This document shows, one piece after another, positions 1-47,945 of a DNA stretch of 47,945 nt. A model generated the notes under the pieces. The model ran no database searches and had not been told where the DNA came from. It saw only the letters and a program-made list of their open reading frames with translations. The position numbers were made by a program, and so were the translations under genes. This stretch comes from Fidelibacterota bacterium (GTDB lineage: Bacteria; Fidelibacterota; Marinisomatia; SCGC-AAA003-L08; JACNLC01). Within the stretch, counting starts at the first letter, position 1. The number at the start of each line of letters is the position of its first letter. The stretch lies in NCBI GenBank assembly GCA_014381725.1, contig JACNLC010000034.1, forward strand, positions 1-47,945, given 5' to 3'.

Positions 1-525
1 TATCAGGGCAAAGCATATTACACCAGGGAAGGAGTAAATTCCACTGGGATTTGACAATTTGACTATCTCGACGCTTTTTGTCGAGACCCCGTCAGGTTGC
101 GGGGTTTGACTATTTATCCCGCATTTATGCGGGATCGAAAATATTGTCAGAATCAGGATTTATAGGATTAAAGGATTAGCAGGATGAAAAGTAGAGAGTA
201 ATAAAAACAACGAACGGACGAACAGACGAAATAAAACAAGTTCGTAATTTCGGCTTGTCCGCCAAGGCTTTTCAGGTGGGCGTTTTCGTTGTGAAAAAAA
301 CAATGTCAGAATCCGGATTAAACACGCAGAGCGTGACAGTCTGGATTTGAATAAGCAATGGGATTTATTCCATTGCGTTTTGAAAATTGAGATAGTAATA
401 TCGAGTAAATCATGCTAATTTAGGGTAACGAAAGTGAATATTATTGGGATTATTGGAGAATGTAACTTGAGAACTCCGAACTCAATGCTCCAAGCTCCCA
501 GCTAACTAAAAAGAAAGGTAATAAG
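1..525. repeat. Intergenic array of short palindromes and repeat boxes
   Basis: No gene is seen in these 525 bases. Perfect hairpins follow one another: CTCGAC/GTCGAG (67-72 with 80-85), ACCCCG/CGGGGT (86-91 with 100-105), ATCCCGCAT/ATGCGGGAT (116-124 with 127-135), CACGC/GCGTG (323-327 with 331-335) and GCAATGG/CCATTGC (355-361 with 370-376). The first ones are joined by a TTTGACTATTT-like linker (50-60, 58-68, 105-115). A box TGTCAGAATC followed by GGATT units lies at 144-190 and again at 303-320. A 28-bp segment (28-55) recurs at 47804-47831 with one mismatch. The hairpin stems differ in sequence while the linker is kept. Confidence 0.75.
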
Positions 526-1128
526 ATGAAAAAACACATAAGTAAAATTGCTATGGTCGTATTGATTGGATTATTCGTATTCAATTGTGGTGGCAATAAT
601 GGTCCGGGACCAGATTTGTCTCCAGATGCTAAACGAAAAACGATCAAGAATATTCCTGATTGGTGCACCAATCCTCCACAAAAAGAGGGCTATAAATACG
701 AATGGGCTACAGCTACAAGTCAAGATATGCAAATGGCTTTAGATAAAGCGCGTTTAGTTGCAACTTCTAATCTTGCAAGCTCAATTGATTCTGAATGGAA
801 TGGTTTGACTAAAAGAGCTCAAGAAGAAACGGGTAAGGGTTCTGAATCTCATATTATTGATCAGTTTTCTAAAACAATAGAAAATGTAATTTCAAGACAA
901 ATGACTGATGTAAGAGTTTCTAACACGGAATTACAGGAAGAACAAAGCAATACCGGCTATATTTACAAAGCTTATATACAGATTGAATTTGATGAAGGTG
1001 CTGCACAAAAAAGATTGTTAGCAAAAATTAAAGCTGATGAGCAGTTATATACTGCTATGCGTGCAACAGAGCTCTTTGATGAGATGGAGAAAAAAGTAGA
1101 AGCATATCGCGAAAGATATAATAAATAA
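526..1128 (+). CDS. LPP20-like outer-membrane lipoprotein
   Basis: A 200-residue exported lipoprotein. Residues 1-21 form a signal peptide (Lys-Lys-His start, hydrophobic core) ending in a lipobox, Val-Phe-Asn-Cys, with Cys21 as the lipidation site. The body holds a pattern typical of LPP20-like proteins: a Pro-Asp-Trp-Cys start, Ala-Thr-Ala-Thr-Ser, then a long Ala/Lys-rich helix (Met-Ala-Leu-Asp-Lys-Ala-Arg) and a charged C-terminal helix. An AAAGGT ribosome site lies 5' of the ATG. It is a single gene ending at a strong terminator. The family has no settled molecular function; a structural role at the outer membrane is inferred. Family assignment is by pattern only. Confidence 0.7.
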   Translation: MKKHISKIAMVVLIGLFVFNCGGNNGPGPDLSPDAKRKTIKNIPDWCTNPPQKEGYKYEWATATSQDMQMALDKARLVATSNLASSIDSEWNGLTKRAQEETGKGSESHIIDQFSKTIENVISRQMTDVRVSNTELQEEQSNTGYIYKAYIQIEFDEGAAQKRLLAKIKADEQLYTAMRATELFDEMEKKVEAYRERYNK

Positions 1129-1152
1129 GAATTACTCTGGAATTATTTAGTT

Positions 1153-1184
1153 AAAAAAAACCCGATAATTATCGGGTTTTTTTT
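1153..1184. terminator. Bidirectional intrinsic terminator
   Basis: The perfect palindrome CCCGATAATTATCGGG (1161-1176) has eight A before it and eight T after it. It can therefore end transcription from the lipoprotein gene on the plus strand and from frr on the minus strand, which converge here. Confidence 0.9.
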
Positions 1185-1214
1185 ATATGCAATTATAACA
1201 ATTAATGCTCAGAA

Positions 1215-1769
1215 CTATTCTAAAATTTCTTTTTCTTTAGCATCTTGAATTTTGTTAAGTTCCTCGATAGTACTATTAGTCATTTCCTGGATATCATCCA
1301 ACGCTCGTTTGAGATTATCATCTGATAATTGATGGTCTTTGTTCAAAGTTTTAAGCTGATCATTAATATCTCGACGGACATTTCTTACTGCAATTCGACC
1401 TTCTTCAATCATTTTATGGACTAATCTGACCAAATCTTTTCGTCGTTCATCTGTTAATGCTGGTATATTTAGTCGGATTACTTTACCATCATTATTTGGG
1501 TTTAATCCTAAATCTGAATTGAAAATAGCTTTTTCAATTGCAACTGCTCCTCCCGGATCAAAAGGTTGAATAACAATCATTTGTGGTTCAGGTACACTAA
1601 TCTGAGCCATATTTTTTATTGGTGTTGGTGTTCCGTAATAATCTGCTTTTATCATATCCAAAATGTTAACGGATGCTCGACCAGTCCGTATGGATGTAAT
1701 TTCGTGATGATAATGCTCAATAGTTTGATCCATCCGATGTTTTGCATCAGTAAAAAGTTCATTTATCAT
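1215..1769 (-). CDS. frr: Ribosome recycling factor
   Basis: 184 residues, the normal length for RRF, which splits post-termination ribosomes together with EF-G in the cytoplasm. The sequence shows the standard family features: Ile-Arg-Thr-Gly-Arg-Ala near residue 27, Tyr-Tyr-Gly-Thr-Pro-Thr-Pro, Ile-Gln-Pro-Phe-Asp, and the charged helix Asp-Glu-Arg-Arg-Lys-Asp-Leu. It is the last gene of the rplM-rpsI-rpsB-tsf-pyrH-frr block, two bases after pyrH. The tsf-pyrH-frr order is widely conserved in bacteria. Confidence 0.98.
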   Translation of the reverse strand: MINELFTDAKHRMDQTIEHYHHEITSIRTGRASVNILDMIKADYYGTPTPIKNMAQISVPEPQMIVIQPFDPGGAVAIEKAIFNSDLGLNPNNDGKVIRLNIPALTDERRKDLVRLVHKMIEEGRIAVRNVRRDINDQLKTLNKDHQLSDDNLKRALDDIQEMTNSTIEELNKIQDAKEKEILE

Positions 1770-1771
1770 AA

Positions 1772-2500
1772 TTATTTCTCCTTTGAAACCTTTGTTCCGA
1801 TATTTTGACCTTTAATAATACCCCGTAAATTTTCATCATTTTTTATATTAAAAACAACAATTGGTAAATTATTTTCTTTACAGAGGGTAATTGCGGTCAT
1901 ATCCATAACTTTGAGTTCTTTGCTGATAGTATCTTTGTAAGAAAGGAATTCAAATTTAGAAGCATCTGGATATTTCATAGGATCCTTAGAATAAACACCA
2001 TCAACTTTAGTACCTTTTAAAATTACATCAGCTTTGACTTCAATTGCACGAAGAACTGCAGCAGTGTCGGTTGTAAAATATGGATTTCCTGTACCGCCTG
2101 CGAAAATAACAATTCTATTCTTTTCAAGATGACGAATTGCTTTTCTGCGAATATAAGGTTCTGCTAGTTGATTGATCTGAAGAGCAGACATTACTCGAGT
2201 TTCACATCCTTTTTGCTCGAGTGCAGACTGGAGAGCAACAGAATTCATAATGGTTCCGGTCATTCCCATATAGTCAGCAACTACTCTGTCCATTCCTTGT
2301 TCAGCAACAGACATACCTCTAAACAGATTACCAGCACCAATTACTATACCTATTTGTACACCAAGTTCAGATATTGATTTAACTTGCTCTGCGAGAGCAT
2401 CGACTGTTTTGGGGTCGATACCAAAATCCCTTTTACCGGAGAATATTTCTCCACTCATTTTTAGGAGAATCCGATTAAATTGGGATTTAGTATCTGTCAA
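1772..2500 (-). CDS. pyrH: Uridylate kinase (UMP kinase)
   Basis: 242 residues of the amino-acid-kinase fold; phosphorylates UMP to UDP with ATP and acts as a hexamer. Visible motifs are the N-terminal Leu-Lys-Met-Ser-Gly-Glu, the Gly-Ala-Gly-Asn-Leu-Phe-Arg-Gly UMP/ATP loop near residue 55, and Gly-Gly-Thr-Gly-Asn-Pro-Tyr-Phe-Thr-Thr-Asp-Thr near residue 135. The start is TTG, preceded by an AAGAGAAA ribosome site; any later ATG would remove the essential Lys of the LKMSGE motif, so TTG is preferred. It sits between tsf and frr. Confidence 0.97.
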   Translation of the reverse strand: MTDTKSQFNRILLKMSGEIFSGKRDFGIDPKTVDALAEQVKSISELGVQIGIVIGAGNLFRGMSVAEQGMDRVVADYMGMTGTIMNSVALQSALEQKGCETRVMSALQINQLAEPYIRRKAIRHLEKNRIVIFAGGTGNPYFTTDTAAVLRAIEVKADVILKGTKVDGVYSKDPMKYPDASKFEFLSYKDTISKELKVMDMTAITLCKENNLPIVVFNIKNDENLRGIIKGQNIGTKVSKEK

Positions 2501-2511
2501 TTGAGTTTCTC

Positions 2512-3126
2512 TTAATCGGATCCGTTTATATTTTTAGTTTCACCTAATTCAAAACGAACAAATCGAGTTATATTTATATTTTCACCAAGAGTAGCAATTG
2601 TTTCTGTTAGAAGGTCCTTAATAGTTTTATCAGGATCTTTTACAAATGCTTGTTCTAACAATACACTTTCAGAATAGAATTTTTCAAGTCTTCCTTCAGT
2701 AATTCTGTCAATAATTGCTTCTGGTTTACCAGATTGCAAAGCCTGTTCTTTGAAGATATTCTTCTCTCTTTCAACAATAGCAGGATCTATATCTTCTCGT
2801 TTAACAACAACCGGGCTAGAAGCAGCAATGTGCATTGCAATATCTTTTATAAAAGTTTGAAAAGTATCGCTTTTTGCAGCAAAGTCAGTTTCGCAATTTA
2901 TTTCTGCTAAAACACCGAGTTTAGCACCGGGATGGATATATTGGATTATATTGCCATCTTTTGCAGAGCGACCAGCTTTTTTCTGAGCTTTTGCAATACC
3001 AGATTTTCTCAAATTATCTACTGCATTTTCCATATTGCCTTCAGCTTCTTGCAAAGCTTTTTTACAATCCATCATTCCGGCACCAGTCCGGTCTCTTAAT
3101 TCTTTAACTGCTGATGCAGTGATCAT
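2512..3126 (-). CDS. tsf: Elongation factor Ts
   Basis: 204 residues; exchanges GDP for GTP on EF-Tu. The N-terminal UBA-like domain carries the signature Arg-Asp-Arg-Thr-Gly-Ala-Gly-Met-Met-Asp-Cys-Lys-Lys-Ala-Leu (about residues 11-25). The core contains Ile-Asn-Cys-Glu-Thr-Asp-Phe-Ala-Ala and the motif around Glu-Gln-Ala-Phe-Val-Lys-Asp. It is of the short type, about 80 residues shorter than the E. coli protein because the second core subdomain is reduced, which is common outside Proteobacteria. It lies nine bases after rpsB. Confidence 0.97.
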   Translation of the reverse strand: MITASAVKELRDRTGAGMMDCKKALQEAEGNMENAVDNLRKSGIAKAQKKAGRSAKDGNIIQYIHPGAKLGVLAEINCETDFAAKSDTFQTFIKDIAMHIAASSPVVVKREDIDPAIVEREKNIFKEQALQSGKPEAIIDRITEGRLEKFYSESVLLEQAFVKDPDKTIKDLLTETIATLGENINITRFVRFELGETKNINGSD

Positions 3127-3134
3127 GCTTATAT

Positions 3135-3932
3135 TTACTCCTTAGTTTCTTCTTCAGTTTTAATATCAGTTTCAGATATTTCTTTAACTACAGGTTCAGT
3201 TTCTTCAACTTTGGCTTCAGAAACACTTTCAGGTTGAGTTTCGTTTCCAACTTTACCACCGCGAGCTTCAATGATTTTATCAGCAATGTAATTTACAATT
3301 AAATGAACAGATTTCATTGAGTCATCATTAGCAGGAATTGGAAAATCAATTTCGGTTGGATCAGAATTACTGTCAACAATACCAAAAGCTGGAATCCCTA
3401 ACTTTTTGGCTTCACGAATCGCTGTTGCTTCATGGATGGAATCAACAAAGAAAATTGCACTAGGGAGGTGTTTCATATCTTTTATACCTCTATGCAAATC
3501 ACTTAACTTAATTTTTTCCCTTTCGAGCAATCCTAATTCTTTCTTGGTTAGATTCTCGTAAATATCAGAAGATTCTTTTTCGAGTAGATGCAATCTTTTG
3601 ATACTCTTCTTAATTGTTCCAAAATTTGTAAGCGTACCACCTAACCATCTTTCAACAACATAATACATTCCACAACGATCTGCTGCTTCTTGAACTGCAT
3701 CTTGAGCTTGCTTTTTTGTTCCAACAAACAGGATAATCCCACCTGATTGAACAATCTTAGTCATTTCACGAGATGCTTTTTCAAGTTGAAGTAAGGTTTG
3801 TTTTAAATCAATAATGTGGATTCCATTTCTTTTAAGCGCGATAAACGGTTTAAAGTTTGGATTCCAACGACTTGTTGGGTGACCAAAATGCACACCCGAT
3901 TTCAATAATTCATCAACAGTAATTTGTATCAT
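3135..3932 (-). CDS. rpsB: 30S ribosomal protein S2
   Basis: 265 residues. Recognised by Leu-Lys-Ser-Gly-Val-His-Phe-Gly-His near the N-terminus, Trp-Asn-Pro, Gly-Thr-Lys-Lys-Gln-Ala, Arg-Trp-Leu-Gly-Gly-Thr-Leu-Thr-Asn, and Gly-Ile-Val-Asp-Ser-Asn-Ser-Asp-Pro. The coiled-coil insert is present around residues 110-140. The last 35 or so residues form an acidic Glu-rich tail beyond the normal S2 end, seen in several phyla. Start ATG with rpsI 24 bases upstream. Confidence 0.98.
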   Translation of the reverse strand: MIQITVDELLKSGVHFGHPTSRWNPNFKPFIALKRNGIHIIDLKQTLLQLEKASREMTKIVQSGGIILFVGTKKQAQDAVQEAADRCGMYYVVERWLGGTLTNFGTIKKSIKRLHLLEKESSDIYENLTKKELGLLEREKIKLSDLHRGIKDMKHLPSAIFFVDSIHEATAIREAKKLGIPAFGIVDSNSDPTEIDFPIPANDDSMKSVHLIVNYIADKIIEARGGKVGNETQPESVSEAKVEETEPVVKEISETDIKTEEETKE

Positions 3933-3956
3933 TAAATATAATTTCCTAAAATAAGA

Positions 3957-4352
3957 TTAACGTTTTGAGAATTGGAATTTTTTTCTAGCACCTGGTTGAC
4001 CGTATTTCTTTCGTTCAACTTCTCGAGGATCACGAGTCAACATACCTTCCTTTTTAAGAATTGGTCTAAAATCTGGGTCTACTTTTTCTAGTGCTCGAGC
4101 GATACCTAATCGGATAGCTCCAGCTTGACCGCTAAGACCACCACCGACCACATTAACAATTATATCGTGTTTTCCAGTCATTTCGGTTAGTTCCAATGGT
4201 TGTCTTAAAACCATCTTCAGAGTATCTCTTCCGAAATAATTTTCAATATCACGATTATTTATAGTGATTTTACCCTTACCTTTTCTAAATATAACTCGAG
4301 CTACGGAAGTTTTCCGCCGTCCGACTACTTGTAAATCATTACTCTTTGGCAT
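3957..4352 (-). CDS. rpsI: 30S ribosomal protein S9
   Basis: 131 residues, standard length. Shows [11 protein letters not shown] at the N-terminus, [10 protein letters not shown] central motif, and the diagnostic C-terminal Gln-Phe-Ser-Lys-Arg that reaches the ribosomal P site. It follows rplM by nine bases in the conserved L13-S9 pair. Confidence 0.98.
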
Positions 4353-4361
4353 TGAGTTCCT

Positions 4362-4796
4362 TTATTTCTCTAAATCAAAAACTTGTGGTTGTTGAGCTTC
4401 GTGTGGATGCTCAGAACCTCTATAAACTTTTAACTGCTTAAAAATCTGTCGTCCTAATCTGTTATGAGGGAGCATACCCTTTACAGCATTTGCAACAATT
4501 CGTTCAGGATGAGTATTTCTTAGTTTCTCAAGTGAAACCTCCTTGGTTCCACCTGGGAATCCACTATGACTCCAGTATTGCTTATCGGATTCTTTTTTTC
4601 CTGATACAGCTACTTTTTCTGCATTAATAACCACTACAAAATCACCCATATTCATATGTGGTGTAAAAAATGGTTTACCCTTACCACGAAGGAGTTGAGC
4701 AATACTACTCGCTAATCTTCCTAAAGGTTTGTCTTTTGCATCAACAAGAAACCAACTCTTGCTGATTTCACTTTGCTTAATTGATTCAGTTCTCAT
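4362..4796 (-). CDS. rplM: 50S ribosomal protein L13
   Basis: 144 residues, normal length. Shows [16 protein letters not shown], Leu-Arg-Gly-Lys-Gly-Lys, and [10 protein letters not shown], followed by the usual Tyr-Arg-Gly-Ser-Glu-His-Pro-His motif. It is the first gene of the ribosomal protein block. Its promoter must lie in the 103 bases before pyrC's end; a weak TTGACT with GTAAAT 17 bases later is seen on the minus strand at about 4840-4865. Confidence 0.98.
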
Positions 4797-4899
4797 CTAT
4801 TCCTTTTCTATGGATTTATATACTAAAACAGCCCGAAAATTTACAGGAAATAAACAATTGGAGTCAATAATAATTCGCTTTATCTGCAAATCTTTTAAG

Positions 4900-6204
4900 T
4901 TATGAGCTAATTATTTCTCCAAAACCTATGTTCCCTGAGATAGTTGTAATCACCCTTCCTGTAAATTCCATGTTGTACATTGGAGAATTTTTAGATCGGG
5001 AATGGACATGTTCTTTGCTGAATATCCACTTCTCTTGTGGATCAATTATTGTAATGTCTGCTTTTTTCCCAGTTTCAAATGCTTTCAATTTAAAATTCAT
5101 TATTTTCATCGGTGCATCAGTCAACCATCTTACAACATCTTCAGTTGATGCTCCATTGTTTGTCATAACAGTGTGAGTAATTCCAAATGCTGATTCTAAG
5201 CCGATCATCCCAAAAGGTGCTTGAATAAAATCTGCTTCCTTTTCTTCGATAGTATGAGGAGCATGATCTGTAGCTACACAATCTATAATTCCATCTTTTA
5301 ATCCTTGAATTAATGCTAGACGATCTTTTTCAGACCGTAATGGAGGGGCTACTTTAGCATTTGTATCAAATTCAGATAAACGATTTTCAGTTAAACCGAG
5401 GTGATGAGGAGAAACTTCGGCTGTTACATTAACTCCTTTATCTTTGAAATATTTGATTACTTCAACAGATTTAGCAGTTGAAACATGTGGAATGTGAATT
5501 TTCCCATCAACAAATTCTGCAATAGACAAGTCTCTGAAAATCATAACAGATTCAGCATAATCAGGGTTTCCAGGTAATCCCAAATTGGTTGACATAGAAC
5601 TTTCATTCATTACACCGTCAGCACGAATATCTTCATCTTCTGAGTGGTTAATTACAGTTATCCCGCACATTTTGCTATATTCAAGAGCATAGCGAAGAAT
5701 TTGACCATTTTTGACTGGGACACCATCGTCAGAAATTGCTACAGCACCAGCATTTATCATTTCTGAAATTTCAGAAAGATTTTGTCCTTTTTGTCCGTTA
5801 GTAATAGCTCCAATTGGGTAAATATCAATAGGGAGATTACTAGCTTTTTCAACAATAAATCTAATAGACTCTGGTGAGTCTAGTGGTGGATTAGTGTTTG
5901 GCATTACACAAACTTTTGTAAAACCACCAGCAAGTGCTGCAAGGCTTCCTGTTTCTAGAGTTTCTTTATCCTCACGACCAGGTTCACGAAAATGTGCGTG
6001 CAAGTCCATAAATCCAACTGTAATCATTTTACTATCACAGTCAATAACATTTGCATCTTTTGGAATATTGTTATCCTTGCCAAGATATTTTACAATTCCA
6101 TCTTCTAGAAGAATTGATCCTTGCTGTGTTTCGTCTAAAAACGGATTGTAAATGTTTCCGTTTGCTAACAACCATTTCCCATTCATTTGAAATTCTTTTT
6201 TCAT
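4900..6204 (-). CDS. pyrC: Dihydroorotase
   Basis: 434 residues, the length of a type I dihydroorotase; interconverts carbamoyl-aspartate and dihydroorotate in pyrimidine synthesis. Metal ligands can be placed: Asp-Leu-His-Ala-His-Phe-Arg-Glu-Pro-Gly (His-x-His, about residues 67-76), His in Asn-His-Ser-Glu-Asp, His in His-Val-Ser-Thr, and the catalytic Asp in Thr-Asp-His-Ala-Pro-His. Pro-Asn-Thr-Asn-Pro-Pro is the substrate loop. Its ATG overlaps the TGA of pyrB (ATGA), so the two are translationally coupled. It is the third gene of the pyrR-pyrB-pyrC operon. Confidence 0.97.
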   Translation of the reverse strand: MKKEFQMNGKWLLANGNIYNPFLDETQQGSILLEDGIVKYLGKDNNIPKDANVIDCDSKMITVGFMDLHAHFREPGREDKETLETGSLAALAGGFTKVCVMPNTNPPLDSPESIRFIVEKASNLPIDIYPIGAITNGQKGQNLSEISEMINAGAVAISDDGVPVKNGQILRYALEYSKMCGITVINHSEDEDIRADGVMNESSMSTNLGLPGNPDYAESVMIFRDLSIAEFVDGKIHIPHVSTAKSVEVIKYFKDKGVNVTAEVSPHHLGLTENRLSEFDTNAKVAPPLRSEKDRLALIQGLKDGIIDCVATDHAPHTIEEKEADFIQAPFGMIGLESAFGITHTVMTNNGASTEDVVRWLTDAPMKIMNFKLKAFETGKKADITIIDPQEKWIFSKEHVHSRSKNSPMYNMEFTGRVITTISGNIGFGEIISS

Positions 6205-7139
6205 GCTTCTTTCTCCTCTCCTTGACTTAACAGCAGATACAAAATACTCATTCTGACTGCGACTCCGTTCAAAACTTGATCTAAAATTATTGCTTGTTCT
6301 CCGTCCGCAATTGTGCTGTCTATTTCTACACCACGATTCATTGGTCCTGGGTGCATTATCACAATTTCTTTTTGATGTTGGTTGATTCTCTCTTGCGTAA
6401 TTCCGAAACTTGATCTATATTCTCTAACAGATGGTATAATTCCGATTCCCATTCGTTCGCGTTGAATTCTGAGAATATTGAGTACATCAGCCCATTCGAT
6501 TACTTCATCAATATTGTAGCTAATATTTACACCTAATTCTTCGATTCCGACCGGTAAAAGGTGGGGAGGACCACAAAGCGTTACTTCCGCACCCATAGTT
6601 ATCAAACCATATATATTTGAAAGTGCGACACGGCTGTGACAGATATCACCGACAATGGCAACTTTAATCCCTTTAAGTTTACCGAATTTTTCATGGATGC
6701 TCATCATGTCAAGCATTGCTTGGGTTGGATGTTCGTGAGTTCCATCACCTGCGTTGATAACAATTGCGTCAACAAATTTAGTAAGTTGCAATATAGAACC
6801 AGGAGCGGAATGTCGCATTACTACAGCATCCATCTTCATAGCATGAATATTTTGAACAGTATCTTTTAATGTCTCACCCTTTTTTAGACTTGAAGAACTT
6901 GCAGAAAAATTTATAACATCAGCAGATAATCTTTTCTCAGCCAATTCGAATGACATTCTAGTTCTTGTAGAATTTTCAAAAAAGAGATTTACAATATTCA
7001 TTCCAGTTAGAGAAGGAACTTTTTTTACAGGTCTATCCAAAACTTCTCTAAACATAAAACCTGTGTCAATGATCTTTTTGATATCGTCAGCTGGAGTTTC
7101 TTTTAATCCTAGAAAGTGTTTTCTACTTAGTGATCCCAT
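6201..7139 (-). CDS. pyrB: Aspartate carbamoyltransferase catalytic chain
   Basis: 312 residues; makes carbamoyl-aspartate from carbamoyl phosphate and aspartate. The carbamoyl phosphate motif Phe-Glu-Asn-Ser-Thr-Arg-Thr-Arg-Met-Ser-Phe-Glu is complete, as are Gly-Asp-Gly-Thr-His-Glu-His-Pro-Thr-Gln, Val-Gly-Asp-Ile-Cys-His-Ser-Arg-Val-Ala and His-Pro-Gly-Pro-Met-Asn-Arg-Gly. No regulatory pyrI is seen next to it, fitting control by PyrR at the RNA level. Its ATG overlaps the pyrR stop (TAATG) and its TGA overlaps the pyrC start. Confidence 0.98.
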   Translation of the reverse strand: MGSLSRKHFLGLKETPADDIKKIIDTGFMFREVLDRPVKKVPSLTGMNIVNLFFENSTRTRMSFELAEKRLSADVINFSASSSSLKKGETLKDTVQNIHAMKMDAVVMRHSAPGSILQLTKFVDAIVINAGDGTHEHPTQAMLDMMSIHEKFGKLKGIKVAIVGDICHSRVALSNIYGLITMGAEVTLCGPPHLLPVGIEELGVNISYNIDEVIEWADVLNILRIQRERMGIGIIPSVREYRSSFGITQERINQHQKEIVIMHPGPMNRGVEIDSTIADGEQAIILDQVLNGVAVRMSILYLLLSQGEEKEA

Positions 7140-7690
7140 TATTCATCCTCTCCATATTCCATTAAAAGAACGGCATCTTCATTATCAACTTCATTAACAT
7201 GGACATGAATATGTTCTCGCAATGAAGTTGGATAATTCTTCCCGATAAAGTCAGCTTTAACCGGTAACTCTCTATGACCGCGATCAACCAAGACACATAA
7301 CTGAATTGAAGCAGGTCTACCAAAAGAGAAAAGTTCGTCCATCGCAGCACGAATTGTTCTTCCTGTATATAGAACATCATCAATCAGAATCACATTAATA
7401 TCATCTAAACTGAACAATACTTCAGATGATTGAACTTGAGGAGAACCTAAGTTGGTTTTAAAATCATCACGATAAAAAGTTACATCTAAAGTACCATATT
7501 TCATTTTTTCTTTAGAAATATCCTCAATGAGACTTCTTATCCGTTTAGCTAGAAACTCTCCACGAGTTCGGATTCCTATTAAAGCAACATTTTCTAAATC
7601 TGGATTATTTTCTATAATCTCATGAGATAAACGGATTAATGTTCGTTTCATGTGAGATTCTTCCATCAATTTTGATTTTATTAATTTCAT
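7139..7690 (-). CDS. pyrR: PyrR attenuator protein / uracil phosphoribosyltransferase
   Basis: 183 residues, usual PyrR length. The PRPP-binding loop is Val-Ile-Leu-Ile-Asp-Asp-Val-Leu-Tyr-Thr-Gly-Arg-Thr-Ile-Arg-Ala near residue 100, and Asp-Arg-Gly-His-Arg-Glu-Leu-Pro near residue 140 is a PyrR hallmark. In Bacillus and others, UMP-bound PyrR binds the pyr leader RNA and exposes a terminator. A matching leader precedes this gene. The ribosome site is AAGGATAAC just before ATG. First gene of pyrR-pyrB-pyrC; overlaps pyrB by one base. Confidence 0.96.
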   Translation of the reverse strand: MKLIKSKLMEESHMKRTLIRLSHEIIENNPDLENVALIGIRTRGEFLAKRIRSLIEDISKEKMKYGTLDVTFYRDDFKTNLGSPQVQSSEVLFSLDDINVILIDDVLYTGRTIRAAMDELFSFGRPASIQLCVLVDRGHRELPVKADFIGKNYPTSLREHIHVHVNEVDNEDAVLLMEYGEDE

Positions 7691-7718
7691 TTGTTATCCT
7701 TACATTATTATCAGATAC

Positions 7719-7806
7719 AAAAAACCTCCGGTCGGAGGTAGGGTAAGTCAAAACTGACATCCTTTTTCCACCTCCCGGGATAGATTTAAAAGGAAATCTA
7801 TTGGGA
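7719..7806 (-). promoter_or_regulatory. PyrR-type transcription attenuator leader
   Basis: Read on the minus strand, three exclusive structures are visible. A terminator hairpin CCTCCG-AC-CGGAGG with six T follows (7738 to 7719). An antiterminator can form between GGAGGTGG (7775-7768) and CTACCTCC (7741-7734), eight pairs with one G-U. The anti-antiterminator, closed by ATCC (7781-7778) with GGAT (7762-7759), contains ATCCCGGGAGGT, which matches 12 of the 14 positions of the PyrR-binding consensus ARUCCNGNGAGGYU as I remember it. An additional 8-bp hairpin (7780-7787 with 7794-7801) lies upstream. Bound PyrR would favour termination when UMP is high. The structures are read from sequence; the mechanism is inferred from the family. 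Confidence 0.82.
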
Positions 7807-7822
7807 TAATTTACAGCTTTAA

Positions 7823-7828
7823 ATTATA
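7823..7828 (-). promoter_or_regulatory. Probable -10 box of the pyr operon
   Basis: On the minus strand a perfect TATAAT lies about 20 bases upstream of the attenuator structures. The -35 candidate is poor (TTAGTA, 18 bases away). Transcription starting near 7816 would include the whole attenuator. Confidence 0.45.
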
Positions 7829-7877
7829 ATGAATCTAATTTATTTTTACTAATGAGTGGATTAATGTAATTTATACT

Positions 7878-8963
7878 ATGAAGAAAATCCTAGATCTTTA
7901 TATTCTGAAACAATTTTTCGGTAAATTTATAGCATCAATGTCGGTGTTTACTATAATTTTTGTGATTGTAGATATTATTGATCATTTAGATAAATTTATA
8001 GATTCTGAAATCCCAACACATGATATTTTGAGATACTATTTTCACACAATTCCTTGGTTTATTAGCATTGGCTTACCGATGGCTTTATTACTATCAACTG
8101 TTTTTACATTTGGACTTCTTCAAAGAAGGAACGAAATAACTGCAATAAAAGCTTCAGGTATTAGCATCCGTAGAATTAGTTTGTCGCTTTTGATTGTTGG
8201 AGTTGTTGTTAGTATTTTATCCTTTTATTTTGATAATCTTGTTGTTACAACACATTTCCAAAAACGAACAGAGATAGAAGAGCAATACTTCAGAAAATCA
8301 AGATCTCATAAAAAAATTAAAAAAATTGATATTTACAGACAGATTGAAAAAGATAAAATACTTGTTATCAAACAGTTTTCATATAAGTCCAATGCAGCTT
8401 ACAACATTTCTATTCAACAGTTTGATGATGGAAATTTAATATTTCGACTTGATGCACCAGTTATGGAATGGGATCAAAATTTAGAAAAATGGAAGCTCAA
8501 AGATTTCAATGTAAGGAAGTGGGAAAATGAAAAACTACTTTTTTCACATTTTTCATCTGATACTTTGATTAATGTAAATTTTAGTCCTGTTGATCTTACA
8601 AAAGAATCAGTCAAACCGGAAGAAATGAACTATTGGGAACTTGCAGGGTTTGTTGAAAAGCTCAAATTAAATGGAATCAAAGATCCAAGATGGGCCGTAA
8701 ATCTTCATTTTAAAACTGCATTTGCTTGCACAAGTTTCATTATGATATTATTTGGATTATCTTTATCAATTGGAAAACCACGAAGTAATATGGCTGTTGG
8801 AATGGGAATTAGTATTTTTGTGATTTTACTATATTATGCTGTATTAAAATTTGGACAATCTCTTGGTTATAAAAGCATAGCATCTCCTTTTGTATCAGTT
8901 TGGTTTGGGAATTTTATATTTATTATCTTGGGGATTTATTTGTTTAGGAAAACACGAACTTAG
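7878..8963 (+). CDS. LptF/LptG family permease (YjgP/YjgQ)
   Basis: 361 residues. N-terminal membrane segments (about residues 15-35, 55-80, 95-120) include the family pattern Leu-Asp-x-Tyr-Ile-Leu-Lys-Gln-Phe and Leu-Pro-Met-Ala-Leu-Leu-Leu-Ser, followed by Ile-Thr-Ala-Ile-Lys-Ala-Ser-Gly. A periplasmic beta-jellyroll-like domain occupies about 125-260, and three more membrane segments end the protein. Such proteins form the inner-membrane part of the LptB2FG lipopolysaccharide exporter. Whether this is the F or the G subunit cannot be told. It is a single gene, divergent from pyrR, with no second permease beside it. Confidence 0.88.
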   Translation: MKKILDLYILKQFFGKFIASMSVFTIIFVIVDIIDHLDKFIDSEIPTHDILRYYFHTIPWFISIGLPMALLLSTVFTFGLLQRRNEITAIKASGISIRRISLSLLIVGVVVSILSFYFDNLVVTTHFQKRTEIEEQYFRKSRSHKKIKKIDIYRQIEKDKILVIKQFSYKSNAAYNISIQQFDDGNLIFRLDAPVMEWDQNLEKWKLKDFNVRKWENEKLLFSHFSSDTLINVNFSPVDLTKESVKPEEMNYWELAGFVEKLKLNGIKDPRWAVNLHFKTAFACTSFIMILFGLSLSIGKPRSNMAVGMGISIFVILLYYAVLKFGQSLGYKSIASPFVSVWFGNFIFIILGIYLFRKTRT

Positions 8964-8987
8964 GGGATTGTGTGTATTCTAAGGATT

Positions 8988-10373
8988 CTAATAGTTTAAA
9001 ATCAAGCCAAATGATAGATCAAATCCCTTAGCAGTATGAAGTAAAAATCCATTTTTTAGTGCTACACCAAAATCGAATTTAACAGGTCCAAAATGCAATC
9101 CTGATCCAAAGCTTAATCCATTAGAATTTTGACCACCCAAAGTGTATCCCACTCTGATTGGACAATGTTTAAAGCGATTTATTTCGATCCCAACGGATAA
9201 TTTCCATTTATTGTAACTATTAAGTTCGTTATGAAATCCTGTACTTAAATCAGATGCGAGTAACCAATTATCTTTAAATCTTTTAGAAAAACCAAATCTA
9301 AAGAACATTGGATAATCTGTGCTAAATTCTTTCAAATTCATTGCCAAAAGTTCTTCAGAGGATAGTTCTTCTGACCTAACTAATCCAGTGTCTGTCTCTA
9401 CAACTGCGTAACTATCGCTGATAAATAGACTATCGTATTCACTACCTTCTCCAACAATCGCCATCCCGTTAACATTATTGATTGTGTATTCAAAAACAAA
9501 ATATTCGTTTTGCCTAAATGGGAGAATATCCTCGATACTATCTCCAATTTGATTACGAGTAAAGTTTGGTTTGTTCCATTGTATAGAACCAAATACATTG
9601 GTTAGAGAAGCTCCAAATCGCCAACCTTCTGCAGATTCTTTAGTAGCAAAACCAATATCCATTGCAATTCCACTTCCTCCTACAGCTTGGCGTAAAAGAT
9701 ATCTTCCATCACCATAAAATGCTGTAGAATCCATTGTAAATGTTGCATAACTAGAATCTTGGTCAATACCTACATAGAACAATCCTTGTAAATATTTAAA
9801 TGTAAAGCCTATTGCATAATTATCATAAGGTACAGCAAGACTAATTCCATATTCTGCAACACCGAGTAAATTTTCTTTTGCATTAAAACTATATTCTTTA
9901 CCGATTTCATTTCCAACAAAGGATAATTCCATCATTGAATGTGGAATACTAATTTCAGAAATCAACAGGACATCTGAAGTTATTGCGATAACACCTTTTG
10001 AATAGTTTATTAACGGAAGAGGGATATGATTGTTGGCACTAAATCGTAAATCCTCACCAGCTGTTAGATTGAGTAAATCAGCTTTCGGGTAGTATTTTTC
10101 AGCGTTACTATCTTCTAAATTTGCACCATTGATTTCATTATAAGTTTTTAGTGATAAAAAATTGTTTACAAAACCAGTAGTTCCTGAAAGCAAATTGAGC
10201 GAAAATTGTTTTCCATAAGCCAAATTAGCTGGATTGAAACCAACGCACTGATAACCTTCTGATAATGTAACATAAGCTCCCCCCATTCCAATCATTCGAG
10301 GGTCAGATTTTATCTGCGAGAAAACGATACTAAATAAAACTATAAAAATGATATATAAAGTACGAATTTTCAT
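8988..10373 (-). CDS. Outer-membrane beta-barrel protein (PorV/FadL-like)
   Basis: 461 residues with a signal peptide (residues 1-19, hydrophobic, ending Phe-Ser-Gln). The mature start Asp-Pro-Arg-Met-Ile-Gly-Met-Gly-Gly-Ala-Tyr-Val-Thr-Leu followed by Asn-Pro-Ala-Asn-Leu-Ala is the typical opening of PorV/FadL-like barrels in this part of the tree. Alternating polar/hydrophobic strands fill the rest, and the chain ends in an aromatic residue (Asn-Tyr), as outer-membrane barrels do. Its ATG overlaps the TGA of the upstream large lipoprotein (ATGA). Function unknown; a partner for surface display or transport of that lipoprotein is inferred from coupling only. Confidence 0.7.
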   Translation of the reverse strand: MKIRTLYIIFIVLFSIVFSQIKSDPRMIGMGGAYVTLSEGYQCVGFNPANLAYGKQFSLNLLSGTTGFVNNFLSLKTYNEINGANLEDSNAEKYYPKADLLNLTAGEDLRFSANNHIPLPLINYSKGVIAITSDVLLISEISIPHSMMELSFVGNEIGKEYSFNAKENLLGVAEYGISLAVPYDNYAIGFTFKYLQGLFYVGIDQDSSYATFTMDSTAFYGDGRYLLRQAVGGSGIAMDIGFATKESAEGWRFGASLTNVFGSIQWNKPNFTRNQIGDSIEDILPFRQNEYFVFEYTINNVNGMAIVGEGSEYDSLFISDSYAVVETDTGLVRSEELSSEELLAMNLKEFSTDYPMFFRFGFSKRFKDNWLLASDLSTGFHNELNSYNKWKLSVGIEINRFKHCPIRVGYTLGGQNSNGLSFGSGLHFGPVKFDFGVALKNGFLLHTAKGFDLSFGLILNY

Positions 10374-12837
10374 TTGTCTAGCTTTCTATCATTTTGGATT
10401 GGTTCATTATCAGAATTTGAATCTTCATAAAATAATTCATCAACTTGAAGCATAAATTTAATGTGTGAATTAATATGCAATGAATCACTTGCTAAGAAAG
10501 TACGCGGTTCTCCGTTTGATGAATAAAATGTCATCATTGGTACGATATATCGGGGTTCTTCGCTTGTAATCCAATCAATTTGAGTAGTATCCATAGTAAC
10601 AGTTTCAACAAAGTTACTAGGTTCATAAACAATTCCTGTTTCAGAATCGACAGAATCCGGAGCAGAAATATCTAAGTCTATAAGTCTGCCTATCCAGAAT
10701 AGTACAGAATCTTGATAATCTAAGAATTCTATGTATGAAGTGTGATTATCTTCATCTTTTGCACATTTAATAGAGAAAACAGAATCAGGAATATCGTTCG
10801 TAAGAGAATCTGCAATGTTACTTATATCATCTGTTACCAAGTTGTCAAAATGAAGAGGATAAATCGTAGAATCAGAAATTAGTAACGAGATCACACAACC
10901 CATCGGAGTGTGATTTGTAATATTAGATTGCAATTCTGCTAGAACTAGTGCATTATCAATAGTTTCTCGCAAAGAAGCTTCCATTGTATCAATTGTTGTA
11001 TATTCTTGTGGAATAAATGTAGCTTCATTAAAAATAAATGTGAAAGGAGCAATTAACTCAAATTCTCCCCAAATATATGTATAAGGAGCAAGAACACCAA
11101 CACCATCCATAATTGCATTTCCAGTCATTGTAATTTTATCAGGAGCAAAATTTAAAATATCAACAATTGTTGATCCTGTTTCAGTAACCTCGGATAATAC
11201 AGTGTCACCATTTTCTTCAAGCCAATAAACAGTTTGACCAATATTGTTTAGAATGATAATTGTCCTAGAGGAGTCACCTATTTCATCACCATTCTCTAAA
11301 TCTGGATATTGAATTGAAGGTATTATTGGAATACTCAATGTATCGCTATCGCGAATGCCAAGTAATTCTAAGTTTAGATCCATTGGAATACCAATTTGGT
11401 TGTATAAATCAATAATCAAACTTACATCAACAAAGTCAAATCCATCGAATCCTGTAGGAAGATCTTCAATATTAGTTTCTGGAGAATCAAATGTTAAAGA
11501 ATCAATTATTGCAGATAAATATTCAAGTTCTACATTGGACAGTGAGAAGTCATCAATAGTTAAACTCCCTGGATTGTCCAGTTCAATAGTGGTTGAAGTA
11601 CTTGGTAAAGAAATTGTAGTTACTACTTCAATTGAATCAATTACTTCACCCTCGATGTCAGGATGCCCTAACATATATCCAGCGAGAGATTCTTCATTAA
11701 CAAAATTCTGGTTTATGCCAATATTTGAAGATATGTTTAGTGTGTCATTATCATCGAAGAAATTTCTAAATATTACCGAGAAATCAACTGGAGCGAATAA
11801 ATTATTTGTCATATCAATTGATAAAGCGTTTAATGTGTTTGATATAAACTCGTCAGTAATTTTTCCACCTTTGACTAAAAAATCAGATTCATTTGTTAAT
11901 TCTATCTTTGTAGTTTGAGAAATAGAATCGTCTGTCGTTGTGCCAGTAACACTTTTAGTATGATATAGAACAAAAGAAATGTCCATTTCAAATGTTTCTG
12001 ATAGTTCTGGTGTAAGTTCCCATCCTGTTAGTAATTCATTACAAGGAGCTTGGTCACTCCCAGATTGAGGAATTATTATAATTGACCAAGAAATTGTCAA
12101 ATCTTCAGATAGATTCACCCATGATTCATCATCTTCAGGTGTTATTAATTTCTCTCTTTGGTCAGTACTATTTAAATCTGCAAATGAAGCTACAAAAACT
12201 GATTCTCCAGCACTTTCAAATTCTATATTTATCAATGAAATATCAAAAGGGAAAGTGTTACTAACTTCCACACTTAATCTACCATCATCAACAGTAACAT
12301 AGTCAATAGACTCAAATAATTCAAAATCTTCTAAAGCAAATAGAGTTTCTTGAACAGAATTTGTAGAGTCAAATCCTGTAGAAATCAAAGTATCTGGGAA
12401 ACAGTCACCACCAAATAATTCGTCAGAAAAATGAGTTATAGGAATTTCTACATTTGATATGCTAGATAACGAATCACCCTCTTCAGGAAAAAATACAGGG
12501 TCAATCACAATACCCTCTATTTCATCTATTTCAATACTTTCGATTGTAAAATATGATGTGAATTCTTCATCTATTCCAACTCTGTTACTATCTTCATCTA
12601 ACAATGAACCTGAGAATTCAATTTGGAATACATCGCTCGTATCAATAAATATTGTTTCAGAATCAGCAATGTCTGCTAGTGGATAAGAATTATCTAATAG
12701 TGGAAAGGTAAATTCCCAATTCCATGTTTGGTTTTCCCATTTTTCAGGGGTACGGAAATCACAATTAATTCCAAAGAATAAAAACCAAATTATTATTGGT
12801 AGAAAAAGTAGTTTCTTATTGCTAAATATAAGTTTCA

Positions 12838-12838
<1 letters not shown>
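10370..12838 (-). CDS. Large exported lipoprotein of unknown function
   Basis: About 822 residues. The ATG at 12838 overlaps the ahcY stop (TGATG); a TTG one codon earlier is also open but less likely. Residues 1-26 are a signal peptide with lipobox Phe-Gly-Ile-Asn-Cys. The mature protein is very acidic, rich in Ser, Thr, Asp and Ile, with repeated beta-strand patterns such as Leu-Asn-Ile-Ser and Ser-Leu-Thr-Ile-Asp-Asp, suggesting several beta-sandwich modules. I see no catalytic motif and do not recognise a named family. It is translationally coupled to ahcY upstream and to the barrel protein downstream, so the three are probably co-transcribed. Confidence 0.7.
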
Positions 12839-15347
<2,509 letters not shown>

Positions 15348-15348
15348 T

Positions 15349-16254
15349 TTAACTTAACCTTTCGTCAAATTCATTTGTAAGAATTTCATTAAATCCGACA
15401 ATACAGTCAGATATATTTTGATTTAAAACTTTGCTATTTGGTAACATAATTACATTCTCGAGTGTTGAATTTTCAACTAAACATCCTTTTGAGATAGTTG
15501 CGAATTGTAATTTAGAGTTCTCAATTTTGGATTCTGAATGTGTAGAATTTTGATTTATTCTGCCAAGTAGAATCCTGTTTGTTTGCAACAAAGTTTCAGG
15601 GATTCCGCAATCTAAACAATTATCAATTGTATGTTGGACAAATACACTTCCGTTATCAAGCATATTTTGCAAAGCATCAGTAAGTTGATATTCTCCTTTT
15701 GTACGAATGTCATTTGCCATCAAGTATTCGATACTTTCCGCTAATTGTTTTTGGGAATTAATCTTATATACACCAGATATAGCCAAATTCGAAGGTGGGT
15801 GTTTTGGTTTTTCGTGAAATTTTGATATAAATTGTCCATCGAGTTCAACAATTCCAAATCGTTCAGGATCTGGTACTTCAGCAACACCAACAACACTGTT
15901 CGAATTTTCAATCAATTTTGAATAATCCAATTCCAAGATTGCATCTCCCAAAACTATTACAATTGGAGTTTCTTGCTTCTCGAGCCCTTGGTAAATTGCG
16001 TGTCCCAGCCCTAATCGTTCTTCTTGTTTAACAAAATTGAATTTCACATTAGTATATTTTTTTGTGAACTGTACAACTTGTTCTCCAAAATGACCGATGA
16101 TAAAAGTAAATTCAGATATTCCAACGGATATCAAAATATCAAGAATATGCTCAATAACAGGTTTGCCAGCAACTGGTAACAAACATTTCTGTAATTTAAG
16201 TGTATGAGGTTCGAGCCGTGTCCCGTGACCGGCTACAGGAATAATTGCTTTCAA
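15349..16254 (-). CDS. Sugar-phosphate nucleotidyltransferase
   Basis: 301 residues. The N-terminal Rossmann-like domain begins [14 protein letters not shown] with Lys-x-Leu-Leu-Pro-Val, the nucleotide-binding signature of glucose-1-phosphate thymidylyl/uridylyltransferases. Val-Leu-Gly-Asp near residue 107 would hold the metal. The last 60 residues look like a short left-handed beta-helix (Ser-Lys-Gly-Cys-Leu-Val-Glu-Asn-Ser). The start is TTG with a weak ribosome site; no ATG gives a complete motif. Exact sugar and nucleotide are undetermined. It lies between hpf and metK. Confidence 0.82.
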
Positions 16255-16272
16255 ATGATAACTTTCTAAATG

Positions 16273-16578
16273 TTACTGATGTGTTTTGACTTTCCCTGTT
16301 GCTTTATCGTGATACTTCTTGATTTGAGTAACAACTTTGTTAATCGTGTTGGTTAGAGATTTTTCAAAAACCTCAGTAGTATCTTGAGCAAATATTTCAT
16401 GATTTTTTATGTGAGTTTTTATTTCAACGCTCTCGTTTCCGTTGTCTTGTGTTAATACCACAGAACACTTAACGATTGGCGAAGGAGAATATTTTTCTAT
16501 TTTTTGTAATTTATTTTTCACTAGTTCCTGAAGTTGCTCAGAAGCTGAAAAATGCCTTGATGTGATTTCGATTGTCAT
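16273..16578 (-). CDS. hpf: Ribosome hibernation promoting factor, short form
   Basis: 101 residues, the short HPF/YfiA type without the C-terminal dimerisation domain. Begins Met-Thr-Ile-Glu-Ile-Thr-Ser-Arg-His-Phe and continues with the helix Leu-Gln-Glu-Leu-Val-Lys-Asn-Lys-Leu, matching family members that bind the 30S decoding centre in slow growth. The C-terminal helix has Ile-Lys-Lys-Tyr-His-Asp-Lys. Located between a Xer recombinase and the nucleotidyltransferase. Confidence 0.9.
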   Translation of the reverse strand: MTIEITSRHFSASEQLQELVKNKLQKIEKYSPSPIVKCSVVLTQDNGNESVEIKTHIKNHEIFAQDTTEVFEKSLTNTINKVVTQIKKYHDKATGKVKTHQ

Positions 16579-16650
16579 AACTGTCTCTCCTATTTTATGA
16601 TGGTTTATTTTATGAAATGCAGAATAATCAACATTCCCATATTACTAATT

Positions 16651-17571
16651 TTATTTTGCATGAGGATGTGCTTGTTTATATATCTTCCTCATTTTCTCTA
16701 TCTGCACATGTGTGTAAATCTGTGTTGATGATAAACTACTATGTCCCAATAAATCTTTAACAGACATCAAATCTGCACCTCTTTCTAATAGATGAGTTGC
16801 AAATGTGTGACGCAGACTATGTGGACTCAAATGTTCATCTCCAGTAAGTAATTTCAAATAATGTTTAACTAGTTTAAAGACTTTACTAATGCTGATATGT
16901 TCAGGTGTATTTAGTCTTTTAGATAATCTCTCTCTTGGGAATAAATATTCAGAATTTAGTTTTCTAGTATTTTTGCTCATTTGGTAAAGATAATTTTTCA
17001 ATGCTGTTTGAGTAAAATTCCCAAATACTACAATTCTCTCCTTTTTCCCTTTACCAAATATACGAATTTCATTGCTTTCAAGTCCAATATCTTGAAGCTT
17101 AATATTAACTAATTCTGAAATTCTAATACCTGTAGAATAGAATAATTCCAAAATTACTATTTCCTTACATCCGTCAAGTGTATTAGATAATGGAAGTTTC
17201 ATCAAATTCTTTGCTTCCTTTTCACGAAGATAGTGTGGAAGGGTTTTCGGAATTTTAGGAGCCTTAATACTCCTAGCAGGATTAGAATTTATTATATTAA
17301 ATCTAAAATTAAACTCAAAAAACGATTTTAGTGTTGATAGGTGTCTTGCGACTGTTTTGGCAGATAATTTATTTCTACTTAATTTTTGTAGATGTAACTG
17401 AATATCAGATTTTGTGGTTGATAGAATATTTTTATTATTTTGATATTTACCAAGAAACTCAGAAAAGTTTAAAAGATCTTTTTCATAAGCTCGTACTGTA
17501 TTTTGGGAATAGTTTCGTTCTTTTCCTGTATAATCAAGATATTCGTTGATGATAGTTAAGTTATTATCCAT
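16651..17571 (-). CDS. Tyrosine recombinase XerC/XerD
   Basis: 306 residues. The N-terminal SAM-like DNA-binding domain (about 5-95) contains Ser-Gln-Asn-Thr-Val-Arg-Ala-Tyr. The catalytic domain has the Arg in Tyr-Ser-Thr-Gly-Ile-Arg-Ile-Ser-Glu-Leu, the Lys in Gly-Lys-Gly-Lys-Lys-Glu-Arg, His-Ser-Leu-Arg-His-Thr-Phe-Ala-Thr-His, Leu-Gly-His-Ser, and the nucleophile Tyr in Thr-Gln-Ile-Tyr-Thr-His. The C-terminal His-Pro-His-Ala resembles chromosome-dimer Xer proteins, and the housekeeping context argues against a phage integrase. XerC versus XerD cannot be decided. Overlaps rluD by eight bases. Confidence 0.92.
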   Translation of the reverse strand: MDNNLTIINEYLDYTGKERNYSQNTVRAYEKDLLNFSEFLGKYQNNKNILSTTKSDIQLHLQKLSRNKLSAKTVARHLSTLKSFFEFNFRFNIINSNPARSIKAPKIPKTLPHYLREKEAKNLMKLPLSNTLDGCKEIVILELFYSTGIRISELVNIKLQDIGLESNEIRIFGKGKKERIVVFGNFTQTALKNYLYQMSKNTRKLNSEYLFPRERLSKRLNTPEHISISKVFKLVKHYLKLLTGDEHLSPHSLRHTFATHLLERGADLMSVKDLLGHSSLSSTQIYTHVQIEKMRKIYKQAHPHAK

Positions 17572-18520
17572 TTTTCAGAATTTCCATTACAGTTAACATA
17601 TCATTTGGTAATGGAGTTTCCCACTCCATTTTTACACCAGTTTCAGGGTGAGTAATTTCTAAAGAAAATGCGTGCAAAGCAAATCTATTTATTTTTGTAA
17701 ATGTTGAGTTCAATATTTTAGAATATTTCTCGTGAAAAGATCGTATTTTATTTTTTCCACCAGAATATAAATCGTCTCCTAAAATTGGATGGTTTATTGA
17801 CTGTAAATGAACCCTAAGTTGGTGAGTCCTGCCTGTTTTGGGATATAGATTTACAAGTGAAATTGGCGGGTAATATGCTTGCATTTCATAGTTTGTTAGA
17901 GATTCTCTTCCATTTTCTTTTACCATTGCGAAAGATAAACGATTGCTAGGATGTCTTCCAATGAGTCCAGATATTTTTCCACTATTTTCCAATTTTCCCC
18001 AAACTAAAGCTTTATATACTTTTCTGACTTCTCTGTTTGCAAATTGTTCCCCAAGTTTGTGATGAACAAAGTCCGTTTTGGCGATAACAATTACGCCAGT
18101 TGTATCTTTATCTAACCTGTGTACAATTCCAGGTCTTGTTGGGTTAATTGATGATAAATTTTGAAAATGGTGGAGCATTCCATTAGCTAGCGTTCCGGTA
18201 AAATTACCACTTCCAGGATGCACAACAAGTCCAGCTGGCTTGTTAATTACTGCGAGAAATTCGTCTTCGTATAAGATATCTAAATCCATTTGTTCAGGTA
18301 CTAAGTCGTCGGGTGGTGGTTCATATTCGATAACGCAATCTACTATTTCTCCACCTTTTAAAACATAGCTGGGTTTTGACTTTACAGAATTTACTTTTAC
18401 ATTTCCTTTTTTTATCAGAGTTTGAATTTTAGATCTGGAGAATTTTTCTAGTTTATCAGATAAAAACAAATCCAAACGGATTCCTGCTGAATCTACTATA
18501 AACTGCAAAGCTTCAGACAT
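17564..18520 (-). CDS. rluD: Ribosomal large-subunit pseudouridine synthase, RluD family
   Basis: 318 residues. An S4 RNA-binding domain at residues 10-75 is followed by the catalytic domain with His-Arg-Leu-Asp-Lys-Asp-Thr-Thr-Gly, where the Asp of Arg-Leu-Asp is the nucleophile, and the downstream Tyr-Pro-Lys-Thr-Gly-Arg-Thr-His-Gln-Leu-Arg-Val-His motif. It converts uridines in 23S rRNA helix 69 in well-studied relatives. It follows lspA directly, a pairing common in many bacteria. Confidence 0.94.
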   Translation of the reverse strand: MSEALQFIVDSAGIRLDLFLSDKLEKFSRSKIQTLIKKGNVKVNSVKSKPSYVLKGGEIVDCVIEYEPPPDDLVPEQMDLDILYEDEFLAVINKPAGLVVHPGSGNFTGTLANGMLHHFQNLSSINPTRPGIVHRLDKDTTGVIVIAKTDFVHHKLGEQFANREVRKVYKALVWGKLENSGKISGLIGRHPSNRLSFAMVKENGRESLTNYEMQAYYPPISLVNLYPKTGRTHQLRVHLQSINHPILGDDLYSGGKNKIRSFHEKYSKILNSTFTKINRFALHAFSLEITHPETGVKMEWETPLPNDMLTVMEILKNG

Positions 18521-19009
18521 TTATGCAGTTTTATTTGTTTGAGATTTTGGGAAAAATGAGTGAAAAGCAAATAAAATGATACCACAAGTTACAGCCATAT
18601 CTGCAACATTAAAAATGTACCATCGATAATGACCAATTCCAATATCAATAAAATCTATAACTCCACTATAAGTGTCAGATGAAAATATCACCATTGAACG
18701 GTCAATCAAATTCCCAATAGCTCCACCAAGAATTAAAGCTAAAGAAGATTTGAGAATTATAGAATTATTGCGTTCAGAAAAAAGATAATAGAAAATTAAC
18801 ACTGTTGCAAAAACAGACAATAATGTTATCAGAGATAGAAATCCACCTACTTTAATACCAAAAGCGATTCCGGGATTTTCACAGAATGAAATACGGAGGA
18901 AGTCACCAATTACATTGGTTGGTGGTTGATCAAAAAAATTAGATTTAGCCCAATACTTCGATAGTTGATCGAGTATAACGACTATGAATGAAACAGATAG
19001 TATTTTCAA
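18521..19009 (-). CDS. lspA: Lipoprotein signal peptidase II
   Basis: 162 residues with four membrane segments. Catalytic and conserved features are visible: Asp-Gln-Leu-Ser-Lys-Tyr near residue 14, Asn-Pro-Gly-Ile-Ala-Phe-Gly, Gly-Gly-Ala-Ile-Gly-Asn-Leu-Ile-Asp-Arg, the catalytic Asp in Gly-Val-Ile-Asp-Phe, and Phe-Asn-Val-Ala-Asp with the second Asp. Start is TTG; it lies close behind the dksA-like gene. It would mature the several lipoproteins encoded in this window. Confidence 0.95.
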   Translation of the reverse strand: MKILSVSFIVVILDQLSKYWAKSNFFDQPPTNVIGDFLRISFCENPGIAFGIKVGGFLSLITLLSVFATVLIFYYLFSERNNSIILKSSLALILGGAIGNLIDRSMVIFSSDTYSGVIDFIDIGIGHYRWYIFNVADMAVTCGIILFAFHSFFPKSQTNKTA

Positions 19010-19012
19010 TTA

Positions 19013-19390
19013 TTAATGGTCTTTACTTTTGCATTCGTAACAAGTAGAGGTATGGGGAACTTCCATTAATCGTTCTTTTCCGATTAGTCCGGAACAGGTT
19101 TTACAAATCCCAAAAGTTCCATCGTCTATCATATCTAAAGCACGGTTTAAATATTGCAAGAATTTTCGTTCTCTGCCCAACCAATAATATGCTTTTTCTC
19201 TATCCTGTTGGTCAGAACCTGCATCTGCCATATGAGATGAATAAACTGCATTGGTAACATCGCCTGTTTCCACTATGTTATCTGTAAGTTCTTTTGAACG
19301 CTCAATTGCTTCTTGTGCACCTACTCTTTTCTCTAGAATTACTTTTCTAAACTCTTTTAGTTCTTTTTTTGTCCACGATTTCTTAGCCAT
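19013..19390 (-). CDS. DksA/TraR C4-type zinc-finger protein
   Basis: 125 residues. The C-terminal zinc finger has the four Cys arranged as Cys-x2-Cys (Ile-Cys-Lys-Thr-Cys, about 96-99) and Cys-x2-Cys (Cys-Tyr-Glu-Cys, about 117-120). Gly-Thr-Phe-Gly-Ile-Cys and Arg-Leu-x-x-x-Pro are typical of DksA/TraR proteins. A helical N-terminus precedes, with the charged segment expected of the coiled-coil. The conserved ileS-dksA-lspA-rluD neighbourhood is seen in other bacteria. Direct DksA function on RNA polymerase with ppGpp is not proven by sequence. Confidence 0.88.
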   Translation of the reverse strand: MAKKSWTKKELKEFRKVILEKRVGAQEAIERSKELTDNIVETGDVTNAVYSSHMADAGSDQQDREKAYYWLGRERKFLQYLNRALDMIDDGTFGICKTCSGLIGKERLMEVPHTSTCYECKSKDH

Positions 19391-19399
19391 AATTGACTC

Positions 19400-22300
19400 C
19401 TATTTTACACGAGCAATCCCTATCTCTACTGGGATTCCATTTATTTTAATGTTTTCAGTATAATTCTTGTCTTTTAGATTAGTATCCAGTGATACACCCA
19501 AAACTTCGTTAAGGAAGTAATCTTGATGAATTTCTAACGCTGAATGTATTCTATCTTCTGTATTAACTGCAACACTTATTCTATCTTCTACTTCTAGTTC
19601 AGAATCTTTTCTCAAATTTTGGATATGTCTAACTATATCTCTGACAATACCTTCTTTTAGTAAATCTTCAGTTAGTTTTGTATTAATTCCAACAATTAGA
19701 TTTTGTCCCGATGATATAGAGTAATTTTCAACAGGAATTTCCTCAATTACAAATTCTTCAGGAAGAATTTGTAATTTTAAATCATCTGTTGCTAACTCAA
19801 TGTTACGCTTATTTCTGATTTTTACAATTGTATCTTCCTTTGGAAGTTGCGAAATCAAACCAGCGACTTTTTTCATATCTGCACCATATTTTTTTCCTAA
19901 AACTGCAAAATTTGGTTTTATTTGATAAGAAACAATCTCATTTTCATCATCTGTAACTCTTATTGATTTGATATTCAATTCTTCTAAAATCTGTTCTCTG
20001 TTATTAATGAAAATATCCTTCATATTTTCTGGAGCTACGATTACAATTTCAGAAATAGGTTGACGAATTTTGATGTTTGCTTTATTCCTTGCAGACCTTC
20101 CTAAACTAACAAGAGTTACAACTGCATCTATCTCTCGTATCAAGTCATCATCAGATAGTGATTTGTCATATTTTGGGAAATCAGAAAGATGAATACTTTC
20201 AGGTGCATTTTCGTCTGCATTTACTACAAGATTTTGATAAATATCTTCAGCAACGAAAGGTACAATCGGAGCCATTAATTTTGTGAATGTAACGAGAACA
20301 TCATATAAAGTGCTGTATGCTGCCTTCTTATCGATATCACTTTCACTTTTCCAAAAACGCCGCCGATTTCTTCGAACATACCAATTTGATAGGTCATCAA
20401 GAAAACGAAAGATTTCATCCATCAATTTAAAAACTTGAAATTTTTCGTAGTGGTCGGTTGCTGTTTTGACTAACTCGTTAACTTTGGCTAAAATCCATCT
20501 ATCAAGTTGGGTTCTGTCAGAAAATTGAACTTTATCATTAATTGGGTCAAATCCATCTAGAGATGCGTAAGTAACAAAAAACGAATAGGTATTCCACAAA
20601 GTCAGTAGTTGTTTACGGACTTCATCAGCAGCGTGATAACCAAATAACAAATTATGTTCCGGATTTTGTGAAGCATAAAGCCAACGCATCACATCAACGC
20701 CCATTTTTTCTGCGGCGTCGTCAAACCATATTGCGTTTCCCCAAGATTTATGCATATCTCTACCAGTTTCATCCTTAACGAGTGCGTGGCCTAGTAAAGT
20801 CTTAAACGGAGCAGTATTTTCCATTTCAGCTGACATTGCTAAAAGCGAATAGAACCAATTTCTAAATTGCCCAGGGAAACATTCCACCACGAAATCTGCA
20901 GGAAACCACTTTTCCCAATATTCACGATTAGAATGATAATTCATTGTAGAATAGGGAACAATTCCGGCATCAAGCCAAGGATTTCCAACATCTGGAATTC
21001 GTGTCCCAATAAGTCCTGTTTCTGGATGTTTGATTTTCACTTTGTCAATCCAAGGTCTGTGTGGACTATTTCCTTCGAATTCATCCCAACCTTCCACTGC
21101 AAGTTCTTTTAATTCTTCTTTAGAACCTACAACGAAATACGAACCATCATCAAAAACCCAAATTGGAAGTGCTAATCCCCAAAATCGTTTTTTTGAAATC
21201 ATCCAATCACCCATATTTTCGAGCCATTCGAGTTCTCGTTCGTTACCCCATTCTGGAATCCATTGAATATCATCTACAATATTCTTGATTTTATCTCGCC
21301 AATCCATATTGATATACCACTCGTCCACAATTCGGAAAACGAGTTCTTCTCCAGAGCGCCAACAATGTGGATAAATGTGAGGGTATTTCTCAATATGAAG
21401 TAACAATCCTTTTTCTTTGAGATTATCAATAATCTGAGTAGTAGTATCTGGATCTACAGCAGAAAGTCCAGAAAGCCAATCGAAACCTTTAATATATTTT
21501 GCTTCATCATTTAGTGGAGCGATATCAACAAGTCCGATTTTCTTTCCGATTTTGTTGTCAATATCCCCACATCCCGGAGCGATATGAACAATTCCGGTTC
21601 CTTCGCCTGCGACGACAATATCTTGTCCCATATTGTCTTTTCCACCATCAATTACTTTGTGGCAGGAAATACCAGTAACACCTTGTTCTTTCAAAACTTC
21701 TTTTACAAATGGATAACCACCGGGTTCACTTTGTGCTTCTAATTCATCGAACGGACCTTTATATTCCCATCCAACCATATCGGAACCTTTGAGAGTATCT
21801 AGAACGGTGTAACCTCCGTGCTCTTTAAAAATTTGCTCAATTGTCTTGAGCTTGGGGACATCCTTAACCCATTGTTTTTTATCTTTAAACTGCTTTTCAA
21901 GTCGTTGATACTGTAAATTTTCTTTTGCGAAATAGTAAATCGAACCGTCAGCTGCTTGGACTTTCAGGTAATCCAAATCAACATTTACTGCTGCAGAAAC
22001 ATTAGAAGTAAGTGTCCAGGGAGTTGTTGTCCAAACGAGTAGATTTTCATTTTCTCTATCTTTTAATGGGAATTGCACAAAAACAGCACGATGTGCGACA
22101 AGTTTTCGTCCTTCAATAATTTCCATTTGGGAATATGATGTTCCAGAACGACCTGACCACGGAACAACATCGGTTCCACTATAGATTTTACCTTCGTCAA
22201 ATAGTTTTTTTAAGAATGACCAAATTGTATAATTATTCTCATCAGACATGGTATAATAAGAATTGTCCCAATCCATCCAATATCCCAGTCGGATTGACTG

Positions 22301-22714
22301 TTCGATCTGAATATTAGAATATTTTCTAACTCGTTCTTTACATTGATTTACAAAATTTTCAAGTCCATAGTCTTCAATATCGCGCTTGGATTTGAATCCG
22401 AGTTCTTTTTCAACTTCAACTTCAACCCAAAGTCCTTGGCAATCGAAACCATTTTGATACCGCATATCGTAGCCATTCATTGCGTGGTAGCGTTGGAATA
22501 TATCTTTTAAAGTTCGACCCCAAGCGTGGTGTACTCCCATTGGGTTATTGGCTGTAATTGGACCATCTAAAAACGACCATCGCTTATTTCCGGTGTTCTT
22601 TTTCACCAATTTTTGGAAAGTATTTTCGGCTTTCCACTTGTTGAGAATTTTATGTTCTAGCGCAACAAAATCTGTGCGAGTATCTACTTTATTGAATTTT
22701 ACTGTCTTTTTCAT
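19400..22714 (-). CDS. ileS: Isoleucine--tRNA ligase
   Basis: About 1104 residues from the ATG at 22714; an upstream ATG at 22783 would add 23 residues without family similarity. The class I HIGH motif appears as Gly-Val-His-His-Ala-Trp-Gly near residue 60. The editing domain contains Gly-Thr-Gly-Ile-Val-His-Ile-Ala-Pro. The KMSKS position, near residue 655, reads Asp-Met-His-Lys-Ser-Trp-Gly-Asn, so the first Lys and the first Ser are replaced. The C-terminus lacks the Cys pairs of the zinc-binding domain found in many bacterial IleRS, indicating a less common subtype. First gene of the long minus-strand run. Confidence 0.95.
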   Translation of the reverse strand: MKKTVKFNKVDTRTDFVALEHKILNKWKAENTFQKLVKKNTGNKRWSFLDGPITANNPMGVHHAWGRTLKDIFQRYHAMNGYDMRYQNGFDCQGLWVEVEVEKELGFKSKRDIEDYGLENFVNQCKERVRKYSNIQIEQSIRLGYWMDWDNSYYTMSDENNYTIWSFLKKLFDEGKIYSGTDVVPWSGRSGTSYSQMEIIEGRKLVAHRAVFVQFPLKDRENENLLVWTTTPWTLTSNVSAAVNVDLDYLKVQAADGSIYYFAKENLQYQRLEKQFKDKKQWVKDVPKLKTIEQIFKEHGGYTVLDTLKGSDMVGWEYKGPFDELEAQSEPGGYPFVKEVLKEQGVTGISCHKVIDGGKDNMGQDIVVAGEGTGIVHIAPGCGDIDNKIGKKIGLVDIAPLNDEAKYIKGFDWLSGLSAVDPDTTTQIIDNLKEKGLLLHIEKYPHIYPHCWRSGEELVFRIVDEWYINMDWRDKIKNIVDDIQWIPEWGNERELEWLENMGDWMISKKRFWGLALPIWVFDDGSYFVVGSKEELKELAVEGWDEFEGNSPHRPWIDKVKIKHPETGLIGTRIPDVGNPWLDAGIVPYSTMNYHSNREYWEKWFPADFVVECFPGQFRNWFYSLLAMSAEMENTAPFKTLLGHALVKDETGRDMHKSWGNAIWFDDAAEKMGVDVMRWLYASQNPEHNLLFGYHAADEVRKQLLTLWNTYSFFVTYASLDGFDPINDKVQFSDRTQLDRWILAKVNELVKTATDHYEKFQVFKLMDEIFRFLDDLSNWYVRRNRRRFWKSESDIDKKAAYSTLYDVLVTFTKLMAPIVPFVAEDIYQNLVVNADENAPESIHLSDFPKYDKSLSDDDLIREIDAVVTLVSLGRSARNKANIKIRQPISEIVIVAPENMKDIFINNREQILEELNIKSIRVTDDENEIVSYQIKPNFAVLGKKYGADMKKVAGLISQLPKEDTIVKIRNKRNIELATDDLKLQILPEEFVIEEIPVENYSISSGQNLIVGINTKLTEDLLKEGIVRDIVRHIQNLRKDSELEVEDRISVAVNTEDRIHSALEIHQDYFLNEVLGVSLDTNLKDKNYTENIKINGIPVEIGIARVK

Positions 22715-22878
22715 AAGCGGTAAATTTACTACTATTATTTTTATTGAAACAATTATTCTTCCGTCGGAAATAAAAAATATCATATCTTCTGTCTAAGTAA
22801 ATTAAATTTAGATTATTTTGGAACATAATAGTAGATTAAATGTTTGAAAATCCTTGAGTATCTCAATAAATTTGCTTT

Positions 22879-23952
22879 ATGGGAAAAACATATAAACAAG
22901 TATTAGCATTAGTTTTCATAACAATTATTCTATCAGGTTTGCGGTTTTTGTCGCTGGATGATGGATTCACCCTAATAAAGAAAAATAAGAATGTTGTATC
23001 AAATGGAATTGTATCTACTTCATTTGAGACTCGCCTAAAAACAATTATCAAGACTGAATATTCTGAACCCCAAATTATAGAGATTCAATTTGCTAAATAT
23101 CTTTACGATAATCAATCAGCAATTTTTATTGATTCAAGAGATTCTATCGAATTCAACGATAGGCATATAAAAAATGCTATCAACATTTCTTATGAAGATG
23201 AATATTGTAGCTCTATTGAGGATTTGAATAAGTCTGAAATATTTGTTATTTATTGTAGTGGATTTGAATGTGATTTGAGCTTAGAGTTAGCAGAATATCT
23301 CGTATATGATGAGGATTTCAAAAAAATTCTAGTATTTGAAGAAGGATTACAAGGATGGCTAGAAAATGAGTTTCCTACTGAAAATGGAGAAATAATTCGA
23401 TACCCTGAAACTAACAGCTATAAAAATTACATTATGATTATTCTGTATAGTTTAATTATTTTCATTGGATTGATATACTTTTATTTTCCGAGGTTAAGAA
23501 ATAAAGGGTTTCATTTAAATAAATTCACAATTCAAATTTGCAGATTAGTTTTAGGAGTCCTTTTCATATATGCTAGTCTTGATAAAATAATAAATCCTGT
23601 TGAGTTTTCTGATTTAATTGATAATTATCATTTTACTCCAGTAATTCTAAATAACTTAATCGCATTATTTATACCGTGGATAGAAATGATACTTGGTCTT
23701 TGTCTAGTGTTTGGAGTATTTTTGGAGGGTGTCACTGTACTAACAATTGCCTTGTACGGTTTTTTTATACTATTAATATTTCAAGCAGTAATTCGTGGGA
23801 TTGATGTTCATTGTGGATGTTTTAGTGTAACGGGTTTAAATGAAAATACTAATTTTCAGCTTGAGTTGATTAAAAGAATATTTGAAGATTTACTACTATT
23901 AGGAATGGCAATAATCGTATGGATTAGTACAAGTTCAAAAAACAAAGGATAA
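22879..23952 (+). CDS. Rhodanese-MauE/DoxX fusion membrane protein
   Basis: 357 residues. A membrane anchor (8-27) precedes an extracytoplasmic rhodanese domain (about 65-175) with Phe-Ile-Asp-Ser-Arg-Asp and the active-site loop Tyr-Cys-Ser-Gly-Phe-Glu-Cys; the first Cys aligns with the sulfur-carrying Cys. Four further membrane segments (about 185-205, 215-240, 255-300, 330-350) form a MauE/DoxX-like domain with His-Cys-Gly-Cys-Phe, a motif common in MauE-type proteins that help thiol-disulfide chemistry. The stop lies one base before the selenoprotein start, so the two are one operon. No clear ribosome site; ATG at 22879 gives the anchor. Confidence 0.8.
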   Translation: MGKTYKQVLALVFITIILSGLRFLSLDDGFTLIKKNKNVVSNGIVSTSFETRLKTIIKTEYSEPQIIEIQFAKYLYDNQSAIFIDSRDSIEFNDRHIKNAINISYEDEYCSSIEDLNKSEIFVIYCSGFECDLSLELAEYLVYDEDFKKILVFEEGLQGWLENEFPTENGEIIRYPETNSYKNYIMIILYSLIIFIGLIYFYFPRLRNKGFHLNKFTIQICRLVLGVLFIYASLDKIINPVEFSDLIDNYHFTPVILNNLIALFIPWIEMILGLCLVFGVFLEGVTVLTIALYGFFILLIFQAVIRGIDVHCGCFSVTGLNENTNFQLELIKRIFEDLLLLGMAIIVWISTSSKNKG

Positions 23953-23953
23953 A

Positions 23954-25117
23954 ATGAAGAAGAATTATAACAAGTTATTTATTTTTGCATTTATGCTGTT
24001 CGGTGTATTTGTTTTTGCTGAAGAGGTTGTTTCAAATCAAATTACTATATTTGGATCTACGAACCTTCACGGTGAAACAGAACCTTGTGGCTGAAAGAAA
24101 AAACCTTTGGGCGGTCTTGCCCGAAAAGCTACTATTGTTGATAAAGTAAAGTCAAATGGATCTTCAGTATTTATTGCAGATGCAGGAAATTTATTTTTCA
24201 AAACTGATAAATATCAGTCAGAAATGCTTAGTGACAAAGCAAAAGTTAGTGCTGATGTTATTTTAGAATCGTTTAACAAAATAGGTTGTGACGCTATTAC
24301 TGTTGGATCAAAAGATTTTGCATTAGGGCTAGATCATTTACTTGGTTTGCAACAAAAAGCGGAATTTCCTTTCTTATCAGCGAATATTAAGGACAAAACA
24401 GGAAATCTAATTTTTGACCCATATACTATTGTGAACAAAGATGGAATTGATGTTGGTTTCATTGGATTAACTTCGATTTTTCAACACAATGACTTACAGG
24501 TTGACGATCCTTTTACAGCTCTCGATAATGTAATTGAAATGGTTCAAGATGGTTCTGATATTATTGTTTTATTGTTCCACGCTGACAAAAAGGATATTGG
24601 CGAATTTAACAAGAGAGATTATCCTATAAACCTAGTATTGCAAAGTAAAATTACAAGAAGATCTAGAGATGGAGGAACTGGCAAAATTCCAGTGTTTACT
24701 TGTGGTAGTAGAGGTAAATATTTATACAAATTCGATTTCACGGTTAGTGAAGGTGATATTCCATTTATAGATACATCAAAAAAAACTGAAGCTATTAGAG
24801 AAGCTAGAAGACAAATAAAAAGCTATGAGAGAAAAATTCAGCGAACACCTAAAAACTCTAAACAATACAAGCAGAAAATCATTGAATTTGAAACAGAAAT
24901 TGGACTTTTAGAAACGGAAATTAATAATGCTGAAAATAAACTAGAAATTGAAATTATAGAATTAGATAAACACATTGTTGATAGGCCAGATATTTTACAG
25001 ATTGTTAGTACTGGAAAAGATAAAATTGAAGCTTTAGGTGGAAGTAAAAATAAGAGACAAGAAGTAAAATCTAACAAAAAAACAAAGTCAGCAGTTCCTT
25101 TATTAGATCAGAATTAG
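23954..25117 (+). CDS. Selenocysteine-containing exported metallophosphatase-like protein
   Basis: 387 residues when the in-frame UGA at 24092-24094 is read as selenocysteine (residue 47). Residues 1-22 are a signal peptide ending Phe-Ala-Glu-Glu. The body follows the 5'-nucleotidase/metallophosphatase fold (Asn-Leu-His-Gly at 37-40, Leu-Ser-Ala-Asn-Ile, Gly-Phe-Ile-Gly-Leu-Thr-Ser), then a coiled coil (about 275-340) and a Lys-rich tail. The redox motif is Cys45-Gly46-Sec47 followed by Pro-Leu-Gly-Gly-Leu-Ala-Arg. In relatives I remember, this reads Pro-Cys-Gly-Cys with a Gly-Gly-Leu-Ala-Arg tail, so UGA replaces a Cys. Both sides of the UGA are in one frame and belong to one protein family. 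A nonsense mutation is the alternative. Confidence 0.85.
24104..24129 (+). promoter_or_regulatory. Candidate bacterial SECIS hairpin
   Basis: Ten bases after the UGA begins a hairpin CTTT-GGGC (24105-24112), loop GGTCTT (24113-24118), GCCC (24119-24122), a GA bulge, and AAAG (24125-24128). The loop is 18 bases after the UGA and contains GGUCU, the sequence I recall as critical for SelB binding in the E. coli fdhF element. It also encodes the conserved Gly-Gly-Leu-Ala, so its shape is partly constrained by protein. Confidence 0.8.
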
Positions 25118-25254
25118 ATTATTGGAAATAAGAGTGTTGATTCAGAGAGAAAATGAAATTAATTTATTTTATGAGCAAAATTATTTGCATAGAAATTTAA
25201 ATAGATTCTAAATTTAGGGGCTGGGTATCAATATGGATATGCAGTACAGATAAG

Positions 25255-25327
25255 GCGAAAGTAGCTCAGTTGGTAGAGCTCCACGTTGCCAACGTGGTTG
25301 TCGAGGGTTCGAGTCCCTTCTTTCGCT
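25255..25327 (+). tRNA. tRNA-Gly (GCC)
   Basis: Cloverleaf with a perfect 7-bp acceptor stem GCGAAAG/CTTTCGC, anticodon stem CCACG/CGTGG, loop TTGCCAA with anticodon GCC at 25288-25290, and a standard TTCGAGT loop. The CCA end is not encoded. First of three tRNA genes. Confidence 0.97.
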
Positions 25328-25356
25328 CAAAAGCCTCGTAAAGGGGCTTTTATTTT

Positions 25357-25428
25357 GGCGTCGTAGCCAAGTGGTAAGGCATCGGTCTGCAAAACCGCAA
25401 TTCACCAGTTCGAATCTGGTCGACGCCT
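25357..25428 (+). tRNA. tRNA-Cys (GCA)
   Basis: Acceptor stem GGCGTCG/CGACGCC is perfect. Anticodon loop CTGCAAA gives GCA at 25389-25391. The anticodon stem has four good pairs and a T-C mismatch at the outer position. TTCGAAT loop present; CCA not encoded. Confidence 0.96.
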
Positions 25429-25477
25429 CAAGGCAATTGCCTTTTTGAAAGTAAATCTCAAGACATAACTCGAATGT

Positions 25478-25562
25478 GCCGAGGTGGTGAAATTGGTAGA
25501 CACAAGGGACTTAAAATCCCTCGGTATTTGATACCGTGCCGGTTCGATTCCGGCCCTCGGTA
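25478..25562 (+). tRNA. tRNA-Leu (TAA)
   Basis: 85 bases with the long variable arm of class II tRNAs (CGGTAT/ATACCG). Anticodon stem AGGGA/TCCCT, loop CTTAAAA, anticodon TAA at 25512-25514. The first acceptor pair is G-T (25478 with 25561) instead of the usual G-C; discriminator A. Not tRNA-Sec: anticodon and acceptor length differ. Confidence 0.95.
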
Positions 25563-25572
25563 CGAGCAACTA

Positions 25573-25605
25573 CCCCTGTAATTACAAGTAGTTACAGGGG
25601 TTTTT
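25573..25605 (+). terminator. Intrinsic terminator after the tRNA cluster
   Basis: Perfect 9-bp stem CCCCTGTAA/TTACAGGGG (25573-25581 with 25592-25600) followed by TTTTT. It ends the tRNA-Gly-Cys-Leu transcript before purL. Confidence 0.92.
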
Positions 25606-25791
25606 AATTGACTGAACCTCATCCAAAAAATACTAACTCTCCAGAAGTTACGAGTTTTTAATTATCAATTGTTATTATAGTATTGTTCTGTTTTTTTCAT
25701 TGTATCTTGTTCGCACAAAATCAAATATGAACTCATCAAATAAGTACCGTAAATTTTAACATCAGATATTCATCAACAATTAGGAGAGACT

Positions 25792-28014
25792 GTGATTAAT
25801 TACCCAAAAGTAACACTAGAAATTGCAACTGAACATGGATTGAAAAAAGAAGAATACAAAAAAATTCAACATATTCTTGGGAGAGATCCAAATTATGTAG
25901 AATTGGGTGTTTATTCGGTTATGTGGAGCGAACATTGTTCTTACAAAAGTTCAATTAAAATGCTTAAAACTCTACCGAGATCCGGAGATAGATTATTGGT
26001 TGAAGCCGGTGAAGAAAATGCAGGATTAATTGATATTGGCGACGGTAAAGCAGTTGCATTCAAGATAGAATCTCATAATCATCCATCTGCTATTGAACCA
26101 TATCAAGGAGCAGCAACAGGAGTTGGTGGTATTATGAGGGATATATTCACGATGGGAGCCCGTCCGCTTGTATCAATGAATTCACTCCGTTTTGGTAGTC
26201 TTGAAAATTCTCGGAACAGATTTTTATTAGAACATGTCGTTGAAGGCATTGCAGATTACGGTAATTGTTTGGGAATCCCAACTCTCGGAGGAGAAGTTGT
26301 TATAGAAGATAGTTATGCAGGTAATCCGTTGATAAATGCTTATAGTCTTGGAATTGTAGATACAAATCACATTGCCAGCGCAATTGCAAAAGGAACAGGA
26401 AATCCTGTTTATATTGTTGGATCAAAAACAGGCCGTGATGGCATTCACGGAGCTACTTTTGCTTCGGTAGAACTTACAGCGGAATCCGAATCAAGAAAAT
26501 CAAATGTTCAAGTTGGTGATCCATTTAAAGAGAAATTACTTTTAGAAGCATCACTGGAATTGTGCAAAAAATCTTGGTTAGTTGGAATTCAAGATATGGG
26601 TGCGGCTGGAATCACTTGTTCTTCTTCAGAAATGTCTGCAAAAGGAGAATGCGGAATTACAATTGATATAAATAAAGTTCCTCGAAGAGAACCGAATATG
26701 AACGCTTATGAATTATTATTATCAGAATCTCAAGAAAGAATGTTGGTCGTAATTGAAAAAGGATTTGATAAAGAACTCAAGGAAATCTTCGAAAAGTGGG
26801 ATTTGGATTGTACTCAAATTGGAAATGTAAACGATACAGGAATGATAAAAGTTTATGAAGATGGAGAATTGATTTGTGATGTCCCATCCGAAACTCTTGT
26901 ATTAGGGGGCGGGGCACCGCAATATGATATGCCTGTGTCTGAACCGGTTTATCTAGATAAAGCAAATCAATTTGATATTCACAATCTTGAAGAAATTACA
27001 GAATATAATAAATCCTTAGTTACATTATTATCGTCTCCAAATATCACAAGCAAACGGTGGGTTTATAATCAGTATGATTCAACTGTTCGTACAAATACAG
27101 TTCAAGCACCTGGTGGAGATGCAGGTGTGATTAGAATTAAAGATTCGCAAAAGGCGTTGGCGATGAGTACCGATTGTAATGGCAGATTCGTCTATCTTAA
27201 TCCAAGATTAGGTGGACAAATTGCTGTTGCTGAAGCGGCACGAAATGTGGTTTGTGCTGGCGGAGAACCGATGGCTATAACTAACTGTCTAAACTTTGGA
27301 AATCCTGAAGACCCCGAAGTATATTGGCAGTTTAAGGAAGCTGTAACCGGTATGGGAGAAGCGTGCAGATCTTTCAATACACCGGTAACTGGAGGTAATG
27401 TTAGTTTTTATAATGAAAGTACAGAAAGCGCAGTTTATCCAACTCCTGTTATTGGAATGGTTGGACTCCTTGACGATGTAGCGCAGTCAACAACAATGGA
27501 GTTTAAGGATTCCGGAGATTTTATTGTTTCAATCGGTTCAATTAATGGAAGTCTGGGTGGTTCAGAATATCTTAAAACTATTCATAAACGAATCGAAGGA
27601 CCAATTCCTCCGTTGAATTTAGAATTTGAAATGCGTGTGCAAGATATTTGTTTGGAAGCAATTAAATCTGGATTAGTTAAATCTGCCCACGATTTATCAG
27701 ATGGTGGCTTAGGGGTGAATATCGCAGAATCTGTGATTAAAAGTAAATCAGGTCTTGGTGCAAAAATTAATTTTGCACGGAAGCTGAGAAATGATGAACT
27801 GCTGTTTGGTGAATGTCAGAGTGTTATTATTGTATCGATTGCTGAGAAACATTTAATTGATTTAGTTACTATCGCTCAACAATATGATGTCCCTACTCAA
27901 ACTATTGGAAGAGTAATTGATGAACCAAAACTTGTTATCAACGATTTGATTAATATTGACAGAGATTCTTTAGAGGATGCTTATCATAATTCATTCGAGA
28001 AGATTATGGAGTAA
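25792..28014 (+). CDS. purL: Phosphoribosylformylglycinamidine synthase subunit PurL (small type)
   Basis: 740 residues, the length of the small PurL that works with separate PurQ and PurS. It uses ATP and glutamine-derived ammonia to make formylglycinamidine ribonucleotide in purine synthesis. Recognisable parts: Trp-Ser-Glu-His-Cys-Ser-Tyr-Lys-Ser near residue 45, Ser-His-Asn-His-Pro-Ser, Gly-Ala-Ala-Thr-Gly-Val-Gly-Gly, and the repeated second half with Ala-His-Asp-Leu-Ser-Asp-Gly-Gly. GTG start with a strong AGGAGAG site at 25782-25788. purQ and purS are not in the window. A KARI-like gene follows after nine bases. Confidence 0.98.
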
Positions 28015-28023
28015 ATCTCAGTA

Positions 28024-29049
28024 ATGAATTCCGAAAGCAATATTAAAATTCCCAAGTTATACTTTGATAATGATGCAAATTTGGATTTAATTCAGTCAAC
28101 AAAAGTTGCGATTATCGGTTATGGCAATCAGGGTCGGGCTCAAGCATTAAATCTAACAAATTCTGGTGTGGATGTAGTTGTTGGCCTTAGAGAAAATAGC
28201 AGTTCTTCCGCTAAGGCACTAAATGATGGTTTAGTTGTAAAATCAATATCCGATGCAACTCAATGGGCAGATGTAATTTCTCTGCTAATTCCCGATCAAG
28301 TTATGGCTGATGCATTTAATTCTGAGATTAAAGAAAGTCTCAAAATAAATCAAACTATATTGGTGTCTCACGGATATAATGTTCACTATAAACAAATCCA
28401 ACCACCGGATTTCATTGATGTTATTATGGTTGCACCAAGCGGACCGGGAAAACAGGTTCGTGAAGAATATGTTAACGGACGAGGAATCCCAAATCTAATT
28501 GCAGTCCATCAAGATTATACAGGAAACGCAAAGGACATTGCTCTTTCATACAGTAAAGCAATTGGAGGGACTCGTGCTGGAGCTTTCTTTTCAACTTTCA
28601 AGGAAGAAGTAGAAACGGATTTATTTGGAGAACAAGTTGTTTTAACTGGTGGAATACCAAAGCTAATACAGTCTGCATTTAAAGTATTGGTTGAAGCAGG
28701 ATATCAGCCAATTACAGCTTGGTTTGTATGCTATTATGAGCTTAAAACGATTGTAGATTCTTTCCACCAAAAGGGGTTTGCTTTTATGAACAAAGCCATA
28801 AGTGATACCGCAGAATACGGTGGTAAAACTCGTGGTGCGAGATTGATTAATGATTCTGTTGAAAATGAAATGAGAACAATTCTAAAAGAAATTCAAACAG
28901 GTAAATTTTTTGATGAGTGGAGCAAAGAATCCGAAAAAGGATTACCAAATTTACAGAAAATGAGGGAGAACGACCGTAAAACTCTTATTGAAGAAATAGG
29001 ACAATTTGTTATGAATCAAATCGCGAACAAAACAATAATTAAAAAATAA
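28024..29049 (+). CDS. Divergent ketol-acid reductoisomerase-like protein
   Basis: 341 residues, collinear with class I IlvC. The N-terminal Rossmann domain has Gly-Tyr-Gly-Asn-Gln-Gly-Arg-Ala, and the knotted C-terminal domain keeps Glu-Thr-Asp-Leu-Phe-Gly-Glu-Gln (Asp199, Glu203) and Thr-Ala-Glu-Tyr-Gly. Yet the catalytic Lys of the Ala-Pro-Lys-Gly-Pro-Gly motif is Ser139, and the first Glu of Phe-Glu-Cys-x-His-Glu is Val235 (Glu239 is kept). His116 is kept. No other branched-chain amino-acid gene is near. It may be a paralogue with another substrate or no activity. Likely co-transcribed with purL (nine-base gap) and the TPR gene. Confidence 0.85.
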   Translation: MNSESNIKIPKLYFDNDANLDLIQSTKVAIIGYGNQGRAQALNLTNSGVDVVVGLRENSSSSAKALNDGLVVKSISDATQWADVISLLIPDQVMADAFNSEIKESLKINQTILVSHGYNVHYKQIQPPDFIDVIMVAPSGPGKQVREEYVNGRGIPNLIAVHQDYTGNAKDIALSYSKAIGGTRAGAFFSTFKEEVETDLFGEQVVLTGGIPKLIQSAFKVLVEAGYQPITAWFVCYYELKTIVDSFHQKGFAFMNKAISDTAEYGGKTRGARLINDSVENEMRTILKEIQTGKFFDEWSKESEKGLPNLQKMRENDRKTLIEEIGQFVMNQIANKTIIKK

Positions 29050-29051
29050 TT

Positions 29052-30185
29052 GTGAAGAGTCTATTTTCCGTCGTTTTAAGGGTATTCACATCAATTGCAC
29101 TTGTTATTTGTTTGCTTTCAGCCGAGGAGAATCCAAATGCTGAAGAGCTACTTTGGATGGGAATTGATGCGATGTATAATTACAAATTCCAGAGTTCAAT
29201 TACTTTGTTAGATTCAGCTTATAGCATAAACCCTTCTCATCCTGTAATTCCATTTGTTACAATTGCAGCAAAATGGCAAGATGTTCAAACTACGGTTAGT
29301 TATGATTCGTCCTACGCAGTATTAAATCAAGAAATCGAAAAGACAATTCCTCTTTATAAAAAGCTCATTAGTCAGTATCCTGATTCTGCAGACTTTGTAT
29401 TGTATTTGGGTTCTTCGTATGGACTAAAAGCTAGAGTTGCACTTGCAAAAAAAGAGTGGTTAAAAGTTATTTCATCTGGATATAGTGGTTATAGATTAGT
29501 AAACAAAGCACAGAAGATGAATCCAGATTTGAAGGATACTTTTATGCCTTTGGGCTTGATGGAATATTTCGCAAGTCGTTCATCTCTGCCAGTTCAGTTG
29601 GCTGCGGATTTAGTAGGAATTCACTCAAATAAAGAAGATGGATTAAACAAACTCAAAATTGCCGCTTTAGAATCAAAATACAGTTGGATTGAATCATCAA
29701 ATGCGCTGACTTATGCCTATTTACATCTTGAGAAAGATTTTGAAGAAGCTTTAAAATGGGTGAGACCTCTTGTAGAGCATTTCCCGGAGAATCCGTTTTT
29801 CCTATTTTTAAAAGCTGAAGCATTGGCTAAACTTGATAGATGGGATGATGTCAAAATATTATATCCAAAATTGCATACTTTTATAGAGGATGGTCCATTT
29901 TTACAACAAAACGAGTCTCAACTTAAAATGAATTATATTGAATCACTTTATGAGTTTAATCAACGGAATTATGATGCAACAATCAAAAAAACTTCGTGGA
30001 TGATAGAAAATTACTATATGGAATTTGATTGGCTTTTGGGATTTGCTCATTTGTTAAGAGGTAATTCATATAAAGAATTGGGGATGTTAAATAAAGCATA
30101 TTGGGATTATGAAATAGTTACAAAGCTAGATAATAATTATCCAGAAGTAGAAGAAGCAAAAGACCTTATAAAGAAGCTGAAGTGA
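29052..30185 (+). CDS. Exported TPR-repeat protein
   Basis: 377 residues starting at GTG two bases after the KARI-like gene. Residues 1-24 are a Sec signal peptide ending in Leu-Ser-Ala-Glu. The rest is helical with TPR-like spacing (for instance Asp-Leu-Val-Gly, Ala-Leu-Ala-Lys-Leu-Asp-Arg-Trp, and the last unit near Leu-Arg-Gly-Asn-Ser-Tyr-Lys-Glu-Leu-Gly). No catalytic motif. A periplasmic scaffold role is inferred only from the repeats. No terminator is seen after it. Confidence 0.72.
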   Translation: MKSLFSVVLRVFTSIALVICLLSAEENPNAEELLWMGIDAMYNYKFQSSITLLDSAYSINPSHPVIPFVTIAAKWQDVQTTVSYDSSYAVLNQEIEKTIPLYKKLISQYPDSADFVLYLGSSYGLKARVALAKKEWLKVISSGYSGYRLVNKAQKMNPDLKDTFMPLGLMEYFASRSSLPVQLAADLVGIHSNKEDGLNKLKIAALESKYSWIESSNALTYAYLHLEKDFEEALKWVRPLVEHFPENPFFLFLKAEALAKLDRWDDVKILYPKLHTFIEDGPFLQQNESQLKMNYIESLYEFNQRNYDATIKKTSWMIENYYMEFDWLLGFAHLLRGNSYKELGMLNKAYWDYEIVTKLDNNYPEVEEAKDLIKKLK

Positions 30186-30257
30186 CTAAGAGAATTGGAG
30201 AAAATGAGAGAAAAACAGATAACAGTTAATGGTTATTGAGAAATTTAAGATAGAAAA

Positions 30258-30276
30258 TTGTCAGAATCTCCGATTA
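30258..30276 (+). repeat. TGTCAGAATC repeat box
   Basis: Third copy in the window of the box seen at 144 and 303 (here TTGTCAGAATCTCCGATTA). It sits in the 113-base gap where the TPR gene and the methyltransferase gene converge. No gene or terminator is seen there. Confidence 0.5.
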
Positions 30277-30298
30277 GTATAATTGCGCTGAAAACTCC

Positions 30299-31417
30299 TT
30301 ATTGTCCTAAAAAATGTTTCTTAATTGAATCTTTTAATGCACTTGATAAAAATGTTGGTACTGCATTTCCAATTTGTAAATTTTTATCACTTCTTGTACC
30401 ATAGAAAACATAATTATCTGGAAAACATTGTATTCTTGCTCCCTCTCTTGTCGTAAGTGGCCTTGGCGCTTTCGGATGAATACATCTTGAAGATGAAGGA
30501 GTACTTAAATTTCTTGTAATTGTTGTACTTGGTCTATTCCACCAAAGCCTACAATAAGTATTTGCAAAACCACTTTTTGGTCTTAATTCTTCAGGTAAAT
30601 CATTTGGAGTTCCGCCATCAGGAAGTTTTTCCATAATCTTCACTAAATTCTCATTATTATTTGGAGCGTTATGATCCATTAATTTTTCATGAGCATTTTT
30701 TCTCATCAATTTTTGAAATTCATTTGCTGGTTCAGTAGAATATTCAAAACTTTCTTCACTGCTTTTAATAAATGGAAGGTCGCTTATCGCTTCTGCCAAA
30801 GTTAAATATGGTTTTAACTCTTGTGTCAAAAGGGTTTGCCCTTCTTCTGGATTATAGTGTGTTGGCTCAGGATAACTAAATTTGGAATTAAGTTTTGTTC
30901 CTATCATTATAACTCTTTCTCTTACTTGCGGAGCTCCATAATCTGCAGAATTAAAAACTTTATAAACAACTTTATATCCTAATGATTCAAACAAAGAGAT
31001 TATTGTTTTTAATAATTCTCCACCTAGCATAGATAAAAGACCTTTTACATTCTCAAATAAGAAGACTTTTGGATCTATCTCTTTGAGAATCCTATAATAC
31101 TCTTGAAACAATTTACCTTTTGGGTCATCTATCAATCTTTTACCAACTGTTGAATATGATTGACATGGTGGTCCTCCAACTATTAAATCAATTTCCCCTT
31201 TTTTTATTCCGAAATCTTTTTCTAAGTCTTCAATTCCAAATTCTTTAATATCTTTGCAATAAACTTTTACAGAAGGATGATTTAGCTCATATGCTTTTGC
31301 CATGTTCGGTAATATTTCATTTGCTGCAATAATTTCAAAATTATCATTATGAGCAAAGCCAAAACTTAATCCTCCAACTCCTGCAAATAAATCTATAATT
31401 TTAATTTTCTTAGCCAT
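30299..31417 (-). CDS. DNA (cytosine-5)-methyltransferase
   Basis: 372 residues. All main C5-MTase motifs appear in order: I Asp-Leu-Phe-Ala-Gly-Val-Gly-Gly, IV Gly-Gly-Pro-Pro-Cys-Gln-Ser-Tyr-Ser (catalytic Cys near residue 84), VI Glu-Asn-Val-Lys-Gly, VIII Gln-Val-Arg-Glu-Arg-Val, then a variable target-recognition part and IX/X Gln-Ile-Gly-Asn-Ala-Val-Pro. The recognition sequence cannot be read. It lies nine bases after the broken endonuclease gene, as in a type II restriction-modification unit. Confidence 0.95.
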   Translation of the reverse strand: MAKKIKIIDLFAGVGGLSFGFAHNDNFEIIAANEILPNMAKAYELNHPSVKVYCKDIKEFGIEDLEKDFGIKKGEIDLIVGGPPCQSYSTVGKRLIDDPKGKLFQEYYRILKEIDPKVFLFENVKGLLSMLGGELLKTIISLFESLGYKVVYKVFNSADYGAPQVRERVIMIGTKLNSKFSYPEPTHYNPEEGQTLLTQELKPYLTLAEAISDLPFIKSSEESFEYSTEPANEFQKLMRKNAHEKLMDHNAPNNNENLVKIMEKLPDGGTPNDLPEELRPKSGFANTYCRLWWNRPSTTITRNLSTPSSSRCIHPKAPRPLTTREGARIQCFPDNYVFYGTRSDKNLQIGNAVPTFLSSALKDSIKKHFLGQ

Positions 31418-31426
31418 AGTTATGCT

Positions 31427-32220
31427 TTATGAAAAAGATAAATCAGTATATTTAGGAGGATTTTCAGTTAGTTTCCAAGCAAAATAATTTTGATCTATAT
31501 TAAAAACTGTTTGACCTTCCATTTGTTGTCTTGTTATCCAGTTAACACTATCATCATCAATTTCATCTATTTTTACGAAAGCGACTTGCCCATTAAATAA
31601 ATCAAAATGAATTACCATTGAAGAAATGTTTTCTTCACTTTTGATTTTTATAGCTTCCAAAACTTTATGTTGTTTAATGTCGTTAATCCCCTGAAATCCT
31701 GATTGAACTTCAACTCTAACTTTTTCACCATTTTTTAAATTGATTTGTAAATCTGCTTTTGGTGTTCTTTTGAAAGTCTCAATATTTACTAAATCGTCAT
31801 CTCCGATTAAATCGATATTCTCAATATCAACTTCAAAAACTTGACTTAAAGCATTTAAAAATATGAGGAAATTACAAAACCACGCATCCATGAAAAATAA
31901 ACCCCTTCTGGTCTTCTGCCTTGATTGTTTAATCTTACAATGATGTTATGAGTTTTTAATTTGTTAAAAACTGTTTTTATGTTTTCATCACAAAACAAAT
32001 CTAAGTCTTCAACTTTTATATCTTCAACAACTAAATCATTTATTTTTGTAACGATTTTAAGAAGTCTATCATTAAGTAAATCAATATAATTATAATCAAC
32101 TGTTGGAACTATATCTTTTGCTGCAAAAAATGCCTTAACTCCATTTTGGTTTGTAAAGCCAAGTATTTCTCTATATTCCTTGAAATATTTTGTATCTATT
32201 AGTGTCATATTGTTTCCCAT
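31427..32220 (-). pseudogene. Type II restriction endonuclease, split by a one-base frameshift
   Basis: Two overlapping frames, 32220-31855 (121 residues) and 31891-31427 (154 residues), look like halves of one protein of about 264 residues. In the overlap a run of five T stands; one added T would fuse Ser-Ser-Tyr-Phe directly to Leu-Asn-Ala-Leu-Ser. The C-terminal half has a candidate nuclease core: Pro-Lys-Ala-Asp-Leu-Gln-Ile, then Val-Arg-Val-Glu-Val-Gln-Ser-Gly, a PD-(D/E)xK-like arrangement with Gln in place of Lys. Family not recognised; assignment rests on this core and on the methyltransferase beside it. A sequencing error in the T run is equally possible. Confidence 0.65.
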
Positions 32221-32539
32221 AAAAAGTAAAAGTTATTTGTATTATATAAGTTTTGTCTTTGTTGCAAGATTAAAATTCGTTTTCGTAGCGTAGCGGAGAA
32301 AACATCAGTTATCCCTCTTTTATATAAAAAAACAAATTCATTCCCCTTTTTAGAAAGCCTATCATTATTTTAAATCTTAGAAAAATATTTTTTGAATTGC
32401 ACATAATGTCTATATATACGACCTATGGCGTTTATTTTTCCCTTATGTCTTTGAAAGAATTACAATATGTTTTTATTGTGTATTCTATATCTTTTTTTAA
32501 GTAACAAATTCTTATATTCATCCAAGGTCAGCATGATTA
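32221..32539. other. AT-rich intergenic stretch in the accessory region
   Basis: About 320 bases without a convincing gene. It holds an imperfect hairpin GTTTTC/GAAAAC (32279-32284 with 32298-32303) whose loop contains a doubled CGTAG, and otherwise very AT-rich DNA that probably includes the minus-strand promoter of the restriction-modification genes. Confidence 0.5.
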
Positions 32540-32713
32540 AATTTAGTCAAATTCTCTTGTATCATCAAAACATTATTAATGCATAAAAATGCAATAAATT
32601 TACTTATGATAAAATTATCGTCAGGGTTCAAATATCTAAAGTAAAATAGGGTCTTGTACTCCTGCTTGCTCAAAACCTCTTGCTCTAAGTGCCCAAGAAT
32701 CACATTGTCCGCA
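32540..32713 (-). repeat. Direct repeat A: displaced copy of the queC 3' end
   Basis: Matches 33771-33933 along its length, with scattered substitutions and an 11-base internal addition. On the minus strand 32713-32639 still reads the last 25 codons of queC and its stop, Cys-Gly-Gln-Cys-Asp-Ser then Trp where queC has Cys, ending Gln-Asp-Pro-Ile-Leu-Leu. It is a gene fragment, not a working gene. Confidence 0.9.
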
Positions 32714-32797
32714 TTACATAGCCATTTGCAGAAACCAAATAGTCTGTAATGTGATGTTCTAATCATTTTTCTTTAGTATCTGAACTCATAATCTTTG

Positions 32798-33679
32798 TTA
32801 ACTTTCCTCATAATAATACGAGTAATCAATTCCTTTCATAAACATTTCTTGGTTGTCGATTTGATTAGTTAGTGCATTTTTTAGCAACTTTTTTAAGATG
32901 TTGCTGTTTGCTGAACTTTTTACCATTGCGTTCATATAATCTGCTTTGCTTATTTTGCTCCAATCAATGCAATATTTCAGGCGTTTTTTCAATATCAAAT
33001 CCAGCCATATACGGGTAGTTCTGCCGTTGCCTTCCATAAATGGATGTGCAATGTTCATTTCTATATATTTCTCAACAATTTCATCAAATGTATTTTCTGG
33101 CATTTCTTCTATTTGTTTTAATGTAGCACCAAGGAATTTTGAAACTGCAAATCGAAATCCGCCTTTCGAAATGTTTTTTTTTCTGATTTGTCCGGCAAAA
33201 TCGTACAGCCCACCAAACAAATAAGCGTGAATTTGTTGTAACCCTTTGGTTGTGCCAACCTCTATGCTGTTGATAAAAGAACTTTCAAAAAGTGCATAGG
33301 CCTTTGTTTTGCTTTTTCCATCAATGCTTTCATCGCTAAAGGTAAACCATTCGATGAAACGGTTGGCTTTTGTTCCGGGAAAACTTTTACCTAAAGTAAT
33401 TATACCATTGTAATCAAGCATATCGCTCATTCTCTTTTTACCATCAGGTGCAAGAAGTTTCAACTGGGTAGTGGCACTAACCAGTTGGCTGTTTTCTCTC
33501 TTTAACTTGGCTTTAAGGTATTTCCAATAGTTGCGAGTTTTTGTATAGTCGTTTTGGTTGGTAAGAACGGCTACTATATCTAATACAGAAAACCACCACT
33601 TGGAGTTTTGCTCATCCCATAAAGCCCGTACTTCGCGGTCGTCAAAAAAGCGTATGGATATTTTTTGCTGTTCGTTCAT
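32798..33679 (-). CDS. BRO-N / Fic-domain protein
   Basis: 293 residues. The N-terminal 110 residues (Phe-Phe-Asp-Asp-Arg-Glu-Val-Arg, Trp-Trp-Phe-Ser-Val-Leu-Asp-Ile-Val) look like a BRO-N-type domain found in phage antirepressors. The rest is a Fic domain with the full catalytic motif [12 protein letters not shown] near residue 214, and [14 protein letters not shown] before it. Fic proteins usually transfer AMP to target proteins. I see no Ser/Thr-x3-Glu-Gly inhibitory helix. Its ATG overlaps the stop of a 29-codon frame upstream. It stands between direct repeats of the queC end, so it is probably imported. Confidence 0.85.
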
Positions 33680-33765
33680 TTTAGACCTTGATTAATTCTG
33701 GTATTTTTGATTGCTTTTGCAAGATGTACATCTTCTAAGTTGATAAGTGCTTTAATATCAAACAT
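33676..33765 (-). CDS. Possible 29-residue leader ORF of the Fic gene
   Basis: ATG at 33765, stop TGA overlapping the Fic start (ATGA). The peptide begins Met-Phe-Asp-Ile-Lys-Ala-Leu and ends Gln-Gly-Leu-Lys. It could be a real small protein, a translational leader, or the remnant of a truncated partner gene. No family recognised. Confidence 0.35.
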
Positions 33766-33770
33766 AATCG

Positions 33771-33933
33771 AATTTAGTCATATTCTCTTGTATCATCAAA
33801 ACATTATAATGCGATAAATTTAACAATGATAAAATCATCGTCAGGTTTCAAATTTCTAAAGTAAAATCGGGTCTTGTATTCCAGCTTGCTCAAAACCTCT
33901 TGCTCTAAGTGCGCAAGAATCACATTGTCCGCA
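33771..33933 (-). repeat. Direct repeat B: native queC 3' end and downstream DNA
   Basis: Counterpart of repeat A (32540-32713), same orientation. It covers the last 25 codons of queC, its stop and about 85 bases beyond. The Fic module lies between the two copies. Confidence 0.9.
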
Positions 33934-34518
33934 AGGAGTATCTTCCATTTCATAACAACTCCAAGTTAAATGAAGCGGAGCGTTCAATTCATTTGCCTTT
34001 ACAATTATTTCTTTTTTCGACAGATCAATAATTGGAGTAATAATTTTTATTTGTGTTTCAGGTTTTGTGCCTTTCTCGATAGTTTTCTCAAAAGCATCGT
34101 AGAAAGTTCTTCTGCAATCGGGATATCCTGATGAATCTTCTTCAACAGCTCCGATATAAATTGCGTTTGCATTTATAACTTCTGCCCAGCTTGTTGCAAT
34201 AGCCAAAATATTGGCATTCCTAAACGGGACATAGGAAATTGGTATTTTAGAATTATCCAAATCCGCATTTGGTACTGGAATAGTGTTATCCGTCAAACAC
34301 GAACCACCAATTTCATTCAAATAGTTTATATCAACTACTAAGCGTTCTTGCACTTCATAATAATCGGCAATATCGGTAAATGCCTTCAATTCCCGTTTTT
34401 CAGTTCTTTGACCATAGTTAAGATGAAGAAATGCTAAATCATAATCATCACAATTTGCAAATGCACTTGTAACACAACTATCCATTCCTCCTGATACTAA
34501 CACGATTGCCTTTTTCAA
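33856..34518 (-). CDS. queC: 7-cyano-7-deazaguanine synthase
   Basis: 220 residues; converts 7-carboxy-7-deazaguanine to preQ0 with ATP and ammonia on the queuosine pathway. The P-loop is Ser-Gly-Gly-Met-Asp-Ser near residue 9, and the zinc site is Cys-Tyr-Glu-Met-Glu-Asp-Thr-Pro-Cys-Gly-Gln-Cys-Asp-Ser-Cys near residue 190. Start TTG preceded by GAGGAG; one base after queE. Its 3' end is duplicated beside the Fic gene. Confidence 0.96.
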   Translation of the reverse strand: MKKAIVLVSGGMDSCVTSAFANCDDYDLAFLHLNYGQRTEKRELKAFTDIADYYEVQERLVVDINYLNEIGGSCLTDNTIPVPNADLDNSKIPISYVPFRNANILAIATSWAEVINANAIYIGAVEEDSSGYPDCRRTFYDAFEKTIEKGTKPETQIKIITPIIDLSKKEIIVKANELNAPLHLTWSCYEMEDTPCGQCDSCALRARGFEQAGIQDPILL

Positions 34519-34519
34519 A

Positions 34520-35161
34520 TCATACTCCTCTGGTTTTGTGATCCCAAATAATTTTATGAAGTTGCAATTGCAGGCGACAATCCAAGTTATCTTCTAAAAT
34601 CCACGAAGCAAGTAGTTTCGGTGAAATTGTTTTAAAAACCGGTGCTAACAATACGGTACATTTATCTAGCAAATTATATTCAATGAGTTTTGATTTAGTC
34701 CATTCATAATCATCAACATTTCCGATAACAAATTTTACTTCATCGTGAGGTTGAAGCTCATCTATAATTGACCACAAATTATTGTTATCCATTTTACTTG
34801 ATGGACATTTGAAATCTACAAATTTTATAACTTCTCTCGGAACAATAGTGGTAGAAATTGAACCGTTAGTTTCAAGTAGGACAGTATAATTATTTGAGAT
34901 TAACTGTTTCATAAGAAAAACTACATTTTCTTGTAATAAAGGTTCTCCGCCTGTAATTTCGACTAACTTACAGTTGTATTCTCCGATTTTATTTAGGATT
35001 TCATCAATCTTCAAAGCTGAACCATCTTCGTATGCATAGCCAGTATCACAATATGAGCAACGAAGGTTACATTTTGCAAGTCGAATAAAAATGCAAGGTT
35101 TACCTGCATGAGTTGACTCTCCCTGAATGCTGTAAAATATCTCATTAATGTTCAATATCAT
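34520..35161 (-). CDS. queE: 7-carboxy-7-deazaguanine synthase
   Basis: 213 residues, a radical-SAM enzyme that ring-contracts carboxytetrahydropterin. The cluster motif is Cys-Asn-Leu-Arg-Cys-Ser-Tyr-Cys-Asp (Cys-x3-Cys-x2-Cys, about 31-38), preceded by Tyr-Ser-Ile-Gln-Gly-Glu-Ser and followed by Glu-Ile-Thr-Gly-Gly-Glu-Pro-Leu. Operon with queC; queD and a tgt gene are not here. No preQ1 riboswitch is evident upstream. Confidence 0.95.
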   Translation of the reverse strand: MILNINEIFYSIQGESTHAGKPCIFIRLAKCNLRCSYCDTGYAYEDGSALKIDEILNKIGEYNCKLVEITGGEPLLQENVVFLMKQLISNNYTVLLETNGSISTTIVPREVIKFVDFKCPSSKMDNNNLWSIIDELQPHDEVKFVIGNVDDYEWTKSKLIEYNLLDKCTVLLAPVFKTISPKLLASWILEDNLDCRLQLQLHKIIWDHKTRGV

Positions 35162-35524
35162 ACAATAATTTAGTATGTTATATGGGATTAGCCCAACAGA
35201 TAGATTGAAAAATTAATTAACTCAATCACAAATCTTGTAGGAAGTATCCAGCAAAAACCATGACACGGAAGAGACATAGTATTCAGTAAAAATATAATTG
35301 TATTATTATATGTGAGATTAATAAATTCATAAAATAAATAAAATAGAATCGTATAAAATATATGTAATCATCATATATTTAATAGCTCGATATTAAAGAG
35401 TATTTGTTGAGTATCATTAATAATTGATTGTCAATTTGAATGTTATTCTAAAACTCTCTTTAAGATGAGTGTTAGGCGAATCATAGGTAATGGTTCGGAT
35501 AGTTAAGTTAATTAAAGGAATATC
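35162..35524. other. AT-rich divergent intergenic region between queE and the cold-shock gene
   Basis: About 360 bases, no gene found. It must contain promoters for queE (minus) and the cold-shock gene (plus). Several overlapping A/T runs resemble -10 boxes but none stands out. A long 5' leader for the cold-shock gene is possible, as in other csp genes. Confidence 0.5.
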
Positions 35525-35734
35525 ATGTCAGATATAAAACAGGGAACCGTTAAATGGTTCAACAATACTAAGGGCTTCGGATTCATTGAATGTGAAGGTG
35601 AAAAAGACTTATTTGTTCATATGAACGATATCATTATGGATGGATATAAAACTCTTCAAGAAAATCAAAAAGTAGAGTTTGAAATTGGTGAAGGTCGTAA
35701 AGGACCAGCTGCTAAAAATGTGAAGCCTGTATAG
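35525..35734 (+). CDS. Cold-shock domain protein
   Basis: 69 residues, the usual CspA size; a single OB fold that binds single-stranded RNA or DNA. RNP1 is Lys-Gly-Phe-Gly-Phe-Ile-Glu and RNP2 is Leu-Phe-Val-His-Met; the start Gly-Thr-Val-Lys-Trp-Phe-Asn is typical. Ribosome site AAAGGA ends six bases before the ATG. A strong terminator follows. Confidence 0.96.
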
Positions 35735-35770
35735 GGATCCCTTTTTAAGAGGTCAATATAGAATTAGTGT

Positions 35771-35799
35771 AAAAGCCACCTCATTGAGGTGGCTTTTTT
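35771..35799 (+). terminator. Intrinsic terminator of the cold-shock gene
   Basis: Stem GCCACCTC/GAGGTGGC (35775-35782 with 35786-35793), 3-base loop, then six T. Confidence 0.94.
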
Positions 35800-35956
35800 G
35801 TTTATAGAATTTGCTGGAAAATTAAAGATAGTATCAAACCTTAAATCATTATTAAAATTAATGCTGAATTTTATAATAAATAACTGAATTGAGACAATAA
35901 AATTGTTTCTAATACAATTACAACTTTTAACATAAAGAATTAGACAGGAGAGAAAT

Positions 35957-37270
35957 ATGGCAAAAATAGTATCAACAATCATTTTTTGTATTGTGTTTCT
36001 GGTTGCTCAAGATGAAGTAAACTATTTTGAGTTAGCAAAAACAAATTTCAATGAAAATAACTTAGTTTTTGCATTAGAACAGATAAACTTGGCTCTACAA
36101 TCTGACTCAACAGATGCAGAGATTTGTGCGTTTGCTTATGAGATTGCTTTTAAGTTAGATGATTTAGACCAAGCATATCAGTTTATCAGAAAAGCTATTG
36201 ATTTGGATAAAGCAAATGAGGAATATCGTAATAAATGGAAAAGTCTAGATGAAATCAGAAGTAAACTTAACGAAGCACAGAAATCATTTGAGAGTGGTTA
36301 TTCAGATGAGGCGATTTCTATCTATGGCAAGAGTATAATAAATCATCCTACATTTGCATTGTTTTATTACAATCTTGGAATGATCTATTATAAACAAGAT
36401 GATTTTGATAATGCTGTATATAATTTCAAAGAAGCTCGTTCTATTAATCCTTATGTTGATAAATATGATAGTGCTATTTTAATGATAGCACAAAAATTAA
36501 CTCAAACAGGTATCGAACAAGACCGTCGTAAAGATTACGATTTGGCTATTGTTAATTATAAAAAATCAATTGAATATTATCCGAATTATACAGAAGCTAT
36601 TTTTCGTCTTGGATTAGTGTTATATAAAGTAGGTGATTTTGAATCTGCAAAATCAACACTCCAGTCCTTATTGGATATTGATACTACACATATTCAAGCT
36701 TTGAAGTTACTTGGTGATACTTATTCAAAATTGGGTGATAAAAATGGAGCAATTGAATGGTATCGAAAAGCAGTTGAAATCAATCCAAATTATGATAAAG
36801 CACATTACTCTCTCGGCAGAACCTTAATGAGTGTTGGAGATAATGAGGGTGCAATTCAGTCGTTAAATAAAGCAGTAGAGGTAAATCCGACTTACTCAAA
36901 AGCTTATGAAACTTTAGGTGCGATATATCAGAGCACAGAGCAAGTAGATTTAGCAATACAAAATTATGAACTTTCAATAGCTAATTTAGACCCCCGTAAG
37001 AAAAGTGGATATGTAGTTTATTATCGTTTAGCACTTGCGTATAATGAGAAACAAGAATATGAGAAAGCTAAAGAAGCAGCTAAATCTTCTATAAATATCA
37101 AACGAAATTATGCTGCAGCAAATTTTGAACTCGGAATTGCAGAAATGTACCTTTGTAATGAAGTAGCATCGAAAGATGCTTTTGAAAAAGCCAAAAAGGA
37201 TAGAAATTACAGGAAAAGTGTTGAAAGTTATCTGAAAAATTATAAATATTACTCAAAAGACTGTAATTAA
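35957..37270 (+). CDS. Exported TPR-repeat protein
   Basis: 437 residues with a short signal peptide (to about residue 18, Leu-Val-Ala-Gln) and some eight TPR units, for example Tyr-Tyr-Asn-Leu-Gly-Met-Ile-Tyr-Tyr-Lys, Ala-Ile-Glu-Trp-Tyr-Arg-Lys-Ala-Val-Glu-Ile-Asn-Pro-Asn, and Ala-Ile-Gln-Ser-Leu-Asn-Lys-Ala-Val-Glu-Val-Asn-Pro. AGGAGAG lies before the ATG. A terminator follows, so it is a single gene. Exact role unknown; TPR proteins usually scaffold complexes. Confidence 0.85.
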   Translation: MAKIVSTIIFCIVFLVAQDEVNYFELAKTNFNENNLVFALEQINLALQSDSTDAEICAFAYEIAFKLDDLDQAYQFIRKAIDLDKANEEYRNKWKSLDEIRSKLNEAQKSFESGYSDEAISIYGKSIINHPTFALFYYNLGMIYYKQDDFDNAVYNFKEARSINPYVDKYDSAILMIAQKLTQTGIEQDRRKDYDLAIVNYKKSIEYYPNYTEAIFRLGLVLYKVGDFESAKSTLQSLLDIDTTHIQALKLLGDTYSKLGDKNGAIEWYRKAVEINPNYDKAHYSLGRTLMSVGDNEGAIQSLNKAVEVNPTYSKAYETLGAIYQSTEQVDLAIQNYELSIANLDPRKKSGYVVYYRLALAYNEKQEYEKAKEAAKSSINIKRNYAAANFELGIAEMYLCNEVASKDAFEKAKKDRNYRKSVESYLKNYKYYSKDCN

Positions 37271-37299
37271 TAGTAATATTTACAAAATTTGATTATTAG

Positions 37300-37322
37300 A
37301 GGGCGATTTATTCGCCCTTTTT
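37300..37322 (+). terminator. Intrinsic terminator after the TPR gene
   Basis: Stem AGGGCGA/TCGCCCT (37300-37306 with 37312-37318) running into T residues. Confidence 0.9.
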
Positions 37323-37337
37323 GTTTTATTTTTAGGT

Positions 37338-38018
37338 ATGATAAAAGCAGTAATTTTTGACTTAGATAACACATTACTTGATTTTCTGAAAATGAAAACT
37401 CAAGCAGTTGACGCCGGTATTCAAGGTATGATTGAAGCCGGGTTTAATATTAATCCTAAAACAGCAAAGAAGAAAATCTTCAAGATATACGAAGCAGTTG
37501 GGTGGGAACATCAAGAAGTTTTTGATGATTTTATCCAGTCTGAACTTGGTGAGAAAAACTACAAATATCTCGCTGCAGGTATCGTTGCTTATCGAAAAGC
37601 AAAAGAAGCATCTTTGATTCTTTATCCAACTGTCAATCTAACTTTGATGACATTGTCTAAAATGGGATTAAAACTCGGAGTGGTTTCAGATGCTCCAAGC
37701 AGGGAAGCGTGGATTAGGATTTGTTCTCTCAACATGCATCATATTTTTGATGAAGTAGTTACTTTTGACGACACTAAAGTCCGGAAACCATCTCCTGAAC
37801 CATTTAAACGGATAATTGATTTGCTGAAGATTTCACCTGAACATATTCTGATGGTTGGAGATTGGCCTGATCGAGATGTTATCGGTGCAAAAGAAGTCGG
37901 TATGAAGACTGCATTTGCAAAATATGGTGATAGTTTCGGTACACAACACTCGGGTGCAGATTACGATTTAGACGATTTATCAGAACTAATTGAAATTGTA
38001 AAAACAGAAAATGATTGA
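37338..38018 (+). CDS. HAD-family hydrolase
   Basis: 226 residues. Motif I Phe-Asp-Leu-Asp-Asn-Thr-Leu near residue 7 supplies the nucleophile Asp. A helical cap (20-90) follows, then motif II Val-Ser-Asp-Ala near 116, Lys in Arg-Lys-Pro-Ser-Pro-Glu-Pro-Phe and motif IV Gly-Asp-Trp-Pro-Asp-Arg-Asp. It resembles phosphoglycolate phosphatase or pyrimidine nucleotidase subgroups; substrate unknown. Its TGA overlaps the acpS ATG by one base (TGATG). Confidence 0.88.
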   Translation: MIKAVIFDLDNTLLDFLKMKTQAVDAGIQGMIEAGFNINPKTAKKKIFKIYEAVGWEHQEVFDDFIQSELGEKNYKYLAAGIVAYRKAKEASLILYPTVNLTLMTLSKMGLKLGVVSDAPSREAWIRICSLNMHHIFDEVVTFDDTKVRKPSPEPFKRIIDLLKISPEHILMVGDWPDRDVIGAKEVGMKTAFAKYGDSFGTQHSGADYDLDDLSELIEIVKTEND

Positions 38019-38380
38019 TGTTGTTTATCGGTAACGATATAGCTGAAGTCAGGAGAGTTTGCAAACTGATTGAAAAAAAAGGTGATGCGTTTTTGAACCA
38101 TATTTTCACTAAAAATGAGATTGAATTCTGTTCAACAAAACAACATCCCGAAATCCACTATACTGGCAGATTCTCAGCAAAAGAAGCTGTAAAAAAAGCG
38201 TTACTTTCTGCAAAGCTGGTGAGATCAATTCCACTAAAACAAATCGAGATAACTCGCGAAATTGATGAAAGTCCGCAAGTGAATATATTTGCTAAATTTG
38301 AAGTGGATATTACGATAAAAGTGTCAATATCTCATACAGATAAATACGCAACCGCAGTAGCCATTTTGGAGGTAAAATGA
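38018..38380 (+). CDS. acpS: Holo-[acyl-carrier-protein] synthase
   Basis: 120 residues from the ATG at 38018. Transfers phosphopantetheine from CoA to acyl carrier protein. Shows Gly-Asn-Asp-Ile-Ala-Glu-Val (metal-binding Asp), Arg-Phe-Ser-Ala-Lys-Glu-Ala with the catalytic Glu, and Val-Ser-Ile-Ser-His-Thr near the end. Overlaps the start of the nnr gene by four bases (ATGA). Confidence 0.93.
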   Translation: MLFIGNDIAEVRRVCKLIEKKGDAFLNHIFTKNEIEFCSTKQHPEIHYTGRFSAKEAVKKALLSAKLVRSIPLKQIEITREIDESPQVNIFAKFEVDITIKVSISHTDKYATAVAILEVK

Positions 38381-39897
38381 TACCGGTTCTTTCCGAAGAC
38401 AATGCACGAAAATTGGACAAGAAAACTGCATCAAGCGGACATTTATCCGAACCTGAATTAATGGAAAACGCTGGAAGAAAAGTTGCAGAATATTTCATAG
38501 AAAAAGTAAGTCATCCATTCAAGCAAAAAGTTGTAATTGTTTGTGGTAAAGGGAATAATGGTGGCGATGGAATTGTAGCACATTACTATCTCCAACAATT
38601 CGGAGTTGATTCCACTTTATTACTCATTTCCAAATCTCAACTTGAAAGCGATTTGTTTAGTTGTTACGCAATAGAATCAGAAACGATAAAATATTTCGAC
38701 GATTTAACCAATAATGAAAAATATGATTGTGCAATTGACTCAGTTTTTGGGATAGGACTTAAAAGAGAAATAACCGGCAAATATAGAGATGTGATTCAAT
38801 TTATTAATTTGCATTCCAAGATTATTGCTGTAGATATTGCATCTGGTTTGTATTGCGATACAGGAAAAATTGGTGGAGTATCAGTAAATGCTGATGTTAC
38901 AATCACGATGGGATATCCTAAACTTGGGCAGTTTCTAAATGACGGAATTACTTGTTCTGGTAAAGTTGAAATCGTTGATATCGGGTTCAAGGATATTGAC
39001 GACGAAGACCTTACTGCATTTCAAATAGATGAAAACGATATTGCAAACAAATTGAAATCTTACCCTCCAAGTTCTCACAAGTATTCTCGAGGGAGAGTTG
39101 GAATATTATCGGGCTCAATAGGAATGACCGGTGCAGGAATTCTTGTTAACCAAAGTGCTGGTAGAAGTGGGTGTGGAATTATCCGAACTGCTGTTCCAAT
39201 GAGTTTGAATACAATTTTTGAAACTTCATTAGTCAATTCAATTACAAATCCGATTGATGATAAATCTCGTGGATATTTGAATTTTGACAATTACACAAAA
39301 GTAAAAGAGTTAGCAGATTGGGCAGAGATACTCATTGTTGGACCAGGGTTGTCAACTGAAATAGATTCACAGAAGTTGATTTCTCGAGTTTTAATTGAAA
39401 CTAAAAAACCTACGGTTTTAGATGCGTCAGGGTTTGAACCACTCGTAAGTGGATTATTGAAAATAAGTGATTTACCAAAACAAACAATACTAACTCCTCA
39501 TATCGGAGAATATTCTCGGATTTTTGGATTTGATGCTCTACAAGTCAAAGATAATCCTGCAGAAGCTTGTAAATTAATTATCGAGAAACTTGATGGTAGA
39601 ACATTGCTTTTGAAAGGTAATCCAACCATAATTGTTTCATCAAGTGGGAAATTATATTTTGTGAATAACGGAACTCCAATTTTAGCAACTGCAGGAACAG
39701 GCGATGTCTTAACAGGGATTATCGGTGGATTATTGGCACAACAATATTCCGCAGACGATTCTGCAATAATTGGAGCGTTTGTTCACGCTGAAGCAGGTCG
39801 GATGTTTGAGCAAGAAATATCACAAATTGGATTAGTCGCATCAGACCTTGTTGAATTGATTCCCGAAGCTTTTCAGAGGATTTTGGATGCCAGTTAA
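38377..39897 (+). CDS. nnr: Bifunctional NAD(P)H-hydrate repair enzyme (epimerase + dehydratase)
   Basis: 506 residues. The N-terminal YjeF epimerase domain (1-210) has Gly-Lys-Gly-Asn-Asn-Gly-Gly-Asp-Gly; the C-terminal ADP-dependent dehydratase domain (about 225-500) has Leu-Lys-Gly-Asn-Pro-Thr, Gly-Thr-Gly-Asp-Val-Leu-Thr-Gly and Ile-Gly-Ala-Phe-Val-His-Ala. Together they restore NADH and NADPH damaged by hydration. Follows acpS with an ATGA overlap, a common pairing, and overlaps the vanZ-like gene by 11 bases. Confidence 0.95.
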   Translation: MIPVLSEDNARKLDKKTASSGHLSEPELMENAGRKVAEYFIEKVSHPFKQKVVIVCGKGNNGGDGIVAHYYLQQFGVDSTLLLISKSQLESDLFSCYAIESETIKYFDDLTNNEKYDCAIDSVFGIGLKREITGKYRDVIQFINLHSKIIAVDIASGLYCDTGKIGGVSVNADVTITMGYPKLGQFLNDGITCSGKVEIVDIGFKDIDDEDLTAFQIDENDIANKLKSYPPSSHKYSRGRVGILSGSIGMTGAGILVNQSAGRSGCGIIRTAVPMSLNTIFETSLVNSITNPIDDKSRGYLNFDNYTKVKELADWAEILIVGPGLSTEIDSQKLISRVLIETKKPTVLDASGFEPLVSGLLKISDLPKQTILTPHIGEYSRIFGFDALQVKDNPAEACKLIIEKLDGRTLLLKGNPTIIVSSSGKLYFVNNGTPILATAGTGDVLTGIIGGLLAQQYSADDSAIIGAFVHAEAGRMFEQEISQIGLVASDLVELIPEAFQRILDAS

Positions 39898-40249
39898 ATC
39901 TATCCGAACTTGGATATTTTTTGCATACGGATTGGTTATTTTATTGCTGTCTTCAATCCCTGCATCTGAATTTCCAAAATCTAGTTTTTGGGTATTTCTT
40001 TCACAAAACGATAAGTTTGTCCATTTCACAGAATACGCAATATTCGGATTTTTGTTATTAAATGTTCTGAAGTTGGATAGAATCAAAGGAAAACAGATTG
40101 CAATTTTGATTTTTATTTTGTTATTTTTCCCGATTGCGGATGAATTATTGCAGAGTTTTATTCCTCGCCGGATTCCTGATATTCAAGACGGTATTGCTGA
40201 TGTAGTTGGTGGATTTGTTGGAGTTGTAATCCGTTCATTTTGGAAGTGA
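39887..40249 (+). CDS. VanZ-like membrane protein
   Basis: 120 residues with four membrane helices. The family pattern Asn-Asp-Lys-Phe-Val-His-Phe-Thr-Glu-Tyr-Ala-Ile-Phe-Gly and Asp-Glu-Leu-Leu-Gln-Ser-Phe-Ile-Pro-Arg-Arg with Asp-x-x-Asp-Gly are visible. Function unclear in the family. Coupled to the nnr gene. Confidence 0.85.
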   Translation: MPVKSIRTWIFFAYGLVILLLSSIPASEFPKSSFWVFLSQNDKFVHFTEYAIFGFLLLNVLKLDRIKGKQIAILIFILLFFPIADELLQSFIPRRIPDIQDGIADVVGGFVGVVIRSFWK

Positions 40250-40250
40250 A

Positions 40251-41849
40251 ATGCTAAAATCCCTGCACATAAAAAACCTAGCTATTATTGAAGAACTAAA
40301 TGTGGAATTTCATAAAGGACTAAACATCATCACTGGCGAAACTGGTGCTGGTAAATCTATTTTGATTAATGCCATTAACTATTTACTAGGTGAACGATTT
40401 TCTAAAGATATGATTCGCACTAGCGAAAAAAACGGAGTGATTGAAGGAGTTTTCCAAAATGATAGTATTCCGACTACAATCCGTCGTGTGTTTAATCAAT
40501 CCGGTGCATCAAAATGTTTTATTGACGAAGAACCTGTTTCGTTGGAATTATTAAAAGAGAAATCAGAAAATTTGGTGGATATGCACGGACAACACGACCA
40601 CCAACGATTATTAAATCCCCTAAACCATCTGAAAGTTCTAGATTCTTATGGAAATTATAGAATAGATTTGCAAGAAATTGCTTCACTTTTCAAAAACATT
40701 AACGATTTATCTTTTGAAATTAAGAAGCTAAAATCGGAAAATGAGAGACTAAAAGAAAAAAGAGAACTTAACGAATTTCAGCTAAAGGAACTATCGTTAA
40801 TTCAATTGGAAATTGGTTTAGACGATGAATTAGAAAAAGAATATCGTTTCTTAACAGAAGCTACCGAGATTAAAGAGAAATTGCAAGAAGCTAATCAGCT
40901 ATTGAATGATAATTTAATTTCATCTGCTATGAATATTGTGTCAGATATTTCGCACCATAAACAGGAATATCAAGATTTAGAATCGCGTTTGGATAAAACT
41001 CAAATTGAATTGAGTGATATCCGCGATGAGATAGAAAATTGCAATAATTCAATTTCCATCAACAATGAACGATTATCAGAAGTCTCAGAAAAACTCGAAC
41101 ATATCGAAATGTTGAAACGAAAGTATGGAGGTTCGCTTAAAGCTGTATTGGATTACAGAACTCAATTACAAGAAGAAATCGAGTTATCCGATACGAGTTC
41201 AATTAACATTTCGAAAATCGAAACAGAGTTATCAGAAACTCAAAATCAATATTTTCGGATTTGTGATGAAATTTCAGATAAAAGAAAAAAAACGGCTATT
41301 ATCTTAGAACAAAAGATAACTGAGGTTTTACAAAAAATGGATATGCCGAATATTCAGTTCAAAATTGATTTACTGCGCATTGACAACTCAGAAATATCAT
41401 TAACAGGATTGGACAAATGCGAGTTTTTCATTTCTACAAATATTGGTGAGAAATTACGACCATTGGTAAAAGTAGCATCTGGTGGTGAACTTTCTCGGAT
41501 TATGTTAGCTATCAAAATGGAATTGAAGAACAAGGATGTGGTGGACACGATGATTTTTGACGAAATTGATTCTGGGATATCGGGTTCAACTGCTGAGAAA
41601 GTTGGAAACATTATTGAAAAATTAGGTAATATTCATCAGATATTATGTATCACACATTTACCTCAAATCGCAGGAAAAGGTAAAGTTCATTTTAAGGTCA
41701 AAAAAGAACAAGATGATAATCGAACTCGGAGTATAATTCATCAATTGGATGTAGAATCTAGAGTTGAGGAAATTGCATTTCTGATTAGTGGGGCAAAAAT
41801 ATCTGAATCTAGTAAAGTTCAAGCAAAACAATTATTGGGGAAAAACTAA
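40251..41849 (+). CDS. recN: DNA repair protein RecN
   Basis: 532 residues, an SMC-like ATPase used in double-strand break repair. Walker A Gly-Glu-Thr-Gly-Ala-Gly-Lys-Ser is at residues 29-36; a coiled coil spans about 145-340; Gly-Gln-His-Asp-His-Gln, the signature Ser-Gly-Gly-Glu-Leu-Ser-Arg and Walker B Met-Ile-Phe-Asp-Glu-Ile-Asp-Ser-Gly complete it. One base after the vanZ-like gene; its stop overlaps the murA start (TAATG). Confidence 0.96.
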   Translation: MLKSLHIKNLAIIEELNVEFHKGLNIITGETGAGKSILINAINYLLGERFSKDMIRTSEKNGVIEGVFQNDSIPTTIRRVFNQSGASKCFIDEEPVSLELLKEKSENLVDMHGQHDHQRLLNPLNHLKVLDSYGNYRIDLQEIASLFKNINDLSFEIKKLKSENERLKEKRELNEFQLKELSLIQLEIGLDDELEKEYRFLTEATEIKEKLQEANQLLNDNLISSAMNIVSDISHHKQEYQDLESRLDKTQIELSDIRDEIENCNNSISINNERLSEVSEKLEHIEMLKRKYGGSLKAVLDYRTQLQEEIELSDTSSINISKIETELSETQNQYFRICDEISDKRKKTAIILEQKITEVLQKMDMPNIQFKIDLLRIDNSEISLTGLDKCEFFISTNIGEKLRPLVKVASGGELSRIMLAIKMELKNKDVVDTMIFDEIDSGISGSTAEKVGNIIEKLGNIHQILCITHLPQIAGKGKVHFKVKKEQDDNRTRSIIHQLDVESRVEEIAFLISGAKISESSKVQAKQLLGKN

Positions 41850-43102
41850 TGGATAAAATTATTGTAAACGGTGGAAATCCACTTTATGGTGAAGTTGAAA
41901 TAGGCGGTGCAAAAAATGCAGTTTTGCCGATTATGACAGCAAGTATTTTAACTCCCGGAATTTATACTTTAAATCGTGTTCCAAATCTTCGGGATACGCG
42001 AACTATGGCAAATCTGTTGGAAATAATCGGTGCCAAAGTAACCTACGAAAAAGGAACGATGGTGATTGACTCAAATTCGTGCAATAATCCGACAGCTCCT
42101 TACGATTTGGTCAAGACTATGCGGGCATCATTTTATGTGCTTGGACCATTTATGGGTAGATTTCAGCACGCAGAAGTGTCTTTGCCGGGAGGATGTGCTT
42201 GGGGTCCGCGCCCTGTGGATTTGCATCTAAAAGCCATTGAAGCGTTGGGTGGAACGGTATCGCTTGAAAGTGGAAATATTGTTGCAGATGGACAACTGAA
42301 AGGTGCTGATATTTCATTTGATATTTCCAGTGTTGGAGCTACTGGAAACGCATTGATGGCATCGGCAAAAGCTGATGGAATTTCTACAATTTCAATTGCC
42401 TCAAAAGAACCAGAAATTACATCGCTTGCAGAATTTCTAATTAAAATGGGAGCAGATATCACTGGATTGGATAGCGACAAATTAACAGTAGTTGGAAATC
42501 CAAATTTAAAAGGTGATTTTGAGTTTGATATTATACCCGACAGAATTGAAGCTGGAACATTTTTAATAGCAGTTGCACTTTGCGGAGGTGAAGTAACGCT
42601 CACTAATGTCAATCCAAATCATCTGAATATTGTATTATCAAAGTTATCAGAAGTCGGAGTTAAACTCGATATTGGAGAGGATACAATTACTGTAAAAGCT
42701 CCCAAAAAGATAAATTCTGTAAATATAACAACGGCACCTTATCCTGGATTCCCTACAGATTTACAAGCTCAATGGATGGCGATGATGTCCAAATGCGATG
42801 GAAGTGCAGTTATTATTGATGAAATTTACAGAGACAGATTTACTCATATTGCGGAATTATCAAGATTGGGAGCAAACATAACTCTTGAGGATAATGTAGC
42901 TGTGGTTACCGGAGTAAATAAATTGAAAGGTGCGCCTGTTATGTCAACAGATATCAGAGCGAGTGCATCTTTGATACTTTCGTCGTTGGCGGCTGAGGAA
43001 AAAAGCGAAATATCACGAGTGTATCACATTGACCGAGGATATGAAAATATAGAGGAAAAATTTAGAAATTTGGGTGCAGATATGTACCGAATTTCTAAGT
43101 AA
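41849..43102 (+). CDS. murA: UDP-N-acetylglucosamine 1-carboxyvinyltransferase
   Basis: 417 residues, standard length; first committed step of peptidoglycan synthesis, adding enolpyruvate to UDP-GlcNAc. Gly-Gly-Ala-Lys-Asn-Ala near residue 19 and the active loop Gly-Gly-Cys-Ala-Trp-Gly-Pro-Arg-Pro-Val-Asp-Leu-His are seen; Cys116 is the fosfomycin-target Cys, so the enzyme is of the sensitive type. Also Pro-Tyr-Pro-Gly-Phe-Pro-Thr-Asp-Leu-Gln. Confidence 0.97.
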   Translation: MDKIIVNGGNPLYGEVEIGGAKNAVLPIMTASILTPGIYTLNRVPNLRDTRTMANLLEIIGAKVTYEKGTMVIDSNSCNNPTAPYDLVKTMRASFYVLGPFMGRFQHAEVSLPGGCAWGPRPVDLHLKAIEALGGTVSLESGNIVADGQLKGADISFDISSVGATGNALMASAKADGISTISIASKEPEITSLAEFLIKMGADITGLDSDKLTVVGNPNLKGDFEFDIIPDRIEAGTFLIAVALCGGEVTLTNVNPNHLNIVLSKLSEVGVKLDIGEDTITVKAPKKINSVNITTAPYPGFPTDLQAQWMAMMSKCDGSAVIIDEIYRDRFTHIAELSRLGANITLEDNVAVVTGVNKLKGAPVMSTDIRASASLILSSLAAEEKSEISRVYHIDRGYENIEEKFRNLGADMYRISK

Positions 43103-43114
43103 GAGAATTAATAA

Positions 43115-45823
43115 ATGGCTTCACAAAAAAGATTATTTTTAATTGACGGTATGGCACAGTTGTATCGGTCGCATTTTGCGATGATCAACAATCCACTTAT
43201 CACAAAAGATGGCAGACATACATCAGCGATTTTTGGATTTATGAATATCCTTTTCAAACTAATTCGTGATGAAAATCCCGATTATTTAGCTGTTATTCTT
43301 GACAGTAAAGAACCGACATTTCGCCACGAACTTTATACTGAATATAAAGCAACTCGCGAAAAAATGCCTGATGAACTTGTTGAACAATTGGAACCTTTGT
43401 TTGATGTTTTGAAAACGGCAAATATTCCAATGGTTAAGAAACCAGGTTATGAAGCCGACGATATTATCGGAACTCTAGCCAAACAAGCAGAAGAAAACGG
43501 TCTGCAGACTTTTATGGTTACTGGCGATAAGGATATGATGCAACTCATCACGGATAATGTGTTTATGTTGGCTCCGGGGAATCGTTTTAGACCAACTACA
43601 ATTTACGATAAAGATGGTGTTGTGGAAAGATGGGGAGTTCCGCCAGAAAAAATCATAGATTTATTGGCTTTAATGGGAGATTCTTCTGATAATATTCCTG
43701 GAATCGAAGGTGTTGGACTAAAGACTGCTACTAAATTGCTAAAAGAATATGGTGATATGGAATCAGTTCTTGACCATGCAGAAGATGTAAAAAACAAACG
43801 AGTTAAAGCGGGACTCGAAAATGGTAAAGAAATTGCTCATCTGTCCAAGGATTTAGTAACAATTAAACTAGATGTTCCAGTAGAATTACACATTAACGAG
43901 CTCAAACGACAGCCGATGGATGCAATAAAACTTGCGAAGAAATTTGAAGATTTAGAGATGTTCTCATTAATCAAGCAAATAGTATCTACAACTGAAGATT
44001 CTCCATCTGAAATTGTTGAAGTTGAAAAGCATTATTCAAATGTGATGAATAATGAACAATTAAAGCAAATGATAAAAGAACTTCAAAAAGCTGATATCAT
44101 TTCGTTTGATCTGGAAACCACTTCTGTAGAAGCACTTCGAGCAGATATTGTTGGATTATCATTTTCTGTGAAATCTAATTATGGTTGGTATATTCCAGTT
44201 GAATATCCTGAAAAACCGCAGGAGTTGTTTGCTAGTTTCGGTTTGGACGAAATCCTAAAAGAACTCAAACCAATTTTAGAGAATTCTGGAATCAAAAAAT
44301 GTGGTCAAAATTTGAAATATGATGCACTTGTTTTAAGTCGGTATGATATTAAGCTTAATGGAATTGAATTTGATACTTTGATTGCTTCGCATTTACTCCA
44401 TCCTGAATACTCGTCTTACAAACTCGAATCTCTTTCTGCTGAATATCTAAAATATAGAATGGTGCCGATTACTGATTTGATTGGCTCAGGTAGTAAGCAA
44501 AAATCTATGGAAGAAGTTCCGTTAAAAGATATCTCCTTTTATGCTTCAGAAGATGCTGATATTGCTCTTCAGTTAACGCAACTTATGCAAAAGAAGATTG
44601 ATGATGAGCAACTTCACGAAGCGTTTTATAAAATCGAAATGCAATTGCTTCCGGTTTTGGTGGAGATGGAACGCAACGGTGTTTATGTAGATTGCGACTA
44701 TCTCAAAAAACTATCCGAATCTTTTGGGGAGAAAATTGAGGTTTTGGTTGAAGATATCCATAAATTAGCTGGAACAGAGTTTAATGTAAATTCTCCACAA
44801 CAATTAGCTAATATTCTGTTTGATATTTTGGAACTCAAACCTGTACGAAAACGAAGCACTGATGTAAATGTTTTGGAGATTCTCAAAAATCATCATCCAT
44901 TACCGGAACAAGTATTGAAATATCGCCACCTAAAAAAATTGAAATCCACTTATGTTGATGCGTTGCCGGAGTTGGTGAATCCGAGAACAGACAGAATTCA
45001 CTCATCGTTTAATCAAACGATTGCATCAACTGGAAGACTTTCCTGCACGCATCCGAATTTTCAAAATATACCTATTCGAACGGAAATGGGCAGAGAAATC
45101 CGAAAAGCTTTTACTCCACAGAATGAAGATTGGGTTTTGCTTTCTGCAGATTATTCGCAAGTAGAACTCCGTGTTATGGCTCATTTAAGCAAAGAACCAG
45201 CATTGTTGGATGCGTTTGAAAATGATGAGGATATTCACTCTAAAACGGCATCTTTAGTTTATGGAATTTCGCAGAATGAAGTTACTCCGGAACAACGAAG
45301 GACAGCTAAAATTGTGAATTTTGGAATTATGTATGGAGCCGGTCCTTACAGAATGTCGCAGGAGTTGGGAATTCCGATGATGCAAGCAAAAGAGTTAATC
45401 AATTCCTATTTCAATACTTATCCCGGGATTCGAGCATATATAAACCAAACAATACAAGAAGCTAGAGAAACTGGATTTGTTACCACTTTGGGTGGACGAA
45501 AACGCAATGCTAAACGATTGTTTTCTGGTAGAGTTCAAGAAGTGCAAGCTGAGGAACGAGCAATTGTAAATATGCCCATTCAGGGAACTGCGGCAGAACT
45601 GATTAAATTGGCGATGATTCGTATTCATAATAGATTATTTGAGAATAATTATCAAACAAAAATGATTTTGCAAGTCCACGACGAATTGCTGTTTGAAGTC
45701 CCAAAGACAGAGCTTGATGAAATAACAAAAATAGTAGTGAATGAAATGGAAAATGCTATGTCATTAGATATACCTTTAAAAGTAGATTATGGCATTGGAC
45801 AAAGCTGGTATGAAGCACATTAG
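43115..45823 (+). CDS. polA: DNA polymerase I
   Basis: 902 residues with all three domains. The 5' nuclease (1-290) has Tyr-Lys-Ala-Thr-Arg, Glu-Ala-Asp-Asp-Ile-Ile-Gly-Thr and the helix-3-turn-helix Gly-Val-Gly-Leu-Lys-Thr-Ala. The 3'-5' exonuclease is intact: Asp-Leu-Glu-Thr-Thr (about 332), Asn-Leu-Lys-Tyr-Asp and Tyr-Ala-Ser-Glu-Asp-Ala-Asp. The polymerase has motif A Asp-Tyr-Ser-Gln-Val-Glu-Leu-Arg (about 677), motif B with Arg-Arg-Thr-Ala-Lys-Ile-Val-Asn-Phe-Gly and motif C Gln-Val-His-Asp-Glu-Leu (about 853). So it should proofread. Last gene of the recN-murA-polA run. Confidence 0.98.
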   Translation: MASQKRLFLIDGMAQLYRSHFAMINNPLITKDGRHTSAIFGFMNILFKLIRDENPDYLAVILDSKEPTFRHELYTEYKATREKMPDELVEQLEPLFDVLKTANIPMVKKPGYEADDIIGTLAKQAEENGLQTFMVTGDKDMMQLITDNVFMLAPGNRFRPTTIYDKDGVVERWGVPPEKIIDLLALMGDSSDNIPGIEGVGLKTATKLLKEYGDMESVLDHAEDVKNKRVKAGLENGKEIAHLSKDLVTIKLDVPVELHINELKRQPMDAIKLAKKFEDLEMFSLIKQIVSTTEDSPSEIVEVEKHYSNVMNNEQLKQMIKELQKADIISFDLETTSVEALRADIVGLSFSVKSNYGWYIPVEYPEKPQELFASFGLDEILKELKPILENSGIKKCGQNLKYDALVLSRYDIKLNGIEFDTLIASHLLHPEYSSYKLESLSAEYLKYRMVPITDLIGSGSKQKSMEEVPLKDISFYASEDADIALQLTQLMQKKIDDEQLHEAFYKIEMQLLPVLVEMERNGVYVDCDYLKKLSESFGEKIEVLVEDIHKLAGTEFNVNSPQQLANILFDILELKPVRKRSTDVNVLEILKNHHPLPEQVLKYRHLKKLKSTYVDALPELVNPRTDRIHSSFNQTIASTGRLSCTHPNFQNIPIRTEMGREIRKAFTPQNEDWVLLSADYSQVELRVMAHLSKEPALLDAFENDEDIHSKTASLVYGISQNEVTPEQRRTAKIVNFGIMYGAGPYRMSQELGIPMMQAKELINSYFNTYPGIRAYINQTIQEARETGFVTTLGGRKRNAKRLFSGRVQEVQAEERAIVNMPIQGTAAELIKLAMIRIHNRLFENNYQTKMILQVHDELLFEVPKTELDEITKIVVNEMENAMSLDIPLKVDYGIGQSWYEAH

Positions 45824-45876
45824 GAATGGGAGAAACAGTAAAACAAGACGGGATATGACAATTAACAATAATTGAA

Positions 45877-47709
45877 ATGAAAAAGAAAATGAAGAAAACC
45901 ATTTTATTTGCACTTGCTCTTGGATTAGTTGCGTTTTGGAGTTGTGAAGAAGCAACCGAACCTGACACCACTGCACCAACTGTTGTAATTACCTCACCTG
46001 TTGAGGATGCAACACTTTCGAGCGCCACGACCATACGAGTAGATGCAACCGATGATATGGGTGTTGACAAAGTAGAATTTTTAATTGATGGGCAAGTTAT
46101 AGCAACTGATACCGAAGAACCGTGGGAATATTTGTGGCAAGTCAGTTATTATGCTGATGATGCAACTCATTCTATTTTAGCCAAAGCAACAGATGAAGCT
46201 GAAAATATAGGACAAAGTGATTTGGTGCGTGTATTTGTATCTGAAAACGCAGAAGAAACTCCTACTCCTTTCTCTCCCGCAAACGGAGAAATACTTGCTG
46301 ATACAAATATTGTAGCTCTTATTTGGTCAATACTTGCAGGAGGAGAAGAATACATTGTTTTGGTTTCTTCAAATCCTGAATTTACAGACACCGAATATAG
46401 TATAACCACCTCAGACACGACAGTAACTACGGATGCTTTAGCCGATGGATATCATTATTGGAAAGTGCGAGCCAAGAATAGTGTGGGTAATTATGGTGAG
46501 TGGTCGAATTATTTTACTTTCGAAATCACAGGACCTGAATCACCAACATTATTATCCCCTGATAACGGTGAGGTGATTGCTGATGCTGAAATTGCTGAAT
46601 TAGTTTGGTCAACTTCAGAGTTCGCAGTAGCCTATGATGTTATTGTATCTTCCAGTTATAATTTCACAGACACAGAATATAGTATAACCACCTCAGACAC
46701 GACAGTAACCACGGATGCATTATCAGATGGAATGCATTATTGGAAGGTAAGAGCGAAGAATAGTGTGGGTAATTATGGTGAGTGGTCGAATTATTTTACT
46801 TTCGAAATCACAGGACCTGAATCACCAACATTATTATCCCCTGATAACGGTGAGGTGATTGCTGATGCTGAAATTGCTGAATTAGTTTGGTCAACTTCAG
46901 AGTTCGCAGTAGCCTATGATGTTATTGTATCTTCCAGTTATAATTTCACAGACACAGAATATAGTATAACCACCTCAGACACGACAGTAACCACGGATGC
47001 ATTGATAGTAGGACAGCATTATTGGAAAGTGCGAGCGAAGAATAGTGTGGGTAATTATGGCGAGTGGTCTGATGTATCTTCATTTATTTTTGTAAATTGG
47101 ATTATAGGAGAGATGACAGACCAAGACGGCAACACCTACCAAACTATACAAATCGGCACACAAGTTTGGATGTCAGAAAACCTAAAAGTAACCCATTACA
47201 GAGACGGCACTGCCATACCCACAGGACACAGCAATTCAGAATGGAATAATCTCTCAACCGGTGCGTATTGTGCTTATGATAACAACGAAAGCAACGCCGA
47301 CACCTACGGCTACCTTTACAACTGGTACGCCGTGAATGACAGCCGAAACATTGCCCCTGAAGGGTGGCACGTACCAACGGATGATGAATGGACCATATTA
47401 ACGGATTATCTTGGTGGAAGCAGTGTAGCAGGCGGTAAGATGAAAGAGACAGGGACAGAACATTGGAACAGCCCCAACACAGGAGCAACAAACGAGAGCG
47501 GTTTTACGGCCCTTCCGGGTGGTTACCGCCAATACAATGGTAATTACAACTATAGTTACCCAATGGGTAACTACGGTTACTTCTGGTCTTCTACGGAGAG
47601 CAGTAGTAGCAGCGCGCGGGGCAGGGAACTGAATTACAATAATTCAGCCGTGAACCGCCACAACTACCCTAAGCGAAGTGGGTTCTCTGTTCGTTGTCTT
47701 ATGGATTAG
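45877..47709 (+). CDS. Multi-domain lipoprotein with FISUMP C-terminal domain
   Basis: 610 residues. Signal peptide and lipobox Phe-Trp-Ser-Cys near residue 23. An Ig-like module follows (about 35-125), with Thr-Ala-Pro-Thr-Val-Val-Ile-Thr-Ser-Pro. Three fibronectin-III-like units of 94 residues come next, then a FISUMP domain from about 410 with Thr-Tyr-Gln-Thr-Ile-Gln-Ile-Gly-Thr-Gln-Val-Trp and the end Gly-Phe-Ser-Val-Arg-Cys-Leu. The last 60 residues are rich in Asn, Tyr and Ser. The FISUMP part is clearly richer in G and C than the rest, which suggests a separate origin. Probably surface exposed, perhaps for binding sugars or partners. Confidence 0.88.
   Translation: MKKKMKKTILFALALGLVAFWSCEEATEPDTTAPTVVITSPVEDATLSSATTIRVDATDDMGVDKVEFLIDGQVIATDTEEPWEYLWQVSYYADDATHSILAKATDEAENIGQSDLVRVFVSENAEETPTPFSPANGEILADTNIVALIWSILAGGEEYIVLVSSNPEFTDTEYSITTSDTTVTTDALADGYHYWKVRAKNSVGNYGEWSNYFTFEITGPESPTLLSPDNGEVIADAEIAELVWSTSEFAVAYDVIVSSSYNFTDTEYSITTSDTTVTTDALSDGMHYWKVRAKNSVGNYGEWSNYFTFEITGPESPTLLSPDNGEVIADAEIAELVWSTSEFAVAYDVIVSSSYNFTDTEYSITTSDTTVTTDALIVGQHYWKVRAKNSVGNYGEWSDVSSFIFVNWIIGEMTDQDGNTYQTIQIGTQVWMSENLKVTHYRDGTAIPTGHSNSEWNNLSTGAYCAYDNNESNADTYGYLYNWYAVNDSRNIAPEGWHVPTDDEWTILTDYLGGSSVAGGKMKETGTEHWNSPNTGATNESGFTALPGGYRQYNGNYNYSYPMGNYGYFWSSTESSSSSARGRELNYNNSAVNRHNYPKRSGFSVRCLMD
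46387..47066 (+). repeat. Near-identical 282-bp tandem repeats
   Basis: Unit starts at 46387, 46669 and 46951 (period 282, 94 codons). From 46544 to about 46722 and from 46826 to about 47004 the second and third units are identical base for base, including synonymous sites. This points to recent duplication or conversion and makes the locus prone to length change. Confidence 0.92.
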
Positions 47710-47945
47710 TTTTGTTGACCCAGTGGAATTCACCGAAGGTGGAACTCCGTAGGAGTTATTCCACGGGGTTGACTATTTGTCTACTTGTCCCGTGGAATAC
47801 GACGAAGGAGTATATTCCACTGGGATTTGACTATTTGGGGTATGGGGCTTGCCCCATCGAAAATAATTTGGTTAATGATGCCCCACAACTATGGATTGAG
47901 GGAAAGGTAACCTACAGTTTCCCGCCAAAGAACCGGCGGGCAGGC
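47710..47945. repeat. Intergenic palindrome cluster, right end
   Basis: No gene. Structures in order: an outer stem GTGGAAT/ATTCCAC (47723-47729 with 47758-47764) enclosing two hairpins, CACC/GGTG and AACTCC/GGAGTT; a stem GTGGAATA/TATTCCAC (47792-47799 with 47813-47820); ATGGGGC/GCCCCAT (47842-47848 with 47851-47857); and CCCGCC/GGCGGG (47921-47926 with 47935-47940). The linker (T)TTGACTATTT occurs at 47769-47778 and 47826-47836. Same style as 1-140. Confidence 0.8.

Follow-up and report, generated by a model that had tools for sequence, protein, structure and literature searches.

An in-frame UGA in an exported UshA-like protein

The window analyzed here, i.e., the whole stretch of 47,945 nt, corresponds to contig C77 of a 2.18-Mb Fidelibacterota genome (referred to as G000) that is 98% complete. 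Its forward strand carries a 387-aa reading frame from the ATG at 23954 to a TAG at 25117 that, as stated in the initial annotation, is broken solely by a TGA at positions 24092–24094, corresponding to residue 47. Based on its sequence, profile searches, and a structural model, we assign this gene (23954–25117) to the UshA-like selenoproteins, with a putative selenocysteine (Sec) at residue 47, an export signal peptide recognizable from the sequence, and no C-terminal cytochrome c domain. The intact frame and the comparison with relatives indicate that the UGA is read as Sec within a Pro-Cys-Gly-Sec motif, which is located after the signal peptide and is surrounded by the residues STNLHGETEPCG-U-KKKPLGGLARK.

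Directly upstream and on the same strand (22879–23952) lies a gene whose product joins an exported, membrane-anchored rhodanese domain (CSGFEC) to a membrane domain resembling MauE/DoxX, which carries the motif HCGCF. A ribosome-binding-like AAAGGA, read from the sequence, precedes the ATG at 23954 and is embedded in the 3′ end of this upstream gene (23942–23950, forward strand). As the partner gene ends one base before the ATG, the two genes are probably co-translated, and translational coupling between them is likely. Elsewhere in the window, a gene for a C5 cytosine DNA methylase is found together with small genes and a nearby Fic-domain protein (30299–33679), a region which is possibly a restriction or toxin island.

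UGA serves as an ordinary stop codon in four of the 21 neighboring genes that were checked, indicating that recoding is local, as had been proposed from the sequence. A genome-wide use of UGA as another sense codon (Trp or Gly) would account for the single in-frame UGA and for nothing further. It conflicts with the four neighboring genes that terminate at UGA, with the complete Sec machinery of the genome, and with the presence of Cys instead of Trp or Gly at this column in relatives, and we consider it exceedingly improbable.

Sec machinery and distribution of Sec and Cys forms

Searches of the genome for selA, selB, selC, and selD, which the initial annotation had suggested as a check, identified all four components, i.e., selB with 379 bits, selA with 524 bits, tRNA-Sec with 72 bits, and selD with 391 bits, every one above its curated cut-off. 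The candidate tRNA-Sec, read by eye on its own strand, shows a UCA anticodon within CUUCAAA. The selD gene itself (contig C13, 56121–57044; locus L111) also contains an in-frame UGA at the Sec position of Sec-containing SelD proteins (GAG-U-ACK) and is an internal positive control for Sec decoding in this organism.

Conservation of the UGA was analyzed in 60 genomes, comprising G000 and relatives of the same class. Where named, the relatives are listed as Candidatus Marinimicrobia/Neomarinimicrobiota, a phylum that now carries the NCBI name Fidelibacterota. At the column of residue 47, 48 genomes have TGA and six have only Cys, while the protein is absent from six. A contig scan with a Cys pattern, which returns Cys forms only, provided alignment rows. 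The initial annotation had pointed to relatives with Cys in place of the UGA in Pro-Cys-Gly-UGA, and the six Cys genomes bear this out. A chance origin of the TGA was rejected, as it recurs at the same column in 48 of the 60 genomes of the class and is replaced by Cys in six.

If the UGA were an ordinary stop codon, a sequencing error, or the mark of a pseudogene, the gene would yield either an exported short peptide or a protein starting at TTG 24107, from which an open frame of 336 aa indeed extends (24107–25117). However, the 48 genomes with TGA at the same column conserve the protein on both sides of it and encode signal peptides upstream of it, Cys appears at the column only where the UGA is absent, and the loop of the hairpin described below is synonymously invariant. 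An ordinary stop is, in view of these observations, very improbable.

Of the 48 UGA genomes, 44 have a SelA hit above cut-off, versus one of the six Cys genomes (Fisher p = 2e-4, with related genomes counted repeatedly). The four UGA genomes without such a hit are incomplete assemblies or carry selA fragments, and five of the six Cys-form genomes lack selA. In the tree, Sec forms and Cys forms each cluster, and a minimum of three changes is needed to explain their distribution. If the root is placed on the sampled outgroup, at least two Sec-to-Cys replacements took place within the phylum, one in genome G010, where selA is kept, and one in a small-genome family (f6), where selA is lost. Apart from these single-site exchanges, two deviating paralogs were observed: a third copy in genome G028 (L062) retains C-x-C (CDC) instead of CGU, and one paralog in G044 (L071) lacks both reactive residues.

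A conserved hairpin downstream of the UGA

Downstream of the UGA, folding, codon invariance, and covariation define a bacterial SECIS-like hairpin (24106–24125, forward strand) with the stem UUUGGGC/GCCCGAA and the loop GGUCUU. The loop starts 18 bases downstream of the UGA, exactly as initially described, and this spacing falls within the known range for bacterial SECIS elements. The codons of the loop, GGC GGU CUN, are shared by all 48 UGA genes but absent from the six Cys genes, though Gly-Gly-Leu is kept in nearly all of them. Codon entropy is 0.00 bits at the two loop glycines compared to 1.77–1.96 bits at other well-conserved glycine columns, and all four codons are in use at other conserved glycines of the same genes. 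Moreover, the two sides of the stem have both changed, with a covariation score that was matched by none of 500 shuffles, and the stem-loop occurs in two related shapes, one with a six-base and one with a five-base loop. Thus, the invariance of the loop codons and the covariation of the stem indicate that selection acts on the RNA.

Taken alone, the hairpin stands out only modestly from chance, with z = −1.6 to −2.2 in the window, and its folding energy relative to synonymous recodings distinguishes Sec from Cys forms only weakly (p = 0.05). Codon invariance and covariation are far more informative than folding energy. No SECIS family was matched by an Rfam scan of the window.

Because the UGA recurs at the same column, Cys homologs exist, selA, selB, selC, and selD are encoded in the genome, and the hairpin just 3′ of the UGA, with a G in its loop, is under selection as RNA, Sec insertion is strongly supported, and it is almost certain that residue 47 is selenocysteine. 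The proposal of a selenoprotein is therefore upheld by the Cys homologs, the Sec machinery, and the conserved, covarying hairpin. Neither a lack of Cys homologs aligning at residue 47 nor an absence of selB and selC, both named beforehand as grounds against it, was encountered. SelB and tRNA-Sec, together with the hairpin directly after the UGA, would place Sec at this position.

A short variant of a known selenoprotein family

The initial annotation had further suggested a new selenoprotein family, and this part did not hold. An UshA-like, COG0737, CxU selenoprotein was already listed in a Global Ocean Sampling study in 2008 with 76 Sec and 92 Cys sequences (PMC2398784) and is also included in two reviews (PMC9312934 and PMC13188914). 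Together with the existence of the NCBIfam model NF041198 (UshA-like (seleno)protein, UshA_like_PCGU), these earlier tabulations leave the notion of a new family unsupported.

The window protein matches NF041198 with E = 7e-66 over residues 12–377 (model positions 3–397 of 519) and has in common with it the PCG[UC] motif within an UshA-like domain, the position of this motif, and the fold. In contrast to the model, it lacks the C-terminal multiheme cytochrome c part (model positions about 398–519), and its score of 222.8 bits is below the curated threshold of 275. NF041198 matches all 40 aligned relatives, and in a survey of the phylum 207 of 245 genomes match at 1e-25, with at most one genome above the cut-off. 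The window gene is a short, cytochrome-less, phylum-wide variant of the known UshA-like selenoprotein (COG0737, PCGU), and some of the marine sequences from 2008 may be the same short form.

In one Cys homolog (locus L106), four CxxCH motifs are present, and NF041198 positions 376–518 fall on its C-terminus. A separate four-heme c554-type gene of G000, located among large multiheme cytochromes (contig C54, about 7730–8345; L154, 4731–5342), matches NF041198 positions 398–514, and this stand-alone cytochrome may represent a partner that was split off from the UshA-like protein.

Two other models gave weak matches. NF049981 (UshA-like (seleno)protein family 2) likewise describes an UshA-like selenoprotein, but the window protein reaches only 33.9 bits against a cut-off of 140, and the motif of this family is listed as CxxU rather than CxU. 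The SoxB thiosulfohydrolase (TIGR04486) belongs to the same superfamily. Membership in it was rejected, as the score is 44 bits versus a cut-off of 550. No Sox genes were recognized in the gene cassette around the selenoprotein.

Loss of the two-metal site

The AF2 model of the protein (pLDDT 82) has YfkN and UshA as best PDB matches, and residues of about 275–325 are predicted to form two long helices. UshA and other 5′-nucleotidases (PDB 1USH, 3GVE, and CD73) have the metallophosphatase-domain fold in common with the window protein, but in contrast to it they carry two-metal ligands and a C-terminal nucleotide-binding domain. In UshA, the two-metal ligand set comprises D41, H43, D84, N116, H217, H252, and Q254. 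By profile alignment of 40 members, rather than by superposed coordinates, this set of UshA-type 5′-nucleotidases and metallophosphatases is not retained. Of the 40 members, 39 have N or S in place of D41 of motif I. H43 is varied, N116/H117 of motif III are replaced, mostly by S-K, and H252 of motif V is Ser in all 40. Asp76 and Gly78 do not vary, and 39 of the 40 members have Asp or Asn at residue 79; one Asp/Asn remains. Cys45, Gly46, and Sec/Cys47 are invariant among aligned members.

Based on the metal ligands, genuine nucleotidase activity was rejected. With the two-metal site lost, the protein is most likely not a phosphatase, and the alignment makes it quite probable that phosphatase activity as such has disappeared. 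Of the initial description as an exported metallophosphatase-like protein, export and the UshA fold stand, whereas the phosphatase label applies to the fold only, since the metal ligands are unconserved.

The protein could still be a metal-dependent phosphatase or a SoxB-like sulfur hydrolase in which Cys-Gly-Sec would provide new metal ligands instead of a redox center. The UshA/SoxB fold, the match of the SoxB model to 39 of the 40 members, the conservation of residues 76, 78, and 79, and a rhodanese partner compatible with sulfur chemistry all agree with such an enzyme. On the other hand, its remaining metal ligands are unconserved, Sec is in general rarely required for metal binding, and a membrane partner with a CGC motif suggests thiol redox chemistry, which together make a hydrolase unlikely. 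The protein is most likely an exported selenol-thiol redox protein rather than a phosphatase.

A conserved rhodanese/MauE neighborhood

Of the 48 Sec genomes, 42 encode a homolog of the rhodanese/MauE partner, in 40 cases adjacent to the selenoprotein gene, versus none of the 12 genomes without a Sec form (Fisher p = 1e-8). The partner homologs vary in that they are fused or split into two genes and lie either upstream or downstream of the selenoprotein. Genomes of family f4 as well as G058 keep the Sec form without adjacent rhodanese/MauE genes. The f4 genomes, which have a Sec form and no cassette, indicate that the partners are replaceable or losable and not essential to every member.

Among the known systems, TsoB (NF045694), a rhodanese/DsbD fusion-like selenoprotein, is weakly matched by the upstream partner. 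Both join a rhodanese to a membrane redox domain and belong to a selenoprotein system. TsoB is itself a selenoprotein, whereas the partner here carries Cys but no Sec, along with a membrane domain of the MauE/DoxX type. No description of the cassette was found in the open-licence literature searched, and the conserved neighborhood is apparently undescribed.

Other neighbor families, namely an antisense gene (F1), a short gene (F2), and F3, F5, and F6, were rejected as parts of the cassette, since each is conserved in part of the set only. Among the loci L135–L148 of class-level relatives, nine carry a gene for a conserved ~110-aa protein, which in several of them is encoded directly upstream of the selenoprotein; from its sequence, it reads like a putative SUI1/YciH-type translation factor.

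MauE participates in forming the disulfides of methylamine dehydrogenase, and proteins of the DoxX type are linked to thiosulfate:quinone oxidoreductase. On the basis of these known roles, we propose a periplasmic thiol/persulfide redox cassette that feeds the quinone pool. The reactive center would be the Cys-Gly-Sec pair, located in the loop that directly follows the first of the former metal motifs of an UshA fold that is retained although its two-metal phosphatase site is gone. This pair would alternate between a selenenylsulfide and a reduced state. Motifs and gene order suggest that a periplasmic sulfur or thiol compound serves as the substrate, from which the selenoprotein would draw electrons or sulfane sulfur, and the electrons might then pass through MauE into the membrane quinone pool.

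Alternatively, the Cys-Sec pair might serve at the cell surface in handling selenium, mercury, or a different metal ion, for storage or detoxification. Such a function would suit an exported protein with a Cys-x-Sec pair, and the rhodanese partner could carry selenium, but the conserved cassette contains no transporter or resistance gene, and we regard such a role as improbable.

Taken as a whole, the best explanation, to which we assign a probability of about 0.6, is an exported selenoprotein of known kind with Sec at residue 47, in which a non-phosphatase Cys-Gly-Sec redox center would deliver electrons via MauE to quinone. More tentatively, the metal-stripped phosphatase fold acting as a Cys-Gly-Sec enzyme, the exported rhodanese, and the MauE-type protein might constitute a Fidelibacterota-wide periplasmic cassette in which sulfane sulfur or thiols are oxidized, with the electrons going to the quinone pool.

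The novelty lies in a phylum-wide short form of the selenoprotein, from which the usual metal site has disappeared and which is usually found beside two sulfur- and thiol-redox genes. A known but uncharacterized selenoprotein is thereby extended to the entire marine phylum Fidelibacterota (Marinimicrobia), in which it is almost universal, with 207 of the 245 surveyed genomes matching, and mostly present in its Sec form. Because the NF041198 cut-off misses nearly all members from this phylum, standard annotation probably yields split or truncated genes for them. The genome set also documents the replacement of Sec by Cys together with selA loss in small-genome marine lineages. With its metal site lost and rhodanese/MauE proteins as partners, the protein labeled “phosphatase-like” becomes the subject of a testable redox hypothesis.
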